Origin: Rhodospirillales bacterium
GTDB taxonomy: Bacteria; Pseudomonadota; Alphaproteobacteria; TMED109
DNA length: 64,000 bases
Direction: 5' to 3'
Assembly: GCA_028824295.1 (NCBI GenBank)
Contig: JAPPED010000032.1
Location: 1-64,000 of the forward strand
Numbering within the stretch: the stretch's first letter is position 1; every line of letters starts with the position of its first letter. The notes beneath the pieces were generated by a model, which saw only the letters and a list, made by a program, of their open reading frames with translations, was not told the origin of the DNA and made no database searches. Below, piece after piece: positions 1-64,000 of the stretch. Both the position numbers and the translations under genes were made by a program.

Positions 1-48
1 CGACTCCTGTGACCCGTGAAACGGATCGACGGCTGGCAGCGTAAGTTG

Positions 49-492
49 TCAAGTACTCGATATAAGTCCCATAGGATTCGCCCACCTGAGACCTGGAAAT
101 CTTGCCATATCGGCATCCGTTGAATGGAGCTCGGCCTGATGCTCGATGGCAAGGGCGGCGAGATGCGCGTCCGTGGTCAGGCTGCCGCCTGACCCCACTG
201 CTTCGAGAAGATCAAACAGGATGTCGGCATGACGGTCACCGGGATGGACAAAGACTGTTTGCGGCCTGTCGAGCCAAGTCCTAACGCGCGCACAAACGCT
301 GCCCACGTCCATGGGATTCTCAAGAATCCTCGGGTTGGTGGCAATGCGGATGAAGCCCAGGACAGCCACCCAAGGGAGGCCGACGCTTCCTGTGCCATTC
401 ATCAAGGTTTCCCACCAGTCCCGCGCCGCCCGATGCCGGCGGGATTGGGAATCGTGGGCGTACACCAGCAGATTGACGTCGGGAATGATCAC
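49..492 (-). CDS. VapC-family PIN-domain toxin
   Basis: PIN-domain ribonuclease of a type II toxin-antitoxin pair; family members cleave RNA such as initiator tRNA or rRNA with a Mg2+ site of acidic residues. The 147-residue product opens with MIIPDVNLL, whose Asp5 is the first conserved PIN acid, and carries later acids around TTDAHLAALA and STDADMARF, then the usual ending FPGLRWANP. Its start overlaps the stop of the upstream vapB gene by 4 bp, so the two are translationally coupled. All expected core motifs are present and the length is normal, so the toxin looks intact. The RNA target cannot be told from sequence. Confidence 0.9.
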   Translation of the reverse strand: MIIPDVNLLVYAHDSQSRRHRAARDWWETLMNGTGSVGLPWVAVLGFIRIATNPRILENPMDVGSVCARVRTWLDRPQTVFVHPGDRHADILFDLLEAVGSGGSLTTDAHLAALAIEHQAELHSTDADMARFPGLRWANPMGLISST

Positions 493-749
493 CGGTCGAG
501 GCGCCGGGCTACCTCACTGGCCTCCAGTTCATCGACAAGCTGATTGAGCCGGTCAACATCGACGCCCGGTCGGAAGCCGAACGCATGCGGTTCCACTTTG
601 AAACGAGGGGGCCGCGCCGGCTTGCCACGGATTCCCAGACCGACGCGCAACGCATCGTTGACGACGGCCTTCATACTCCTGTTTGTGCGCCGTATTTCGC
701 GCTGGAGGAGCAACTCTACATCGGCATCAATGGTCAATGTGGTGCGCAT
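489..749 (-). CDS. VapB-type ribbon-helix-helix antitoxin
   Basis: Antitoxin partner of the PIN toxin just downstream. The N-terminus MRTTLTIDADVELLL is the typical strand and first helix of a VapB ribbon-helix-helix fold, which binds DNA as a dimer and represses its own operon; the C-terminal part from about residue 45 should wrap the toxin. The start is chosen at 749 because homologous antitoxins begin MRTT; in-frame ATG codons at 758 and 761 and a TTG at 785 also exist, and none has a clear Shine-Dalgarno sequence. The gene overlaps vapC by 4 bp. Confidence 0.82.
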   Translation of the reverse strand: MRTTLTIDADVELLLQREIRRTNRSMKAVVNDALRVGLGIRGKPARPPRFKVEPHAFGFRPGVDVDRLNQLVDELEASEVARRLDR

Positions 750-785
750 CGTTGGCATCATGATGTGCGTGCTTGCTGCTGTCAA

Positions 786-1128
786 GATGCTTCCAACTGC
801 GAAAAGAATTCGCAGCTCGTCAACTTCGGCCGCCTGACGAGGTGTCGCGCGCGTCCATTCGTACCGAGCCTCCCCGGTCGCAAGGGCCGATACCAGCCAT
901 CCGCAGCCGATCCTCTCGCTGTCGCCGGGCGTGCATGAACCGAGTGTCCGGCGCGGGCATCGTTAGGCTCTCACACGACGCGCCGTTGCACGACGCGCTT
1001 GGGCGAAACCGCCGCAACTCGCGAGCTGTCCCGCGGACGGCGCTTGCACTGACCCGGTGCGGCTCTACCCTTGTGGGCGAAGCCCGATCGTCGGGCACGG
1101 GAGGAAGCACGCTTGCGGAGACAAACTA
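786..1128. other. Gap between vapB and infC
   Basis: No gene was recognised here. The two flanking genes diverge, so the stretch should hold both promoters and the infC leader. Open frames on either strand are arginine- and serine-rich and look like shadow frames. thrS, which often precedes infC, is not present. Confidence 0.5.
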
Positions 1129-1131
1129 ATC
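1117..1131 (+). promoter_or_regulatory. Shine-Dalgarno and AUC start of infC
   Basis: GGAG at 1117-1120 lies eight bases before ATC at 1129-1131. Reading from this ATC gives a protein beginning with the usual IF-3 pattern (start, Ala-Arg, then a basic stretch and GPRINQEIR). Rare AUU or AUC starts are a known hallmark of infC and allow IF-3 to repress its own translation. Confidence 0.75.
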
Positions 1132-1872
1132 GCTAGGGGCCCTGCGCGGCCGGTCGCCCCGACACGCCGCGGGCCGCGAATCAATCAGGAAATCAGGATT
1201 GATCCGGTTCGTTTAATCGACTTCGATGGAACCATGGTGGGCGTCGTCCCGCTCGAAGAGGGACTCGCACGCGCCGAGGATGCCGGGCTCGACCTCGTGG
1301 AGGTGTCGCCCAATGCGTCCCCGCCGGTCTGCAAGATCCTCGACTACGGCAAGTTCCGCTACCGGGACCAGCGGAAGGCGCGCGAAGCCAAGAAACGGCA
1401 GCGCACCTTCGAGGTCAAGGAAGTCAAGATCAGACCCAACATCGACGGACACGACTACGCCGTGAAGATGCGGTCGATCACCAAGTTTCTCGACTACGGC
1501 AACAAGGTAAAGGTCACCCTCCGTTTCCGCGGACGTGAACTGGCGCATCAGGAACTCGGCGCGCAGGTGCTCGAGCGCATCCGCGGCGAACTGTCCGAAC
1601 GGGTACGGATCGAGCAGCTGCCGTCGATGGACGGTCGCCAGATGGTGATGGTGGTGGCTCCCGTCCAGGGACTTGGCCACGCGACCCAGGCGGTGGAGGC
1701 TTCCCTTGCGGCGCGGCAGCAGGCGCCCGACAGCACCGCTCCGGCTGCGGCTGAGCCGGAAAGCATGCCCGCCCCGCCAGAACCCGAGCCGGCAGCAGTG
1801 GAAGTCGAGCAGCCGCTCCAGGCGTCGCCATCCGACGACGAAGCCCCCCTCGTGGCGGCACCGGAGACCTGA
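1129..1872 (+). CDS. infC: Translation initiation factor IF-3
   Basis: IF-3 binds the 30S subunit, prevents 50S joining and checks the initiator tRNA-start codon pairing. The N-domain is clear from GPRINQEIR through ASPPVCKILDYGKFRY, and the C-domain continues through VKIRPNIDGHDY to QMVMVVAP. The start is taken at an ATC codon with a well-spaced GGAG; a GTG at 1057 in the same frame would add 24 residues unlike IF-3. The product is 247 residues, longer than the usual 170-180, because of a tail of about 70 residues rich in Ala, Pro and Glu after the C-domain. Such acidic tails occur in some alphaproteobacterial IF-3 proteins, but its role here is unknown. A short hairpin (GACGGGA/TCCCGTC, 1876-1891) follows the stop without a T-run. 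Confidence 0.95.
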   Translation: MARGPARPVAPTRRGPRINQEIRIDPVRLIDFDGTMVGVVPLEEGLARAEDAGLDLVEVSPNASPPVCKILDYGKFRYRDQRKAREAKKRQRTFEVKEVKIRPNIDGHDYAVKMRSITKFLDYGNKVKVTLRFRGRELAHQELGAQVLERIRGELSERVRIEQLPSMDGRQMVMVVAPVQGLGHATQAVEASLAARQQAPDSTAPAAAEPESMPAPPEPEPAAVEVEQPLQASPSDDEAPLVAAPET

Positions 1873-1904
1873 CCGGACGGGATGTCCCGTCGGCATCCCC
1901 TGCC

Positions 1905-2675
1905 GTGACTGCCAGCCTCACCTACCTTGCCTCGACCGGCGACGTGCGCATCGCGTATGCGCGCGCTGCCGGCTCCGGGCCTGGCGTCGTGTTCCTGGGC
2001 GGCTTCATGTCGGACATGACCGGCACCAAGGCGACCGCACTCGAGGCCTGGGCGCGCGACCGGAGCCGCGCTTTCGTCCGGTTCGACTATCGCGGTCACG
2101 GCGCCTCGGAGGGCGCATTCGAGGACGGGACGATCGGCACCTGGCTGGCTGACGCGCTGGCCGTGCTGGACGGGGCAACCGAAGGCCCGCAAGTCCTCGT
2201 CGGCTCCAGCATGGGCGGCTGGATCGCCCTGCTTGCGGCGCGCGCGCGCCCTGCGCGGATCGCCGGTCTGCTCGGCATCGCGGCCGCACCCGACTTCACG
2301 CGCCGCATGTGGCAGGACGAATTCGGCGAGCGCGAACGGGAGGCCATCCGGCGCGACGGGCGCGTGACCGTTCCGTCCGAGTACAGCGAAGACGGCTACG
2401 TGATTACCCGGGACCTCCTGGACGAGGCCGAGCAGCACATGCTGCTGGATGCGCCCATCCCGATCCGCTGCCCCGTCCGCCTGCTGCACGGCATGCGGGA
2501 CGAGGCGGTGCCCTGGGATACCTCGCTCCGGATTGCCGAGCAGCTCGAGGCCGATGATGTCGAGGCCACCCTTGTCGGAAGCGGCGACCACCGGCTGTCC
2601 GAACCGGCCGACATCGAACGAATGCTGCGCACGCTCGAGGACCTCATAGAGGCGGCTTCGGGCCAGGACAGCTGA
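1905..2675 (+). CDS. Alpha/beta hydrolase, ABHD10-like
   Basis: Serine hydrolase of 256 residues, probably an esterase or acyl-protein thioesterase in the cytoplasm. The nucleophile elbow is GSSMGG with Ser102; the acid is Asp199 in HGMRDEAVPW and the base His229 in GSGDHRLS, so the triad is complete. The oxyanion strand appears as VVFLGGFMSDM. These spacings resemble ABHD10 and bacterial relatives, which have no lid domain. It starts with GTG 32 bp after infC and may share its transcript. The substrate cannot be inferred. Confidence 0.87.
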   Translation: MTASLTYLASTGDVRIAYARAAGSGPGVVFLGGFMSDMTGTKATALEAWARDRSRAFVRFDYRGHGASEGAFEDGTIGTWLADALAVLDGATEGPQVLVGSSMGGWIALLAARARPARIAGLLGIAAAPDFTRRMWQDEFGEREREAIRRDGRVTVPSEYSEDGYVITRDLLDEAEQHMLLDAPIPIRCPVRLLHGMRDEAVPWDTSLRIAEQLEADDVEATLVGSGDHRLSEPADIERMLRTLEDLIEAASGQDS

Positions 2676-2743
2676 CCCGCAAGCCGCGACGCTCCACTGC
2701 CCGGCCGGGCACTGCCACCAGCGCATCGGCGCGGGACCTCTGC

Positions 2744-2790
2744 AGGCGGGCAATAGTTTTGGCGAATCCGGGGAAAAGTTTTGCCCGCCT
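2744..2790. repeat. 17-bp inverted repeat with 13-nt loop
   Basis: The left arm AGGCGGGCAATAGTTTT (2744-2760) pairs with the right arm AAAAGTTTTGCCCGCCT (2774-2790) with two mismatches, leaving a 13-nt loop. It begins 69 bp after the hydrolase stop. No T-run follows, so it is not a textbook intrinsic terminator, although the arms themselves carry T4 and A4 tracts. It could act as a 3' processing or stability hairpin. The rest of 2676-3017 shows no gene. Confidence 0.6.
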
Positions 2791-3017
2791 ACAGGCGCCG
2801 CCCCGGCCGGTTCCAGCACACCCTCGTACGGTTCTGACCTCACCAGCCCCCGGTGACGTCGATCCGGTGGATGCCGCGCCCTTGAGCCTGCAACCACTCA
2901 GCGAAGCACCACGCCGCTCCTGCCTGCTCCGACGTCTGTTGTCACGCTGCCGCCCTAAGTTCATATCCTCTCTGCATGGGCAGAGCCCGCCTTCCCGGAT
3001 CTTTCGGGAGACCTCTG

Positions 3018-3332
3018 ATGCTCACGCGCCGCCGCGTCTCGCTTCTCGCCGCCATCGTGTTCAGTTCGGCGATTCTCGCCCTCAGCGCCTGTGCCGGCGG
3101 CGGCAAGCGCCCGGCCGAAGGCGGTCAGCCACGTCCCAATCCCATGCATATCCGCCGGCCCAGGCCGATCGTCCGGCGACGGCGGGTTCGACCACGCCGC
3201 GGCCGTCGACGCGGGCGGAAGCGGCCAGACGGGCGTCGCTCCAAACCTGCCCGCAATCGGAACCGCGGCCGCCGGGGCCGTCGCGGCCGCGGCGGACGCC
3301 GCGCGCGTCGTACCCGTGCCAAGAGCCGTTGA
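3018..3332 (+). CDS. Putative lipoprotein, possibly frameshifted
   Basis: The first 30 residues are a convincing lipoprotein signal: MLTRRRVSL, a hydrophobic core, then the lipobox LSAC, preceded by GGGAG at good spacing before the ATG at 3018. After the lipidation Cys the frame becomes almost only Arg, Gly and Pro for 70 residues and stops at 3332. Two other frames stay open across the same stretch (to about 3463 and 3606) and have more ordinary composition. Either this is a short Arg-rich lipoprotein or a frameshift shortly after residue 30 has cut the original reading frame. No family was recognised in any frame. Confidence 0.4.
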   Translation: MLTRRRVSLLAAIVFSSAILALSACAGGGKRPAEGGQPRPNPMHIRRPRPIVRRRRVRPRRGRRRGRKRPDGRRSKPARNRNRGRRGRRGRGGRRARRTRAKSR

Positions 3333-3740
3333 CGGCCGCAGCGCCGCCTGCCAGCACTGGCGAACCGACGCCGATCAGACCGCCGCGAATGCGGCGAAGT
3401 TGCGAGCGCGTCACGAGACCGCGGGTACTCCGCGGCCGGCACCAGCAACCTGCCAGCGCGTGACGGGCAGGCGTCCCCGCCCGGGCGCGGGCATCCTGTT
3501 GTGCCGGGCGCCAGCGCCTGAATCCGGCCGATCTGCCAGGCTGTCGACGGCGGTTCCTCTCCGAAATTCGACCGGTGCCTCGTCCCCGTCTGCTCGCCAG
3601 CTTTGATGACCTGTAACCGACGGCCTTGGCCGCGGCGGCCGCACGCGGCCAGCTGTGCGGCGTACTCCGAGCCTCAGAACGACGCACGATCTCCCAAGAC
3701 GGTCGAGCCCGCGCTTCCCACAGAAATTGCGTGCCGTCGA
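3333..3740. other. Gap with no recognised gene
   Basis: Open frames exist on both strands but none has family features or a good ribosome binding site. Part of it may be the out-of-frame remainder of the lipoprotein gene that begins at 3018. Confidence 0.4.
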
Positions 3741-4823
3741 TCAGGCTACGGCCGGCACCGCTAGGCACTCCCGAGCCATCGCGTCGGCAACCTGCTCGGG
3801 CGGGCGGTCGCTGCTGCCGCTCGTCCGGAAGATCGCGTCCAGGCGATCACCGATCTTCGTGACGTCCACGCTCACGGTGGCCCGGTCGTAGGCCTCGCCC
3901 CGCCGGAGAATGTCCCATGCCACGCTGATCAGTCCGCCGGCGTTGATCACATAGTCAGGCGCATAGAGCACGCCGTCCCGGTGCAGCGCCATGCCGTCCC
4001 CGGGGGTTTCAAGCTGGTTGTTGGCAGCACCCGCGATCACGCCGGCCTTGAGCCGCCGCCGCGTCACCGCATTGATAGCGCCGCCGAGCGCGCACGGCGC
4101 GAACACCTCCGCCTCCGCGCCGGCAATCGCCTCCGGCTCGACGGGGACAGCGCCAAATGCGCGCACCGCCCGTTGCACGCGATCCGCCACCACATCGCTC
4201 ACGATCAGCTGCGCACCGGCATCGTGCAGCAGCCGGGACAGGTGGAAGCCCACGTGCCCGAGACCCTGTACGGCGACCGTGAAGCTGTCGAGACTGTCAG
4301 CGCCGTAACGATGCCGAACGGCGGCCCGGATTCCGTGCAGCACGCCCAGGGCCGTCATCGGTGACGGGTCCCCGCTGCCGTCCGCCACGCCCGCAACATG
4401 CCGGGTCTCACGGCGCACCTCGTCCATGTCCTCCACCGACGTGCCCACGTCCTCGCCGGTCACGTAAGTCCCGTGCAGATGTTCCACTGCGCGGCCGAAG
4501 GCCCTGAAGAGCTTCGGCGACTTCTCGCGGCGCGGATCGCCGATGATCACCGCCTTGCCGCCGCCCAGGGGCAACCCGGCCAACGCCGCCTTGAAGGTCA
4601 TGCCGCGGGCCAAACGCTGTGCGTCGGCCAGCGCATCATCTTCACTTCCGTAGCTCCACATGCGGCAGCCGCCCATCGCCGGTCCCAACGTCGTATCGTG
4701 GACAGCGATCACGGCGCTCAATCCGCTCTCCGGCTCCCTGCACCGGAGGATTTTCTCGAATCCGGGAATCACCAACGTCTGATAGTTGATCAGGTTCACC
4801 TCCTTTGGCTTATGGCCGGACAC
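3741..4823 (-). CDS. Leucine dehydrogenase-like amino acid dehydrogenase
   Basis: Member of the Glu/Leu/Phe/Val dehydrogenase superfamily; NAD-dependent reversible oxidative deamination of branched-chain amino acids to 2-oxo acids is the likely reaction. The N-terminal catalytic domain shows GPAMGGCRMW and the catalytic lysine in LGGGKAVI; the Rossmann domain shows VAVQGLGHVGFHLSRLL and, near the end, GAANNQL and YAPDYVINAGGL, all typical of leucine dehydrogenases. Length (360) matches the family. The start is a GTG at 4823; a strong AGGAGG lies 24-30 bases further in, so initiation nearer residue 10 (before INYQTL) is possible, although no ATG sits there. It stands alone, convergent with the region before it and divergent from the aldolase. 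Confidence 0.88.
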   Translation of the reverse strand: MSGHKPKEVNLINYQTLVIPGFEKILRCREPESGLSAVIAVHDTTLGPAMGGCRMWSYGSEDDALADAQRLARGMTFKAALAGLPLGGGKAVIIGDPRREKSPKLFRAFGRAVEHLHGTYVTGEDVGTSVEDMDEVRRETRHVAGVADGSGDPSPMTALGVLHGIRAAVRHRYGADSLDSFTVAVQGLGHVGFHLSRLLHDAGAQLIVSDVVADRVQRAVRAFGAVPVEPEAIAGAEAEVFAPCALGGAINAVTRRRLKAGVIAGAANNQLETPGDGMALHRDGVLYAPDYVINAGGLISVAWDILRRGEAYDRATVSVDVTKIGDRLDAIFRTSGSSDRPPEQVADAMARECLAVPAVA

Positions 4824-5067
4824 TTCTCCAAGCTCTCAGGCCGTCACATGCACCTGCTACCAGTGATATGGGGACGGTGACGACGCACCGCCAGATACCT
4901 CACGAAATCGTGAATCGACCGTTCCGATCGCACGCATTGCGCGTGCTCGCTGTCAACTCCGCCAGTCGCAGCCGCGCCGGCTTCCCCGATCCCGCACTGC
5001 ACACGCGCCGCCACCACTGCGAACGCGCTACGATTCGCTCCACCAAGCCGACGTCGGATAGGAAACC

Positions 5068-5856
5068 ATGCCTGAAATCATCAATTACGCTCGCCAGCGC
5101 ATCGAAGCGGGCGACCTCGCGCTCGGCGTCGGCCTCCGCCAGGCCCGCACGGTCGACATCGGCCCCATCATGAAGCGTTGCGGCTACGACTGGCTGTTCA
5201 TCGACCTCGAGCACAATACGATGACCCTGGATACGGCGGCGCAGATCAGCGTGGCCGCCCAGGCGGCCGGGATCACGCCGGTCGTCCGCGTGCACGCGCT
5301 GGCATTGCACGACGCGACACGGGTACTCGACGGCGGCGCGCTGGGAATCGTCGTGCCCCACGTCGACACCCCGGAACGCGCCGCCGAGGTGGTCGCCTGG
5401 TGCAAGTACCCACCGATCGGCAGGCGCTCGATCACCGGCGCGCTTCCCCAGCTTGGCTTTCAGTCGCTACCCATTCCGGAGGCGACCGAGGCGATCAACG
5501 CGGCCACACTCGTCGTCGTCATGCTGGAAACACCACTCGCCATCGAGAATGCCGAAGCCATTGCGGCGGTGCCCGGAATCGACGCCCTGCTCGTCGGTAC
5601 CAACGACCTCGCGATCGAGATGGGGATCCCCGGCCAGATCGGCCACCCGCGGGTCGCGGAGGCCTATGACGCAGTGCTCTCGGCCTGCTCGGCCCACGGC
5701 ACCTATCCCGGCCTGGGCGGCGTCTACCAACGCGATCTGATGGAACGGTACGTGGGCATGGGCTTCCAGCTGATCCTGGCCGGCAATGACCTCCCGTTCA
5801 TGACATCCGCCGCGACCGAGCAATCCGCGTTCCTGCGCAGTCTTGAACCCGGCTGA
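5068..5856 (+). CDS. HpcH/HpaI-family aldolase
   Basis: Class II pyruvate aldolase or lyase of 262 residues with a TIM-barrel fold. Family motifs are FIDLEHNTM near residue 50, the metal-binding Glu in MLETPLAIENAE, and VGTNDLAIEMG, which corresponds to the conserved GPxDLxxSMG. Related enzymes cleave 4-hydroxy-2-oxoheptanedioate or 2-dehydro-3-deoxyglucarate. No other genes for aromatic or sugar-acid catabolism surround it, so the substrate is open. ATG start at 5068. Confidence 0.88.
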   Translation: MPEIINYARQRIEAGDLALGVGLRQARTVDIGPIMKRCGYDWLFIDLEHNTMTLDTAAQISVAAQAAGITPVVRVHALALHDATRVLDGGALGIVVPHVDTPERAAEVVAWCKYPPIGRRSITGALPQLGFQSLPIPEATEAINAATLVVVMLETPLAIENAEAIAAVPGIDALLVGTNDLAIEMGIPGQIGHPRVAEAYDAVLSACSAHGTYPGLGGVYQRDLMERYVGMGFQLILAGNDLPFMTSAATEQSAFLRSLEPG

Positions 5857-6166
5857 AGCGATACGTGTCATGCACTCGACTTGCCGGCATCGTGCTGACC
5901 TGCCCCCAACTGAATTGGTCCACCGTCGAGGTGAGTAATCGGAGGACTGCGCTTGCCATTTGCACGATGCTGCCGGGAGCCCCCAATTCCTGAGCACGCC
6001 CGATTGCGAGGAGGACGACGGGAGAGCGGCGACGTGCTTGAACGATGCGATGACGGGGTCTGGCTCCCGGCCACTGCGGACGCGGAACGGCCCAGCGGGG
6101 CCACCGACCGGCTCGTTAGGCCCCGTCCCGCGCGTCCCCATATCGCGCCAGGTGGCAGTTCGCCGA
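5857..6166. other. Gap between convergent genes
   Basis: This stretch lies between the stops of the aldolase and the SulP gene. No coding sequence, clear terminator hairpin or mobile-element end could be established. Confidence 0.45.
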
Positions 6167-8326
6167 TCAGATGGTGAAGAGATAGCGATAAAGCTTCAGA
6201 ATCAGTTGCTCTTCATTCTCTTCCAGCCATAGCCGCGCGGCGGGAGGCAGCGTCATCGTTCGGCAGGGTTGGTCCGCGATCATGGCTGTCTCGGCCGCAT
6301 ACGCGCCGAAAGCACTGCGCGGCTCGATTGCGTCGCCCGGGCCGTACTGGAACAGCCGCGTGCCTTTGGCATCGTAGGCGGAGGCCTGACCTCTCACCAA
6401 CAGCTGCAGGCCGTTCTGCTGCTCACCGATCGAGACAATGGCTTCACCGGCGTCGTAATCGCGAGGCTCCAGCCAGTCCTGAAGCTCGTCCACTACTGCC
6501 TCGAAAAGAACTTGCCGGTCGAGATGGCGCTCCATATCGCCGGCAACGCGCTCCAGCAGCGCGTCTCCCCAGCCATTTTCCTTGTGCCGGTCCGCCCGCC
6601 GCGCCGCGAGGACATGGTCCTCGCAGTGCTCCAGAGCGCGGTCCGCATTCGGCTCGAACCGAAGGTTGTCGCAAACGGAAGGGGGAAGATTGCGCTCCAG
6701 TCCGTTCTTGAGTTCCTCCGCCAGGGCGCAAAAAACGACCTGCACGCCAGCAGACCGCGCGGCGTGCGCAAACCTGCAGAGGCCGCTGATCGCCGAAAAG
6801 TCAAAACCTGAGACGCCACCGAAATCCAGCAGGATGTAGTCCGTTCGCCGGTTACCCGTCCAGGACTGCTTGAGGCGATCAATCAAGGGGCTCACGCTGC
6901 CGAAGAACATGTAGCCGCGCAGGCGAAAGCCCTGTATCCGTTCTCCCTCCATCCGCAGGATCGCGCGATCGGGAATGGGACGGATCCGCTTGCTGTGATG
7001 CTCGCGGGCAGTGAAGGTGGCTTCGATCAGTCCTACACGGCTGAGGCGGACGGCGAAGAACACCATGGTGATCGCCATGCCGACGCCCACTCCCTCGAGG
7101 AAGCCGAACGACACGATGGTGACGGCGATCAGCAAGAGAATCGCGTACTCCGCCCAGGGCGACCGCTTGCGGCTCTTCACGATCCACTCATCCAGTAGAT
7201 CGAGGCCGATGAAGAACAACGACCCCGCGATGAGCGGCAGGGGAACCAGGTTCAGGATCGAGTCGCCCAGAAGAACGACCGAACCCACCACCATGGCGGT
7301 GACGACGCCGGTCAGCCGTGTGTCCGCCCCGAACCTGTGGCTGAGGATCGAAAACGTAAACAACAAGCTGCCGACCGAGCCGGCGCCCAAGCCGGCGATC
7401 GCACTGGCTCCACCCGCTGCCCTGAACTCCCGGTTCCAGTCCAGTTCCACGTTGGTGGCCAGCTCGAGGCCGCTCAGATGCATCGCGACGGCGATCAGGG
7501 TCACCACGATCAACGTCAGCACGTTGGGAACCTGTGCCGCCACCTCGGCCCAGTCCACATGCGCCAGATCGCGGAGTTCGAAAGGAGGCCACAGGCCCCC
7601 TGTCGCCGTGCCGGCGAACAGCAGGCCCGCCGCCCTGGCCTCATCTCCGGAAAGCCCGATGACGGCAAAGACCAGGTGATAGAGCCCGGCGACAAGCAGG
7701 AGACTCGCCGGCAGGATGAAATGACTCTTCCAGCGCTTCGTGACCAGGAACAGGCCGAGGCCGTAGACCACGCCCGGGACCCATCTCCACAGCGAAGCGG
7801 GCTCCAAGAGCGTGGGGAGCGTCTCCAGCGTTGCCCCCATCAGCGACAGGGCTGCCGTGCACAGCATGACCCCGGTTCCGGCGATGAACCCGCCCGCCAC
7901 CGAATAGGGAATGAACTGGATCAGCTTGGCGAGCCGAAAATGTCCCACCAACAGAAAGCAGACGCCCGTCGCCACCGAACCGGCAATCACGACCGTGGCG
8001 GTGGTCATGAAATGCGCGAGGGCACTGTCCTGCGGGCCGATCGTGGCGCCGATCGCGACCAACACCATCGCGGAAGGCACCGTCACCATCGAGAGCGCGC
8101 CTCGGTAGCCGCTGGTGAGGGCAATCACCAGGCATACGACGAAGCCGCCGAACACCACCATGATCGTGCCCTGAGAGAGAAACGGCGCCAACGGGCCCGA
8201 AAAAACCAGCGCTCCGACTGAAATCAGGTATGCCGAGCCGATGATTCCCACGACCAGGCCGACCGACAGCGCCGACAGCAATTTTGTCGAGCGCAGGTCG
8301 GTGCGGAGTTCGGAAATCAGATTCAT
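6167..8326 (-). CDS. SulP-family transporter with STAS and cNMP-binding domains
   Basis: Predicted inner-membrane anion transporter (sulfate, bicarbonate or carboxylates). Residues 1 to about 420 are a run of hydrophobic segments of the SulP/SLC26 type, with a conserved region ending in GASAIAGLGAGSVGSLLF. A STAS domain follows (YILLDFGGVSGFDFSAISGL), and the last 140 residues resemble a cyclic-nucleotide-binding domain (EAIVSIGEQQNGLQLLVRGQASAY, GDAIEPRSAFGAY). STAS-cNMP fusions are known in bacterial SulP proteins and suggest ligand control of transport. The start is set at the ATG at 8326 (MNLISELR); a TTG at 8458 would add 44 residues without hydrophobic character. The transported ion is not defined. 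Confidence 0.87.
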   Translation of the reverse strand: MNLISELRTDLRSTKLLSALSVGLVVGIIGSAYLISVGALVFSGPLAPFLSQGTIMVVFGGFVVCLVIALTSGYRGALSMVTVPSAMVLVAIGATIGPQDSALAHFMTTATVVIAGSVATGVCFLLVGHFRLAKLIQFIPYSVAGGFIAGTGVMLCTAALSLMGATLETLPTLLEPASLWRWVPGVVYGLGLFLVTKRWKSHFILPASLLLVAGLYHLVFAVIGLSGDEARAAGLLFAGTATGGLWPPFELRDLAHVDWAEVAAQVPNVLTLIVVTLIAVAMHLSGLELATNVELDWNREFRAAGGASAIAGLGAGSVGSLLFTFSILSHRFGADTRLTGVVTAMVVGSVVLLGDSILNLVPLPLIAGSLFFIGLDLLDEWIVKSRKRSPWAEYAILLLIAVTIVSFGFLEGVGVGMAITMVFFAVRLSRVGLIEATFTAREHHSKRIRPIPDRAILRMEGERIQGFRLRGYMFFGSVSPLIDRLKQSWTGNRRTDYILLDFGGVSGFDFSAISGLCRFAHAARSAGVQVVFCALAEELKNGLERNLPPSVCDNLRFEPNADRALEHCEDHVLAARRADRHKENGWGDALLERVAGDMERHLDRQVLFEAVVDELQDWLEPRDYDAGEAIVSIGEQQNGLQLLVRGQASAYDAKGTRLFQYGPGDAIEPRSAFGAYAAETAMIADQPCRTMTLPPAARLWLEENEEQLILKLYRYLFTI

Positions 8327-8599
8327 GTTCGGGGATCGCGTTGGCCCGACCTGCGATGCGCGGAGCCAGGCCGCGGTCCCTCGCAGGTTCCGGTACGCCC
8401 ACGAGGGCATGTCCGCTGAGGCGTCAGCGGCGGGTAAGAGACGTTCCGATAACCCCAAACGAGCCGCCTGGAGCCGCTTCGTCTAGCCCTGGATTGCTCG
8501 CGGTTCATTTCCGCGGGACTTCTTCCTGCATACGGCGCGTCTCCTCCGGCCGCTTCCGAAACAAGGATCGGGCGCGAGAAACAAGCGCGCCGGCGCGGA

Positions 8600-8887
8600 C
8601 TACACGCCCTCGACAAAGACGAAATTGGAGTTGCTGGAGCGGGCCTGTATCTCCTTGGGGCGTTCGAACTCCGGCGAGTCGAACCACGCCCTTGCCTGGC
8701 CCACACCGGCGAACTCGATCACGACCAAGCGGCCAGGCGTCCAGTCACCCTGCGCCACCGCGAAGCTGCCCCCGCGAATCAGATATTTGCCGCCATATCG
8801 CTGAACCGTCGCCGGAGTCACCTCAATGAACTCCGCAAATTGTTCCGGGTTCGTAATGTTCATGTCCGCAATCACGTAGCAAGCCAC
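8600..8887 (-). CDS. DUF1330 domain protein
   Basis: Small protein of 95 residues with the dimeric ferredoxin-like DUF1330 fold: MACYVIADMNITNPEQFAEF, RYGGKYLIRGG, WTPGRLVVIEF and ARAWFDSPEF are all in the expected order. The family has no firm biochemical role. It lies upstream of the SulP gene on the same strand, separated by 273 bp, so co-transcription is uncertain. Confidence 0.88.
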   Translation of the reverse strand: MACYVIADMNITNPEQFAEFIEVTPATVQRYGGKYLIRGGSFAVAQGDWTPGRLVVIEFAGVGQARAWFDSPEFERPKEIQARSSNSNFVFVEGV

Positions 8888-9357
8888 TTGCTGTTCCTTC
8901 CGTGGTTCCCACGCAGTAGTGACGCGAGGGGACAGTGTGTCGCCTTGCCGATATCAGGGTCGACCGTGCCGCCGTCGAGCATCTGCGCGAGGAAGGTGGT
9001 GAACCGGCAGCCGGCCCGTATGCAGGCGACGGAATTCGCGCCCTGCCGTTCGGCCGGTTCGCGTCTGCCATGCGCGTTGAACGCAAGCACGCGCCGGGCG
9101 AGGACCGGCCTGGTACGACAACGCAAGAAGGCGGTCGAAAGCTTCGTCCGGTTTCACGCGGGGTCCCCCACGATTGCGCGCCCGGCAGCATTATCGAATT
9201 CTCGTGTAAAATTGGTGTGCGAATCGACTGTATTTCGGTAGTACTTCAGTAAAGCTCGGCCAACGAACACAGCCCAACCGCTACCGACAGCCGGACTGAT
9301 CGCATAACCGACAACGTGGACCACTCGGTGCACCGATGCGGCGAAGGAAGAGCCTTG
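8888..9357. other. Gap before the kinase-regulator gene
   Basis: No intact gene was recognised. Minus-strand frames at 8872-9157 contain short protein-like stretches (for example MKPDEAFDRLLALSY near 9157) that are broken between frames, which may be a decayed small gene; no family could be assigned. The promoter of the plus-strand kinase gene should lie in the right part, where A+T is higher (about 9190-9260). Confidence 0.35.
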
Positions 9358-11688
9358 ATGCGTTCCGACGACACGACGCGCGGCAACGAAGTCCCACGCG
9401 AGCGCAGTTCAGCGCTCACCGACGCCGTCCTTCGAATCAACGCCTCTCTCGACCTCGACACCGTTCTCGGAGAGGTGATGGAGAGCGCCCAGTCGCTTAC
9501 CGGCGCCCGGTGGGGTGTGATCGCCACCGTCGACGAGCTGGGCGCGCCGCGGGATTTCGTGTTCTCGGGCTTCACCTCCGAGGAACAACACGAGCTGTAC
9601 ACCTGGCCCTACAGCGCACGCCTGTTCGAGCATTTCCGCAGCCTGCCGGGACCGCTGCGGCTCGACGACCTCTCGAGCTACGTCCGCGCACTCGGCATCG
9701 AGCCCGCCCCGGCGTTTGCCCGCACCTTCCAGGGTACGCCGATGCGCCACCGCGGCACTGACGTCGGCAGCTTCTTCCTCGCCGACAAGGCAAACGGGAA
9801 GGCGTTCACCGACGAGGACGAGGAAGTACTGACGGTGTTCGCATCCCAAGCCGCCGCGGCGATCGTGAACGCCCGCACCCACCGTGACGAGCGCCGGGCC
9901 AGGGCCGATCTCGAGGCGCTGGTCGAGACGTCGCCGGTCGGGGTCGTGGTGTTCGATGCGAAGAGCGGCCGGGCAGTGTCGTCCAACCGCGAGGCACGGC
10001 GGATCACGGAGGCCCTGCGGACGCCCGGCCGGCCGGCCGAGGAGCTCCTCGAGGTGGTCACCTTCCGGCGCGCGGACGGGCGCGAGATCTCGCTGAGCGA
10101 CTTCCCGATCGCGCAGCAGCTCAGTGCCGGCGAGACGGTGCGCGCCGAGGAGATGCTGATCTCGGTGCCGGACGGGCGCAGTGTCCGGGTGCTGATCAAC
10201 GCAACGCCGATCCATGGCGAGGACGGCACCGTGGCGTCGGTGGTGGTCACCATGCAGGACCTGGCACCGCTCGACGAAATCGAGCGGATGCGGACCGAGT
10301 TCCTAAGCCTGGTGAGCCACGAGCTGCGCACGCCCCTGGCAGCCATCAAGGGCTCCATCGCCACTGTGCTGGACGCCGGGCAAGCACTGGACCCTGCCGA
10401 GCTGCGAGAGTTCCTCCGCGTCATCGACGAACAGGCCAATCACATGCGCGGCCTGGTCACCGACCTGCTCGATGCGGGGCGCATCGACGCGGGCACGCTT
10501 TCCGTCTCGCCCACGCCCACGGACGTGGGCGACCTAGTGGAGGGGGCGAGAAGCACCTTCCTGAGCAGCGGCGGGCGGCACGGCGTCACCGTCGACCTGC
10601 CCTCGGGCCTGCCGCCGGTGATGGCCGATCACCGGCGTATCGTGCAGGTGCTCAACAACCTCTTCGCCAACGCCGCGCGGCATGCACCGGAATCATCGCC
10701 CATCCGGGTCGCGGCCCTGCGCGAGGGGGCCCATGTTGCGGTTGCCGTGTCCGACGAGGGACGTGGGGTCGCCCCGGAGCTGCTCCCGCGCCTCTTCAGC
10801 AAACACGGTGGTACCGGCGAAGGTGGAACGGCGACGGGCCACGGCCTGGGACTTGCGATCTGCAAGGGGCTGGTGGAGGCGCATGGCGGCCGCATCCGGG
10901 CGACAAGCCCCGGTACCGGCCTCGGCACGACGGTCACCTTTACGCTACCTGCGGCCGGCGAAGCCGGACAGCTGGCTGCCAGACTCCAGGCGACGCCGCG
11001 ATCGGGCGAGCCAGCACGCGTCCTGGTGGTTGATGACGACCCGCGGATGCTGCGCCTCGTGCGCGACACCCTGTCGGCGGCCGGCTACGCCCCGCTGGTG
11101 ACGGGCGAGCCGCACGAGCTGGCGAAGATCATCCGCGCCGAGATGCCTCGGCTGGTGCTGCTCGACCTGATTTTGCCTGGCCGGGACGGTATCGAGCTGA
11201 TGCAGGAGATACCCGAGCTCTCCGACCTCCCGGTTATCTTCATCTCCGCCTACGGCCGCGACGAGACTGTTGCCAGGGCGCTCGAGGCAGGCGCGGCCGA
11301 CTACATCGTCAAGCCGTTCTCGCCCACGGAGCTGGTTGCGCGGGTCCGCGCAGCGCTGCGGCGCCACGAGGAGCCCGAGCCGTTCGTCCTGGGCGAGCTC
11401 GCCATCGACCACCACCGGCGCCGCGTGACGCTCGCCGGAAACCCGGTCCCGCTTACTGCCACTGAGTACGAGCTCCTGTGCGTGCTGTCGCTCGCCGCCG
11501 GACGTGTCGTGACCTACGAAACGCTCCTGCGGCAGATCTGGCGCGGGCGCCATCACGCCGAATCCAACCCAGTGCGCGCCTTCATCAGAAGTCTCCGCCG
11601 CAAACTCGGCGACGACGCGGCAGCTCCGACGTACATCCTCAACGAGCGCGGCGTTGGATACCGGATGCCCCAGCCAGGCGAGGCATGA
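9358..11688 (+). CDS. Fused histidine kinase and OmpR-type response regulator
   Basis: One chain of 776 residues holding a whole two-component pathway. Order: GAF domain (about 25-185), PAS-like segment (190-300), HisKA with the phospho-acceptor His321 in VSHELRTPLA, HATPase with the N box NNLFANAARH and glycine boxes DEGRGV and GHGLGLAICKG, then a receiver (about 558-680) with VVDDDP and the phospho-acceptor Asp603 in LLDLILPG plus Lys in IVKPFSP, and finally a winged-helix DNA-binding domain ending RSLRRKLGDD and RGVGYRM. All catalytic residues are present. There is no membrane segment, so it is a soluble sensor, probably of a small molecule or redox state through GAF. The ATG at 9358 has GGAAGAG upstream; a GTG at 9316 would add 14 residues. 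No target operon is adjacent. Confidence 0.92.
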   Translation: MRSDDTTRGNEVPRERSSALTDAVLRINASLDLDTVLGEVMESAQSLTGARWGVIATVDELGAPRDFVFSGFTSEEQHELYTWPYSARLFEHFRSLPGPLRLDDLSSYVRALGIEPAPAFARTFQGTPMRHRGTDVGSFFLADKANGKAFTDEDEEVLTVFASQAAAAIVNARTHRDERRARADLEALVETSPVGVVVFDAKSGRAVSSNREARRITEALRTPGRPAEELLEVVTFRRADGREISLSDFPIAQQLSAGETVRAEEMLISVPDGRSVRVLINATPIHGEDGTVASVVVTMQDLAPLDEIERMRTEFLSLVSHELRTPLAAIKGSIATVLDAGQALDPAELREFLRVIDEQANHMRGLVTDLLDAGRIDAGTLSVSPTPTDVGDLVEGARSTFLSSGGRHGVTVDLPSGLPPVMADHRRIVQVLNNLFANAARHAPESSPIRVAALREGAHVAVAVSDEGRGVAPELLPRLFSKHGGTGEGGTATGHGLGLAICKGLVEAHGGRIRATSPGTGLGTTVTFTLPAAGEAGQLAARLQATPRSGEPARVLVVDDDPRMLRLVRDTLSAAGYAPLVTGEPHELAKIIRAEMPRLVLLDLILPGRDGIELMQEIPELSDLPVIFISAYGRDETVARALEAGAADYIVKPFSPTELVARVRAALRRHEEPEPFVLGELAIDHHRRRVTLAGNPVPLTATEYELLCVLSLAAGRVVTYETLLRQIWRGRHHAESNPVRAFIRSLRRKLGDDAAAPTYILNERGVGYRMPQPGEA

Positions 11689-11768
11689 GAACGCCCCCAG
11701 GTCTCCGAAACCGATCGACCCGCAAACGGCCACGACCGACGCGCCTACGCCTTACAAGACAACGGTAA

Positions 11769-12035
11769 CGCGCGGGTACGGCCAAGGAGATCGGCTCCGG
11801 CGTGCCCGAATACCGCATTGATTTTGATCCGGGCTACCGCACCTATTTCGACATGGACGGTCCGGCGCCGATCATTCTTCTGGGCGAGGGCATAAGGAGC
11901 CGGCTGCAACAGGACGTGGAAGCCACCCGGATCCTTTGGTGCGATTACAAGTGTCGAACCCGCGATCCTCGGACCGGGTGCTTCGGGCAATCCGGGACCA
12001 CCTGCGTCCCCGCCATCTCGTTGGCATCGCAATGA
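11769..12035 (+). pseudogene. Truncated RelE/ParE-type (Gp49-like) toxin
   Basis: From 11769 the frame reads into a stretch typical of the C-terminal half of RelE/ParE addiction-module toxins: RIDFDPGYRTYF, IILLGEG, RLQQDVEATRILWCDYK. The N-terminal half of the fold is missing: a stop codon lies at 11766-11768, and nothing similar was seen upstream. Similarity ends near 11957, after which the frame runs on to 12035 with unrelated residues. No antitoxin follows. The usual partner type for this toxin is found alone at 57528-57851. The remainder of the gap 11689-12188 shows no gene. Confidence 0.62.
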
Positions 12036-12188
12036 AGGACCAACGAGACGCGGCACGGCTCCAGAAGCAGACGATTGACGGCTTCGTGCGCGCGAGGCCG
12101 CACCGCGAGCATCGCTTTCACTCCTGCAAGCGATCCGACCGCACGTTCGAGGAGTGGGACGTGCCGCCATCCCAAGATCAGTGTGCGC

Positions 12189-14240
12189 TCACAACGCCCA
12201 ACGCAGTGCCGCCTGAAGGTCCCACATGGACGTGCTCTCGGTGTCAGGGCCCAGTCCCAACCCGACATCGCTGCTCAACGTGGCGCTCAGGCGCGGCGAG
12301 AACTCCTTGCGGACGCCCACCTGCAACCGCGCCCAGGAATCCGCCAAGCCGGATCGGAACTGGTATCCGTAGGCGGCAATGGCACTGTCTTCTTCAAAGT
12401 CATGCACGAACGCCAGGTCGCCGTAAAACCGGACTCCGGAATCCGGCATGACGATGCCAACCTCCAGGCCCAACGCCGCGTCCAAGGCTTCGTCGTGCTC
12501 CTGCCGCACGGCGACGCCGTCGCTGTCGGTGAAACGATCGAAATCCACGCCGGTCCAAGCGACGCGCAACCGTGGCGTCATCCGGAAGCTACCCACGCCA
12601 AGTCGCCAGCCCGCTTCCGCCGACACCCCCCAGGAATGTCCATCGATGCCGGTCGACAATTCCCGGCGCCGGTAGTCCACATCGGCTTCCCAAAGGCTGA
12701 AGCGCGCCTCGGTGGCCGCATAAGGCCCTCGTTTGCCGAACCAGGTCAGGCTCGCCCCGCCGCCGTACCCGAATGCTTCCGCATCCGACGCCGCCGCGCT
12801 TCGACCGTTTTCGACGTTGGCATCCACCCGGAACACGTGCCCGGTGAGCGCCGCCCGGAGGTCGATGTCCAGTCCGTCGATGGGCCGGTACACACCGACT
12901 TGCAGTTCGCTGCGGTCTTCCCGCCAACTGCCGCCGTCGAACGGGCGATTGTCGGCGTGGGCGTTCTCGTTGCGCCGGCCCCCATGCCGCACCCGCAGCC
13001 AGAGACTGCCGGGGTCGGGATCCGACCATGCATCGCCCGCGTCGGCCGGGTCGCGCAAGGTGCGGCTGAATCGTTCGCGCACGAGTTCGGTAAGCACCGA
13101 ATAGGCGTAAATCTGGGCCAGTGCTTCCGTCGCATTCCAGTATCGGGCGCGCTGTAGAAACGCCTGCGAGTCGTCCTGCCATTCCGCAAAACCGATGCGG
13201 CGATCGTCGGTCAAGTAGTTGATCCGAGCATCAACGCACGTGGCGAGTCCCTGGTCGTCCCTGTCGAAAGCGAAGCCTCCGTACTCCACCGCCGGGTCGA
13301 GCGCTGTCACGACAAAGCGCGAGTTCGAGTTGCGGGACACCTCCAGGTTGCCCACTTCGCCGCGAGCGATGGCATCCACGCGCCCGCTCGCAAGGGCATC
13401 CAGCTGGTCCTGATCCGTGGACGTGAGGAGCACTTCCTTCACCGTGCCCGTTGGCCCCTCGATACGCACGCGGTCCGCCAAGTTCTCGCTGGAGCCCGCA
13501 GCGGTAACCTGATAACGGGCGCTGCCGTCGGCAGTCAGGGAAGTGCCGTCGGCCAGGTGAATTGTGGTACCCGCCGCCAGATTGCCATTCGCTCCCGCCA
13601 CCCCGGTCAGCACCAGCAGCCGCTGCTCCCCGGTCGTACCGCCCAACGCCGCCACCCGCGCGGGGCCCAGGTCGTCATGCGACGCGTAGCGATGCGCGTC
13701 CTCAGCGCGCACCAGCAGCGATTGTCGAAATGCGATATGCCCGGAAGTGAACGCCACCTGCTCCACGCCATTGGCGTCACGCGTGCGCGCTTCCAGTATG
13801 GTGATGCCGCCTCCCACAAAGTCGTAATCAGGGCCCGCCGGCCGCAGCCAGATGTCCGGCCAGGTATTGATGCCCCTTCGGTCGAACGCAAGGCCAGCGT
13901 CGGCCATCGTCTCCAACGCGGTCAGGAGGTCAGCCTCGTAACCGCGATGGACATTGATTCCGGGGCCGTGCGGATCCAGGTTCTCGCTGAAACTCACCGG
14001 TCGGAAGTCCGCAAAAAAACCGTACGTCAGCCGCCGGTCATCCTCGATGCAAGATTCCCCGGAAAGGCGATGCCCGGCCGTTTCCGCATGTGCGGCCATT
14101 GCCGCTGACGCCCACACCACGGCGCACAGTCGCAATCCATGGCGGACGCTGGCTTGCGCCAATCGGGCGATGCCTCGCGATCGATGCCGTCTCGCCGCGT
14201 GCTGCGTGTCAGCGCCGACCGTGCCTGTTACCAGCGTCAT
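12189..14240 (-). CDS. Periplasmic-binding-protein/autotransporter-barrel fusion
   Basis: The 683-residue product joins two domains that are normally separate. A signal peptide ends near residue 52 (ASAAMAAHA). Residues 65 to about 375 resemble a type 3 solute-binding protein: TYGFFADFRPVSFSENL, GYEADLLTALETM, DFVGGGITILEARTRD, ARVAALGGTTGEQRLL and LASGRVDAIARGEV. Residues about 400-683 look like an autotransporter beta-barrel: alternating hydrophobic strands beginning LWLRVRHGG, with RSELQVGVYRP, GGGASLTWFG, AGWRLGVGSFRMTP and LQVGVRKEFSP, ending in RWAL. The barrel would anchor a ligand-binding module at the outer membrane. No transporter genes are adjacent. The domain calls are strong in pattern, but the exact families need profile searches. 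Confidence 0.75.
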   Translation of the reverse strand: MTLVTGTVGADTQHAARRHRSRGIARLAQASVRHGLRLCAVVWASAAMAAHAETAGHRLSGESCIEDDRRLTYGFFADFRPVSFSENLDPHGPGINVHRGYEADLLTALETMADAGLAFDRRGINTWPDIWLRPAGPDYDFVGGGITILEARTRDANGVEQVAFTSGHIAFRQSLLVRAEDAHRYASHDDLGPARVAALGGTTGEQRLLVLTGVAGANGNLAAGTTIHLADGTSLTADGSARYQVTAAGSSENLADRVRIEGPTGTVKEVLLTSTDQDQLDALASGRVDAIARGEVGNLEVSRNSNSRFVVTALDPAVEYGGFAFDRDDQGLATCVDARINYLTDDRRIGFAEWQDDSQAFLQRARYWNATEALAQIYAYSVLTELVRERFSRTLRDPADAGDAWSDPDPGSLWLRVRHGGRRNENAHADNRPFDGGSWREDRSELQVGVYRPIDGLDIDLRAALTGHVFRVDANVENGRSAAASDAEAFGYGGGASLTWFGKRGPYAATEARFSLWEADVDYRRRELSTGIDGHSWGVSAEAGWRLGVGSFRMTPRLRVAWTGVDFDRFTDSDGVAVRQEHDEALDAALGLEVGIVMPDSGVRFYGDLAFVHDFEEDSAIAAYGYQFRSGLADSWARLQVGVRKEFSPRLSATLSSDVGLGLGPDTESTSMWDLQAALRWAL

Positions 14241-14917
14241 TTCCGGGGTTAATGGGCCTGGGTAACGAAGCGGCCTTGCCTCAGGGACCCTTGGTCATGA
14301 TTCGCGACCACGGATTTGACGGATGAGCCGCTTGAGTGCCCTGATCATTTCTTCGTGTACCGGGGTCCCTTCCGGCGCGTTCCGACGCGCTTACTTCTCA
14401 TGCCACGGAAATTGCTCTCTCCGCAGTGCCCGTCGCAATTGCGTGGGAATGATACCGCATTGACGGGCCATTTCTGCTGCACGCGCTGGCATGAGCGCGT
14501 CTCTCAGCTTGGGTGAGGATCGACCTGCATCCGACGTGTCGCTGTGTGCGCAAATGCTCCCGGCGTGGCATCCACCCGCATGTCCGCGCCCAGTTCTGCC
14601 TACATCGGCTGGCAACCTGATGGCCCGGGGCTCCTCGTCGGGGGCTCATTGAGAAGTATCTCCGGACGCCAATAGAGCCTCTCTGCGTGACGTCTCCGAC
14701 TCCGTTACCACCCTAGGCGAGGCCGGCGAACGCTACCCTGGGCGACGTTCGGGACCGGGACGATCCACCGCGATCTTGTCCCTCGATGGCAACTGCGAAT
14801 ATCTGCACAACAGCCGACCAAGCAATTCCCCACCGCCTTCCCAGACGATCGCGAAGTGCGGGTACCGGTCTTGTTCAGAATGCCGCCGCGCACGGTTGCC
14901 TGATTCTGCCGCTCTGA
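14241..14917. other. Gap of 677 bp
   Basis: No intact gene was recognised. A minus-strand frame at 14391-14615 ends with a protein-like helix-rich stretch (AAEMARQCGIIPTQLRRAL, then EQFPWHEK), perhaps the end of a decayed DNA-binding protein, but the start is not credible and no family was assigned. Confidence 0.4.
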
Positions 14918-15652
14918 TCAGAACGAGCGGACGTATCCCACCTGAACGCCAACCTCGCGCACGCCGAACCGGTGGTTGATGCGCGGCATCCCGAGCGCCG
15001 ACCCATCCCCTCCGGTGCGGAACTCCAGCTCAGCTGCCGAGTACCGGACCTCGAGCCCGACCCGGCTCGCCAAACTCCCCCACTCCACGCCCACTCCGAC
15101 GACCCACGGGTGTAACGTGCGATCCGCCACGGTCCGGATCGCTTCCCCGCCGATGTCGGAACCGCGCCGCAGGGTCGCCCGCTCCCAATGCACGCCGGTG
15201 ACGACGTAGACCGATCCACCTTCACCCAGCAGACCGCCCGGCGCGTACCCCAGCCGGGCGTTCATACCGAGCCCGCGTTTCCGCTGCACGCTCCACGGTC
15301 CCGGCCACACGTCCCGGTCGCCAACGCCGGTACCCTCCCGCAGGTAGCCTGTCGGGCCGCTGCCTCCGTGGAGCGCCGCCTCCAACTCCCCGGAGACGTA
15401 CAGGCGACCGGTGACGAAGGTTCGGTAGCCGAGCGATGCCCGTACCGTGCCAACTCCGTCCTGCGCCTCGCTGGTCGCCGTCTCGTAGCTCGCGGGCGGC
15501 ACGTCGAGACCGATTCCCTTGGTGTATTCGGCGTTTGTCCGGTTCCATCCGGCTGCCACGCTGACGTACGGCCCCTCCTGCGCACTCGCGTACTGCGTGG
15601 CCGTGAGCAGTAGAACGCCGGCCGCAAGAAGCGGGACCATGTAATTTCGCAT
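14918..15652 (-). CDS. Outer-membrane beta-barrel protein
   Basis: Protein of 244 residues with a signal peptide (MRNYMVPLLAAGVLLLTATQ, cleaved after YASA) and alternating strands such as GPYVSVAAGWN, GTVRASLGYR, LYVSGELEAAL, GMNARLGYAP and VGLEVRYSAAELEF. It ends VGVQVGYVRSF with the C-terminal Phe typical of proteins inserted by the BAM complex. Size and pattern suggest an 8-stranded barrel of the OmpW/OmpA-like opacity type. The ATG at 15652 is chosen because it begins the signal peptide. The gene stands alone between two gaps. Confidence 0.78.
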   Translation of the reverse strand: MRNYMVPLLAAGVLLLTATQYASAQEGPYVSVAAGWNRTNAEYTKGIGLDVPPASYETATSEAQDGVGTVRASLGYRTFVTGRLYVSGELEAALHGGSGPTGYLREGTGVGDRDVWPGPWSVQRKRGLGMNARLGYAPGGLLGEGGSVYVVTGVHWERATLRRGSDIGGEAIRTVADRTLHPWVVGVGVEWGSLASRVGLEVRYSAAELEFRTGGDGSALGMPRINHRFGVREVGVQVGYVRSF

Positions 15653-15859
15653 CCGGTCACCCAGCAGGCCATTCCGCTGCGACCCAGACGGAATGACATC
15701 ACTCCGCCGACGCAACCTCCGGATCGTACGCGATATTTTCGGCACTTGTACCCTTGGGTTGACAGCAGGTGCAAAAATGTTTGCAGTATGAACATATAAG
15801 GAACATGCAGAGGTCTCTGCCCACTGAAGACAGGAACTCCAGGGACACCACCGGCAGGC

Positions 15860-16200
15860 GACCCCGTCCTCCTGCACCTCACGTTCGTCTGCCGCGCCCG
15901 CATCACGCCAGCCGGCCACCGCCGCCTCGGAGAGGTTCTCGCGCTCACGTGGCAGCTCTGCAACGCGGCCCTCGAGGAACATGTCGAGGCCTGGCACCGG
16001 CAGCGCCGCTCGATCCCCTGGCAGGACCATTTCAAGAGCCTCATCGCGCCGCGTCGTGATCCGCTGTTCAGCGACTTCCGCGCCCTCGACCTCCGCATCT
16101 GGCGCGCCCCGCCGAGACGCGTCCGCCTCCAGCGGCGCATCGCCCGCGCGCGACGCGGTTCCCGGGGGACGCCGGCAGGCGGTCCGGGCGCCCGGGCGCT
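15860..16200 (+). pseudogene. TnpB/OrfB (IS605 family) remnant
   Basis: In one plus-strand frame the translation reads RARITPAGHRRLGEVLALT, then CNAALEEHVEAWHRQRR, then RDPLFSDFRALDLRIW and a basic run: the N-terminal region of IS200/IS605 OrfB (TnpB) proteins in correct order. No start codon precedes it in this frame, similarity fades after about 110 residues and the catalytic RuvC and zinc-finger regions are absent. It is therefore a short 5' fragment of a TnpB gene. No element ends or partner tnpA were seen. Confidence 0.6.
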
Positions 16201-16598
16201 CCTGGCAGCGGCTTCGCAACGCCGACCGGCGGGCCGTTGCCCGCTTTCGCAAGCGCCGAAGCGGCTGGCAGCCGGCCAGCATGACCGTAGGCGAAATTCT
16301 TGGCGCCCATCACGCGGGGCATCATCGTTGAGGCTGTTGGTTCCGGCTTCCTCGGTCTTCCCCCTGCTTCAGGAGGGCCGGCTTCCGTATCGACAGGTTC
16401 GAGCCGTGCTCGGCATTCAGGCATGTTCCAGCCTGCATGGCCGCTGAACCCTCCGAGGCGGTCCCCTTGCCAGAGTGCTTCAGTCCATTCCGTGACTTCC
16501 ATGAACCGCCCGGACAGCCGCCGATCGGACGACAGTGGTTGGGCGGGAATCGTACCCACCAGAGAGAAGCTCCGTCGAACAGCGCACTGAAGTTCGAT
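16201..16598. other. Gap downstream of the TnpB remnant
   Basis: No further transposase similarity and no gene were recognised between the TnpB fragment and the lactonase stop codon. Confidence 0.4.
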
Positions 16599-17360
16599 CT
16601 AGTCGTAGTAGTCCTCTCCGGTTCGAATGGCCGACCATTGGGCAAGGTCATGGCCACACATGACCGCCGCTCCCGATCGCTCAATCCGTTTGATCTCGGC
16701 TTGGGACTTTGCATGCAGGTCTCGGTTCCACGTGTTCTTCGGAACGATCCCCAGATCCAGGTGCTTTCTGAGAGCTACCGCGTCGGAAGCCAACAGGAAT
16801 GCGCCGCTATTCGGCAGGCCGGCGAGGACGCCGGTCAGTCCTGGCGTATGCCCGGGGAGCGGCAACAGCACGATGCGCCCGTCACCGAAGATGTCCACCT
16901 CACCATTGATTTCAACGATCGGCATCGAATGTTCCCAGTCGGCGCTGAAGTAGCCCTTTTTCTCCATGTCCGGGCGCCGCGCCCGCGCAAGTTCATCCTC
17001 ATGGACATAAATGGCCGCCCTGGAGAAGAATTCGTTGCAGCCACAATGATCGCAATGCAAATGGGAGTTCACGACGACGTCGATATCCGCAGGCCTCAGG
17101 TTGACCCGGCGAAGCTCGCTAACGACGTTCTCGTCGTCTCCCATGATCGGAACCACCGACCTGGCGAGATTGCCCCATCTCTCCTGCGGGTTCTTGGCAA
17201 CCATCGGGTGGCAACCAGTATCGAACAGCACATTGCCCTGTGGATGCCGAAACAGGAAACAGGCAACCGGCAGGTCGATGGTTTCCTCGCGCGCTGCATC
17301 AGGCAAGTAGATGTGTTTCGACATCCGCACGCGACCGCCGGAAAGAACGTGCATCCTCAC
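16599..17360 (-). CDS. N-acyl homoserine lactonase-like metallo-hydrolase
   Basis: Metallo-beta-lactamase-fold enzyme of 253 residues. The dinuclear zinc motif HxHxDH appears as SHLHCDH (His100, His102, Asp104, His105), followed by His171 in LPGHTPG, Asp193 in LLASDAV and His237 in CGHD. Order and spacing, with DTGCHP near residue 48, match the AttM/AiiA AHL-lactonase group, which opens the lactone of quorum signals. Other hydrolases share this scaffold, so quorum quenching is likely but unproven. It lies next to a HigBA pair; an orphan LuxR-type protein sits at 37871-39022 and no luxI is in the window. Confidence 0.83.
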   Translation of the reverse strand: MRMHVLSGGRVRMSKHIYLPDAAREETIDLPVACFLFRHPQGNVLFDTGCHPMVAKNPQERWGNLARSVVPIMGDDENVVSELRRVNLRPADIDVVVNSHLHCDHCGCNEFFSRAAIYVHEDELARARRPDMEKKGYFSADWEHSMPIVEINGEVDIFGDGRIVLLPLPGHTPGLTGVLAGLPNSGAFLLASDAVALRKHLDLGIVPKNTWNRDLHAKSQAEIKRIERSGAAVMCGHDLAQWSAIRTGEDYYD

Positions 17361-17423
17361 CTGCTGGAATCCTTCCTCGAATTAGATGTCTTCGAGTGCG
17401 AACAGGGTAAGCGGCCCAGCGGG

Positions 17424-17714
17424 TCAGGCCACAGGCGACAGCCGTTCGACCTTGAGGTCTTCGGCGTGCTTCATAGCTTGCGCCAAATCGTAGGCCGCCT
17501 GGAGTCGCAACCACGTGTGGGCACCGCCCCCGAATGCCTTGTCGAGGCGAATCGCCATTGCCGGCGAAATGCCCGCGTGACCGTTCACGATGTCCGAAAG
17601 CTGCTTGCGGCTGATCCCCAGGTGCTTTGCCCCTTCGGTGACGTTCAGCCCCAAAGGCGCCAGACAGTCATGCCGCACCGAAAGGCCCGGATGCGGTGGG
17701 TTCTTCATCGGCAT
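17424..17714 (-). CDS. higA: HigA-type antitoxin
   Basis: XRE-type helix-turn-helix antitoxin of 96 residues. The family opening [20 protein letters not shown] is followed by [20 protein letters not shown], the HTH, and [16 protein letters not shown]. It binds the HigB toxin and represses the operon. It follows higB by 12 bp on the same strand. The gene is intact. Confidence 0.93.
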
Positions 17715-17726
17715 CGCTTGTTCTCC

Positions 17727-18005
17727 CTAGTGATAATCGACCAGATCGACATCGCCGGCATGGCCGCCCTCGAAGCGGACGATCACGCGCCAGTTGCCGG
17801 ACACGGTGACCGACCAGAAACTTGCGAGATCGCCCTTGAGGCGATGCAACCGGAAGCCGGGCAGGTCCATGTTGCCGGCCTCTGATGCCTCTTCGAGCCG
17901 CGCGAGGATGCGCGCGATCTTGGCCGCGTGTTCCGCCGGCACCTTCCGCCGATCGTCCCTCTCGAACAGCAGCTTGAGGCCCTTGTGACGGAACCCAAGT
18001 ATCAT
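17727..18005 (-). CDS. higB: HigB-type RelE-fold toxin
   Basis: Ribosome-dependent mRNA interferase of the HigB family, 92 residues. It shows FRHKGLKLLFERDD, AKIARILARLEEA, DLPGFRLHRLKGD and NWRVIVRFEGGHAGDVDLVDYH, the complete set of family motifs. The start at the ATG at 18005 matches homologues and has GGGAGG upstream, though spaced widely; a longer frame to 18065 would add 20 residues not seen in the family. Toxin-first order with higA downstream is normal. It lies just beyond the 3' end of the conjugation operon and may have arrived with it. Confidence 0.92.
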   Translation of the reverse strand: MILGFRHKGLKLLFERDDRRKVPAEHAAKIARILARLEEASEAGNMDLPGFRLHRLKGDLASFWSVTVSGNWRVIVRFEGGHAGDVDLVDYH

Positions 18006-18177
18006 GTGAGAAGTGTAACCTCCCGCTTCCCATATTGCAAGGAAACCGGTACACTCGTCGAGCATTCAGCTGACGCGTAGCTGCGTCTGTCGGCAAGCCG
18101 CCATCGCGGCACCGGAGCGCACCCTGGGGCTGACGCTGCCCGTGTCCCGGACCGCTGCTGCGGGACCTTGCAGCCCG

Positions 18178-19446
18178 CTACGTTTCTGGCTGGTTCTGCC
18201 ACGGCCTGAGCAACAGGTCGCGGTGGACCAGCACCGCGAGTGGCCAGCCCGGCCGCACCTTCAGGGTCGGCTGGACGTCGAGTTCCCGTTTCACCAGCGC
18301 GCCGGCGGCCTTGTCCGTTCCATCCTGCACGGACTCCCGGAACGCACGGGTCACGTCGCCTTCGTTCGCCAAGGCAAGTTCCGTGCCGATGCCGAGCAGC
18401 GACGACAGCAGGATCCCCCGGGCCAGCCGCCAGCCGTGCATGTCGACGGTGTCGCTGATCCCGGCATGGCCGGCCTCGTCGGTCGCCGGCAGGTTCTCGA
18501 TGACCACCGACGTTCCGTCCGGCAGGATCAGCCGGTGCCAGACCACGAGCGCCCGTTCCTGTCCGAACGCTACCTGGCTGTCGTAGCGGCCGAGGAGGCG
18601 GGTTCCGCGCGGCAGCAGGAGGACGGTGCCGGTCACGGAATCAAAGACGTCCTCCGTCAACTGGGCCACGACAAAGCCGGGGAGGTCCGAGTTCAGCCCG
18701 GTGATCAGCGCTGCCCGGAGCACGCTGCCGGCCATCACCTGCCACGGCGACAGCGGCTCTTCCAACAGATGCGGGTTGTAGATGTCGGCAGACGGCGCGG
18801 CTTCGAGGAACGCCTGCATCCGGGCCTGCCGGCCAGGCTCGCTCGCCGGGATCAGGCCCGGTTCGGGACCGGCCGGGACGCCGGCGTCAGGCGCCGGACC
18901 TGCAGCGGGCGGGCCGGCTCCCTGGACGCGAAAGAAGAGCTCCGAGCGCAGGGCCTCCGTCGCCCGCTTTGCCAGCCGTTTCCGTTCGGCCGCATCCTCG
19001 TCGGCCGGCAGGCCTGGCGCCGCCTCGTCCGGCACGGGCGGCGGCACGGGTTCGGGCACGGGCGCGAACGCGATCTCCTGGTAGGTCTCCGGCAGTCGCT
19101 CGATCGCCTCCGGATGTGGCTGGCCGGGATGCCAGACCTCCTGGACGGCGCCGCCTTCCTCCCGCGGCGGGGAATCGAGGGCCACCGTGAAGACGCCAAA
19201 CACCGCCAGCGCGGCAGCGCCTGCGAGCACGGCCAGGACCCTGCGGTTGATGCGCGTGACCCGGCGTGGCGACGCCCGGAGCTCAAAGTCGGCCGGATCG
19301 CCCTTCGCGGGTGCCTCGCCGGCACCGTCGGGGCCGGGCGGCAATTCATCCGTCACCTCGAGACCGGGCAGCGGGAGTTCGGGCTCGGCGTCGGGCGGTA
19401 GCCCGACGCCCGGAGCAGTGGGTGCCGACGCGCCCGGGCCGCTCAC
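18178..19446 (-). CDS. trbI: TrbI/VirB10 channel protein
   Basis: Component that spans inner and outer membranes in the type IV secretion channel. The N-terminal cytoplasmic part is proline-rich, one membrane helix lies at about residues 69-90, a Pro-rich periplasmic linker follows, and the C-terminal beta-domain shows VMAGSVLRAALITGLNSDLPG, VTGTVLLLPRGTRLLGRY and RLILPDGTSV, all typical of TrbI. It starts with GTG overlapping the trbG stop by 4 bp and is the last gene of the operon. Length (422) is normal and the gene looks intact. Confidence 0.95.
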   Translation of the reverse strand: MSGPGASAPTAPGVGLPPDAEPELPLPGLEVTDELPPGPDGAGEAPAKGDPADFELRASPRRVTRINRRVLAVLAGAAALAVFGVFTVALDSPPREEGGAVQEVWHPGQPHPEAIERLPETYQEIAFAPVPEPVPPPVPDEAAPGLPADEDAAERKRLAKRATEALRSELFFRVQGAGPPAAGPAPDAGVPAGPEPGLIPASEPGRQARMQAFLEAAPSADIYNPHLLEEPLSPWQVMAGSVLRAALITGLNSDLPGFVVAQLTEDVFDSVTGTVLLLPRGTRLLGRYDSQVAFGQERALVVWHRLILPDGTSVVIENLPATDEAGHAGISDTVDMHGWRLARGILLSSLLGIGTELALANEGDVTRAFRESVQDGTDKAAGALVKRELDVQPTLKVRPGWPLAVLVHRDLLLRPWQNQPET

Positions 19447-20417
19447 GACTGGCGCTCGATTCGCACCACCGTTTGCGGGTCCGTGCCCAGCCTGAGCTCG
19501 GCCACCTCGAACAGACGATCGACTACGTAGTACGACCCGCGTACGCGGTAATTCACCAGCGCCACCTCCCCCTCCGGTCCGATCAGGAAGAGAGGCGGCG
19601 CTTCGGCCGTTCCCGACGGGAACTGGATGAAGACGCGCCGGCCATCGTCGAAGGCCCGGACTGGCCGCCAGGGCGGCTGGTCACCGAGGATCCGATAGCC
19701 GAAATGCAGTGCCTCCGGCCGGATGCCGTCCGCCGCAGCGGCGCGATCCGGGCCCCGGCTCTTCACGGCCGCCGCCCGGAACGCCAGCTCCTCCTCCGGA
19801 TACGTCCAGGACACCGAGGCCATGTAGGTGATGTCCAGCGACTGGAGCTCCACGTGGTAGACCCGCCGGTCCGTCGCGATGACGAGGTTCGTCACCAGCT
19901 TCGACGCGGTCGGTTTCACCAGCACGTGCGGGCGCAGATTGGCCCCGCTGCCGCTCGCCGTTTCCGCCACTTTCCACCGGACGGTGTCCCCGGCCGAGAG
20001 CGACACCAGCTGCTCGCCCGGGGCCAGGGCCAAGTCCGTGACCTGGCCGGGAGCGGTATAGACTTGGTAGAGCGCGCCTTCCGTCCATGGATAGACTTGG
20101 ATCGCGTTCACGTAGCCGTCTGCCGCCGGTTCCAGGCGGGCCACGGCATTGGCCGCCCGCACCCGCTGCGCCGGGTCCGCGCTGGCCCTTTCCGGCGCCA
20201 CGTCGCTCGCGAGTGCCGACGCCACCGGCTTGAGTTGCCCCGGCAGCGGCAGCGGGGTCGGCACCGCGACCACCTCGGCCTCGGGCTCGATGATCCGCGT
20301 CGCCGGCACGGCCACCGCCGGAGCGGAACCGGGCCCGGGCCCGCTCCCGGTAGGGGGTTCGGTCACGCAGCCGGTCGTGACCACGGCAACGAACAGCACG
20401 GCCACACGATTCTTCAT
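19443..20417 (-). CDS. trbG: TrbG/VirB9 outer-membrane channel protein
   Basis: VirB9 homologue of 324 residues that forms the outer-membrane ring with VirB10. The ATG at 20417 follows GGGAG at good spacing and starts a lipoprotein signal, MKNRVAVLFVAVVTTGC, so Cys17 may be lipidated. The C-terminal domain contains GALYQVYTAPGQVTDLAL, NLVIATDRRVYHVELQS and GYRILGD, the TrbG/CagX pattern. It overlaps trbF by 4 bp at its start and trbI by 4 bp at its end. Confidence 0.94.
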   Translation of the reverse strand: MKNRVAVLFVAVVTTGCVTEPPTGSGPGPGSAPAVAVPATRIIEPEAEVVAVPTPLPLPGQLKPVASALASDVAPERASADPAQRVRAANAVARLEPAADGYVNAIQVYPWTEGALYQVYTAPGQVTDLALAPGEQLVSLSAGDTVRWKVAETASGSGANLRPHVLVKPTASKLVTNLVIATDRRVYHVELQSLDITYMASVSWTYPEEELAFRAAAVKSRGPDRAAAADGIRPEALHFGYRILGDQPPWRPVRAFDDGRRVFIQFPSGTAEAPPLFLIGPEGEVALVNYRVRGSYYVVDRLFEVAELRLGTDPQTVVRIERQS

Positions 20418-21115
20418 GGTTTGTCTCCCGTCACGAGGTCTCGCGACCAGTGGAAATCGGTGATGTAGATCCCGAGCGGATTCGCCCGGAGGGCTGCGGC
20501 ATCGGCGGGTGGCTGGACGACATAGGAAAGCAGGGCGGTATGCCGGCTGGTTTCGGCCGCCCCGCCCCGGAGCGATTCGTCCTCGCGCCAGCGCAGTTCG
20601 AAGCTGGTCGCCGATGACCGCACGGCGCTCGTCATTTCCACCGTGACCGTGCGTACGCCGACGTCCCGGAACGGCTCCGCCGTCCGCGCGTAATCGCTGA
20701 GACGCGTCGCGGCCCGACTGGTGACGAACGCGTAGGCGCGCAGCCAGTTCTTCCGCAGCACGACCGGGTCGATGGGAACCGCCCGGACGTGCTCCACGAA
20801 TTCCGCGAGGTGGTAGACGATCTGGCCGTCGTTCGGGCGATGCCCGTCCAGGGCCGGCCCCACCGCCCGCACAGCGCCCAGTGCGTCGACTTCCACGACG
20901 TAGGGCACCACGCTGCTGCGGCTCGCCATGTGCCAGAAGCCGGCAGCGAGCACGCCCGCGATCGCCAGCGCGCCAAGGCAGGCGAGGCGCCAGTTCCGGG
21001 CCTGGACGCGAGCGCTGCCGAGGCGCTCGTCCCACACCTGCGCGGCTTTCTGGTACGGGGTCACCGGGGCCGGGGCGCGGCCATAGGAGACCCCGGAGCG
21101 GGTCGGAGCACTCAT
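20414..21115 (-). CDS. trbF: TrbF/VirB8 inner-membrane protein
   Basis: VirB8 homologue of 233 residues, an inner-membrane scaffold for assembly. The cytoplasmic N-terminus contains the conserved TPYQKAAQVWDERLGSARVQ, a single membrane helix lies at residues 42-62, and the periplasmic domain shows VVPYVVEVDALG and ends NPLGIYITDFHWSRDL. Overlaps of 4 bp link it to trbL and trbG. Confidence 0.95.
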   Translation of the reverse strand: MSAPTRSGVSYGRAPAPVTPYQKAAQVWDERLGSARVQARNWRLACLGALAIAGVLAAGFWHMASRSSVVPYVVEVDALGAVRAVGPALDGHRPNDGQIVYHLAEFVEHVRAVPIDPVVLRKNWLRAYAFVTSRAATRLSDYARTAEPFRDVGVRTVTVEMTSAVRSSATSFELRWREDESLRGGAAETSRHTALLSYVVQPPADAAALRANPLGIYITDFHWSRDLVTGDKP

Positions 21116-22197
21116 TGGCGGTCCTTTCTGCGGCCTCGGTCGGGAGCAGGTCCGTCACCGGACTCCCAGCCCCCATCGGCCACCCTCGCGGCGTCGCGCA
21201 CCGCTGCCGCGGCTTCGCGGCGATCCGCCGTTGCGGGAGTTTCGTGGGGGCCGGAAGGCAGGCGCGCGGCCGCCCGGGCCGCGCCGGACGCGGTGTCCTG
21301 CACGCGGGCGGCACCGGCCGCGGCAATGCCCAGTGCACCCGCAAAGAAATCCCTGGCCCGGCGCGCCGTGCCGGCAGCGGCGCCGGCATCGAGCTGTGGG
21401 CCGCCGGCGATCAAGCCGCTTGCGACGGCCGGGCCGTGGATCCCGATCCCGAGCAGAGAGAACGCCGCCAGCAGCAGCGGCATGGCACGGGCGATGGTCA
21501 CTTCCTGACCTTGCAGCGCGCTCGCGATGTCCGCGAAGATCGTGCTGCCGATCCCGATGACCACGGCCAGCACCATGACCTTCACGCCGGACGCCATCAC
21601 GTTGCCGAGCACCCGTTCGGCGAGGAACGTGGTCCGGTTCCAGAGCGCGAACGGCACCAGTACGAAACCGGCCAGCGCCATCAGCTTGAACTCCACCAGA
21701 GTCACGAACATCTGCACCGCGAGCACGAAGAACGCGGCCACGACCCCGAGCCAGGCCAGCAGCAGAATCGCGATCTCAACCGCGTTCACCACGATTTCGG
21801 GAAACCCGATCAGTGTCTGGATATCGAGCAGGATCGGATGGGCGGCGGCGACACCGGTATTGGCGACGAAGCCTGGCCGAAGCAGGTCGTCGGGACGGAT
21901 GGGCGCGGCCGACGCCGTGAGTCCGAGGTCGACAAACGACGAGAAGATGATGTCCGCCAGAAGCTCGTAATTGTTGAGGATCAGGGCAAACGCGCCGACG
22001 TACAAGACCTTCCGCAACAGACCTGCGAACACGTCGCCCTCGGTCGTCAACGCCCATGCCAACCCGGCCAGAACGATGTCGACGGTGATGAGGATCCGGA
22101 TCAAAAAGCCGATGTCAGGCCCCAGCAGGCCAAAGCCGCTGTCGATGAATGTGAGGAACGTCTCGGTGAACCGGTCGACGACGTTGAGATCATCCAC
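21112..22197 (-). CDS. trbL: TrbL/VirB6 polytopic channel protein
   Basis: VirB6-family inner-membrane protein of 361 residues with several hydrophobic helices between residues 25 and 260 and the family signature around KLMALAGFVLVPFALWNRT. The last 100 residues are hydrophilic and rich in Ala, Arg and Gly, a common feature of TrbL tails. It overlaps trbF by 4 bp and lies 11 bp after trbJ. Confidence 0.94.
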   Translation of the reverse strand: MDDLNVVDRFTETFLTFIDSGFGLLGPDIGFLIRILITVDIVLAGLAWALTTEGDVFAGLLRKVLYVGAFALILNNYELLADIIFSSFVDLGLTASAAPIRPDDLLRPGFVANTGVAAAHPILLDIQTLIGFPEIVVNAVEIAILLLAWLGVVAAFFVLAVQMFVTLVEFKLMALAGFVLVPFALWNRTTFLAERVLGNVMASGVKVMVLAVVIGIGSTIFADIASALQGQEVTIARAMPLLLAAFSLLGIGIHGPAVASGLIAGGPQLDAGAAAGTARRARDFFAGALGIAAAGAARVQDTASGAARAAARLPSGPHETPATADRREAAAAVRDAARVADGGWESGDGPAPDRGRRKDRQ

Positions 22198-22208
22198 CTT
22201 GGCTGGCT

Positions 22209-22898
22209 CTACGGAAGCGGCGTGTACAGGTTGCCGGTGCCGATGGAGGCGCCGAACCGGGCCCGGGCCTCGCGGGCAGCCGTGTCCAGTCGGAGGCGCT
22301 CCGCGGCCTGCACGCGCTGGTGCGCGGCGAGCAGGCCCTGCGTGCGCAGCTGCTCGCGCACCTGCATGGCAGCGATTTGGTTACCGGCCTGCGTGACGGC
22401 CAGTGTTCCCGCGGCCCCCCGGGATTCGGATACGAGCCGCCCCAGCAACCGCTCAGTCTCCCGGGTTTCCTCGACCATGCCGGTCTGCACGTCGTGGCTG
22501 TGCCGCCAGCCAGCGCGGATCGCTTCGGCCCGGACCCGGGCCTGCTGGACCCGGGCGGTCCTTGCAAGCGTCGTCGCGACCGGGTCCGGGAACAGCGTCC
22601 CCGTCGTCACCGCCGCAGCGTTCCGGCCCCAGGAAATGCCGGGCGCATCGGCAAAGAGCGTGCGAAGCCAGGCCTTTCCGGTGTCCAGGATGGCGCTCCC
22701 GTCGAAGTTCAGCCGGAGCAGGTTCTGCTCCAGATTCGCCACCGTTTCCTGGAGATGACGGACGGCGGCGAGGGAACGGACGGCGGTCAGCAGGTTCTGG
22801 GCGTGGTTCGCGCCGTCGTAGACCGCGAACGCGTCCGCGGACCGGGGCGTGGCCGCCAGGGCGACCGCCAATGCCAGGACGAGTCCGCGCCGCCTCAC
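22209..22898 (-). CDS. trbJ: TrbJ/VirB5 pilus-associated protein
   Basis: Periplasmic VirB5-like protein of 229 residues with a signal peptide cleaved after about residue 23 (TPRSADA). The mature part begins FAVYDGANHAQNLL, typical for TrbJ, and is mainly alpha-helical with many Gln, Arg and Ala. It overlaps trbE by 4 bp. There is no separate trbK entry-exclusion gene between trbJ and trbL; only 11 bp separate them. Confidence 0.93.
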   Translation of the reverse strand: MRRRGLVLALAVALAATPRSADAFAVYDGANHAQNLLTAVRSLAAVRHLQETVANLEQNLLRLNFDGSAILDTGKAWLRTLFADAPGISWGRNAAAVTTGTLFPDPVATTLARTARVQQARVRAEAIRAGWRHSHDVQTGMVEETRETERLLGRLVSESRGAAGTLAVTQAGNQIAAMQVREQLRTQGLLAAHQRVQAAERLRLDTAAREARARFGASIGTGNLYTPLP

Positions 22899-25297
22899 GC
22901 CAGTCCGCTCCGGCGAGCGCTGCTCTCGGCCAGGAACGCCTCCAGAAACCGCTCCGGCCCGGCCCGGGCCATGGCGGCATCGATGCGCACCTGGTCCTCC
23001 TTGGACGAGGCCCCGGCAAACGTCAGCGCGATCTCGCCCAGCTGGAGATCGAACAGCCGGGCACCCCGTCGCGACTGGTAGTAGTAGTGACGCTTGGGCG
23101 TGGCTCGGGCCAGCAGTTCAATCTGCCGCTCGTTCAATCCAAGCCGGGTGTAGACCTCGCGGGCGGCCGGCTCCTGCGCGCGATCGTTCGGGAGGAAGAT
23201 CCGGGAAGGGCAAGATTCCAGGATCGCCGGCGCCACGGTGCTCGCCACGACGTCACTCGGCGACTGGGTGGCGAACACCACCGACACATTGCGCTTGCGG
23301 AGGGTCTTGAGCCAGTCGCGGATCTGCGCGGCGAACAGGGGATCGTCGAGGAAGACCCAGGCCTCGTCGAGCACCAACATCGTCGGCCGGCCGTCGAACC
23401 GATCGCGCAGCCGGTGGAACAGGTAACCTAGGACCGGTGCCGCGAGACCCTCGTTCTCGAGCAGCTCCTCCATCTCGAAACCCTGCACCTCGGACAGGGC
23501 CAGGGAATCGTCGGCGGCATCCAGCACCCGCCCGTGCGGGCCGGCGAGCGTCCACGGCTGCAGGGCGTCCCGGAGTTCCGGGCGCGTCAGCAACAGCCCA
23601 AGGCCCGTGAGGGTGCGCTCACCCGGCGGTGCGCCCGCCAGGTTGGAGAGAGCGTCCCACAGCTCGCGCCGTACGCCGGGGTCGATGTCGATGCCCGCGC
23701 GCCGGAGCAGCGCCGACGTCCACTCGAAAGCGAAGGCACGCTCGACTTCCAGTTCGATATGCCGCAGCGGCTGGAACGCCAGCTGCTCGGCAGCGCCGCC
23801 CAGGTCCAGGAAGGTGCCGCCCATGCCGAGCACCGCAGCCCGGCACGAGGCTCCCTTGTCGAACACGTACACCTGGGCGCCGGGATAGCGGCGGAATTGC
23901 AGCGCCAGCATGGCCAGGAGCACGGACTTCCCGGCCCCGGTGGGACCGACCACCAGCGTGTGTCCCACGTCGCCGACATGCAGCGAGAGCCGGAACGGCG
24001 TGGTGCCGCGCGTCTGCGCGTGGAGCAGCGGGGGACCACCGAGATGGGCGTTCCGTTCCGGCCCGGCCCAGGTGGCCGACAGCGGCATCATGTGCGCCAG
24101 GTTCAGCGTGTGGACAACCGGTTGCCGGACGTTCGCATAGGCGTGTCCCGGCAAGGATCCCAGCCACGCCTCGACCGCGTTGAGGCGTTCACGGATCGTG
24201 GCAAAGCCGCGACCGTGCAGGATCCGCTCGAGTTCGAGCTGATGTTCGGCGGCGACGGCTGCCGACCGGTGCCGCACGGTCACGCTCGTGGTGATGTGCC
24301 CGAACGCGACCAGGTCCTCGCCCAGCTCCTGCAGCGCCCGATCCGCGTCGGCGGCCTTCACGTCGGCATCCGAATTCACCAGCGCCGCCTCCTGACTGAA
24401 GACGACCTCCTTCAACATGGCCAGCACCGACTTCCGCTTGGCGAACCACTGCCGCCGGCAGCGCCCGAGCTCGCGCTCCGCTTCGTCCTTCCCGAGGACG
24501 AGGAACCTGGTCATCCACCGGTAGGCGAACGGAAGGTCGTTGAGGTCGTCCAGCAGCCCGGGGCGTGTGAGGTTCGGGAACCCGAGCACGGTCAGGGTGC
24601 GGAGATGAAGGTCTCCCAGCATGGGTTCGATGCCGCCGGCAAGCGGTGTATCGGCCAGAACTGCATCCAGGTGGGCCGGAATCCCCGGTACCGTGATGCG
24701 TCCGTCCGACGCGGAAACCGTGCCGTGCAGGTAGGTGAGGGTGGCCTCGTCCGACATCGGCGCCAACCTCGGCATCACGTCTCCCAAGAGCATGAAGGCA
24801 CGGTCGGTCCGTGCCTGAAAGTTCTCGAGGTGCGTCCGCCAGGTGATCGACCCGCCAGCCTCGGCGGCGGCCCGCTCGACCAAGGTCTCAGACGCCCGAG
24901 ACCACGAATCGGCCGGCGGAAGGTAGGTGAGCGTCAGCCGGAACAGCGTCTCGAAATGACGGCTCCTCCCGGCAAATTCCCGGCGCCGTTCATCGTCGAC
25001 CAGCTGCGAGAGGCGATCGGGAAACGTGCTTCTCGGATAGCTCCGTGCCGGAACGCGTTCGGCGTCGAAGTACAGGGCCCAGCCGGACCCGAACCGCCGC
25101 AGCACGTTGTTAACGCGAGCGGTCACGGCCATCAGTTCGGATTCGGTGGAGCTCTCGAGATCGGGACCGCGGAACCGGGCTGAGCGCTGGAACGATCCAT
25201 CCTTGTTGAGGATGACTCCCGGCGCGACCAGGAACGCCCAGGGCAGGAGGTCGGCAAGACCGGCCGGCCGGGCCCGGAACTCCCGGAGATTCAGCAT
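22895..25297 (-). CDS. trbE: TrbE/VirB4 secretion ATPase
   Basis: VirB4-type ATPase of 800 residues that powers pilus assembly and transfer. The CagE/TrbE N-terminal region is followed by the Walker A VGPTGAGKSVLL near residue 450 and the Walker B MLVLDEAWVFLDDPLF near 640, then FATQSPSDV. Length and motifs are complete. The ATG at 25297 overlaps the trbD stop by 7 bp. Confidence 0.96.
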   Translation of the reverse strand: MLNLREFRARPAGLADLLPWAFLVAPGVILNKDGSFQRSARFRGPDLESSTESELMAVTARVNNVLRRFGSGWALYFDAERVPARSYPRSTFPDRLSQLVDDERRREFAGRSRHFETLFRLTLTYLPPADSWSRASETLVERAAAEAGGSITWRTHLENFQARTDRAFMLLGDVMPRLAPMSDEATLTYLHGTVSASDGRITVPGIPAHLDAVLADTPLAGGIEPMLGDLHLRTLTVLGFPNLTRPGLLDDLNDLPFAYRWMTRFLVLGKDEAERELGRCRRQWFAKRKSVLAMLKEVVFSQEAALVNSDADVKAADADRALQELGEDLVAFGHITTSVTVRHRSAAVAAEHQLELERILHGRGFATIRERLNAVEAWLGSLPGHAYANVRQPVVHTLNLAHMMPLSATWAGPERNAHLGGPPLLHAQTRGTTPFRLSLHVGDVGHTLVVGPTGAGKSVLLAMLALQFRRYPGAQVYVFDKGASCRAAVLGMGGTFLDLGGAAEQLAFQPLRHIELEVERAFAFEWTSALLRRAGIDIDPGVRRELWDALSNLAGAPPGERTLTGLGLLLTRPELRDALQPWTLAGPHGRVLDAADDSLALSEVQGFEMEELLENEGLAAPVLGYLFHRLRDRFDGRPTMLVLDEAWVFLDDPLFAAQIRDWLKTLRKRNVSVVFATQSPSDVVASTVAPAILESCPSRIFLPNDRAQEPAAREVYTRLGLNERQIELLARATPKRHYYYQSRRGARLFDLQLGEIALTFAGASSKEDQVRIDAAMARAGPERFLEAFLAESSARRSGLA

Positions 25298-25560
25298 CCG
25301 TGGTAGTTCCGGTGCCGCAGGTGGCGGGCGAGCACGTCCACGAACTGCGCATCATGCCGGGCGCAGAACACCCCAATCGCCTGCACCACGATCCAGAGGA
25401 CCAGGCCGGCGACCCACTGCTGAAGCCCCAGCCCGACGGCGGCGGACAGCGTCCCGTTCAGGATGGCCAGGGACCGCGGCACGCCAGCCATCATGATCGG
25501 CTCCGTGAGGGCGCGGTGCAGCGGCACCTCAAAACCCTCCGGGGGTGACGAGCGGATCAC
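25291..25560 (-). CDS. trbD: TrbD/VirB3 inner-membrane protein
   Basis: Short VirB3-like protein of 89 residues. It opens with the family pattern GFEVPLHRALTEPIMMAGVP and has one or two hydrophobic helices (residues 30-70) before DAQFVDVLARHLRHR, which is typical of TrbD. The start is the GTG at 25560, overlapping the trbC stop as GTGA; an upstream extension in the same frame is not conserved in type. Confidence 0.93.
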   Translation of the reverse strand: MIRSSPPEGFEVPLHRALTEPIMMAGVPRSLAILNGTLSAAVGLGLQQWVAGLVLWIVVQAIGVFCARHDAQFVDVLARHLRHRNYHGC

Positions 25561-25889
25561 GGAAGCAGAGCCCCGCCGCCGAACGAGAAGAACGTGAGGA
25601 AGAAGGATGCGGCCCCAAACGCGATCGAGAGGCCGAAGACGATCTGGATCATCCGGCGGAACCCGCCGGAGGTGTCTCCGAAGGCGAGTGTGAGACCGGT
25701 CACGGTGATGATGATCACCGCCATGATGCGCGCGACCGGTCCTTCGACCGAAGTCAGGATGCTCTGGAGCGGCGCTTCCCACGGCATGCCCGATCCAGCC
25801 GCGAACGCCGGTCCGGCCGCCCCGAGCGCAGCAAGCAGCACAAGCGCCGCGCGGATCAAGTGCCGGCGTGGAGTGGGTTTGATCATCAT
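25557..25889 (-). CDS. trbC: TrbC/VirB2 pilin
   Basis: Conjugative pilin precursor of 110 residues: a long signal peptide cleaved after about residue 30 (AAGPAFA), then MPWEAPLQSILTSVEGPVAR and two hydrophobic helices flanking the polar loop DTSGGFRRM, the standard VirB2/TrbC arrangement. Cyclisation by TraF is known for IncP TrbC and could apply here because a TraF homologue lies in the same operon. Confidence 0.94.
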   Translation of the reverse strand: MMIKPTPRRHLIRAALVLLAALGAAGPAFAAGSGMPWEAPLQSILTSVEGPVARIMAVIIITVTGLTLAFGDTSGGFRRMIQIVFGLSIAFGAASFFLTFFSFGGGALLP

Positions 25890-26863
25890 GTGGAAGGTCT
25901 CCCTGAATGGTCCGGGGCGGCGCCGAGGTGTCGGCAGGCGTAGCTGCCGTCCGGACCCAGCCCGTGGACGGCAAGCAGCGTTTCAACGCGGCGCCGCGTG
26001 CCGGTGCGGCCGACGAACACCACAAGATCGACGGCCTCGGCCACGAGCCGGCGGTCGACCGCGACGGCCGCTTCCTGGATCAGCTGTTCGAGGCGGGCGA
26101 GTGCCGCCGCAGCCGAATTGGCGTGGAGCGTCGCCAGTCCGCCGGGATGGCCCGTGTTCCACGCCTTCACGAGGGCCAGGGCTTCCGGGCCGCGCACTTC
26201 GCCGACGACGATCCGGTCCGGACGCAGCCGGAGCGTTGAACGCAGCAGGTCGGAGAGCGTGACGTGGCCCGGCTGGGTGCGGAGCGCCACGCAATCGGCC
26301 GTTTCGCAAACCAGCTCCCGGGTGTCCTCCAGCAGCACGACGCGGTGTCCCAGATCGCGCATTTCGTGCAGGAGCGCGTTGGCTAGCGTCGTCTTGCCCG
26401 ACGAGGCGCCGCCCGCCACCACGATGTTGCGGCGGGTCCGGACCGCCTCCCGCAGCAGCTCCGCCTGTGTGCGGCTCAAGGCTCCGTTCTCGACGTAGGC
26501 GTCCAGGACGATGACGCGGCCGGCCGGCCGGCGAATCGAGAAGCACGGATCGCGCGCCACCGGCGGCAGCACTCCCTCGAAGCGCTCGCCCGTCGCGGGC
26601 AGCTCGGCGCTCACGATCGGGTGGTCGGCCCCGGATGCCCGACCCGTCTGGCTGGCGACCAAACGAACGACGCGCTCGACCGCTGACGGGGCGAGGCAGA
26701 CCCCGGTGTCCACACGACCCTGGATCGCGTGGTCCAGCCACAGACGGCCGTCGGGATTGACCGTGATTTCCAGGACATGCGGGTTGGCGAGCGCACGGCT
26801 CACCTCGGAACCCATGGCGGTACGCAGCATCGCGACACCGCGGGCCGCCCCGTGGTCATGCAT
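25886..26863 (-). CDS. trbB: TrbB/VirB11 traffic ATPase
   Basis: Hexameric VirB11-type ATPase of 325 residues. Motifs include VNPDGRLWLD in the N-terminal domain, the Walker A GGASSGKTTLANALL near residue 150, the Asp box LLEDTREL, the Walker B RIVVGEVRGPEAL and the His box GGLATLHANS. The ATG at 26863 overlaps the copG stop by 8 bp; a longer open frame to 27040 lies within copG and is not family-like. Confidence 0.95.
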   Translation of the reverse strand: MHDHGAARGVAMLRTAMGSEVSRALANPHVLEITVNPDGRLWLDHAIQGRVDTGVCLAPSAVERVVRLVASQTGRASGADHPIVSAELPATGERFEGVLPPVARDPCFSIRRPAGRVIVLDAYVENGALSRTQAELLREAVRTRRNIVVAGGASSGKTTLANALLHEMRDLGHRVVLLEDTRELVCETADCVALRTQPGHVTLSDLLRSTLRLRPDRIVVGEVRGPEALALVKAWNTGHPGGLATLHANSAAAALARLEQLIQEAAVAVDRRLVAEAVDLVVFVGRTGTRRRVETLLAVHGLGPDGSYACRHLGAAPDHSGRPST

Positions 26864-27329
26864 CGTCGGTCGCCGGAGCTGAGACCGGAGCCGTGAAGTC
26901 GGCGGCCGTGAAGAAATCGCGTTCCGCGGGGCGGATCTCGTCCAGGACGTCGTCGAGGAGGGTTCGCCCGCCGGCCACCCGTTCGGCCAGCTGCGTGACG
27001 AAATACTCGAAGCGTTCCAGCCCCAGCACCCGGGCGGCATCCTGTTCGTCGTCGGGCACCGGGGGTGTTACCACCAGGAAGTAGCGAACGAACAGGGCCA
27101 ACGTTTCCGAGATGATGACGTGATCGCGGGACAGGCGGCCAAGCGACCGCGTCACCCGGTCAAGGCGTCGGATCAGCACCTCGTCCCGACGGTCGGCCGC
27201 CTCCGGTGTCAGGAAGCTCAACAGCGCCGCCTCCACCAGGGCCGTCTGCGTGACACCGCGGCGCGCCGCCTCGCGGGCGAGCTGACTGCCGAGATCGGCG
27301 GGCACCCGGACATTCTTGGAAGGGTTCAC
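26856..27329 (-). CDS. CopG-family ribbon-helix-helix protein
   Basis: 157 residues. The N-terminal 45 residues (NVRVPADLGSQLAREAARRG, TQTALVEAALLSFL) form a ribbon-helix-helix DNA-binding motif; the rest is helical, with SRDHVIISETLALFVRYFL in the middle. Such proteins sit between traG and trbB in many Trb-type integrative elements and are presumed to regulate the operon or assist relaxosome formation; direct data for this one do not exist. It overlaps both neighbours (4 bp and 8 bp). Confidence 0.9.
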   Translation of the reverse strand: MNPSKNVRVPADLGSQLAREAARRGVTQTALVEAALLSFLTPEAADRRDEVLIRRLDRVTRSLGRLSRDHVIISETLALFVRYFLVVTPPVPDDEQDAARVLGLERFEYFVTQLAERVAGGRTLLDDVLDEIRPAERDFFTAADFTAPVSAPATDDA

Positions 27330-29191
27330 CGGGGCCGCTCCACGCGCACCGGGATCGCGCCCGCGTCCTGGAAAAGGCGCTGCTCGGACCGTGTCGGCGC
27401 GGAGGCAGAATCCCGGCCCGAGGCCGCCGTAGCCACGGCAGGGAGAGCCAGGCCGCGCCAGTCGTCCCCGCGTCGCGGGGGAAAATCGCGGGTGCCGGGT
27501 GGTGGTGGCGGCAGGCAGCGACCCCGAAGCGCACGGTCCTCGAAATAGCGAAGCTTCCGAGCCCGGATGGGCGGACAGCCGGCGACAAACACCAGCTGCT
27601 CATCGGGATCGAGCTGCATGACCTCGCCGGGTGTCAGCAGCGGCCGGGCGTTCTCCTGCTGGGAAACCGTGACTCGGTTGAGCCACGGCGCTAGTCGGTG
27701 CCCGCCGTAGTTCCGCTGGAAGCGTGCCGCCGTGGCCGCTCCCACCATGTCGCTGACTCGTCGCGCCGTGCGGTCGTCGTTCGTCGCGAACGCGATGCGC
27801 ACGTGGCAGTTGTCGAGGATGGCGTTGTGCTCGCCGTAGGCCTTCGAGATCTGGTTGAGGGACTGCGCGACCAGGTAGGCCCGCATGCCGTAGCCCGCCA
27901 TGAAGGCGAGCGTGCTCTCGAAGAAATCCAGGCGGCCGAGGGCGGGAAACTCGTCGAGCATCATGAGCAGTCTGTGATGGGGATGCCGACGGTTCTCGCC
28001 CTCGAGCCGTTCTGTCAGCCGCCGGCCGATCTGGTTGAGCAGGAGGCGGACCAGTGGCCTCGTGCGCGACAGGTCGGACGGCGGTACCACCAGGTAGAGC
28101 GAGACCGGGTGGCGGGCGTGCATGAGATCGGCGATGCGCCAGTCGGAGGACCCGGTGACATGGGCGATGGCCGGATCGCGGTAGAGGGCCAGGAAACTCA
28201 TGGCGGTCGACAGGACGCCCGAGCGCTCGTTGTCGGACTTGTTGAGCAGTTCGCGGGCGACCTGGGCAACCACCGGATGAGGGCGCCCGGAGGCGTGGCC
28301 GCCGAGATGCGGCACGTGCATCATGCGGGTCAGCGTCTGTTCGAATGAATGCGCGGGATCCGACAGGACGGCCGCGACCCGCGCCAGCGTCTTGTCGCGC
28401 TCGGCGTACAGCACGTGGAGGATGACGCCTACCAGCAACGCGTGACCGGTCTTTTCCCAGTGGTTCCGGCGGTCAAGGGCGCCCTCCGGATCAACCAGAA
28501 TGTCGGCGATGTTCTGGACGTCGCGAACTTCGTTGGGGCCGCGCCGAACCTCCAGCAACGGGTTGTAGCGGGCCGAGCGGGGGTCAGTCGGGTCGAAGAA
28601 CAGGCAGTGGGAGAAGCGCGCACGCCAGCCCGCGGTCAGCCTCCAGTTCTCCCCTTTGATGTCGTGGATGACCGTCGATTCCGGCCAGGCCAGGAGGGTT
28701 GGCACCACCAGGCCGACCCCCTTGCCGGAGCGGGTCGGCGCGAACGCCATGATGTGTTCCGGCCCGTCGTGCCGGAGGTACCGGCGGCCAAACCGGCCAA
28801 GCATCACTCCCCGGTCCACCAGCAGCCCGTGCCGCCTGATGTCAGCCGTGCCCGCCCAGCGTGCGGAACCATGCGAAGTGGCCTGGCCACCCGTGCGGGC
28901 CCGCCAGAGCGAGCAGCCCACCGCGATCACGATCCCGGCGATCCCGGCGAACGCGGCCAGTCCACCGGTACGGGCAAACACCCCGGGGGCAGCGGCACCG
29001 AAGGCGTACCACCATTCGAACAGTTGCCACGGCCAGTAGAGGTCGAGACCCAAAGCCTCAAACCCCGGTGGACCCAGGGCGTACTGATCCCGAAGCAACG
29101 CGGCCGTCCATTGGGTCGCACCCCACAGCACGGCGCCCACCGCGATCGTGACCAGAAATCCCTGACCGATCAGCAGTCGCGTGGGCGTCAT
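27326..29191 (-). CDS. traG: TraG/VirD4 coupling protein
   Basis: Type IV coupling protein that brings the relaxase-DNA complex to the secretion channel. Two membrane helices lie in the first 110 residues. The Walker A is APTRSGKGVGLVVP near residue 150, with VIHDIKGENW just after, and the Walker B LLMMLDEFPALG lies near residue 412, followed by AQSLNQI. The ATG at 29191 has GGAG at eight bases and is preferred; an ATG at 29227 would add 12 residues. About 178 bp separate it from the relaxase gene. The Pro- and Arg-rich C-terminus overlaps copG by 4 bp. Confidence 0.95.
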   Translation of the reverse strand: MTPTRLLIGQGFLVTIAVGAVLWGATQWTAALLRDQYALGPPGFEALGLDLYWPWQLFEWWYAFGAAAPGVFARTGGLAAFAGIAGIVIAVGCSLWRARTGGQATSHGSARWAGTADIRRHGLLVDRGVMLGRFGRRYLRHDGPEHIMAFAPTRSGKGVGLVVPTLLAWPESTVIHDIKGENWRLTAGWRARFSHCLFFDPTDPRSARYNPLLEVRRGPNEVRDVQNIADILVDPEGALDRRNHWEKTGHALLVGVILHVLYAERDKTLARVAAVLSDPAHSFEQTLTRMMHVPHLGGHASGRPHPVVAQVARELLNKSDNERSGVLSTAMSFLALYRDPAIAHVTGSSDWRIADLMHARHPVSLYLVVPPSDLSRTRPLVRLLLNQIGRRLTERLEGENRRHPHHRLLMMLDEFPALGRLDFFESTLAFMAGYGMRAYLVAQSLNQISKAYGEHNAILDNCHVRIAFATNDDRTARRVSDMVGAATAARFQRNYGGHRLAPWLNRVTVSQQENARPLLTPGEVMQLDPDEQLVFVAGCPPIRARKLRYFEDRALRGRCLPPPPPGTRDFPPRRGDDWRGLALPAVATAASGRDSASAPTRSEQRLFQDAGAIPVRVERPR

Positions 29192-29369
29192 CGGCACGGT
29201 CTCCGGCGGCGGCGGACCGGCGAGCATACAGCTCGACTAGAACAAAGCAAGAACTTTCGTAAAACATGTCAGACGTATGGCCGGGTGCGCGCTGTCAGGA
29301 CGTTCTACCCGTTCACCGGTCCCGACCCTGGCGGCGTTGACTCGCTGCTCCCCACCTCCGTCGCGAAGC

Positions 29370-31037
29370 TCAGGCGCCGCGATCCGGCCCGAGCGTTGGC
29401 CGGCAAACCTCCGGTCGGTGGCGGTGCCCGGCCCGATCTGGGCCTGTACGCCCGCGGCGTGCTGGATCATCGTCGTCTCGATCGGTATCCCGATCGGTGC
29501 CGTCCGGGTCTCCGCGCCGCGCCGAAACCCCGAGGTCGCGGCGCCGCCGTTCCGCCAGCGCCTCGCGTACCGCCCGTCCGAAGCCTCGATCGGCAATCGC
29601 GCCGCCGGACCAGGCGAGCGTGTCCAGCCACGTGGGGCCCGGATGGAGGACCTGCCGGTCGAGGGCCAAGCGATCGAGCACCTGGATGGCAGTACCCCGG
29701 TACTGACGCGTCAGGCCCACGGTGCGGATATGCGCCCGGAGGCCATCGGCTACCCGCCAGCGGTCGCGTCCTGCGGGTGCAGCCAGACCGGCGCGCGCCA
29801 GCGCGCGTACGCGACGATCGGCATCCTCCCGACCGGAACGCCCGAACAGCCAGGTCCCATTCCGCGACCGGACCTCCTGTTCGATCGCGCGGTCCAGCGC
29901 CGCGAGGCGCGGGTTGGCGGCGCGGAGTTCGACGATCACGCCAGCCGCGATTCCGGCGGGCACGTGGACGAGGTCGGCGTACCAAACCCTGCCGTCCAAT
30001 GCGTCGACCACCGCGTATGGAAGTGGCGCCGCGCCGGCGCGACGCCCCCACGCCACCAACGCCCCCGTGATGCCCCGCTCGAGCTCCGGGCCACCGGCGA
30101 CGGCGCGATCTCGCAGGGGCCGGCGCAGTCCGGTCTCCGTGATGGCCCGTTCCAGCAGGCGATAGGTCTCCCGCCGCTCGCCGATGGCGCGAAGGGTGGG
30201 CAGCGTGTCCGGTGCCAGTGTCCATTGCAGCGGGGCGGTCTCCGCTGCCAGACCCATCCGCGACAGGGTGCGCACCCGGTCGATCATGCGGGCCCGGCCT
30301 AGATGCGCATCGCGCCCCTCCGGCCGACCCCGCAGATCGACCACGCCGGCCCGGGACCGCTCAACCAGGCCCAGGTCAAGCCCGGTCAGTTGCTGGCTGC
30401 GGGCTTCGGCCCGCAGCCGCTCACGCAGGGCCCGGTCCGAATCCGGCCCGAGTTCGCGCGTCAGTACGGCCATCGCCAGGGCGCGGACCCGACGGTGCAG
30501 GCTGCGCCGGTCCCATTGAAGAGCCCGCCCGTCGGCATCGCGCCCGCGCACCACGACGTGGGCGTGCAGACGACCGGTGTTGGCGTGGTCGACCGCAACC
30601 CAGTCAAGTTCGCGGTCCAGGTCGCGCGCCAGGCCGGCCATCACACCGCACGTCACATCATGGAGCCGGTCCAACTCGGACGCATCGTCCGGAGACAGCA
30701 TGATCCGCGCCTGTCCCGGGTCGCCACGGGCGCGCTCGACAAACGCATCCGGAGCAACGCCCCGGCCATCCGGGCCGTACAGCGTGCCGGGACTGCCGTC
30801 CGGCTCGACGCCGTCTCGCCCGAGATACCGGAGATGGGCGCGGGTATTGGCGGCCCCGGTCGCACCAAGACAGCTCAGCCTGACAATGCAGCGACGCTGG
30901 CCGGGAGCATGAAACCGGCGACCACCGCGCACGGTGTTCGACCGCCCGCCGCGCAGGTGCCCGAGCGCCTGGACGCGGCGCAGGAAGGGTGCCGGGGCGC
31001 GGCCCTCACCGCGGAGCCGCACGCTACCGCCGGCCAT
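29370..31037 (-). CDS. Relaxase, DUF3363/VirD2-like
   Basis: Nicking enzyme of conjugation, 555 residues. The motif III histidine cluster is HANTGRLHAHVVVRG (His151, His158, His160), preceded by RAHLRYLGRDGV and IMLSPDDASELDRLHD; a candidate catalytic Tyr lies in LRYLGR near residue 71. The C-terminal half matches the DUF3363 pattern seen in alphaproteobacterial elements. Its ATG overlaps the traF stop as TAATG. The tail after residue 500 is very rich in Asp and Arg. The matching oriT should be close but could not be identified. Confidence 0.9.
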   Translation of the reverse strand: MAGGSVRLRGEGRAPAPFLRRVQALGHLRGGRSNTVRGGRRFHAPGQRRCIVRLSCLGATGAANTRAHLRYLGRDGVEPDGSPGTLYGPDGRGVAPDAFVERARGDPGQARIMLSPDDASELDRLHDVTCGVMAGLARDLDRELDWVAVDHANTGRLHAHVVVRGRDADGRALQWDRRSLHRRVRALAMAVLTRELGPDSDRALRERLRAEARSQQLTGLDLGLVERSRAGVVDLRGRPEGRDAHLGRARMIDRVRTLSRMGLAAETAPLQWTLAPDTLPTLRAIGERRETYRLLERAITETGLRRPLRDRAVAGGPELERGITGALVAWGRRAGAAPLPYAVVDALDGRVWYADLVHVPAGIAAGVIVELRAANPRLAALDRAIEQEVRSRNGTWLFGRSGREDADRRVRALARAGLAAPAGRDRWRVADGLRAHIRTVGLTRQYRGTAIQVLDRLALDRQVLHPGPTWLDTLAWSGGAIADRGFGRAVREALAERRRRDLGVSARRGDPDGTDRDTDRDDDDPARRGRTGPDRAGHRHRPEVCRPTLGPDRGA

Positions 31038-31558
31038 TAGGGACGGTCACCCGGCAAGCGGGGAAGCGACCCGATTCTGACCAGCCGCCCGGCCAGGTCG
31101 GACGCCGGCGTCGGCCCGTGGTACCGACCGTCGAACGATCGCGGATGATCCTGCAGCAGGAACGTCTCGCCGGCGTGCAGACGCACGCAACTCGACCAGG
31201 CCGGCAGCGGACGGCCCGCCCGATCGTGACCGAGGGCCGCGGCGACCAGGTCACCGTTGACCGTGAGGCGCGCCGCATGCCGGCACACCCGGTCGCCCGG
31301 GCCCGCCACCAGACGTTTGACGAGGGGTGTCCCCCTTGGAACCAGGCCGCGGGCCGCAGCTTCGATCCCCAGTCGGCTGTCGGCCCTCACCAGGATGTAG
31401 TCGCCGATCGCTGCCGGTTGGGCCGACCGCAAGTAGAACCCGACGGGGGCGCTTTCCGACGCGTTGTAGACGAGCCATGGACGGCGTTCTCCCGTCCAGG
31501 CGGCCGCGAGCAACCCCGTCATGACCAAGACGACGGCAACGTATTCCGGCCGCCTCAC
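31037..31558 (-). CDS. traF: TraF-type S26 signal peptidase
   Basis: Conjugative maturation protease of the S26 family, 173 residues, predicted to process the TrbC pilin. An N-terminal membrane helix (VAVVLVMTGLLAAAW) is followed by the catalytic Ser in ESAPVGFYLR and the catalytic Lys in GTPLVKRLVAGPGDRV; FDGRYHGP near the end is typical of TraF. The start is the GTG at 31558, overlapping the stop of the preceding gene as GTGA; the longer open frame to 31912 has no family character. Confidence 0.9.
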   Translation of the reverse strand: MRRPEYVAVVLVMTGLLAAAWTGERRPWLVYNASESAPVGFYLRSAQPAAIGDYILVRADSRLGIEAAARGLVPRGTPLVKRLVAGPGDRVCRHAARLTVNGDLVAAALGHDRAGRPLPAWSSCVRLHAGETFLLQDHPRSFDGRYHGPTPASDLAGRLVRIGSLPRLPGDRP

Positions 31559-32154
31559 CCTCCCGCCCGCCGGACAGCCAGATACGCGGCGTGCTGACTC
31601 GTGGAGTACGGGCGCGGCGCGATGCCGGCGTTCAGCGCAGCACCTGCACTTGCAAACCACGGCGGGGATATGTCGACCGGATGGATTCCCAGACGATGGA
31701 TGGCCGCAAACGTCCGCAGCACGCGTTCGGTACGACCTTTGCCGGTGACCCAAAGGAGTATTTCCGCGCCCGGACGAACACCCGCGACGCGGCACAGACG
31801 TTCGCCCGGCCCCCCCGCGCGGAGGACGGCGAGACGCCAGCGGTCCGAACCGCGGCGGGCGAGCTTGCGGAGGAGCTGGACGAACACCGCCCCAGGCTCG
31901 AACCCGGACCAACCGTCGGGTCTGGCCACGACAGGACGTGCGAAAGGAAGCGTGATCTGATGGTGCGGAGTGTTCAGCCGAAGCGCACCGGTCAGCGCGG
32001 GCGATCCTGCCGACCAGTTCGCCGGCGCCGGTAGACGGAGAACCTCTCCGCGGACTGCCGCGCGACCTGCGGGCATCGTCTCTGACCCAGTGCCCTTGCC
32101 AACTGCGCGGCCGGCCCGCCCAGATCGCATACGAATCCCGGATGAAGAGAACAT
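31555..32154 (-). CDS. DUF2840 conjugation-operon protein
   Basis: Up to 199 residues with the DUF2840 signature: FEPGAVFVQLLRKLARRG, GVRPGAEILLWVTGKGR, HRLGIHPVDISPPWF and SQHAAYLAVRR. This family is found almost only at the head of Trb-type conjugation operons; its function is unknown. The first 25 residues have low complexity, and the ATG at 32076 is an alternative start that keeps the whole domain. It is the first gene of the run and overlaps traF by 4 bp. Confidence 0.82.
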   Translation of the reverse strand: MFSSSGIRMRSGRAGRAVGKGTGSETMPAGRAAVRGEVLRLPAPANWSAGSPALTGALRLNTPHHQITLPFARPVVARPDGWSGFEPGAVFVQLLRKLARRGSDRWRLAVLRAGGPGERLCRVAGVRPGAEILLWVTGKGRTERVLRTFAAIHRLGIHPVDISPPWFASAGAALNAGIAPRPYSTSQHAAYLAVRRAGG

Positions 32155-32319
32155 ACTGAGAACATAGCAGAGCTGACGGGCCGTTTCACGAGCGGGCCGT
32201 CGACGCGCCGGGCTGCGGGACGTGATCCTTCCGGTGGTCCGCGCAGGTCAAGACCCGATCGGGTCTCCATGCGGCCGCCAGCGCGGATCGCCGGCTCGAG
32301 GTCCGGAACCGCCGCCCGC

Positions 32320-32868
32320 TCAGCTGCCGCTCATCTGCAGGAGCGCAAACATGGACACATCCGCCTCGGCCAGGCGCTCCCGACCGGGCAATCCGGTAAG
32401 TTCAATTACGACCGCCAATTCGTCGAGCACGCCGCCGAGGCGCCGCACGAGATTGGACGCCGCCACGGCCGTGCCGCCCGTCGCGAGCAGGTCATCGACC
32501 AGAAGTACCCGCTCGCCGGCGCGAATCGCGTCACGGTGGACTTCCAGCGTGTCCGTCCCGTATTCCAGCATGTAGCTTTCCGCAATGGTCTCGTGCGGCA
32601 GCTTGCCCGGCTTTCGTACCGGCACAAAGCCGATTCCTAGGTCGGTTGCAACCGTCGCCCCGAAAATGAGCCCGCGCGCCTCGATACCTGCGACCTTGTC
32701 AAGTCCCCGCGAGCGATAGCGGCCGGCAATGCGTTCCGTAACTTGCCGGAATCCCGCACCATCCTGAATGAGCGTTGTAATATCGCGAAAGAGGATCCCG
32801 GGCTTGGGATGGTCCGGGATGGTGCGAACCAAGGAGGCAAGGTCCATGTCGCTGTCACGGTGCTGCAT
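32320..32868 (-). CDS. apt: Adenine phosphoribosyltransferase
   Basis: Purine salvage enzyme converting adenine and PRPP to AMP, 182 residues from the chosen start. It has the family order IPDHPKPGILFRDITTL, GIEARGLIFG, FVPVRKPGKLPHET and the PRPP-binding loop VLLVDDLLATGGTA. The ATG at 32868 is preceded by AAGGA at seven bases; ATG codons at 32886 and 32847 are also possible. The 5' end overlaps the divergent L,D-transpeptidase gene by about 23 bp. This housekeeping gene marks the chromosomal side of the conjugation module. Confidence 0.95.
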   Translation of the reverse strand: MQHRDSDMDLASLVRTIPDHPKPGILFRDITTLIQDGAGFRQVTERIAGRYRSRGLDKVAGIEARGLIFGATVATDLGIGFVPVRKPGKLPHETIAESYMLEYGTDTLEVHRDAIRAGERVLLVDDLLATGGTAVAASNLVRRLGGVLDELAVVIELTGLPGRERLAEADVSMFALLQMSGS

Positions 32869-33796
32869 ACTGGCGTCCTTTGTCATCGTGGCCGGGATCC
32901 GCGCCGAGGCCGCGAGTCCGGCACGATCCGATCTCGTCGGATCCGCTGGAGACTATCTGGTCAAGGGGACCGAAACCCTGTTCGAGGTGGCGCGCCCGCA
33001 CGGCCTCGCGTTTACCGAAATCATGAGTGCGAACCCTGGAGTCGATCCTTGGGTTCCGGAAGCCGAAACCCGTCTCGTGCTGCCGTCACGGCACGTGTTA
33101 CCGCAGGGCAAGCGGACGGGGCTCATCATTAATCTCGGTGACCTGCGACTGTACTATTTCCCCGAAGACGGCAGCCCGCCGGTATCGTTCCCCATCGGCA
33201 TCGGCCGCTACAACTGGACCACGCCGCTCGGCGACACCGAAATTGTCCGGATGGCCAAGAATCCGTCCTGGTACGTGCCCAAATCGATCCGTGAAGAAGA
33301 CCCTTCGCTGCCGCCCGTGGTACCGCCCGGACCCGATAATCCGTTGGGCGGACATGCACTCTACCTCGGCATGCCGGGCTACCTGATTCACGGCACCAAC
33401 AAGCCGTGGGGGATCGGCATGCGGGTCACGCACGGCTGCATCCGCATGTACCCGGAGAGTGTCGCCTGGCTGTTCCAGGCCGTGCGGCCCGGCACGCCGG
33501 TAACGATCGTCAACCAGCCCATCAAGGCGGGCTGGGACGGCGACGACTTCTTCGTGGAAGTGCATCGCGAGCCCACGTATGCGCGGGAGATGGGCGAGGG
33601 CGTCGATACGCCGCCCGAACTCCCGCCGGCACAGCTGTACCCGCTCGCTGCGAAGGTCATCCAGCAGAAGGCGGGGACCGAGGTTGCACGCATTGACTGG
33701 GGCCGCGTCCGGTCCGCAGTCCTCAGAGCCAGCGGCATGCCCGTGCAGGTCAGCTTCGATCAGCCGCAGGACTTCGTGGAACTGCTGGGCCCCTAG
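32846..33796 (+). CDS. LysM-type L,D-transpeptidase
   Basis: YkuD-fold enzyme of 316 residues that forms 3-3 peptidoglycan cross-links or attaches proteins to the wall. A signal peptide (MSLSRCCILASFVIVAG) is followed by a LysM-like segment (GDYLVKGTETLFEVARPHG to LVLPSRH) and the catalytic domain: IHGTNKPWGIGMRVTHGCIRM holds the active His and Cys in the SHGCIR-type motif (here THGCIRM). The ATG at 32846 has AGGAGG at eight bases, which fixes the start despite the longer frame from 32768. It is divergent from apt, and their start regions overlap. Confidence 0.94.
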   Translation: MSLSRCCILASFVIVAGIRAEAASPARSDLVGSAGDYLVKGTETLFEVARPHGLAFTEIMSANPGVDPWVPEAETRLVLPSRHVLPQGKRTGLIINLGDLRLYYFPEDGSPPVSFPIGIGRYNWTTPLGDTEIVRMAKNPSWYVPKSIREEDPSLPPVVPPGPDNPLGGHALYLGMPGYLIHGTNKPWGIGMRVTHGCIRMYPESVAWLFQAVRPGTPVTIVNQPIKAGWDGDDFFVEVHREPTYAREMGEGVDTPPELPPAQLYPLAAKVIQQKAGTEVARIDWGRVRSAVLRASGMPVQVSFDQPQDFVELLGP

Positions 33797-34075
33797 ACCG
33801 GCGGCTACGGCTGCGCGAGCCTGCTTCTGGGCCAAGGTGGCGGTCGGTCGCGCCTTGCGGGACTCCATTCCCCCGACCGGTCGACCGAACAGCGCCGACG
33901 CTCCCGCCAGCACCGCCAACGCTCAGGGAATCGGCCGCCGTCATGCAGTGACCCGTTTCGTTACGGGCCGTGTCGGTGTGCGTACGGCCGGGGCGAGACG
34001 AGAGACTACCGGTCCGGATGCACCGCGGCGGAGTCCAGCCGCGGGTGCACTACCCGCCGGACACCTCAGGTACGA

Positions 34076-34108
34076 ACAAAGCCCAAGGACCCCGGGGGGT
34101 CCTTGGGC
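34076..34108 (-). terminator. Intrinsic terminator of the Ala-rich lipoprotein gene
   Basis: GCCCAAGGACCCC pairs with GGGGTCCTTGGGC around a 2-nt loop (34081-34108). On the minus strand the stem is followed by TTTGTT, and the lipoprotein gene ends 39 bp upstream of it. The rest of 33797-34146 contains no recognised gene. Confidence 0.8.
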
Positions 34109-34146
34109 TCCTGTTCAGCGAATGCGCGACGCCAGCGCGTCGATGC

Positions 34147-34479
34147 CTACTTCCGTGACATCGTCGCGAACATGCGGTCGACTTTCTCGCTCAGCGTGCG
34201 CAGCGCGGCGCGGTTCTGCTCTGCCATCGCCATCGCGCGTTCAACCAGGCGGCGGAGTTCCGTATCGCCGTCAGCGTTCTCTGCAATCATCGCACTGTTG
34301 GCTGCAGCGGCCTGATTCGCTGCCTCAGCGGCGGCGGCATTGGCCTCGGCGGCGGCATTCATCATCGCCATCTTGTCTTCACACTCAGCACCGCGGCACC
34401 CACCCGCGCACGCCGAAAGCGTCAGCGCAGCCAGGACAACGAAGAGGACACCAATTCCGGTGCGGGGCAGGTGTTGCAT
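34147..34479 (-). CDS. Small Lpp-like alanine-rich lipoprotein
   Basis: Protein of 110 residues with a lipoprotein signal (MQHLPRTGIGVLFVVLAALT, then LSAC lipobox). The mature part is nearly all helix with Ala at heptad-like spacing (NAAAEANAAAAEAANQAAAA) and a second helix NRAALRTLSEKVDRMFATM, as in Lpp-type alanine zippers. It may form a trimeric coiled coil that links outer membrane and wall, but it ends in SRK rather than the YRK of Braun lipoprotein. The start at the ATG at 34479 is preceded by GGGAGG. An intrinsic terminator follows. Confidence 0.8.
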   Translation of the reverse strand: MQHLPRTGIGVLFVVLAALTLSACAGGCRGAECEDKMAMMNAAAEANAAAAEAANQAAAANSAMIAENADGDTELRRLVERAMAMAEQNRAALRTLSEKVDRMFATMSRK

Positions 34480-35089
34480 GACTCGAATTCCTCCCAATGC
34501 AGGCCGACGATTCGACAGAGCTAATGCCGCGTCAGTTCCGCGGCAGCATATGGGCAATTGCTATGCCTGACAACCAATTTGGCCCATTCGCGTTGTATCG
34601 ACAGGGCCCCGCGCGTGGTTGCGGGAGCGGGCGATCACGGTTCAGCCTCGGGGCCGGTTTCGCAACCCCGCGCGATCACGCCGGCAGTCGTACCCATGCG
34701 CACTCATGCGCCCACCCTCGCCGACTTGCGTAAGTCATGGGCCGAAGACGCATGGCGGTCACGGACCAGCAGACCTGTGCACCGTCTCGCCACGAAACGC
34801 TGAATCGAGCAAAAAGGTTATCGAATGCTCCTCGTAGCCGGTCGGGTGATATCTGCCATTTGCGCCGACAGTTGATCCAAATTCGGGTTGACGGAGATAC
34901 CAACGCTCGCCCCTACGTTCGGCATGCTGCCATCGAAGCGGCTCTGTGCGCACCTGGCAGACGCAACATGCGCCGTCGGCAATGCTGCCACTCCGGGCAC
35001 GTCGGCCTCGCGTCATTCCCGCGCCGGCCTCGTTCGCTCCGGGGTCGCGCCCTGTGCCGCGGGGCGGCACAAGGAGTCAGGATCCGAAC
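34480..35089. other. Gap of 610 bp
   Basis: No gene could be assigned. Minus-strand frames between 34760 and 35070 have some protein-like stretches but no family motif, start signal or consistent frame. The promoter of the lipoprotein gene should lie at the left end. Confidence 0.4.
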
Positions 35090-35848
35090 CTAACCGTGAT
35101 GCTGCCGGACGTAGCCACGGTTCCAGGTCGGGCTGACGACGATCTCATTCAGGCACACGTGCGCCGGCGTCCGGGCGATGAACAGGATCAGGTCGCCCAT
35201 GTCGTCCGGCTGCACCATCTTTGCCCGGTCCTCCGCCGAAACCGGTACCGGGCGCCGGTCCAGGATCGGCGTCGCCACCTCGCCGGGACATAGGGCGCAG
35301 GAGCGGATCCCGTGGACGCACTCCTCGATATTGAGGTTGGCGCTCAGCGCCGTGAGGCCGAACTTGGACGCCGCATAGGCGGGGCCCGTGATGTAGCTGT
35401 GATAGCGCCCGGCCCAGGACGACACCTGGATCACCAACCCGTCCTTGCGCGCACGCATCATCGGCAGTACCGCCTGCGTGCAGTAGAACGCGCCGTTGAG
35501 GTTGATCGACACGACCTGATCGAACGCGGCCGCGTCGACGTCTCCCCAGTGACGGTCGCGGATGTTCACACCCGCCGAATTCACCAGGATGTCGCAGCGG
35601 CCCCAGCGATCATCGATGCGCCGGGCCACCGCCTCCACGGCCGCCTTGTCGGTGACGTCGAGCGGTTCGATCACCGCGACTCCACCGCCGTCCTCGATCG
35701 ACTTCGCCGTGCGTTCCAGCTCCGGGCGGCGGCGGCCGGACAGGACCACCCGGACACCGGCGCCCGCCAGCGTCGCGGCGCCGCCCTGGCCGATGCCGGT
35801 GCCCGCGCCGGTTACCCAGGCAACCGTTCCGGAGAGATCCCGCAGCAA
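35090..35848 (-). CDS. SDR-family oxidoreductase
   Basis: Classical short-chain dehydrogenase of 252 residues. The cofactor site is VTGAGTGIGQ, followed by NSAG, the catalytic Ser in VSSWAGRY, and YAASK with the catalytic Tyr and Lys. The absence of an acidic residue after beta-2 (SGRRRPEL instead) favours NADP(H). It lies 37 bp after the GST gene on the same strand, so a shared transcript with GST and TauD is likely. The substrate is unknown. Confidence 0.92.
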   Translation of the reverse strand: MLRDLSGTVAWVTGAGTGIGQGGAATLAGAGVRVVLSGRRRPELERTAKSIEDGGGVAVIEPLDVTDKAAVEAVARRIDDRWGRCDILVNSAGVNIRDRHWGDVDAAAFDQVVSINLNGAFYCTQAVLPMMRARKDGLVIQVSSWAGRYHSYITGPAYAASKFGLTALSANLNIEECVHGIRSCALCPGEVATPILDRRPVPVSAEDRAKMVQPDDMGDLILFIARTPAHVCLNEIVVSPTWNRGYVRQHHG

Positions 35849-35885
35849 CGATCAGGCGCCCGTCTTCGCGAACCGGTGCAGCAGC

Positions 35886-36608
35886 CTACGCCGGCACCGG
35901 GCGCGCGCGCTGGTTGTAGAGGAGCTCGCGTCGGCGCGCCTTCTCCTCGTCCGACAGGGTGTCCGGGGTTTCGCCAAGTCCCGTTCCGACAGCCATGCCC
36001 TTCTGCACGCCGGGGCGGGCCGACATTTCCTCAAACCAGCGCTTGAAATACGGAAACTCATCGATGTCCTGCCCCTGATTTTTCCACCCGACGGTCCACG
36101 GGTACGAGATCATGTCGGCAATCGTGTACTGATCGCCGGCGATGAAGGGGCGGTCGTACAGGCGGTTGTTCAGCACGCCGTACAGGCGGTTGACCTCGTT
36201 GTCGAATCGCCGTCGGGCGTAGCTCTGGTCGCCGGCCGATTCCTCGAGGCGGCGGAAGTGCCCGAGCTCGCCCGTCTTGGGTCCCTGATTGGCCATCTGC
36301 CACATGACCCACTGATTGACGTCGTGTCGTTCGCGCAGGTCGAGGGGATAGAACTTTCCGGCCTTCTCAGCGAGGTACATCATGATCGCGCCCGATTCGA
36401 AGACGGCGACCGGCTCGCCGCCGTCCGCTGGCTCGTGATCGACGATCGCGGGCATCCGGTTGTTCGGGCTGATGCGCAGGAATTTCTCGCCGAACTGGTC
36501 CCCGCGGCCGATATGGCAGGGCACGATGAGATAGGGAAGCCCGCACTCCTCCAGAAGGATCGTGACCTTCTTGCCGTTGGGCGTCGGCCAGTAGTGAAGG
36601 TCGATCAT
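35886..36608 (-). CDS. Glutathione S-transferase family protein
   Basis: 240 residues with an N-terminal thioredoxin fold (LHYWPTPNGKKVTILLEECG, NNRMPAIVDHEP, VFESGAIMMYLAEKAG) and a helical C-domain (YTIADMISYPWTVGW). The pattern resembles the YfcG/YghU (Ure2p-like) group, some of which act as disulfide-bond oxidoreductases. Its ATG overlaps the TauD stop by 4 bp, so the two proteins are made together. Confidence 0.92.
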   Translation of the reverse strand: MIDLHYWPTPNGKKVTILLEECGLPYLIVPCHIGRGDQFGEKFLRISPNNRMPAIVDHEPADGGEPVAVFESGAIMMYLAEKAGKFYPLDLRERHDVNQWVMWQMANQGPKTGELGHFRRLEESAGDQSYARRRFDNEVNRLYGVLNNRLYDRPFIAGDQYTIADMISYPWTVGWKNQGQDIDEFPYFKRWFEEMSARPGVQKGMAVGTGLGETPDTLSDEEKARRRELLYNQRARPVPA

Positions 36609-37483
36609 GCGGCGACCGCGGCACGCGCGTACACGCCCGGAACCCCCCGCACGCTGATCCGCCAGAGGAGGCGTTCGGTGCCGGGGCCGCTCGGAGCGTC
36701 GATCGGAGTCGCGCAGTGCATCGTCATCTGGGTGTCCCAGATGGCGATGTCACCGACATCGTACTTGTGGGCGTAGATGTACTTGTCCTGCACGCAGTGC
36801 CGCTTGAGCATGCGGATCATGCGGTCCGCGTCGTCGCTCGGCATCCCCTCGATGTCGAAGGCCGTACCGCCAATCGCGTAGAGGGCACGCTCACCGGTGA
36901 CGGTATGCGGCCGCACCAGCGGGTGCGGAACCGGCGGGACGTTGGCGGCCTGAGCATCGGTCAGTTTCGGCGTCGGCAACTCGCCGTCGCGGCCCGACGT
37001 TGATCCGTAGAAGTGCACGGCGACCAGTCCGTCGATGCGCTCGCGCGTGGGCTTGTCAAGGTCGTCGTAGGCCGCCTTCATGTCGAGAATGCGGGTTTCG
37101 CCGCCCTCGTCCGGGACCTTCCGCGCATACAGCATGGTCGCGGTCGCGACATCGGCTTCGTAGGACTGGTCCGTATGCCAGAACGCGGCGCTGTTCCGGG
37201 CAAGGGGATCCTGCTTCCTCCGGGCCATGTTCCCGACCTCGAGCAGGTCGGGATAACCCGGCATGCGCGCCGTATCCACGACATGCTGGATCGGCACGCC
37301 CCACTGGCGCCCGAACCGAAGAAACGCGTCCTTATTGCAGGTCTGGTTCTTGAGAACCAGCAGACGATGCTGGTAGAGGACCTGCGACAACGTACGGAAC
37401 TGGTCGTCGTCGACACCTGCCGTCAGGTCCACTCCGTAGGCAGCACAGCCAAACGGGGCCGGCAGCCGTTCAATGCTGATCAT
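36605..37483 (-). CDS. TauD/TfdA-family Fe(II)/2-oxoglutarate dioxygenase
   Basis: Non-haem iron dioxygenase of 292 residues. The metal triad is His103 and Asp105 in FWHTDQSY and His256 in TMHCATP; Arg275 in LLWRISVRG should bind 2-oxoglutarate. The fold starts FGCAAYGVDLTAGV, as in TauD and TfdA. The ATG at 37483 is preceded by GAGG. It heads a three-gene run with GST and SDR, which suggests a catabolic or detoxifying route for an aromatic, sulfonate or similar compound; the substrate is not evident. Confidence 0.92.
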   Translation of the reverse strand: MISIERLPAPFGCAAYGVDLTAGVDDDQFRTLSQVLYQHRLLVLKNQTCNKDAFLRFGRQWGVPIQHVVDTARMPGYPDLLEVGNMARRKQDPLARNSAAFWHTDQSYEADVATATMLYARKVPDEGGETRILDMKAAYDDLDKPTRERIDGLVAVHFYGSTSGRDGELPTPKLTDAQAANVPPVPHPLVRPHTVTGERALYAIGGTAFDIEGMPSDDADRMIRMLKRHCVQDKYIYAHKYDVGDIAIWDTQMTMHCATPIDAPSGPGTERLLWRISVRGVPGVYARAAVAA

Positions 37484-37870
37484 GGCCGGGTCCTCGCCTG
37501 GCAAGCCTTGTCCTACTCAGCTTATCGTGGCGGTACTTGCGGTGCCGGGCAACTGCAAGGCTCGGGATTCGTGCGCGATCGCGATTGCCGGCCGCAAGGT
37601 GCGCGCGGAATTCCACGACGCCGACGAAAGCCAGCGGGACTTCCAGGGGAAGTTCACGGCGCTGAGTAAGTCGCTGTTCCCGCCGGGCCCGGACAGTCGC
37701 CCGTAAGACCGCCGTCGGCCACGGTCGTTCCCGGGCCTATCTCTGCAAGATGACTTCCTTGCCCGTCGCGGCGATCCGCTCCCGTGATCGCAGTGACGGC
37801 TCCTGTCTACCGGGAGCAGCCGGGTCCAACCCCCGCCTCTGTCGCCGGGACGGGCGTCTGTCAGCGCAGC
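37484..37870. other. Gap between TauD and LuxR-type genes
   Basis: A short plus-strand frame (37473-37706) has some protein-like composition near VRAEFHDADESQRDFQ but no start signal or family. No other feature was seen. Confidence 0.4.
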
Positions 37871-39022
37871 CTAGCCCTGCGCCGAGGGCAATTTTGACAG
37901 TGCCTCGACGGCCTGTACCACCTCGAGTTGCCGCGAGCACCCCAGCTTGGCGAAGATGTGCCTCAGGTGCGTTTGAATGGTGCTGTACTTGCGGCCGGTA
38001 GTGACGGCAATCTGGCGGAGGGTCCGGCCCTCCGCCAGCAGTACCGCGATCACGGCCTCCGCCGGCGTGAGACCCAACACCGCTGCCACGAGGGCGGGCT
38101 CGATCCGAGCCGGGCTTACCGGGTCGATCACCAGCACGAGAGCAGCCACGCTCTGGGAGCGGTAGTCCACCTCCCGAACCGTCGCCGGCTTCACGTGCAA
38201 CGCGAGCCCCGGCGACCACGACTTCCGTCGCACCGCCATTGAGCTGCTCTCCCCCGGCCCGCCCAGGCGCGGCAGCGCCCGAGCCAGATGTTCATGCAGT
38301 CTGGAATTGTCCTCCGGCCGGGTGGCGCGCAATTCTCCGCCCTCATCGGTCAGCCCATCGTTCTGGCGAAGCAGTTCCCGAGCCCTGTCGTTCGCCTCCA
38401 CAATGCGTCCGCCCCAGTCGAGCTGGATGATGCCCATGCGGGTATTGTCGAGGAGCTCGATGACCGACGCGCCAAGCGCCCTCGCTTCAGCGAGCGCGGA
38501 ACGCACGCGCACGTACTGGCGGATGTGCGGAAGCATGCGCGCGACCATCCTGATCTGGGATGATGACCAGCCGTCCGTGGCGACCGAATTCCCGATCCCC
38601 CAGGCAATGTGCGAACCACCGGGTCCGTCCAGGCGCACGTTCAAGCCCTTCTGTATGTCGAAACGCGCGTATGCCTCGTTGTAGGCGGGCGATGTCTTCA
38701 GCTCGCTTTCCGTGAACAGGTCGACAATGGGCGTGATTTTGCCGTCGGGGAGGCGCCGCAATCGCGGGAGATGCTCGTCGATCGGGTGGTAGGTCCGAAA
38801 GTATTCCTGTTCCAAGTCCGAGCGGTCTACTCCACGCTGGTAGCATTTCGAGAAGAAGATTTCGACCTTGCTCGTCGGATTCTCGCTCCCGAACGCGAGA
38901 ATGTTGCCCGTAACCTCGAACGCTTCGTCGATGAGCCCGGAAGTCTCCGGCCAGCGGGCATCGTCGAGCACGGCTTCGTTGAGCGCGGTCACGGCGCGCC
39001 GGAACGCATCCCGTTGGGTCAT
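37871..39022 (-). CDS. LuxR-type HTH regulator with PAS-like domain
   Basis: Regulator of 383 residues. A long N-terminal sensor region is followed by a PAS-like segment (LLDNTRMGIIQLDWGGRIVEANDRARELL) and a C-terminal GerE-type helix-turn-helix: LGLTPAEAVIAVLLAEG, RQIAVTTGRKYSTIQTHLRHI, FAKLGCSRQLEVV. It lacks an obvious AHL-binding domain. The start is the ATG at 39022; the longer frame has no support. It stands alone, with no luxI and no clear target nearby. Confidence 0.87.
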   Translation of the reverse strand: MTQRDAFRRAVTALNEAVLDDARWPETSGLIDEAFEVTGNILAFGSENPTSKVEIFFSKCYQRGVDRSDLEQEYFRTYHPIDEHLPRLRRLPDGKITPIVDLFTESELKTSPAYNEAYARFDIQKGLNVRLDGPGGSHIAWGIGNSVATDGWSSSQIRMVARMLPHIRQYVRVRSALAEARALGASVIELLDNTRMGIIQLDWGGRIVEANDRARELLRQNDGLTDEGGELRATRPEDNSRLHEHLARALPRLGGPGESSSMAVRRKSWSPGLALHVKPATVREVDYRSQSVAALVLVIDPVSPARIEPALVAAVLGLTPAEAVIAVLLAEGRTLRQIAVTTGRKYSTIQTHLRHIFAKLGCSRQLEVVQAVEALSKLPSAQG

Positions 39023-39676
39023 TTCACACGCCCGCTCGCTGCGGCGTGGCACCGTGGCCGCTGGGTTCGGGTCCGCTCCAGTGCAAGGCGCGATAATGGA
39101 TGCCGGCGAACGTAGGTCCGACCGGGGCAGGTCTGATGCCGACCGCTGCCCCTCTGGAGCCCATGGCAGCCGGCCCACCCTGGAGAACACGCAAGGCCCA
39201 TGACCATCATTCGCGGTGCCGCCTCTCCCGCCACCCTCCATCAGTTGCGGTAAACAAAGCCTAGTCCGTCAACCCTATCGCTTCATCCTTCAATTGGAGG
39301 ATGCCGGGGACGTTTCCTGGCACTCGTGCACCGCTGCGCACCGCGGTACTTCGCTTGCATTCCGGAACCTGCTTCTGCACGCCCCTCCAATTCGGTCATG
39401 GCGGAACCGGCCGAGATTGCGCCCCGGTGCTACGCGCTTGCGCAGATGTTTTCCTGGTCGGGTTCCCGACCAAGCGAACCCGCATTTCTGCCCCAACTGA
39501 AGTGGCCCGGCCGATCGCAACCGCGGCGAAGGGTCTATCTGCCCGGAGAATGCCAATGGTTTTGGCCGCCCAGCCCGACTAGGTCGGCCGGGCGAAACTT
39601 CAGCGTCTTGCGGGCCTCATTGATCCCCTCTGGGCCGCCCGACGCCGACGACACTCCGACCACGAGGATGCGCTGA
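39023..39676. other. Gap of about 650 bp
   Basis: Frames on both strands are open but lack starts, family motifs or consistent codon use. It ends at the operator of a HigBA locus. It may hold decayed mobile DNA, but nothing specific was recognised. Confidence 0.4.
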
Positions 39677-39703
39677 CAACCGTCATAGTGCACATTACGG
39701 TTG
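39677..39703 (+). promoter_or_regulatory. Candidate HigA operator
   Basis: CAACCGT and ACGGTTG form perfect 7-bp arms of an inverted repeat separated by 13 bp, immediately before the higB start codon at 39707. Position and spacing fit an operator for HigA autoregulation. Confidence 0.45.
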
Positions 39704-39706
39704 GCC

Positions 39707-39985
39707 ATGATACGGAGTTTCAGAAGCAGGACGCTCAGGCGGTTCATGGAACGTGGCGAAGAACGGCGGATCGATCCCGGATAGCGCGACGCCGTGCGCG
39801 ACATCCTCGCCCGGCTCAACGCGTCTCCCCGCCCGGACGACATGGACCTCCCTGGCTTCCGGCTTCACCCGCTCAAGGGAAATCTCGCCGGCTTCTGGGC
39901 CGTGACCGTACGCGCCAACCGGCGCATCGTCTTCCGCTTCGAGGACGGCCACGCGCTCGACGTCGACTATCTCGACTATCACTAG
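39707..39985 (+). pseudogene. higB: HigB toxin gene with in-frame amber stop
   Basis: From the ATG at 39707 the frame reads MIRSFRSRTLRRFMERGEE, the HigB N-terminus, then meets TAG at 39782-39784 (codon 26). The same frame continues without a shift as [47 protein letters not shown] to the stop at 39985, matching intact HigB to its last residues. One nonsense change therefore separates it from a normal toxin. Internal initiation at the GTG at 39794 would give only a 63-residue fragment. The antitoxin gene downstream is intact. Confidence 0.85.
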
Positions 39986-39998
39986 CGAGGCTAGACCG

Positions 39999-40286
39999 AT
40001 GCTCATGCACGATCCGCCCCATCCCGGCGCATTCATCCGCCGCCAGTGCCTCGAGCCCCTCGGGCTTACGGTGACCGAGGCCGCCAAAGGACTCTCGGTC
40101 TCGCGCAACACGCTCTCGATGCTGCTCAACGGCCGCATCGGGATTTCTCCCGAGATGGCCATCCGTCTCTCGCAGGCGTTCGGCGGCAGCCCGGAAAGCT
40201 GGCTCCTGCAGCAGTTGCAGTACGATCTCTGGCACGCCCACCAGGACCGCGAAGAGGTTCCTGTCCGCCGTTTCGCCCCTGCCTGA
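39999..40286 (+). CDS. higA: HigA-type antitoxin
   Basis: XRE-family antitoxin of 95 residues: [20 protein letters not shown], the helix-turn-helix [20 protein letters not shown], and [19 protein letters not shown]. It lies 13 bp after the disrupted higB. Loss of the toxin would leave it as a free DNA-binding protein that may still bind this or related HigA operators. Confidence 0.92.
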
Positions 40287-40668
40287 CCCCCGAGTCATGC
40301 CGCTTCTCCGCGACGAGATCCTGCGGTCCCCAATCCACGCGGACACTGACTCCCGGGAGGCAAACACCCCGGAACGAAGCGACGCGATCACGTTGTAGCC
40401 GGCAATACTCCCCCAGTAATATCCTGTGCGGAAATGCCACCGACACCGGCGCCGTCCATCGTCTCCGACCTGCCGCCGTCCCGGCGCAGCCGCTTCAACT
40501 CAATCTCGCGCGTCCTCTTCGACCGGCAGCGGATCGTCGACCGCGTCCACGGTCCCGGCCGCCTAGCCTGCCTGATCCAGTCGCTGGCTTCCCGAAAACA
40601 CGCGGCCCTACCGAATCGGCCTAAACGATCACGGCAGCATTCGCCCGTCCGCGTAACCTCTATCGCGG
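40287..40668. other. Gap between convergent genes
   Basis: Nothing recognised between the higA stop and the cation-transporter stop; no terminator with a T-run was found. Confidence 0.4.
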
Positions 40669-41310
40669 TCATCGGCTTCCGTCTGCGACCCAGTCGTCGC
40701 GCTCGCGGTATTCCCGCAGTGCCTGAAGGGTGATCTGGGTCGCGGTCCACAGGAACAGGCCGGCCATCGCCGCCGCGACCGCCAAGTCGGGCCAGGCGGT
40801 GCCCGACGCCCACACGCCGCTCGCCGCCAGGATGACGGCGACATTGCCGATGGCGTCGTTACGGCTGCACAACCACACGCTCCGGACATTGGCCTCGCCG
40901 TGACGGAAGCGCAGGAGCAGGAGCACGCACGCAAGGTTGGCCCCCAGGGCCAAGAATCCGACCGCCCCCATGATTTCCGCGCGCGGCGTCCCGAGGACCA
41001 GCACCGCATAGACCGTGTCGCCGAACACCCACAGGCCCATCACGGCAAGGGTCAGCCCCTTGAGCAGGGCCGCCGCCGTACGCGCCTGTATCGACTTGCC
41101 GATGACGTAGAGGCTGATCCCGTACGTCAGCGAATCGCCGAGGAAGTCCAGCGCATCTGCCTGAAGCGCCTGCGAGCCCGCCACCATTCCGGCAACCATC
41201 TCGGTGCCAAACATGGCGGCATTGATGGCGATGACGGCCCACAGCACGCGCCGATAGGCGCGCGACATCCCGTCGAACTTGTGCTCCCGGCCACAACAGC
41301 TTGCGCTCAT
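40669..41310 (-). CDS. Cation diffusion facilitator-type transporter
   Basis: Inner-membrane protein of 213 residues with about six helices, of the cation-efflux family. The metal-site region of helix 2 reads ALQADALDFLGDSLTY, which gives a DxxxD pair, and helix 5 reads SRNDAIGNVAVILAA. It lacks the long cytoplasmic C-domain of many CDF proteins. The start is the ATG at 41310; ATG at 41325 is also possible. The divergent MerR-type regulator and the dyad between them suggest metal-induced efflux, possibly of Cd, Zn, Pb or Co. Confidence 0.87.
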   Translation of the reverse strand: MSASCCGREHKFDGMSRAYRRVLWAVIAINAAMFGTEMVAGMVAGSQALQADALDFLGDSLTYGISLYVIGKSIQARTAAALLKGLTLAVMGLWVFGDTVYAVLVLGTPRAEIMGAVGFLALGANLACVLLLLRFRHGEANVRSVWLCSRNDAIGNVAVILAASGVWASGTAWPDLAVAAAMAGLFLWTATQITLQALREYRERDDWVADGSR

Positions 41311-41349
41311 CGCCTGTTTCCGCATTGACCACGCCACGGTCCGGTGCAA

Positions 41350-41379
41350 ACCTAATCCCTACAGCAGCTGTAGGTTCAA
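41350..41379 (-). promoter_or_regulatory. MerR-type operator and promoter of the transporter
   Basis: CCTACAGCAGCTGTAGG at 41358-41374 is a near-perfect palindrome with an odd centre. On the minus strand TTGAAC (41374-41379) and TTAGGT (41350-41355) flank it with an 18-bp spacing, or 19-20 bp if the -10 is shifted to TAGGTT. A dyad inside a long spacer is the hallmark of MerR-family targets, where the regulator untwists the promoter on metal binding. Confidence 0.75.
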
Positions 41380-41391
41380 GGGGAAAAGCGC

Positions 41392-41850
41392 ATGTCAACC
41401 ACATCGACGATCGGTCGGGCCGCTAGGGCGGCCGGCTGCAAGGTGCAGACGATCCGCTATTACGAGCAGATCGGCCTCCTGCCCATTCCTGCCCGTTCGG
41501 AAGGCAACCAGCGGCTCTACGAGACTGAAGACATCCGCCGGCTACTTTTCATCCGGCGTGCTCGAGCCTTGGGATTCCCCCTCCCGGCTATCCGCGACCT
41601 GTTGAGTCTCTGTGACGTGCCCGAACAGTCCTGCGAGGCCGCAGACGCCATCGCCAAGGCGCAGCTCGAGGGAGTCGAGCGACGGATCGAATGGCTTCAG
41701 GAATTGCGCCACGAGCTCGAACGGATGATCGAGCAGTGCCGGGGCGGGAACATCGCCGATTGCCGGGTCATCGAGGTTCTGAGCCGTCATGCCGTCCGCG
41801 ACACCGCCGACCATGCGGTGCCCGGCCCTGAGGCTTCGTCGCGCCTGTAG
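41392..41850 (+). CDS. MerR-family metal-responsive regulator
   Basis: 152 residues. The N-terminal winged helix (TIGRAARAAGCKVQTIRYYEQIGLL) is the MerR DNA-binding unit; a coiled helix follows (GVERRIEWLQELRHELERM). Cysteines at CDVPEQSCEAADA and in QCRGGNIADCRVIEVL match CadR/PbrR-type metal sites, of which the last pair forms the C-terminal loop. AGGGGA precedes the ATG. It is divergent from the CDF gene, with the operator between them. Cadmium, lead or zinc is likely as inducer. Confidence 0.92.
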   Translation: MSTTSTIGRAARAAGCKVQTIRYYEQIGLLPIPARSEGNQRLYETEDIRRLLFIRRARALGFPLPAIRDLLSLCDVPEQSCEAADAIAKAQLEGVERRIEWLQELRHELERMIEQCRGGNIADCRVIEVLSRHAVRDTADHAVPGPEASSRL

Positions 41851-41960
41851 TGCGCAACGCGCGCCGCATGCCGCCGCGCGGTCTGGTAACAGGTTCCCTG
41901 ACGGACCCCCTCATCCCCGGCTCTCGGCTGGGCAATACTTGCGCATTAAGCCTGTATAAG

Positions 41961-41977
41961 TTATATGAACATATAAT
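41961..41977 (+). promoter_or_regulatory. Palindromic operator and -10 of mazEF
   Basis: TTATATGAACATATAA (41961-41976) has perfect 7-bp arms around AA. TATAAT at 41972-41977 overlaps it and should be the -10 box; GGAGG follows at 41981. An AbrB-type MazE dimer bound here would block RNA polymerase. Confidence 0.65.
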
Positions 41978-41990
41978 GTTGGAGGCGCCC

Positions 41991-42248
41991 ATGCACACCA
42001 CGAACCTGCGCAAAGTCGGCGGTTCCGTCATGCTCGCTGTGCCCCCGGCACTTCTCGATCTCCTGAACCTCGGCGTAGGGGCCAAAGTGGGTATCGGTGT
42101 GGAAGACGGTCGCCTGATCGTTGAGCCGACGACACGTCCCAGATACACCCTCGAGGAGCTCCTGGCACAGTGTGACGATGCCGCCCCGCCTTCTGCCGAA
42201 GATCGCGCATGGCTCGATGCCAAGCCAGTCGGCAACGAACTCTTGTAG
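41991..42248 (+). CDS. MazE-type AbrB-fold antitoxin
   Basis: Antitoxin of 85 residues. The swapped-hairpin AbrB domain is MHTTNLRKVGGSVMLAVPPA to VGAKVGIGVEDGRLIVEP; the acidic C-terminal part (YTLEELLAQCDDAAPP) should neutralise the toxin. The ATG at 41991 has GGAGG upstream; a longer frame to 41850 lies across the promoter and is rejected. Its stop shares one base with the toxin's GTG. Confidence 0.92.
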   Translation: MHTTNLRKVGGSVMLAVPPALLDLLNLGVGAKVGIGVEDGRLIVEPTTRPRYTLEELLAQCDDAAPPSAEDRAWLDAKPVGNELL

Positions 42249-42580
42249 TGAAGCGAGGCGAAATCTGGCTGGTCAGCCTTGATCCTTCTGCCGGCCATGA
42301 ACAGAGAGGCACGCGGCCCGTTCTGATTGTTTCACCCGCCGCCTTCAACGAACGGACCCGGACGCCCGTGGTCCTTCCTGTCACCAAAGGCGGGCGCTTC
42401 GCGCCTCGGCAAGGCTTCGCCGTTTCGCTCGAGAAAGCTGGAACCCGAACGCACGGTGTGATCCGCTGCGACCAGCCCCGCACCCTCGACCTCGCGGCCC
42501 GGCAGGGGCGCCCCCTAGAAGCCGTTCCCGCAACCATCATGGCCGAAGTGCTCGCTCGCCTGACCACGATCTTCGAATAA
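42248..42580 (+). CDS. MazF/PemK-family endoribonuclease toxin
   Basis: Sequence-specific mRNA interferase of 110 residues: VKRGEIWLVSLDPSAGHEQ, GTRPVLIVSPAAFN, VVLPVTKGG and THGVIRCDQPRTLDL, the full MazF pattern, with the Arg in GTRPVL and the Thr in LPVT. It begins with GTG overlapping the antitoxin stop by 1 bp. It looks intact. The preferred cleavage sequence cannot be read from the protein. Confidence 0.93.
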   Translation: MKRGEIWLVSLDPSAGHEQRGTRPVLIVSPAAFNERTRTPVVLPVTKGGRFAPRQGFAVSLEKAGTRTHGVIRCDQPRTLDLAARQGRPLEAVPATIMAEVLARLTTIFE

Positions 42581-42614
42581 CCGGCGACGCCTCGATAGTC
42601 GCGCTTTCGGTTCC

Positions 42615-43550
42615 TCAGGCGGCCATGGCCTCCCGGGCCAACGCTTCGGCTTCACCCGCGACGACCCCGGGCGGGTGGGCTAGCACGTGATCGGCGGCAA
42701 AACGGCCGCGGAACCACGTGTCCTGCCGGCGGGCGTAGCGGCGGGTCTCATTGACGGTGAGCTCGGCGGCTTCGTCTAGCGTGAGTTCCCCGCGGAGGTG
42801 CCGGGTCAGCGGGCGCAGACCGTGCGCCTTGCGGACGGGCGCATCCGCCGGCACGTCGAGCTGCACGAAGGCCCGCACCTCGTCCAGCGCCCCGGCAGCC
42901 AGCATGCCGCTCACCCGGGCCTCGATCGCTGCGCGAACCGCGTTCCGCGGCGGGCGGAGCAGGACCCGGCGGACGTCCAGGTCCGGCGGTGCCGGCGCCG
43001 ACGCCTGCCACGAGGAGAGCGGCCGGCCGGTCGCGAGCCAGACTTCCCAGCCGCGAACGATGCGCTGCCGGTCACCCGGTTCCAGACGCCCGGCCAGGAC
43101 CGGATCGACCTTGCGAAGTTCGTCGTGCAGCGCCGCCGGGCCGATGGCATCCAGCCGCCGAACCGCATCCCGACGGACCGAGGGCGGCACGCACGGGATC
43201 GGCGAGAACCCCCGGAGCAGGGCCTCCAGGTAGAGCCCGCTTCCCCCGACCAGGACGGACGGACGCCCGGCCGCATGCCCTTCCGCCACGGCGTCCAGAG
43301 CCAGGCTTCGCCAGCGCCCGGCGGAACAGCGGTCGACGGGCCCGAGAATGCCGTACAGGCGGTGCGGCAGCCGGCGCTCGGTGGCCACCGTCGGGCGCGC
43401 CGTGAGGATTCGAAAGGCACCGTAAAGCTGCACGCTGTCCGCGTTGACGACCTGCCCGCCGAGGCGTCGGGCGAGCGCTTCCGCGAGCGCCGATTTGCCG
43501 GAGGCGGTGGGGCCGGCCACCACGACCACCCGTGGCCGTCCGGCCGCCAC
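42615..43550 (-). CDS. miaA: tRNA dimethylallyltransferase
   Basis: Adds a dimethylallyl group to A37 of tRNAs that read codons starting with U. 311 residues with the P-loop GPTASGKSALAEAL, DSVQLYGAF, PHRLYG, VGGSGLYLEALLRG and, near the end, NETRRYARRQDTWFRGR, all conserved in MiaA. It follows the degP-type gene by 26 bp and ends the hflK-hflC operon block. Confidence 0.96.
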   Translation of the reverse strand: MAAGRPRVVVVAGPTASGKSALAEALARRLGGQVVNADSVQLYGAFRILTARPTVATERRLPHRLYGILGPVDRCSAGRWRSLALDAVAEGHAAGRPSVLVGGSGLYLEALLRGFSPIPCVPPSVRRDAVRRLDAIGPAALHDELRKVDPVLAGRLEPGDRQRIVRGWEVWLATGRPLSSWQASAPAPPDLDVRRVLLRPPRNAVRAAIEARVSGMLAAGALDEVRAFVQLDVPADAPVRKAHGLRPLTRHLRGELTLDEAAELTVNETRRYARRQDTWFRGRFAADHVLAHPPGVVAGEAEALAREAMAA

Positions 43551-43576
43551 GGGTTCGGAGGGAGGTTCCGGCCGGA

Positions 43577-45055
43577 TCAGCTCTCGGCGGTGCGCAGCGC
43601 GACGAACAGGTTGCTGCCCTCGCGATTGACGAGCAGCAGGATCGACGTCTGCCCTTCCTGCTGCAGGCGGTCCACCTCCTCGACAGCCGCCGCCGGTGTG
43701 CGCACCGGCTTCCGCCCGACCTCCACGATGACATCGCCCACCTGCATACCCTTGGCGGCGGCATCCGATTCGGGCGCAACACCGGTGACGACCACGCCGT
43801 GCACGTCATCGCCGATGGTCAGGCGCGAGCGCTCGTCCGGGGTCAGCGTCGCGAGTGTGAGCCCCAGGGTCTCGCCGCTGGCGGGTTCGATGTCGTCGGC
43901 ACTTGCCAGGGCCGCCTCGGCCTTCTCGAGCTCGCCCAGCGTGACCCAGACTGTCTCCATCCTGCCGTCGCGCCAGAGGTCGATCTCGATCTCGCTGCCG
44001 ACTTCGGCTCCGGCCACCATGCGTGGGAGATCGCGCACCGTGGGGATATCGGTGCCATCGAACTTCAGAAGGACATCACCCGGCTGGACCCCGGCCTGGT
44101 CGGCCGGACTGTCGGGAAACACCACGGCCACCAGGGCCCCGGCGGGCTTCTCGAGGCGCAGCGATTCCGCGATGTCCTCACCGACTCCCTGGATCTGCAC
44201 GCCCAGCCAGCCCCGGCGGGTGCGGCCGAGCTCGCGGATCTGGGCGACGACGTTCTTGGCAATGGAGGATGGCACCGCAAAGCCGATGCCCACCGATCCC
44301 CCGGCCCCGCCCGGCGGCGAATAGATCGACGTGTTGACGCCGATGACCTCGCCGTCGAGGTTGAACAAGGGTCCGCCAGAGTTCCCGCGGTTGATGGCCG
44401 CGTCCGTCTGGATGTAGGAGTCGAAGGGCCCGGAGCGGATGTCGCGCGCCAGCGCCGAGATCACGCCGACCGTCAGCGTGCTGCTGAGACCGAACGGGTT
44501 GCCGATCGCAAAGACCCAGTTGCCCATTCTCGCCGCATCCGAATCGCCCCATTCGACGATCGGCAGCGGCTCGTCGGGTTCGATCTTGATGAGCGCCAGG
44601 TCGGTCTTCGGATCCGTGCCCTTCACCTCGGCGGTATAGGTCTTGCCGTCGTGCAGGGTCACGGCGATCTCGTCGGCGTCCTCAATCACGTGATGGTTGG
44701 TGACGATGTAGCCGTCGGCCTCGATCAGGAACCCGGACCCGCCGCCAAAACTCCGCGGCGGCCGCGGGCTGGGCGACTGCTGCGGACCGCGCTCGAAGAA
44801 GTCGCGGAAGAAGTCACGGAACGGCGAATTCGGCGGAAAGGCGTCCGGGGGCAGCGGAAACTGCGGCCGCTGACCGCTGGCGGTCCGCATCACCGTCGCA
44901 ATACTCACGACCGACGGGAGCAGCCGCTCCGTGAGGTCCGCGAAGTCGGGAAGCGCTGTCTCGGCCGCGTGCACGCGGGTGGACGAGGCGCCTGCCAGCA
45001 CGGCCACGAAACAGAACGCAACGATCGCGCGGTAAACGAAGGACGGGCGGATCAT
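43577..45055 (-). CDS. Periplasmic DegP/HtrA-family serine protease
   Basis: Do-type protease and chaperone of 492 residues. A signal peptide ends at residue 30 (STRVHA). The triad is His122 in VTNHHVIED, Asp152 in KTDLALIK and Ser226 in RGNSGGPL. Two PDZ domains follow (GWLGVQIQGVGED and GVVVTGVAPESDAAAKG), with Pro-rich and Phe-rich sequence before the protease domain (loop LA). The ATG at 45055 has GGAGG at six bases. It lies in the hflK-hflC-DUF2065 run, as in many alphaproteobacteria, linking periplasmic and membrane quality control. Confidence 0.95.
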   Translation of the reverse strand: MIRPSFVYRAIVAFCFVAVLAGASSTRVHAAETALPDFADLTERLLPSVVSIATVMRTASGQRPQFPLPPDAFPPNSPFRDFFRDFFERGPQQSPSPRPPRSFGGGSGFLIEADGYIVTNHHVIEDADEIAVTLHDGKTYTAEVKGTDPKTDLALIKIEPDEPLPIVEWGDSDAARMGNWVFAIGNPFGLSSTLTVGVISALARDIRSGPFDSYIQTDAAINRGNSGGPLFNLDGEVIGVNTSIYSPPGGAGGSVGIGFAVPSSIAKNVVAQIRELGRTRRGWLGVQIQGVGEDIAESLRLEKPAGALVAVVFPDSPADQAGVQPGDVLLKFDGTDIPTVRDLPRMVAGAEVGSEIEIDLWRDGRMETVWVTLGELEKAEAALASADDIEPASGETLGLTLATLTPDERSRLTIGDDVHGVVVTGVAPESDAAAKGMQVGDVIVEVGRKPVRTPAAAVEEVDRLQQEGQTSILLLVNREGSNLFVALRTAES

Positions 45056-45084
45056 GGGGTACCTCCGGCCAAGAGCGGGATGCC

Positions 45085-45270
45085 TTATCCCCGGATGAGC
45101 CATATCACGACCAAGCCGCTGCCAGCGCCCACAATACCCGCCGCGCGCACGGCGGCGGCCGGCATTTCGAGCGATCGCCGCAGCACGTTGCGCATGCCGT
45201 CCGGGAACAGCGCATATAGTGCGCCTTCGATCACCAGCACAAGCCCGAGCGCAGCCCACAGATCATCCAA
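45085..45270 (-). CDS. DUF2065 small membrane protein
   Basis: 61 residues with two hydrophobic helices: LWAALGLVLVIEGALYALFP and RAAGIVGAGSGLVVIWLIRG, separated by DGMRNVLRRSLEMP. This is the DUF2065 pattern, which in proteobacteria regularly follows hflC. The function is unknown. It lies 15 bp after hflC and 29 bp before the protease gene. Confidence 0.92.
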   Translation of the reverse strand: MDDLWAALGLVLVIEGALYALFPDGMRNVLRRSLEMPAAAVRAAGIVGAGSGLVVIWLIRG

Positions 45271-45285
45271 TTGGAGCCGTCCGTC

Positions 45286-46164
45286 CTATTCGGGAGGCGC
45301 GACCGCGTCCGTTCCGAAGAACTGGAAGAATTGGCTCTTGGGCGAAAGCACCATCGTCGTGTCGTCGGCGGTCAGCGCGTTCTGGTACGCCTGCATCGAG
45401 CGGTAGAAGGCAAAGAACTCCGGATCCTGCCCGAACGCGCTGGCAAAGATGCGGTTCTTCTCGGCTTCGCCCTGCCCCCGCAACACCTCCGCGTCGCGTT
45501 CGGCTTCCGCCAGAATCACCGTCTTGTCGCGATCGGCGGCAGCCCGCACGCGCCGGGCCTCTTCCTCGCCTTCGGCGCGAATCTGCGCAGCTTCCTGCTG
45601 GCGCTCGGTCTGCATGCGGCGGTAGATCGCCTCCGAGTTCTCGTTGGGAAGATCCGCCCGGCGGACCCTCACGTCCTCGATGTGAAGCCCGAACGGGCGG
45701 GCTTCCCGACGCACGCCATCGGCCACCGATGCCATCAGCGCAGCGCGCTTTTCGGAGATCACCGACTGTAGCGGCACTTCGCCGAGCACCTGTCGGAGAC
45801 TGTCGTTGATGATCGAGCCGAGCCGGGTGCGCAGCGCCAGCTCGAAACGAATCGTCTGGAAAAAGAGCAGCGGATCGACGATCCGGTACCGGGCAAACGC
45901 ATCGACGATCAGGCGCTTCTGGTCAGAGGAAATGATTTCCTCGACCGGATTGTCAAACAGCAGAATGCGTCGGTCGAAGACGGTAACGTTCTGGATGAAT
46001 GGGATCTTGAACTGCAGCCCCGGCTCCCGAACCACGCGCCTCGGCTCGCCGAACTGAAGCACGATGGCCTGCTCGCGCTCGTCGACGATGAAGAAGCTCT
46101 CGTAAGCCGCAACAGCTGCAACGGCGGCAAGCGCGCCCAGCGCAATGCCGGCAATCCGCGACAT
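45286..46164 (-). CDS. hflC: FtsH regulator HflC
   Basis: SPFH/band 7 protein of 292 residues, anchored by an N-terminal helix and facing the periplasm, where HflK-HflC cages FtsH and modulates its proteolysis. Key stretches are SFFIVDEREQAIVLQFGEP, GLQFKIPFIQNVTVFDRRI, and the charged coil QEAAQIRAEGEEEARRVRAA. It overlaps hflK by one base at the ATG. Confidence 0.96.
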   Translation of the reverse strand: MSRIAGIALGALAAVAAVAAYESFFIVDEREQAIVLQFGEPRRVVREPGLQFKIPFIQNVTVFDRRILLFDNPVEEIISSDQKRLIVDAFARYRIVDPLLFFQTIRFELALRTRLGSIINDSLRQVLGEVPLQSVISEKRAALMASVADGVRREARPFGLHIEDVRVRRADLPNENSEAIYRRMQTERQQEAAQIRAEGEEEARRVRAAADRDKTVILAEAERDAEVLRGQGEAEKNRIFASAFGQDPEFFAFYRSMQAYQNALTADDTTMVLSPKSQFFQFFGTDAVAPPE

Positions 46165-47249
46165 CAGTTGGCGCTCCCTTCAAGCGCCCGGCGACGGAGT
46201 TCCGGGAGCGGCAGGTAGGGCACCACCCCTCCTCCCGCGTCGTCGACGATCACCTTGTTCATGTTGCTCATCAGCCCTTCCATCGTCTCGAGATAGATCC
46301 GCTGGCGGGTCACATCCTTGGCCTGCTCGTATTCCTTGTACACCGAGATGAAGCGCTGGGCGGCACCGTCCGCCTCGGCGATCACACGCTGCCGGTAAGC
46401 TTCCGCGCCCTCACGAATTTGTGCTGCCTCACCCTTGGCTTCCGGTACGATCCGGTTGGCGTACGCTTGCGCCTCGTTCACCAACCGTTCCTGGTCGGCG
46501 CGCGCGCGCTGGACGTCCCGGTAGTCGTCGATCACCTGCGGCGGCGGATCCGCGCGCTGGAGCAGCAGCGCAGTGACCGCGATTCCGGTCTTGTACTGAT
46601 CAAGGATCTCCTGCAGCAGAACCTGCGCTTCCTGACGGACCTGGTCGCGTCCCTCGGCCAGCGCGAACTCGATCGGTGTCCGGCCCATGATCTCACGCAT
46701 TACGCTTTCGGCGCTGTCGCGGACATTCTGATCCGGATTCCGGAGATTGAAGACGAAGTCGCCGGCGTTCCCAATCACCCACTGGACGACGAAGTTGACA
46801 TCGATGATGTTCTCGTCGCCGGTCAGCATGAGGCTCTCGTCATCGATGTTCCGGGCGCCGCTGCCGCCACTGCGAAAACCAATCTCGACGTTCCGGGTCC
46901 GCGTTACGGGGACCACGATCGCTTCCTCGATCGGCCGGGGCAGCACGTAGTTCAGGCCGGGCTGGGTGGTCGTGACGTACTCGCCGAAGCGAAGCACGAC
47001 ACCCTGCTCCTGCGGGCCAACCGTGTAGAAGCCGCTCGCGAGCCAAAGACCGGCCACGATCGCGATGCCAAGCAGGATGAATTTCTTGCCGCCCGGGATG
47101 AACGACTGGAAAAACTTCCGCGCAGCTTTGGCCGCATCCCCCAGGGGATTCTGCGGCGGGCCGCCGGAGAGGGGGCTTCCGGGCCCGCTCCCCCAGCCGC
47201 CGGACCCGCGGTCCGACCCCCAGGGGCCATTCTGATTATTCCAGGACAT
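46164..47249 (-). CDS. hflK: FtsH regulator HflK
   Basis: Partner of HflC, 361 residues. A Gly- and Pro-rich N-terminus (NNQNGPWGSDRGSGGWGS) precedes a membrane helix and the band 7 domain: FYTVGPQEQGVVLRFGEYV, GLNYVLPRPIEEAIVVPVTR and DENIIDVNFVVQWVI. A coiled region with many Arg, Gln and Ala follows. It is the first gene of the block hflK-hflC-DUF2065-degP-miaA. Confidence 0.96.
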   Translation of the reverse strand: MSWNNQNGPWGSDRGSGGWGSGPGSPLSGGPPQNPLGDAAKAARKFFQSFIPGGKKFILLGIAIVAGLWLASGFYTVGPQEQGVVLRFGEYVTTTQPGLNYVLPRPIEEAIVVPVTRTRNVEIGFRSGGSGARNIDDESLMLTGDENIIDVNFVVQWVIGNAGDFVFNLRNPDQNVRDSAESVMREIMGRTPIEFALAEGRDQVRQEAQVLLQEILDQYKTGIAVTALLLQRADPPPQVIDDYRDVQRARADQERLVNEAQAYANRIVPEAKGEAAQIREGAEAYRQRVIAEADGAAQRFISVYKEYEQAKDVTRQRIYLETMEGLMSNMNKVIVDDAGGGVVPYLPLPELRRRALEGSAN

Positions 47250-47681
47250 GCATGAACTCAGCCGGCTGCGGTCGAAGGTCCCCGCGCCTTATCCGCAGTT
47301 TATATACGGAGCCTCCCATGCTCCGGCAACCTGCGGCAGGTGCGGGACCGAACAGGATGCGATACTGACGTCCCCGCCTCCGCACCAAGGTGTCGATCGC
47401 GCCGAAGCCCTCCAATGCTTGCCTGCGGTCGCTGCGGGCGGCGCCGGAGCGTGTGACAGGCTTGGACCAAGCCAACTTCGGTGTCCTGATCCTGAAATGT
47501 TCAGGCTTCCAACATAGTGATTTATTGAGGAAAAGGCAGACGCATGACTTGCGTATCTTCTCACCGGGAGATTCCGGCCCGGCCTGACGTCGCGACTGGT
47601 CCGCAAGAGGGGCGGCTACCCAGGAGGCGGTGAAGCTGATTTGCCTAGTGTCATGCAGGTTTCTACGTGCAGCAGCCAAAA
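47250..47681. other. Gap upstream of hflK
   Basis: No gene. The hflK promoter should lie at the left end. On the right it runs into the decayed HigBA locus. Confidence 0.4.
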
Positions 47682-47768
47682 CTGAAGAATGGCCAGCGGC
47701 TCTGGCGGATCACCTCTCGTTCCGAGGACGGCGACGCCTACGATGTCGACCTGACCAATTACCACTAG
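47682..47768 (+). pseudogene. higB: 3' stub of a HigB toxin gene
   Basis: The last 26 codons of a HigB gene survive: [20 protein letters not shown] followed by YH and TAG at 47766-47768, aligned with the usual ending NWRVIFRFEDG...DVDLVDYH. The upstream two thirds are missing, and two ordinary core residues in this segment are replaced by Ser. No start is near. The antitoxin gene follows 14 bp later. Confidence 0.75.
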
Positions 47769-47782
47769 CAGGAGTCGGAACC

Positions 47783-48034
47783 ATGGCGATGAGCGAACCT
47801 CCGCATCCCGGGCGCGGCATTCGCGTGAACTGTCTGGATCCGCTCGGCCTGAACGTGACCGAAGCAGCGCAGGTGCTCGGTGTCGCCCGCCACACCCTCT
47901 CATGGGTGCTCGACGGGCACGCGGGAATTTCCCCGGAAGTGGCGCTTCGGCTGGAAAAGGCAGGCTGGTCCAATGCCACGTTCTGGCTGCGGCGCCAGAC
48001 CACACATGATCTCGTTCAGGCGCGCACGGACTAG
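47783..48034 (+). CDS. higA: HigA-type antitoxin
   Basis: XRE-type antitoxin of 83 residues: [40 protein letters not shown] and [17 protein letters not shown]. The ATG at 47783 has GGAG upstream. It looks intact though slightly shorter than its relatives at 17424 and 39999. Its toxin partner is only a stub. Confidence 0.9.
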
Positions 48035-48153
48035 GACCGAATTCAAGTCCTGCGATCCTGGCCGCAACCCATCGCATGAACATCCAGAAGTTGTCTCTTG
48101 GTGCCTCGAACTCGAATTGATCGAATTGTGTCCGTGTTCGCTCAGCTCACCCG

Positions 48154-48570
48154 CTACGACCCTGGATGATCGGAAAACTGCGGGACGCCTTCGGCGCGGG
48201 CTGCAGCGCGCAATTGACTGTCCAAAGTCACTAACGGACAGCTTTCGTGAACAGCGAGAGCCAAGTAGCTGCCGTCGTACGCGGAGAGTGCGTGGACACG
48301 AGCGAGTTGCAGGACGTGACCGTCTTCCATTTCGTCAGGACACTCGATGGGTAGCCTCCGGATCCGCGCCATCGACGCGTCGGCATATCCGGGAGTCACT
48401 CGTTTGCGGCGCTCGGCTATTCGCAAGAGGTTTCTCACCTCATGCCAAAACAGATTGGGCACCATGGCAGTTTCGTTGGCCAGCCGATCTAGTGCCACGT
48501 CAGCGAGTGCTGCATCTTCGTCCGGCAAGAGCCAAGCACCCGCGATAGAGGCATCCATCACGAACGTCAT
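48154..48570 (-). CDS. VapC-family PIN-domain toxin
   Basis: 138 residues. PIN acids are Asp6 in MTFVMDASIAGAW, Glu in LFWHEVRNLL, Asp in SAYDGSYLALAV and Asp in LVTLDSQL, giving a complete site. The ATG at 48570 overlaps the antitoxin stop as TGATG. The longer frame to 48597 is not preferred. Intact toxin of a Phd-VapC pair. Confidence 0.92.
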   Translation of the reverse strand: MTFVMDASIAGAWLLPDEDAALADVALDRLANETAMVPNLFWHEVRNLLRIAERRKRVTPGYADASMARIRRLPIECPDEMEDGHVLQLARVHALSAYDGSYLALAVHESCPLVTLDSQLRAAARAEGVPQFSDHPGS

Positions 48571-48809
48571 CAGTAACTGTGCCCCTCGTGGCGCCAAGCC
48601 AAAATCTCATTCGTCGTGACCGGTTTCTGCTTGGCACGTTCCCGGCGCAGGATCTCCCGCACATTCTCGTATCGCTCACCAACTATTCGCGTAACGCGGG
48701 CGATCGGCACTGAACCACGGCAAATGATCAGGTCTTCGCCGTCCTCGACACGAGCCAACAATGCAGACAGGTGGGTCTTCGCCTCACCTACTTTCACCCG
48801 ACGCGTCAT
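48570..48809 (-). CDS. Phd/YefM-family antitoxin
   Basis: 79 residues. The N-terminal VKVGEAKTHLSALLARVEDG followed by EDLIICRGSVPIARVTRI is the Phd/YefM DNA-binding fold; the tail RERAKQKPVTTNEILAWRHE should contact the toxin. The start at the ATG at 48809 is set by family length. It is translationally coupled to vapC by a 1-base overlap. Confidence 0.9.
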   Translation of the reverse strand: MTRRVKVGEAKTHLSALLARVEDGEDLIICRGSVPIARVTRIVGERYENVREILRRERAKQKPVTTNEILAWRHEGHSY

Positions 48810-49494
48810 GCAGCTAGGCCCTCCGTTGCATCGGTGGCAGCAACCGGACTCAACCGCCCCTGCCATCCTCGACTTGTCACTACACGCTATGCTCGGCAGT
48901 CAGGTTGGTCAACTGGTTGGTTCGATGACGCAGAGCCTTGTCAGCCGGAGGCTACCCCAGGCAAGAACTCGCGCCGGGGGGGTGGAATTGCGCATCCACA
49001 GGACAATGCTGTTCATATACCCTAGCCGTTGCTCGCTTTGAATCGCGCCAACCAGGCTTTGGTCTGCCCACCATCATGATGGCGCCGTAAATGCACTCGG
49101 CTCGGACCGCGGGTAGGCATCCATCGCTACGCGCAGGGTAATCGGCGCTGCACTCAGTCGATCGCGATGGACCAAGGACCAGCTAAGCCCATGAAACCAC
49201 GCCGTCCGTAGCTCCGATAGCACAGTGTTGCAATTTTGTGACTCATGCTGCAGGATTGCCTAGGAGGGAGGTCGTTACCCTTGGCATTTTTGTCCAATAG
49301 GGTAATTTTTCCGTCTCATTCCGACAGGGTTTCGCCGTTTGCAAGCGGCGGGTTCCCATGTCGGCAGTCTTTTGTCGGCCCAGGACCTCAGAAGGGTTTG
49401 TGGCCGTTGGGTTTCGGGAGGGCCGGAGCGCCGCCTCGGGGCCAGTTAGCAGGGCCGCCTGCGGTCCCGCGGTTAACCACAGGGGAACATCCTT
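48810..49494. other. Long leader region before the first porin
   Basis: No gene. It holds the promoter of the Phd-VapC operon on the left and a long upstream region for the porin on the right, including the inverted repeat at 49275-49305. The distance from this motif to the porin ATG is 189 bp, which suggests a structured 5' leader. Confidence 0.5.
49275..49305 (+). promoter_or_regulatory. Conserved motif upstream of porin 1
   Basis: TTTTTGTCCAATAGGGTAA (49287-49305) matches 16 of 19 bases with TTTTTGATCAAAAGGGTAA upstream of the paralogous porin (53069-53087, minus strand). In porin 1, TTACCC (49275-49280) and GGGTAA (49300-49305) also form an inverted repeat. It is probably a promoter or regulator site common to both genes. 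Confidence 0.55.
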
Positions 49495-50640
49495 ATGGCA
49501 CAGATTCTTCGTCGGGTAGCGGTGTCAGGCCTTGGCCTCACGCTAGCTGCCTTCTTCGCATTTGCGGGAACCGCGCAGGCGCAGGGTGAGGTCACCGTCG
49601 GCGGCGCTGTCGAGGTCGTCGGCGGCACTTCCGACCACGCTGATGGTCAGGACGGCTTTGACCGCGGCCTGTTCAGCCGGATCAACGTGAACTACTCCAA
49701 CACACTCGACAATGGCCTAGTAATCTCCGGCAACATTGCGTACCTGCTGAACCAGCGCGGTGCCAACGCCCAGCCGACCGTCGCCACTGACGACATCAAC
49801 GAGATGATGATGGACGACGGCATGATGATGGGCGACATGGACATTGACGTGTCCAAAACCCAGAACCGGCAGAATTACGCTCCTGACATCCTCGCCATCA
49901 GCGTCGGCGGCGGCTTTGGTACGGTCACCATGGGTCATCACGCGATGGCGGCGTGCGCGACACTTCCGCGTCCGATCGCATTTGTGCCCGGCGGTGTCAA
50001 CGCGACTTGGTACACTTTGTTCTTCGGTGTCGGTAGCAACAACGTCACGCACTCGGAAGTCAATTACTGTGGGACGCCCACCGGCATTTCCTACTCCACC
50101 CCCTCGATGGGCGGTTTGAGCGCGATGATCAGTTACGCTCCCAACATGGACGCCGACCAGACCGGAAGCTTGTCCAACGCCAGCAGCGACGGTGAGGACT
50201 ACCTCAATGCCGCGGTTACGTTCGGATCCGACATGGGCGGGATGAACATCAACGTCGGTGCTGCGTTCCAGACGGCAGCGGACGACTACGTCGACTCCGT
50301 GACGATCGCTGCCAGCGCCGGAATGGGCGGAGCGACCGTCGGGTTCTCCTGGTACGACAACGGTGATAACCCGGATGGTACCTACCGAAGCGGCACGACC
50401 GGTTGGACCGTTGGCGCGAAGTACTCGCTCGGTGCCATCACGCCCGGAATTACCTACAGCAGCCTCGAATGCGACAGTTGCGACGATCAGAACGAGGAAA
50501 CCGCCTTGGTCGTCGGCGCGAGCTACGCTGTTGGTGGCGGGCTCGGTGTGTTCGTCGAATACCTAGGCCTTGAACGGACACAGGACGGCGTATCCGACGA
50601 TGAAACGCTCCTGATGTCAGGCGTCACCCTCGGCTTCTGA
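49495..50640 (+). CDS. Outer-membrane porin
   Basis: General-type porin of 381 residues. The signal peptide ends at FAGTAQA; the mature chain begins with the first strand (EVTVGGAVEVVGG) and ends MSGVTLGF with the terminal Phe. Strands such as LAISVGGGFGTVTMG and GWTVGAKYSLGAITPGITY fit a 16-stranded trimeric porin. An early loop contains NEMMMDDGMMMGDMDID, unusually rich in Met and Asp. A paralogue lies at 51879-52946, sharing SDHADGxDGxDR and FSRINVNY. GGGG precedes the ATG. A strong terminator follows at 50689. Confidence 0.9.
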   Translation: MAQILRRVAVSGLGLTLAAFFAFAGTAQAQGEVTVGGAVEVVGGTSDHADGQDGFDRGLFSRINVNYSNTLDNGLVISGNIAYLLNQRGANAQPTVATDDINEMMMDDGMMMGDMDIDVSKTQNRQNYAPDILAISVGGGFGTVTMGHHAMAACATLPRPIAFVPGGVNATWYTLFFGVGSNNVTHSEVNYCGTPTGISYSTPSMGGLSAMISYAPNMDADQTGSLSNASSDGEDYLNAAVTFGSDMGGMNINVGAAFQTAADDYVDSVTIAASAGMGGATVGFSWYDNGDNPDGTYRSGTTGWTVGAKYSLGAITPGITYSSLECDSCDDQNEETALVVGASYAVGGGLGVFVEYLGLERTQDGVSDDETLLMSGVTLGF

Positions 50641-50688
50641 CCTGTTCCAGGAGCGCCGTCCTTGGGCGGCGTCTCATTGAGACATTTG

Positions 50689-50717
50689 GCGGCGGTCTTC
50701 GGGCCGCCGCTTTTTTT
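50689..50717 (+). terminator. Intrinsic terminator of porin 1
   Basis: GCGGCGGTC and GGCCGCCGC form a 9-bp stem with two G-U type pairs around a TTCG tetraloop, followed by seven T residues (50711-50717). It lies about 50 bp after the porin stop. The rest of the gap to 50951 shows no gene. Confidence 0.92.
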
Positions 50718-50951
50718 ATGTGCCGAGCGTGACCAACGGCTTGGAGGTGCAAACCCGATTTCCAGCTTGATGGCCGTGAAGGATCAGCGAAGCGTACTGT
50801 CGTCATTGCGTGGCGGGGTCTGAGGGAAGCGCCGAGCTATGCCGCGACCTGACGCGCAAATTCCTACAAACCGTTCACCGGATGTCCAAGTTGTACGCGC
50901 CCTGGGCGCCACCTAATGCATTGCGCCAGCGCATAGGGTCGTCAACCGGTC

Positions 50952-51641
50952 TTACTTGAGGTCGACGCTCACGAGTTCCCATGTAAGCAGGGACGCAGCC
51001 CCATATCCATTCTTCGAAGTGCGGCTCCAGGTGCCCTTGATTACTTGCCGTATCTCTGGTGCAAACCAAGCCATTTCCGTATGACTTTCATACTGCGTTC
51101 TGACGATTTCGACCCGGCACGCCATGAACGTTCCCGCTGGCACCTTAACCTCCTCGTACGCTTTGACTTCATAGTCTGTCCAATCTGGTCCTGAAAAGTC
51201 CGGCCGTACCGCGTAGTCCGACCAACGAGCCTTCCAACGCCATGCGTTGCCGACCTGCAGGGGCCAAGCAAACATTCCGGTGTGTGGCGTCTTTTGGGCC
51301 AGCAGCTCCCCGTCCTTGAGGCGGCCGATCCAGTCGAATGATCGCGCATCAAAGAGATTGCCATTCGCTCCATCGCATGGACCGCCCAGTTCCTCATGCG
51401 GGGGCGAGTATTCCGTGCGATGGACCAACAGACTGTTGCGTTCCATCTCTTCGACGATCGTATGCGTGGCGTGCCGGAAGATGCCGTTCGGCCCTTGTTC
51501 CGTTACTACGAACACAGAGCCGACGGTGTTGACTGCGGACGCAGCGGTCGAAGGTGCGGCGGCCGTCACCGCCATATTCATTGCATCTGTCGAAATCGTC
51601 GCCTGGTTGCACCCTGCGTGCGCCGCCGCTAGGCCAACCAC
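50952..51641 (-). CDS. Uncharacterised probable lipoprotein
   Basis: 229 residues. The N-terminus VVGLAAAHAGCNQATI looks like the end of a lipoprotein signal (AHAGC lipobox), but the hydrophobic core is short; the frame upstream is open to 51666 without an ATG, GTG or TTG, so the real start may be a rare codon. A GGGGAG lies at the place expected for a start about 6-9 codons further upstream. The body contains GIFRHATHTIVEEMERNSLL, WPLQVGNAWRWKARW and VKVPAGTFMACRVEIVRTQY, the pattern of secreted proteins with a VPAGTFxAxRIE core and unknown role. It lies between two porins, reading against the first. Confidence 0.65.
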   Translation of the reverse strand: MVGLAAAHAGCNQATISTDAMNMAVTAAAPSTAASAVNTVGSVFVVTEQGPNGIFRHATHTIVEEMERNSLLVHRTEYSPPHEELGGPCDGANGNLFDARSFDWIGRLKDGELLAQKTPHTGMFAWPLQVGNAWRWKARWSDYAVRPDFSGPDWTDYEVKAYEEVKVPAGTFMACRVEIVRTQYESHTEMAWFAPEIRQVIKGTWSRTSKNGYGAASLLTWELVSVDLK

Positions 51642-51878
51642 GGAAGCGATTTTGCAAACGCTCCCCTAACGGAGCAGGAAAATCGATGAATTGATCATGA
51701 CCGGCACAGTGGCCCACCACTGCCTTCTAATGAAAGGTTGGTAAGCCCCTATGCGGGTCGCGAGACACGCCAAAGGTGCACTTAACTACTCATTCCGAAA
51801 GAAGGGCGGCGGCCTCTGGGTCGCCGCCCCGCCACTACCAATAGTTTGGACCGCGATGCCAGAAGCGATCCGACTTCC

Positions 51879-52946
51879 TCAGAAGTCCAGTCGCAGACCA
51901 CCAATCAGGAGTGTGTCTTCGTCGCTGGCACTGGTGCGGCCGTCTTTCTCAATCTTCATGTATTCCAAGAACCCGAGCATGCCTCCGCCTACGGCGTAGC
52001 TCGCCCCGATCACAAGACCCGATTCCTGAGCAAATTTGGCGTCCGCGGCGTCGTACTCCTCGACCGCGTAGACGATCCCTGGGGTCAACGGCCCCAAAGA
52101 GTACTTGGCGCCGAGCGTGTAACCAGTTGAGTCTGAGTGGTCGTGGTTGAAGTAACTGGCACCGACGGTGATACCACCGAGCCCGATCGTGCCCGCTACA
52201 GTCATCGTCTCGACTCCGTCGGCCCCCGATGAGTTGTTGAGCCCGGCGCCGAGCGATATGTCCGCTCCACCCATCGAACTCGACCAAGAAGCGGCAGCGT
52301 TAATCAGATCCTCTGAGACCTTATCGTTGTTCTTGACAGCATCCTTGAGGCTAAGTGCCTGGTTCGCATTCGCATTGGGCGCGTAGGTGACCATCGCTTT
52401 GAGTCCGCCCATTGCCGGAGACGCATAGGAAACGCTTTCGGGAGTAGCGCAGTACTGCGGTTCCTGCAAAAGGAGATTCTCGTAGGCAATGCCGGCGAAC
52501 TGCAGGTGATGAGTCCAGTTCAGCGTCTGCGTGAAAGCCACGGGCCGTGGCATCAGCGAACACGTGGCGCCCGGGTGTGCGCCAACGCTGATGGTGCCGA
52601 AGCCTCCACCGATGGTCATGAACAGAACGTCCGGTGCTCCACCGAGATCTGTCCTGGGAAGTACCAGTTTGCCAGCATTGTTGGTGTTGCTTGGGTCATC
52701 AATGTCGACGTATGTGGGCGAATTACGGCCATTCAAGCCGTACGAAATGCGGGCCGCGATCTGCAAACCACTGTCCAGCGTTTTGTCGTAGTTCACGTTG
52801 ATCCGACTGAAAATCGTTCGGTCCATGCCGTCGACACCGTCCGCGTGATCAGAGGATCCGAAGAGAACTTCGACCGTGCCGCCAACGGTTACCGCATGCT
52901 GCTCCGCCGTGTGCATGTTGACCGTCATCGGCTCGGTGTCAGCCAT
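51879..52946 (-). CDS. Second porin with truncated signal peptide
   Basis: Porin paralogue, up to 355 residues from the ATG at 52946. The mature part is complete: TVGGTVEVLFGSSDHADGVD, FMTIGGGFGTISVG, GYTLGAKYSLGPLTPGI and a terminal LIGGLRLDF. Upstream in the same frame the codons read SVLAGTASAQETAP, clearly the end of a signal peptide with its cleavage site, but no start codon or hydrophobic core exists before the stop at about 53030. A protein started at 52946 would lack export. The gene has therefore probably lost its 5' end by a deletion of about 60-70 bp compared with porin 1, and may be silent. Confidence 0.75.
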   Translation of the reverse strand: MADTEPMTVNMHTAEQHAVTVGGTVEVLFGSSDHADGVDGMDRTIFSRINVNYDKTLDSGLQIAARISYGLNGRNSPTYVDIDDPSNTNNAGKLVLPRTDLGGAPDVLFMTIGGGFGTISVGAHPGATCSLMPRPVAFTQTLNWTHHLQFAGIAYENLLLQEPQYCATPESVSYASPAMGGLKAMVTYAPNANANQALSLKDAVKNNDKVSEDLINAAASWSSSMGGADISLGAGLNNSSGADGVETMTVAGTIGLGGITVGASYFNHDHSDSTGYTLGAKYSLGPLTPGIVYAVEEYDAADAKFAQESGLVIGASYAVGGGMLGFLEYMKIEKDGRTSASDEDTLLIGGLRLDF

Positions 52947-53044
52947 GGGGGCTGTCTCTTGCGCGCTTGCGGTTCCCGCGAGTACGGAGCGGAATCGGCA
53001 TGAACCTCGTTGCAGCCCACGACGCTAGTAACAAGGATTTGATG

Positions 53045-53063
53045 CCCCGATTTCGGGGTTTTT
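53045..53063 (+). terminator. Hairpin with T-run on the plus strand
   Basis: CCCCGA-TT-TCGGGG (or CCCCG-ATTT-CGGGG) is followed by TTTTT at 53059-53063. It has the form of a compact intrinsic terminator for a plus-strand transcript, but no plus-strand gene ends nearby. It sits between the porin 2 remnant signal and its upstream motif. Confidence 0.6.
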
Positions 53064-53068
53064 ATGCG

Positions 53069-53087
53069 TTACCCTTTTGATCAAAAA
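53069..53087 (-). promoter_or_regulatory. Conserved motif upstream of porin 2
   Basis: On the minus strand the sequence is TTTTTGATCAAAAGGGTAA, a 16/19 match with the motif upstream of porin 1 (49287-49305). TTGATCAA inside it is itself palindromic. The distance to the first ATG of porin 2 is 122 bp, against 189 bp in porin 1. Confidence 0.55.
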
Positions 53088-53342
53088 GATAAACTTCGAA
53101 TATCTGCTTATCTGGCTACTCGTCCAATTCGCGGACGGCGTGACTAAAGTGGACCTTCATTCTGCCCCACCGACCTAGAAACCAGCGCATCCATGGCCTG
53201 ATGGCGGGGCATTTGGGCGGGGACTCCGATGATCTCGCCATTAGCGCAATTCGTGCAATCCGCGCGGTCCGCGCGACCCATGACAGGGTAGGTGCGCCCT
53301 GCTACTTGGAGAATCGCTCTCAATAGCTGGAGATGCCCTCAC

Positions 53343-55013
53343 TCATGAGGAAGCACGGGTTACCTTGTTCTGCACCTCTTGCAGAGACTGGCGGGGTTTC
53401 TGGAGGGGACGGGAGGAGCCCGGGAACCGCCGAACGTCTGCGCCTCCTTGACAGGCGCGGGTGGCGTGCTCGCCCCATGCTTCCATGAGCACTCTCCGCC
53501 GCTCAAGCAAGTCTGTCCGCGAGTAAGCACGCCGCACCTTGCTCTTCACCGCGTGGCCCAATGCGCGCTCCACGATCTGCGCATCCGTTCCCTTCTCAGT
53601 CGCCCAGTCGTCGAGCGCGCTCCGAAACCCGTGCAATGTCCCGTTCAGGCCGAGGCGCTGCAGGAATCTCGACAGCGAGTACGGCGAAATTGGCTTCATC
53701 GCAACACGATTGCCGATGTGCGCCGGGTACATGAACACGTGCTCGCCTGTGTTCTCCTTGCTGAAGCTCAGCTCGCGTGCTCGCCGCAATACGTCCATCG
53801 CGGCACTCGACAGCGGGACCTTGTGTGCCTTCGTCTTTTTCTTCATGCGATGAGCGTCGATCGTCAAAACGCGCGTCGGTCCATCAATGTCACGCCAGCG
53901 GATGCCCACGAGTTCCTGCCGCCTCAGACCCGTCAGAATCGTCATCTCGAATGCGAGGGCCAGCATCCTGTCACTTGGCGTCACCCTCCTGACGTGGTTC
54001 TCGAACATCCGAGCCCTTGCTACTGCCTCCGAAACGTCTTCGTGGCTCATCGCTTCATGGTGTCGTTCTTCACGTTCGATCCTGGGCAACAGGTCCTCTA
54101 CGCCGTCCGTTGGAAGGTCTTTCCGAAAATCATGGGCCCGTACCCAGCGAAACGTGCCACGGAGCACCCGCAACAGGTCTCGTCCCACCCGCCGGTACTC
54201 CACCCAGGCAGGTTTCACCGCGGCGGCAAGGTCAGACCGCCTCACCTGATCGACGCGCCGCGCGCCTAACCCCGGCAATACGTACTTCGCAAGGCTTGCC
54301 CGGTATGCGCGTTCCGTGTTGCGACCTACCCAGGAAGGGCCAAACTCCTTGAAGAATTCCTCCACGGCCTCCGCGACGGTTGGCACTTCCGCTCGTACCA
54401 GCAATGGATTCTTGCCGTGTCGCGCCATCCGTCGATGAGCAGCCGCCTTGACTTTCACTTCTTCCAATCGGAAGGCAGGCCACGAGCCAAGCCCCAGTTC
54501 AATGCGCTTGCCGGTTCCGGCAACGCGCAACCGCTGACCAAACGAGACCTTCCTAGTCTCAGATACGTCCACGAACAGCCCGGTCCCGTCGCCAACGTAG
54601 TGCCGGCCAGGCTCCAGGCGTCCCAAGCCGCTTTCCGTCAATCGCCTGGCCCGGCTCACCGCCTCCGTCAACAGCATCTTGAGCATGGCCGGGTCGTCCG
54701 GCAGAGCACTTACGTCCGCAGCATTTCGCAAGGAATTGTCGCCACGGACCAGAAGCGTTCCAGAGGCGTTCCACCGAATGACCGCTTCCACCAAGAGCAT
54801 CTTGAGCATGGCCGGCTCATCCGGCAATGCGTCCACATCCGCGGCATTTCGCAACCACTGATCACCGTAGATCAGGTACGTCTCAATGCCGCTCCCACGG
54901 CTCACCGCCTCCACCAAGAGCATCTTCAGCGCCACCGGTTCGTCCGGCAATGCATCCACGTCTGCAGCCGTCCGCAAGTCTCTGACTGACGGCAGTCGCT
55001 GACGCCGAGTCAT
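53343..55013 (-). CDS. Tyrosine recombinase (integrase) with N-terminal repeats
   Basis: Phage-type integrase of 556 residues. After three tandem 41-residue repeats (residues about 13-125) comes an arm-type DNA-binding domain (LGRLEPGRHYVGDGTGLFVDV, RIELGLGSWPAFRLEEVKVK), a core-binding domain (VAEAVEEFFKEFGPSWVGR) and the catalytic domain: Arg in TGLRRQELVGIRW, Lys in the MKKKTKAHKVPLS hairpin, HGFRSALDDWA, LGHAVKSKVRRAY and Tyr in YSRTDLLERRR. All catalytic residues are present. The ATG at 55013 has AGGG upstream; a frame to 55121 adds 36 unlikely residues. No adjacent tRNA, excisionase or phage gene was seen, so its element is unclear. Confidence 0.92.
   Translation of the reverse strand: MTRRQRLPSVRDLRTAADVDALPDEPVALKMLLVEAVSRGSGIETYLIYGDQWLRNAADVDALPDEPAMLKMLLVEAVIRWNASGTLLVRGDNSLRNAADVSALPDDPAMLKMLLTEAVSRARRLTESGLGRLEPGRHYVGDGTGLFVDVSETRKVSFGQRLRVAGTGKRIELGLGSWPAFRLEEVKVKAAAHRRMARHGKNPLLVRAEVPTVAEAVEEFFKEFGPSWVGRNTERAYRASLAKYVLPGLGARRVDQVRRSDLAAAVKPAWVEYRRVGRDLLRVLRGTFRWVRAHDFRKDLPTDGVEDLLPRIEREERHHEAMSHEDVSEAVARARMFENHVRRVTPSDRMLALAFEMTILTGLRRQELVGIRWRDIDGPTRVLTIDAHRMKKKTKAHKVPLSSAAMDVLRRARELSFSKENTGEHVFMYPAHIGNRVAMKPISPYSLSRFLQRLGLNGTLHGFRSALDDWATEKGTDAQIVERALGHAVKSKVRRAYSRTDLLERRRVLMEAWGEHATRACQGGADVRRFPGSSRPLQKPRQSLQEVQNKVTRASS
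54642..54977 (-). repeat. Three 123-bp tandem repeats in the integrase gene
   Basis: Units of exactly 123 bp encode LRTAADVDALPDEPVALKML, LRNAADVDALPDEPAMLKML and LRNAADVSALPDDPAMLKML, each followed by a variable stretch. A 74-bp block starting at 54658, 54781 and 54904 is strongly conserved in DNA; the remaining 49 bp differ. The third copy merges into the arm-binding domain. The core ALPDDPAMLKMLL resembles the N-terminal start of IS66-type transposases. Confidence 0.9.
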
Positions 55014-55657
55014 CACGCAACCCTCATCCCCGGCACCTCCAGCAGGCAATGCTCGTCCCCCGGTGGATGCGCGAAGTCCATCCACTGAAGCAGATCGCAA
55101 GACCGGCACGCCTCCGATCACTCGCGCGGCCGAATCTCCTGCGAAACCACATTTGCTGCCAAGGAATGCATACGCCTGTAAGGACCTCGGTCAGCGCTCG
55201 CCAGCAGCAGTTACCCGTTGGGCGGGCGGCCAGTCAACGCAGGACCTTCGGGTCACACAGCCATCCGACGACATCCAGCGCCCGTGCTATGCAACATCAT
55301 TCGATCCACCGGAAAAATCGGGTGCCATAAAGGCAACAGCGCGGCGCGCTCCGTGCCCTACGCTTGGAGGTGTTCCTGCCGAGGCCGGTTCGCATGACCT
55401 AAACGCAGTCGACCCGTCGTGCGTCCTGCGAAGCAGCGCTTTGTATGCGCGGCCGACACATCGCGCCACGGCTCTTCCGGATGCCGCCTCTCGCCACTAT
55501 CGTGAGGCCGCCGCGCGCAGCCAACCAAAGACTTGCGATCCAGTTCCAACCGGTCGCTGCCACTGTCGTCGGCGAAGCCGGTCAGGAACGGCCGTCGCGT
55601 GTGCTTTCCAAATTCCGACCCTACAATGGGCCCTTCCCAACTCCGGGCCAAGATACG
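55014..55657. other. Gap between integrase and ilvB
   Basis: No gene. The divergent promoters of the integrase and ilvB should lie here. Frames that run into ilvB from upstream have no acetolactate synthase character before 55658. No tRNA or attachment repeat was identified. Confidence 0.45.
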
Positions 55658-57406
55658 ATGCAGCTCACCGGTGCAGAAATCATTGTGCGCGCGCTCGCCG
55701 ACCTCGGCGTGGAGGTCGTGTTCGGGTACCCGGGCGGCGCCGTCCTGCCGATCTACGACGCGATCTTCCGGCAAAACCGGGTGCGCCACATCCTCGTGCG
55801 GCACGAGCAGGCAGCCGTGCACATGGCGGAAGGGTATGCCCGTTCGACCGGCCGCGTGGGGGTCGTTCTCGTGACCTCCGGACCCGGTGCCACGAACACG
55901 GTCACCGGGCTTACGGATGCGCTGATGGACAGTGTCCCGGTGCTCTGCCTGACGGGCCAGGTCCCCACCCACCTGATCGGCAACGACGCCTTCCAGGAAG
56001 CGGACACGGTCGGCATCACGCGCTCGTGCACCAAGCACAACTACCTGATCAAGGACGTCCGCCAGCTGGTGCCGGTAATCGCCGAGGCCTACACGGTCGC
56101 GGCCAAGGGGCGGCCCGGCCCCGTGGTCGTCGATCTCCCGAAGGACGTCCAGAACGCGGAGCTCGAGTACGTCGCTCCTGTGCAGGACAGCGAGCGCTAC
56201 CGGCCTAGGGAGACGCCGCCCGCCCCCCAGGTCAAGGCAGCGCTGGACCTCATCCTTCGAGCCAAGCGACCGATCATCTACGCCGGCGGCGGCGTGGTGA
56301 ACTCGGGTCCGTCCGCCTGCCGGGCACTCACGCGGCTGGTGCGCGAAACCGGGTTCCCGGTGACCACGACGCTCATGGGCCTCGGCTCCGTGCCGGCCAG
56401 CGAACCCAACTTCCTCGGGATGCTCGGCATGCACGGCACCTACGAAGCCAACATGGCCATGCACGAGTGCGACGTGATGCTCAACGTGGGGGCGCGCTTT
56501 GACGACCGGGTCACCGGCCGGCTCGACGCGTTCTCGCCAGGATCCAAGAAGATCCACATCGACATCGACCCCTCAAGCATCAACAAGAACGTCGCGGTCG
56601 ACGTGCCGGTCCAGGGCGACGCAGGCCGCTCGATCAACGCCCTGCGGCGCGGCTGGAAGGCCAACGGCCGCAATGCCCACGGCAACGGCATCGGTGCCTG
56701 GTGGAAGACCATCAAGGGCTGGCAGGCGCGCAACTGCCTCGAGTACGAGAACTCCAGCGAACGCATCAAGCCGCAGTACGCTCTCGAGCGGCTGGCGGCG
56801 GCGCTCACCGGCCGCGACGCCTACGTCACGACCGAAGTCGGGCAGCACCAGATGTGGGCGGCGCAGTTCCTTCGCTTCGAGCGACCCCAGCGCTGGATGA
56901 CGTCGGGCGGGCTCGGCACCATGGGATACGGCTTCCCGGCCGCGGTCGGCACCCAAGTCGCTGATCTCGAGCGGCTGGTGATCTGCGTTGCGGGCGAAGC
57001 GTCGTTCATGATGAATCTGCAGGAACTCTCCACGGTCCAGCAGTACCGGCTGCCGGTCAAGATCTTCATCGTCAACAACGAGTACCTCGGGATGGTGCGC
57101 CAGTGGCAGGAGTTCTTTCACGGGAGCCGCTACGCCGAGAGCTACTCGGACGCGCTCCCGGACTTCGTCGAACTTGCCGAGTCGTTCGGCATCAAGGGGC
57201 TCCGCGCCGAACGTCCGGACACGATTGATGACCTGATCGCCGAGATGATCGACCACGACGGACCCGTGCTGGCCGACATCCGGGTCGAGAAGAGCGAAAA
57301 CGTGTTTCCGATGATCCCGGCCGGCGCGGCGCACAACGAGATGCGCCTTTCGGCAGATGACGAGGACGGCGCCGAGCACACCGACGAGGGTCTGCTGCTG
57401 GTCTAG
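55658..57406 (+). CDS. ilvB: Acetolactate synthase large subunit
   Basis: First common enzyme of valine, leucine and isoleucine synthesis; condenses pyruvate with pyruvate or 2-oxobutyrate using TPP. 582 residues. The catalytic Glu50 lies in LVRHEQAAVHMAEGYARS; FGYPGGAVLPIYDAIF precedes it, and the TPP-Mg region is VAGEASFMMNLQEL followed by IVNNEYLGMVRQWQ. The Asp usual in the GDxS part of that motif is Glu here. The ATG at 55658 is chosen because conserved sequence starts there (LTGAEIIVRALADLGV). The small regulatory subunit gene ilvN/ilvH, normally next, is absent; an orphan antitoxin gene follows. Confidence 0.94.
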   Translation: MQLTGAEIIVRALADLGVEVVFGYPGGAVLPIYDAIFRQNRVRHILVRHEQAAVHMAEGYARSTGRVGVVLVTSGPGATNTVTGLTDALMDSVPVLCLTGQVPTHLIGNDAFQEADTVGITRSCTKHNYLIKDVRQLVPVIAEAYTVAAKGRPGPVVVDLPKDVQNAELEYVAPVQDSERYRPRETPPAPQVKAALDLILRAKRPIIYAGGGVVNSGPSACRALTRLVRETGFPVTTTLMGLGSVPASEPNFLGMLGMHGTYEANMAMHECDVMLNVGARFDDRVTGRLDAFSPGSKKIHIDIDPSSINKNVAVDVPVQGDAGRSINALRRGWKANGRNAHGNGIGAWWKTIKGWQARNCLEYENSSERIKPQYALERLAAALTGRDAYVTTEVGQHQMWAAQFLRFERPQRWMTSGGLGTMGYGFPAAVGTQVADLERLVICVAGEASFMMNLQELSTVQQYRLPVKIFIVNNEYLGMVRQWQEFFHGSRYAESYSDALPDFVELAESFGIKGLRAERPDTIDDLIAEMIDHDGPVLADIRVEKSENVFPMIPAGAAHNEMRLSADDEDGAEHTDEGLLLV

Positions 57407-57527
57407 CAGGCTGCCGAAAGACTTCCTGCCTTCGGTTTGGGCCCGGGAGACAAGCTGAGTGCAGACTAGGGTGTCGCACCCAGCCCTCGCGGGACACGGA
57501 AACTGAGTCGTCGGAGGGCTGAGAACC

Positions 57528-57851
57528 ATGTCGTTGACCCGCGACTTCAAGGAAACCGTACGTGCGCGAATCGAGCGCGATCCGACATTTCGCGAGATGC
57601 TGCTGGAGGAGGGCGTGGAGTGCCTGCTTGCCGGTGAAGTGGAAACCGGGAAGTCAATGTTGCGCGACTATGTCAATGCGACCGTCGGATTCCAGGAACT
57701 CGCTGGGCTGACGAACAAGTCATCGAAGAGTCTGATGCGCATGCTCGGGCCGCACGGCAACCCGCAGGCACGCAACCTTTTCCAGATCATTGGCTGTCTG
57801 CAGAAGCGCGAGGGGCTACAGCTCAAGGTCCAAACTGTCCGCCCGAGATAA
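57528..57851 (+). CDS. Orphan HTH antitoxin of a RelE/ParE-type module
   Basis: 107 residues of the family that pairs with Gp49-like RelE/ParE toxins: LTRDFKETVRARIERDPTFR, ECLLAGEVETGKSMLRDYVN, TNKSSKSLMRMLGPHGNPQA and NLFQIIGCLQKREGLQL are all typical. The helix-turn-helix lies near GLTNKSSKSLMRML. The usual toxin gene directly upstream is missing: the 121 bp after ilvB hold no coding sequence. A toxin remnant of the matching type is at 11769. Confidence 0.88.
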   Translation: MSLTRDFKETVRARIERDPTFREMLLEEGVECLLAGEVETGKSMLRDYVNATVGFQELAGLTNKSSKSLMRMLGPHGNPQARNLFQIIGCLQKREGLQLKVQTVRPR

Positions 57852-58403
57852 AACGAACGGTCTTGGTTGAGGACCTGAGAACCCTGCACCTCAACTCGCA
57901 CGCTGCGGTCGATGGCCGCGTCACTAGGACCGACAACCGGCGCCGGACCCGGGTCATCGGACGCACGACGCACGATATGGGCTACCGGACGAGCTGATGC
58001 ATCCGCACGCGGATCGAGGAGATCTTCGGTTCGGTCAGGGTTCAGGGCGTTCAACGACACACCCGGGGGCGCTGCCGGGCCGAGGCATCGTTCGTATTGG
58101 CCCTCGCCTACAATCTCATCCCATCGCCTAGGTTGCTGGCGGACGCTCCACCATGACACCGGGTCACGCGTGCGCCCTGATCGGCACCTAACGGATCGTC
58201 GAAGTCGATCTATGGGATCGCGAGTCCCTCGACCTCGTCGAACCGGCATACAGAAGCCAATGCGTGCCGGCGGCCATTTCCTTCGGTGCGTTCGCTTGCG
58301 GTGAGCGCGAGGTCGATGGACGAGCGGTCCACAAAGTCGGCGGTCAATGTGGTCGTGCCCGAGACCAGCCGGGGCAGGGTTGCGGGACCGACGCGCCCCT
58401 GGA
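57852..58403. other. Gap of 552 bp
   Basis: No intact gene. A minus-strand frame ending at 58210 has a protein-like end (FDEVEGLAIP after SSIDLALTAS), which might be the tail of a decayed PIN-type gene, but the PIN acids are not in place. Nothing else was recognised. Confidence 0.35.
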
Positions 58404-58856
58404 CTATCCGTTCCCGTGTGGTTGGGGCAGGCCCTTGAATGGATCGTGCGCCGGAACCTGCAATGGCGCGAAATGGCGCAGGTTTCGGGTAAGGACGACG
58501 AGGTTGCGGTTGGCGGCGGTCGCTGCGATGGCAACGTCGGCGAAACCTGGCGCATGGCCGGCTGCGCGTGCGCGATCGGTCAAGGCACCCGCGACACGAG
58601 CCGCTGCAATATCGAAGGCCAGCACCCGGTCTGCATAGAGGTGTAGCACCACCTCGAGCCAACGTTCGAGTCTCTCGGCCTTGGAAACCGAGCCGGTGCG
58701 CCGCAACTTGGCGATTCCGTCGCTGATTTCGGCGACGGTCACCGCAGAAAGGAACAGTTCGTCGGCGTGGGCGTCCATCCATGCGACCAGGGACGCAGAT
58801 CGCTCCTTCCGGCCGGGGGCCCCGGCCAACAGGACGTTGGTATCTGCGAGGTACAC
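58404..58856 (-). CDS. VapC-family PIN-domain toxin
   Basis: 150 residues. PIN motifs: Asp5 in MYLADTNVLLAG, Glu in AVTVAEISDGIAKLRR, Asp in PGFADVAIAATA, and VVLTRNLRHFAPL, where Asn stands in place of the common last Asp. It starts 3 bp after the antitoxin stop on the same strand. The set is otherwise complete, so it is probably an active RNase of the FitB-like group (ADTNVL, AEISDG). Confidence 0.92.
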   Translation of the reverse strand: MYLADTNVLLAGAPGRKERSASLVAWMDAHADELFLSAVTVAEISDGIAKLRRTGSVSKAERLERWLEVVLHLYADRVLAFDIAAARVAGALTDRARAAGHAPGFADVAIAATAANRNLVVLTRNLRHFAPLQVPAHDPFKGLPQPHGNG

Positions 58857-58859
58857 CGG

Positions 58860-59102
58860 TTACAACGCCGCGTTGCGCGGCGGGCTCGCATCGCGCGGCG
58901 GCAGGTCTCCGTCGTCCAGCGGTGCAGAGGCGAGCAGCCTGCCGAAGGAGGGGACGTCACGCAGCCGGTTCCATTCGTCGATCCCGAGAATGACGGCGCG
59001 GGGCTTTCCGTGGCGGGTGATAACGGCGGACTGTCCGTGGGCGGCATCTTCGACGAGGGCCGACAACTTGGCCTTGGCATCGCGCAATTGCACTTGTTTC
59101 AT
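58860..59102 (-). CDS. Phd/YefM-family antitoxin
   Basis: 80 residues. VQLRDAKAKLSALVEDAAHG and QSAVITRHGKPRAVILGIDE form the Phd/YefM domain; the C-terminal part LRDVPSFGRLLASAPLDDGD should occupy the toxin. The ATG at 59102 has GGAGG at five bases; a TTG four codons earlier overlaps that ribosome site and is rejected. Confidence 0.92.
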   Translation of the reverse strand: MKQVQLRDAKAKLSALVEDAAHGQSAVITRHGKPRAVILGIDEWNRLRDVPSFGRLLASAPLDDGDLPPRDASPPRNAAL

Positions 59103-59151
59103 TGGCGCCTCCAAAAAGAACCACTGTAGTCTATTCTAGTGAAGGCGGCAG

Positions 59152-59400
59152 ATGGGGCAATGCTGCAAGGCCGTTGCAGCGCCTTGCGACGGTCCATACC
59201 TGACCATTGAAGATCATGGATACGGCACGTTCGCCCTAGGGTGCGTGCAGGGGAGCCTCGACTGTGAGTACTCCCGCCGCGTTATCTTCTTTAGCTGGCA
59301 GGGATTTGACGAAATGGACGAGGTCTGTGGCGACGGGTCAGTGGAACTGAAGGATGACGGCTTCTTCGACATCGAATTCCGCTTTCATGACAGCGACTAG
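59152..59400 (+). CDS. Conserved protein of unknown function
   Basis: 82 residues, not assigned to a named family. The composition is that of a real globular protein: DGPYLTIEDHGYGTFALG, RRVIFFSWQGFDEMDEVCGD and GSVELKDDGFFDIEFRFHDS, a series of beta-strands rich in aromatic and acidic residues. Similar short proteins with a WxGxDEMDExxGDG core are known as hypothetical proteins in diverse bacteria. It is divergent from the Phd-VapC pair and convergent with rnhB. Confidence 0.6.
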   Translation: MGQCCKAVAAPCDGPYLTIEDHGYGTFALGCVQGSLDCEYSRRVIFFSWQGFDEMDEVCGDGSVELKDDGFFDIEFRFHDSD

Positions 59401-59448
59401 GCAACCCTCAAAGCACGAAAATGGTGAGTTCTTCGGCAGCCTGCCAAG

Positions 59449-60051
59449 TCATTCGATCTTGGCCAAGCGCCTTGCCACCGGGGCGAACGACCGCCGATGG
59501 TGCGGGGTGACTCCCAGCCGCTCCAGCGCCTCGGCATGCTCGGGCGTACCGTAGCCCGCGTTCCGCTCCCAGCGGTAGCCCGGGAAGTCCGCAGCCAGGG
59601 TGGCCATCAGCCGATCGCGCTCGACCTTCGCGACAATCGACGCGGCCGCAATGCTGAGGCTTCGCGCGTCGCCGCGTGTCACGGCCGTGGCCGGGCAGGG
59701 TAGATCCGGCAACCGGTTGCCATCGACAAGTGCGCATTCCGGCGCACGCGCCAGCGCCGCGACCGCCCGTCGCATCGCCAGGAGCGTGGCGTTGAGGATG
59801 TTCAGCCGGTCGATCTCACAGACCGAGGCCTGCCCTGTCCCGATCTCGGCGTGCGCCTCGATCTCACACCGGAGCCGCGCCCGCGCTGCCGCGGTCAGGC
59901 GTTTCGAATCGTCAACTCCGGCCGCGTCCCAGTCTCGGTCCAGAATGACCGCCGCGGCCACGACGGGTCCCGCCCAGGGACCGCGCCCCACCTCGTCCAC
60001 GCCACACACGCGGAGGCACCCGCATGCCGCTTCCAGCGCAAAGTCAGCCAT
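59449..60051 (-). CDS. rnhB: Ribonuclease HII
   Basis: Removes ribonucleotides from DNA and degrades RNA primers. 200 residues. [19 protein letters not shown] holds the first two acidic residues (Asp19, Glu20); [19 protein letters not shown] and [15 protein letters not shown] follow, then GYGTPEH with HRRSFAPV at the C-terminus, all characteristic of RNase HII. The ATG at 60051 gives normal length; the frame continues upstream without family similarity. It is divergent from the amidotransferase gene with a 47-bp space. Confidence 0.96.
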
Positions 60052-60098
60052 TTGGTCCCCGATTGCACTCGCGAAAAAATCCTCTATAGCCTCCGCTG

Positions 60099-60794
60099 AT
60101 GCCCTTGCCAGTACTCTACGTCGTCCACCAGCGGCGCCCGGCCACCGGTCGGGTCGCCAGAATCCTCTCGGCACTTGGATTCCCGGGTGAAGTCCGCCGC
60201 CCCATTCATGGCGACAGCCTTCCCCCGACAATGGACGAGCATGCGGCCGCCGTCGTCTTCGGCGGCCCGATGTCGGCCAACGACGATTCCGCCTACATTC
60301 GCGAGGAAATTCGCTGGCTGGAGCGTGTCGCGGATTCGGGCAAACCGATCCTCGGCATCTGTCTCGGGGGGCAACTCCTCGCGCGGGCAATCGGCGGTGA
60401 AGTCCACGCGCACCCACTCGGCCATTGCGAGGTGGGCTGGCATCGTGTCGACCCGGCCGACGGCGCCCCGCCGGTCTTTCCTGAACCGATGCACTTTTAT
60501 CAGTGGCATGCCGAAGGCATGTCGCTTCCTCCGGACGTTGAAGTTCTCGCCACCAGCGACAGGTTTCCCGTACAGGCATGGCGCAGGCGGAACGCCGTGG
60601 GGCTCCAGTTCCATCCCGAGGTTACGGAATCCGGCATGCGGTTCTGGGTGAGCCGGAATCTGGATCGGTTCCTGCCGATGCCCGGCGCACAGCCGGCTGC
60701 CGAACAGTTCAGGAGCCATGTGCGCCACACGCCCGCGGTCGTGCGGTGGGCCCGAACGTTCCTGACATCGTGGGTAGCCGGGAAACTGCCTTGA
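60099..60794 (+). CDS. Class I glutamine amidotransferase-like protein
   Basis: 231 residues with the GATase-1 fold. Nucleophile Cys88 is in [12 protein letters not shown], and His172 and Glu174 in QFHPEVTE complete the triad. [19 protein letters not shown] is typical of the GMP synthase-like group of stand-alone amidotransferases (YfeJ/gamma-glutamyl hydrolase type). It has no synthase partner in the window. The real acceptor is unknown; related proteins act in polyamine or purine metabolism. Confidence 0.9.
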
Positions 60795-61082
60795 AGGAGC
60801 ATCGGCTCGCCAGGTAACCAACAGGGCGTATCGAAAACTGCGTCCGGACGCTTGCCTGCCCGGAATTTCGGGCAAGATCGCCGACGCCTCGCGCAGGCAC
60901 TTCCTGCTCGGCAAGTTCACGCTTCACGGAAGCGACTGCCTCGCCTCGTGGGATACGCCGCGATGCCCATCGGAACGAGGCGGCCACAGGAGCCATCGGA
61001 CGAAGTTCGCCTAGGGCTCGGCGTCGCCCTGTCGGCGTACGGGCGGTTCCACCCGCGACTGATCAGGCGCCCAAGGACGACG

Positions 61083-61367
61083 TCAGCGTTGCTCCAGGGC
61101 ATGCCACACCCGCACGATCACGACTCGGTCTTCCGGCAACCGATATCGGATGACGTAGCCACGTGTCCCAAACCTGACCGGGAGTTCCCGAAAGTCATTG
61201 TCGGCTTCCCAGGGCCGGCCCATCTCCGGGAAGCTCGTCAATCGCTCAGCCGATGCCAAGAGCACGCCAATTGCGCGGGCGGCAGCTTGCGGACTATGAG
61301 GTTCGATAAACGCGTGCAGGCGTTTCAGGTCATCGAGCGCTTCGGGCAGCCACCGCAAGGCCCGCAT
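61083..61367 (-). CDS. parE: RelE/ParE-family toxin
   Basis: 94 residues from the ATG at 61367: LRWLPEALDDLKRLHAFIEP, AAARAIGVLLASAERLTSFP, EMGRPWEADNDFRELPVRFG and YVIRYRLPEDRVVIVRVWHA, a complete ParE-type pattern. ParE toxins inhibit DNA gyrase, whereas RelE toxins cleave mRNA; this sequence is closer to ParE. Its start shares one base with the antitoxin stop (TAATG). Confidence 0.9.
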   Translation of the reverse strand: MRALRWLPEALDDLKRLHAFIEPHSPQAAARAIGVLLASAERLTSFPEMGRPWEADNDFRELPVRFGTRGYVIRYRLPEDRVVIVRVWHALEQR

Positions 61368-61636
61368 TACGTGGATTCGGAACCAACGTCGGAATCCAAC
61401 CCGGACGCCCAAGACTTAACATCGGCATGTTCCAGAGCCTCACCCGTCAGTTCGAACCTCTCCCACCTGTCCTTAACCAGTCGGCGTTCAGCCTCCAACG
61501 CTTCCTCAATCTCCAGGTACCGCTCGACTGCCGCCTTCATCAGATAGTGGGGGCTTCGGTCGCGGGCTTTGCCCAAAGCCTTTAGCCGTCGATAGGTGGC
61601 ATCGCTCAATCGAAGGCCGATTGTCGGGTTCGCCAT
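61367..61636 (-). CDS. Ribbon-helix-helix antitoxin (ParD/RelB-like)
   Basis: 89 residues. PTIGLRLSDATYRRLKALGK and SPHYLMKAAVERYLEIEEAL form a ribbon-helix-helix domain; the rest is helical and polar (ERRLVKDRWERFELTGEAL) and should hold the ParE toxin. Order antitoxin-toxin with a 1-base overlap is typical. Confidence 0.9.
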   Translation of the reverse strand: MANPTIGLRLSDATYRRLKALGKARDRSPHYLMKAAVERYLEIEEALEAERRLVKDRWERFELTGEALEHADVKSWASGLDSDVGSEST

Positions 61637-61792
61637 AGAGGCTCCTTCTCAGGCACGTGCGCATAGTACTACTTTGCGCTACAAAGGCTACATCAGGTTG
61701 ATGGAATGCAGCAAGGGCCCGTCAACGGGCAATTGCAGCGTCCGGCCGATCGCAACCGCCGCGTCGTCTGACCGGTTGCACGTGCCTACCGT

Positions 61793-63235
61793 TCAGGCAC
61801 TCGCGCGCACCATCGCGGGCTTGCGTTGGAACCAGGGGCGCGCGGCTTCAAGCTGGGCCGACAGCCTGAAGAGAGTGGCCTCGTCGCCATAAGGAGCCAC
61901 CATCTGCACCGCGACGGGCAGCCCGCTGGCGCTCTCGCCGATGGGCAACATGATGGCGGGTTGCCCGGTGAGGTTGAACCAGACCGTGAACGGCGAGAAG
62001 TGGAAGACCCGCCGCCAGTATTCACCCACGTCGTCCATCATCATGTCGAGCCAGCCGAGCTTCACCGCCGTACTCGTCGCCAGCCCCGGAGTCAGCAGTA
62101 CATCGTAGTCGCGGTGAAACGCGGCCATCTGCCGCCCGATCCGATGCATCGTCTGGGTGGCCCGGACATAGTCGGCGCCGGTGGTGGCTTCGCCCAGCTT
62201 CGCGGTGAGCCAGGTGATGCGTTCGACTTCGTCCTCACGGGCTGCCCGGCCGGCCGTCGGGTGGCTCGACAGATTCACGACGGTATTGACTCCCATCAGG
62301 GTAAGGAAGGTCGGCACCACCGCTTCGCCATCGATGTCGGGGTCCGCCTCCACCACGTGGTGTCCGAGGTCCGTGGCCAAGGCCGCGGTTTCCTGCAGCA
62401 CCCGCAGGGCATCTGCTTCGACCTGGGCGCCATTCGGGGCGCGGGCGGTGAAAGCGACGCGCAACCTGCCGGGATCGGCGCCGACCTCTTCCAGAAAAGG
62501 GCGAGCCGGCGGGGCCGCGCTGTAGGGGTCGCCGGCGCCAAGGCCGCGCGTGGCATCCAGGATGGCGGCGCTGTCGCGCACACTCAGGGTGACGGCATGC
62601 TCGGTGGACAGTCCACCGCTCCCTTCTCCAAGGTACGGCGCCATGGTGTTGCGCCCGCGGGTTGGCTTGAGCCCGACAAGTCCGCAGCAGGCGGCTGGCG
62701 CCCGGATCGAGCCGAAGCCGTCCGAGGCGTGCGCCGCCGGAAGCATGCGCGCGCCAACCGCGGCGGCTGCGCCGCCGCTCGAGCCGCCGGAAATGCGCGT
62801 CTGGTCCCAGGGATTCTTCGTTGCACCGTGCAACCGGGGCTCGCAGGTAAGGCTGAGGCCGAGCTCGCAGGTGTTGGTTCGCCCGAAGATCACCATGCCG
62901 GCCCGCTTCAGCCGCTTGACGTGTTCGCTGTCTTCCGCCGGAACGACGTCTTCGAAGAACTTGCAGCCCCTCGTGGTCGGGCACCCGGCAAGGGAGGCGC
63001 CGAGATCCTTCAGGAGGTACGGCACACCCTTGAGCGGCCCATTGGGAAGGCCGGCGGCAACGGCGGCGCGACCCGGGTCATAGAGACGATTGGTGACTGC
63101 GTTGACGATCCCGTTTCGCGCCTCGACCCGCTCGATCGCGGCCTCCAGAATTTCCTCCGGCGTGGTCTCGCCACGAGCGACGAGCGCGGCCAATGCGAGC
63201 GCATCGTGCTCTTCGTAGTCCATGAAGGCAGCCAT
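61793..63235 (-). CDS. Amidase signature family hydrolase
   Basis: Hydrolase of 480 residues with the Ser-cisSer-Lys triad: Lys76 in VPYLLKDLGA, cis-Ser in RISGGSSGGAAAA (152/153) and Ser176 in SDGFGSIRAPAACCGLVGLK. The family includes amidases, aryl-acylamidases and 6-aminohexanoate hydrolases; GatA is unlikely as no gatB or gatC accompanies it. The ATG at 63235 is preceded by GGAGGG at good spacing. It stands alone upstream of the ParDE pair. Confidence 0.93.
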   Translation of the reverse strand: MAAFMDYEEHDALALAALVARGETTPEEILEAAIERVEARNGIVNAVTNRLYDPGRAAVAAGLPNGPLKGVPYLLKDLGASLAGCPTTRGCKFFEDVVPAEDSEHVKRLKRAGMVIFGRTNTCELGLSLTCEPRLHGATKNPWDQTRISGGSSGGAAAAVGARMLPAAHASDGFGSIRAPAACCGLVGLKPTRGRNTMAPYLGEGSGGLSTEHAVTLSVRDSAAILDATRGLGAGDPYSAAPPARPFLEEVGADPGRLRVAFTARAPNGAQVEADALRVLQETAALATDLGHHVVEADPDIDGEAVVPTFLTLMGVNTVVNLSSHPTAGRAAREDEVERITWLTAKLGEATTGADYVRATQTMHRIGRQMAAFHRDYDVLLTPGLATSTAVKLGWLDMMMDDVGEYWRRVFHFSPFTVWFNLTGQPAIMLPIGESASGLPVAVQMVAPYGDEATLFRLSAQLEAARPWFQRKPAMVRASA

Positions 63236-63578
63236 CACGTGTCCCTCCTGATTGGGTTCTCGGAGTACCGCCTCCGCGGCCCGTGCTGACCCGCATGATC
63301 TCAGGTCGTGAACCGCAGAACAGCCCGAAGTTCCGCCATCTGGGCGTACCGGCGGAATCGGCAAGCCGGTCAGCTCCACTGCCCGACAGAACGCTTGGCG
63401 CAGGCGCCGCGACGCGGAGCCGCAGGGGGCGGACGCTTGGGTCTGACGCGGCGTTACACGCTCGACGCGCCCAAGGTCGACACCTCGGCAGGAACCCGCA
63501 CGCCGACCGCTGCCGGCTATTTCCACGTTGCGGCGCTAGATCGTGCCGATCACGCCAAGCCGACCGGGAGTGCCTCGA
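63236..63578. other. Gap between amidase and hydroxy-acid dehydrogenase
   Basis: No gene. Both flanking genes are on the minus strand, so it contains the terminator of one and the promoter of the other, but no clear element was seen. Confidence 0.4.
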
Positions 63579-64000
63579 TCAGTACTGCGGCTCCGGAATG
63601 TCGATGAGCGGAAACGCGCTCAGCAAGCCCGGTTGCGTCACCAGGGGGGCCGACCGCAGCATGCTCCGGTCCACGTCGGCCAGGCTGGTCACCCCCATGA
63701 GACCGAGGCAGGTCTGCACCTCGTCCTCCAGAAGTTCCAGCATGCGGACGACACCGGCCGAACCGCCCGCGCCCATCCCCAGGCCCAGCAGGCGCCCCAC
63801 ACCGACGGCGTCGGCGCCCAGCGCCACCGCCTTCACGAGATCCGTGCCCCGGTAGACACCGCCGTCCATGATAATCGTCGCCCGGCCGTCGACAGCATCC
63901 ACGATATCCGGGAGGACATCCGCCGAGCCCAGGCCGTGGTCCAGTTGCCGGCCACCGTGGTTGGACACGTAGATCCCCTCGACCCCCAGCTCGATACAGC
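63579..64000 (-). CDS. FMN-dependent alpha-hydroxy-acid dehydrogenase, 3' part
   Basis: C-terminal part of an L-lactate dehydrogenase/glycolate oxidase family enzyme cut by the window edge; about 140 residues are visible. GVEGIYVSNHGGRQLDHGLG contains the catalytic His and substrate Arg, IIMDGGVYRGTDLVKAVALG and GVGRLLGLGMGAGGSAGV form the FMN phosphate site. The usual C-terminal helix follows (LEDEVQTCLGLMGVTSLADV). The substrate may be L-lactate, glycolate or mandelate. Confidence 0.92.
   Translation of the reverse strand, partial: CIELGVEGIYVSNHGGRQLDHGLGSADVLPDIVDAVDGRATIIMDGGVYRGTDLVKAVALGADAVGVGRLLGLGMGAGGSAGVVRMLELLEDEVQTCLGLMGVTSLADVDRSMLRSAPLVTQPGLLSAFPLIDIPEPQY

What the first reader, a model, noticed from the sequence alone, without database searches (positions are those of the whole stretch)
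12189..14240. Solute-binding protein fused to an autotransporter-type barrel
Seen: one uninterrupted frame with a signal peptide, a region that reads like a type 3 periplasmic solute-binding protein (GYEADLLTALETM, DFVGGGITILEARTRD, ASGRVDAIARGEV) and about 280 C-terminal residues with the alternating pattern of an autotransporter barrel. Known: binding proteins normally work free in the periplasm with ABC or TRAP importers, or as sensor domains, and autotransporter passengers are usually beta-helical or enzymatic. Inference: the ligand-binding domain is tethered at the outer membrane, on the surface or in the periplasm, as a scavenging or sensing module. No transporter gene is next to it. I consider this the strongest candidate for unusual biology in the window.
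Basis: partly seen in the sequence, partly recalled or inferred. Interest (0 to 1): 0.72.

Follow-up and report, generated by a model that had tools for sequence, protein, structure and literature searches.

The report
Amino-acid-binding protein on autotransporter barrel
A bacterium that is probably a sponge symbiont makes a protein in which an amino-acid-type capture domain, normally loose inside the cell envelope, is joined to the outer-membrane barrel that bacteria use to push proteins onto their surface; this natural pairing was not found described and could show how a folded binding protein is exported.

Summary
The fusion is real. Window 14240-12189 (minus strand) is one 683-residue frame. 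Residues 439-656 match the Pfam autotransporter barrel (E 1e-23). The full-length AlphaFold2 model, though weak overall (pLDDT 52), has exactly 12 C-terminal strands after a helix, and Foldseek matches EspP, EstA and BrkA. Residues about 64-372 are a family-3 (amino-acid-type) solute-binding protein: a family profile matches solved amino-acid-binding proteins (E 9e-8), a domain model (pLDDT 94) matches arginine- and glutamine-binding proteins, and the carboxylate-binding-type Arg152 is invariant. A roughly 57-residue insert in lobe 2 is peculiar to this family. The same fusion occurs in two other MAGs (72-86% identical; one copy broken by an IS1595-type element). Both halves are under purifying selection, so this is not an assembly join. 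Five other gammaproteobacterial genomes carry the same binding protein without a barrel. The window's genome also has two probable Cache-domain-barrel fusions. Most likely it is an EstA-like type Va autotransporter displaying a tethered amino-acid-type receptor. Surface location and ligand are inferred. A conserved far-apart Cys pair, and published failures of MBP-autotransporter fusions, make topology the key open question. New passenger variant of a known secretion type.

The parts
12189..14240 (-). Whole gene, 683 aa: export signal, SBP family 3 domain, alpha-linker, 12-strand autotransporter barrel
   Evidence: One uninterrupted frame; same architecture in L002 and, split by an IS, in L001/L003
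14085..14240 (-). N-terminal export signal, residues 1-52; likely core 37-52 ending A-H-A|E; residues 1-36 poorly conserved, possible later start
   Evidence: Sequence by eye; 78% identity and dN/dS 0.4-0.8 over residues 1-36 against SB0662, 14% identity against COS4
13125..14084 (-). Solute-binding protein family 3 domain, residues 53-372
   Evidence: phmmer, profile search, Pfam on relatives, AF2 pLDDT 94 and Foldseek E 1e-15
13443..13610 (-). Lineage-specific beta-rich insert in lobe 2, about residues 211-266, absent from ordinary SBP_bac_3 proteins
   Evidence: Alignment A8; strands in the model
13785..13787 (-). Arg152, the only column invariant in all 19 aligned SBPs; equivalent of the carboxylate-binding Arg of amino-acid SBPs
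   Evidence: the functional role of this Arg is established knowledge of amino-acid SBPs
13356..13358 (-). Glu295, invariant in this family, next to the position of the usual amine-binding Asp (here Gly294)
   Evidence: role inferred
14049..14051 (-). Cys64, one of two Cys of the mature protein, conserved in the family
13236..13238 (-). Cys335, conserved partner candidate of Cys64
   Evidence: the disulfide is inferred
13011..13136 (-). Alpha-linker, residues 369-410: helix to about 391, then a loop into the first strand
   Evidence: Helix 360-391 in the AF2 model (low local confidence); TIGR01414 match begins at 386
12192..13010 (-). 12-strand autotransporter beta-barrel, residues 411-683
   Evidence: PF03797, 12 strands E413-425 to E670-679, Foldseek to EspP, EstA, BrkA

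Best explanation
This is a type Va autotransporter of the compact, EstA-like kind (no beta-helix stalk) whose passenger is an amino-acid-type solute-binding domain. Proposed steps: (1) Sec export by the N-terminal signal (inferred). (2) Insertion of the C-terminal 12-strand barrel into the outer membrane with the helix 371-391 through its lumen (the barrel is shown by profile and fold matches; insertion is inferred from the family). (3) Passage of the SBP domain to the cell surface, where it stays attached because no cleavage motif is evident (inferred). (4) Closure of the two lobes around a small carboxylate-bearing ligand through Arg152, with Glu295 possibly replacing the usual Asp (inferred from alignment). 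Its use would be to concentrate, sense or stick to amino-acid-like compounds in the host's tissue fluid rather than to feed a dedicated ABC importer. It arose by adding an autotransporter barrel to a secreted SBP that related Gammaproteobacteria still carry without a barrel.
For: Barrel. SBP fold and ligand-site Arg. Same fusion in three genomes with dN/dS about 0.2-0.3 in both halves. Barrel-less orthologues (about 345-400 aa) in G005, G286, G312, G092 and G780. Only a roughly 40-residue helical linker between SBP and first strand, as in EstA-type passengers; EstA architecture as described in PMC9289746. No ABC or TRAP permease beside it. A second class of ligand-binding-type domain (Cache-like) on barrels in the same genome.
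Against: Surface location is not shown. Cys64 and Cys335, 271 residues apart, are conserved and would enclose most of the domain if bonded in the periplasm. Published engineered cases report that periplasmic folding of MalE (an SBP) and disulfides hinder autotransporter translocation (PMC1533851) and that MalE fused to the bare IcsA barrel was not expressed (PMC3298707). The full-length model is poor (mean pLDDT 52). The C-terminus ends in ...RWAL, not the usual terminal aromatic. The ligand is unknown, and the amine-binding Asp position is Gly.
Confidence: 0.6

Rival explanations
1. The barrel is only an outer-membrane anchor: the SBP domain folds in the periplasm, stabilised by a disulfide, and stays there facing inward, catching solutes that enter through porins or signalling within the envelope.
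For: Conserved far-apart Cys pair; folded or disulfide-bonded passengers often stall; the same domain is periplasmic or lipoprotein-anchored in barrel-less relatives (P0002 has a lipobox-like LASAC).
Against: The alpha-linker and 12-strand barrel are those of a translocator, not of a simple anchor. Some disulfide-bonded domains do get displayed on autotransporter barrels.
Confidence: 0.27
2. The SBP fold is used as a protein or host-surface adhesin, and small-molecule binding is residual.
For: Most autotransporter passengers studied are adhesins or enzymes; the lineage-specific beta insert could be a contact surface; the usual amine-binding Asp is missing.
Against: Arg152 and the TTGE ligand motif are conserved, including in barrel-less relatives.
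Confidence: 0.15
3. The passenger is an enzyme derived from an SBP, like cyclohexadienyl dehydratase.
For: Best solved-structure sequence matches are the CDT lineage.
Against: The best profile and fold matches are the non-catalytic ancestor AncCDT-1. The catalytic general acid described in PMC7683729 has no clear counterpart by the alignments.
Confidence: 0.04
4. Assembly artefact or recent chance join of two genes.
For: The genome is a draft in 35 contigs.
Against: Identical junction in two other assemblies at 72-86% identity, with purifying selection in both halves.
Confidence: 0.01

Closest known systems
Type Va (monomeric) autotransporters, especially EstA-type with a globular passenger directly on the linker
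   Same: C-terminal 12-strand barrel with alpha-linker, N-terminal signal, globular passenger without beta-helix (PMC9289746)
   Different: The passenger is a two-lobed solute-binding fold, not a GDSL esterase, protease or adhesin; the C-terminal residue is Leu
Bacterial extracellular solute-binding proteins family 3 (PF00497; arginine/glutamine/lysine-binding proteins, AncCDT-1)
   Same: Fold, Arg152, GTTGE motif, GRVDA motif
   Different: About 57-residue insert in lobe 2, Gly at the usual Asp, conserved Cys pair, no adjacent ABC genes, barrel attached
Engineered MalE (MBP) fusions to the AIDA-I or IcsA translocators
   Same: An SBP placed on an autotransporter barrel (PMC1533851, PMC3298707)
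   Different: Laboratory constructs in which folding hindered translocation or the direct barrel fusion was not expressed; this one is natural and conserved
Cache-like autotransporters L017 and L018 of the same genome
   Same: Ligand-binding-type extracellular domain on an autotransporter barrel
   Different: Unrelated passenger, longer barrel region, Cache match below Pfam's curated cut-off

Membership tests
Type Va autotransporter | C-terminal barrel matching the autotransporter profile | tested here: met
   PF03797 E 1.2e-23; TIGR01414 E 3.8e-21
Type Va autotransporter | 12 strands preceded by an alpha-helical linker | tested here: met
   12 C-terminal strands and helix 360-391 in the AF2 model, linker at low local confidence; Foldseek to EspP, EstA, BrkA
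Type Va autotransporter | N-terminal Sec signal | tested here: inconclusive
   Hydrophobic stretch and AHA|E by eye; no predictor available
Type Va autotransporter | C-terminal aromatic (beta-signal) residue | tested here: inconclusive
   Ends RWAL; the relative ends RWTVE; the aromatic lies two to three residues before the end
Type Va autotransporter | Passenger reaches the cell surface | not testable with these tools
   Needs cell fractionation or surface labelling
SBP_bac_3 (PF00497) | Profile match above the curated cut-off | tested here: inconclusive
   Window protein below detection; COS4 orthologue 17.9 bits; barrel-less orthologues 23-29 bits against 26.4, one above
SBP_bac_3 (PF00497) | Two-lobed periplasmic-binding-protein fold | tested here: met
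   AF2 pLDDT 94, Foldseek top hits nearly all amino-acid SBPs, E 1e-15 to 1e-12; the alignment used did include ordinary SBPs
SBP_bac_3 (PF00497) | Carboxylate-binding Arg | tested here: met
   Invariant in 19 sequences
SBP_bac_3 (PF00497) | Amine-binding Asp in lobe 2 (amino-acid binders; not universal in the family) | tested here: not met
   Gly294 at that column, invariant Glu295 beside it; other aligned SBP_bac_3 proteins also vary there, so this bears on ligand rather than on family membership
ABC importer binding protein | Permease and ATPase genes adjacent | tested here: not met
   None in the window neighbourhood nor evident next to barrel-less relatives by reading their ORFs
Cyclohexadienyl dehydratase | Catalytic general acid Glu173 | tested here: inconclusive
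   No clear aligned counterpart; Glu295 lies nearby

The most novel reading that the evidence does not exclude
A natural autotransporter that carries a folded, possibly disulfide-locked, two-lobed solute-binding protein across the outer membrane and keeps it as a surface receptor for amino-acid-like host metabolites, one example of a wider practice in these bacteria of mounting sensor-type domains (SBP, Cache) on autotransporter barrels.
Probability: 0.4. Interest if true: 0.75.

Novelty: new variant of a known kind. Interest (0 to 1): 0.58.

Why it matters
Known autotransporter passengers are mostly beta-helical adhesins, proteases or esterases; the held literature searched here describes no natural solute-binding passenger. 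Laboratory attempts to put an SBP on an autotransporter barrel ran into folding limits. A conserved natural example would show how such a passenger is handled, would give a ready surface-display scaffold for ligand-binding proteins, and would suggest that symbionts can present metabolite receptors outside the outer membrane. It also gives a lineage in which the same SBP exists free, apparently lipid-anchored, and barrel-anchored.

Tried and rejected
Assembly join: rejected, same junction in two other MAGs. Phage or plasmid origin: no relative among IMG/VR contigs for the SBP domain, and plasmid hits are to the barrel part of other autotransporters or none for the SBP. Wider distribution: the SBP profile over 385 genomes of the class, 399 of the phylum, 28 of its own order and two other orders found no further barrel fusion. 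The first full-length AF2 run had a shallow alignment and gave a poor SBP half, so the domain was rerun with a deeper alignment. Barrel fragments aligned badly with the full-length set in A5 and A6 and were trimmed. CDT enzyme idea: kept as a minor rival only. The nearest autotransporter barrels in other genomes (L024, L026, L025, L006) have repetitive passengers, not SBPs.

Full report
Observation. The frame lies at 12189-14240 on the minus strand: 683 residues, one start, one stop. The C-terminal part is an autotransporter barrel beyond doubt: PF03797 84.6 bits and TIGR01414. An AlphaFold2 model of the whole protein, weak overall (pLDDT 52), still shows exactly twelve strands from 413 to 679 preceded by a helix at 360-391. 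Its best solved-structure matches are autotransporters: EspP, EstA, Hbp, BrkA, AIDA-I and NalP.

SBP half. The window protein alone misses Pfam's SBP profile, but phmmer finds the cyclohexadienyl dehydratase lineage of family-3 SBPs (E 7.7e-4), and a four-sequence profile finds AncCDT-1 at 1e-7 and other amino-acid SBPs more weakly. A barrel-less orthologue exceeds the SBP_bac_3 cut-off. Aligned with eleven ordinary SBPs from related genomes, Arg152 is the single invariant column; that Arg is known to hold the ligand carboxylate in amino-acid SBPs. A model of the domain with that alignment has pLDDT 94, and its top fifty PDB matches are nearly all amino-acid-binding proteins, headed by AncCDT-1, with arginine- and glutamine-binding proteins and the GluR0 ligand core among them. 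The alignment partly imposes the fold, but the sequence matches are independent of it. A segment of about 57 residues (about 211-266) in lobe 2 is found only in this family. The usual amine-binding Asp is Gly294, with an invariant Glu295 beside it.

Relatives. The fusion recurs in COS4_bin_45 (72%, L002) and in SB0662_bin_61 (86%, L001 plus L003). I recall both MAG series as marine-sponge metagenomes; that is from memory, and a sponge-symbiont origin of the window is inferred from it. In SB0662 the gene is cut near codon 120 by an element encoding an IS1595-type transposase. Between the window gene and these copies, dN/dS is about 0.2 for the SBP and 0.2-0.3 for the barrel. The same SBP with the same insert occurs without a barrel in one genome of the same genus (G005, with a lipobox-like sequence) and in G286, G312, G092 and G780. 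Distribution is sparse: 5 of 385 class genomes including this one, and none further in 399 phylum genomes. The natural reading is that a free SBP gained a barrel once in this lineage; no tree was built to test this.

Surroundings. Beside it are a GAF-PAS histidine kinase with receiver and DNA-binding domains, a small putative outer-membrane protein, a metallo-beta-lactamase-fold hydrolase, a HigBA-type pair and a Trb-type conjugation cluster from 18.2 kb on. A TrbI-like frame and a HigB-like frame, read by eye, also stand near the gene in SB0662 (L003). No ABC or TRAP permease is next to it; a SulP permease is about 4 kb away.

Mechanism. Shown: the two domains, their order, and their conservation. 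Inferred: export, barrel insertion, surface location, ligand binding. With a linker of about 40 residues and no stalk the layout is that of EstA, described in PMC9289746 as the only published passenger structure with a catalytic domain and no beta-helix. What is unusual is the demand on translocation. Engineered MalE on the AIDA-I translocator showed that periplasmic folding interferes with passage (PMC1533851), MalE on the bare IcsA barrel was not expressed (PMC3298707), and disulfide-bonded segments hampered Hbp secretion though some nanobodies are displayed (PMC5802855). The two Cys of the mature window protein, 64 and 335, are conserved in the family. Hence the main rival is that the SBP stays in the periplasm on an outer-membrane anchor.

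Theme. The same genome has two paralogous proteins (59% identical) of about 900 residues with a weak Cache match (E 2.9e-5 and 7.5e-4 for dCache_2, below the curated cut-off) before an autotransporter barrel. If real, this lineage mounts several kinds of sensor domain on autotransporter barrels.

Verdict. It is a new passenger variant of a known secretion type, of moderate to high interest, and experimentally tractable.

Noticed in passing
L017 (G000:C27:151467-152084, -) and L018 (G000:C27:56777-57232, +): Two paralogous ~900-aa proteins of the same genome with a Cache-like N-terminal region and a C-terminal autotransporter barrel.
   Followed up: partly
L001 876-1838 and L003 ~6372-6429: IS1595-type transposase gene and matching terminal sequence (TATACGAGAGTGCCAT) interrupting the orthologue in SB0662_bin_61 near codon 120, at two contig ends.
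   Followed up: yes
window 18178-29227: Trb-type conjugation cluster (TrbI, TrbL, TrbE-like, secretion ATPase, TraG coupling protein) on the minus strand; the fusion gene lies just beyond its TrbI end, and a TrbI-like frame is also near it in L003.
   Followed up: partly
L012 6974-9669: In G286 the barrel-less SBP start overlaps the end of a class-III aminotransferase gene, with an unrelated SBP (SBP_bac_8) upstream: a possible hint at an amino-compound ligand.
   Followed up: no
L015 1660-3384: In G005 the barrel-less SBP (lipobox-like) stands convergent with an ion-channel protein carrying TTVGYGD, a potassium-channel-type filter.
   Followed up: no
window 16599-17360: Metallo-beta-lactamase-fold protein resembling quorum-quenching lactonases by eye; only the fold was confirmed.
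   Followed up: no
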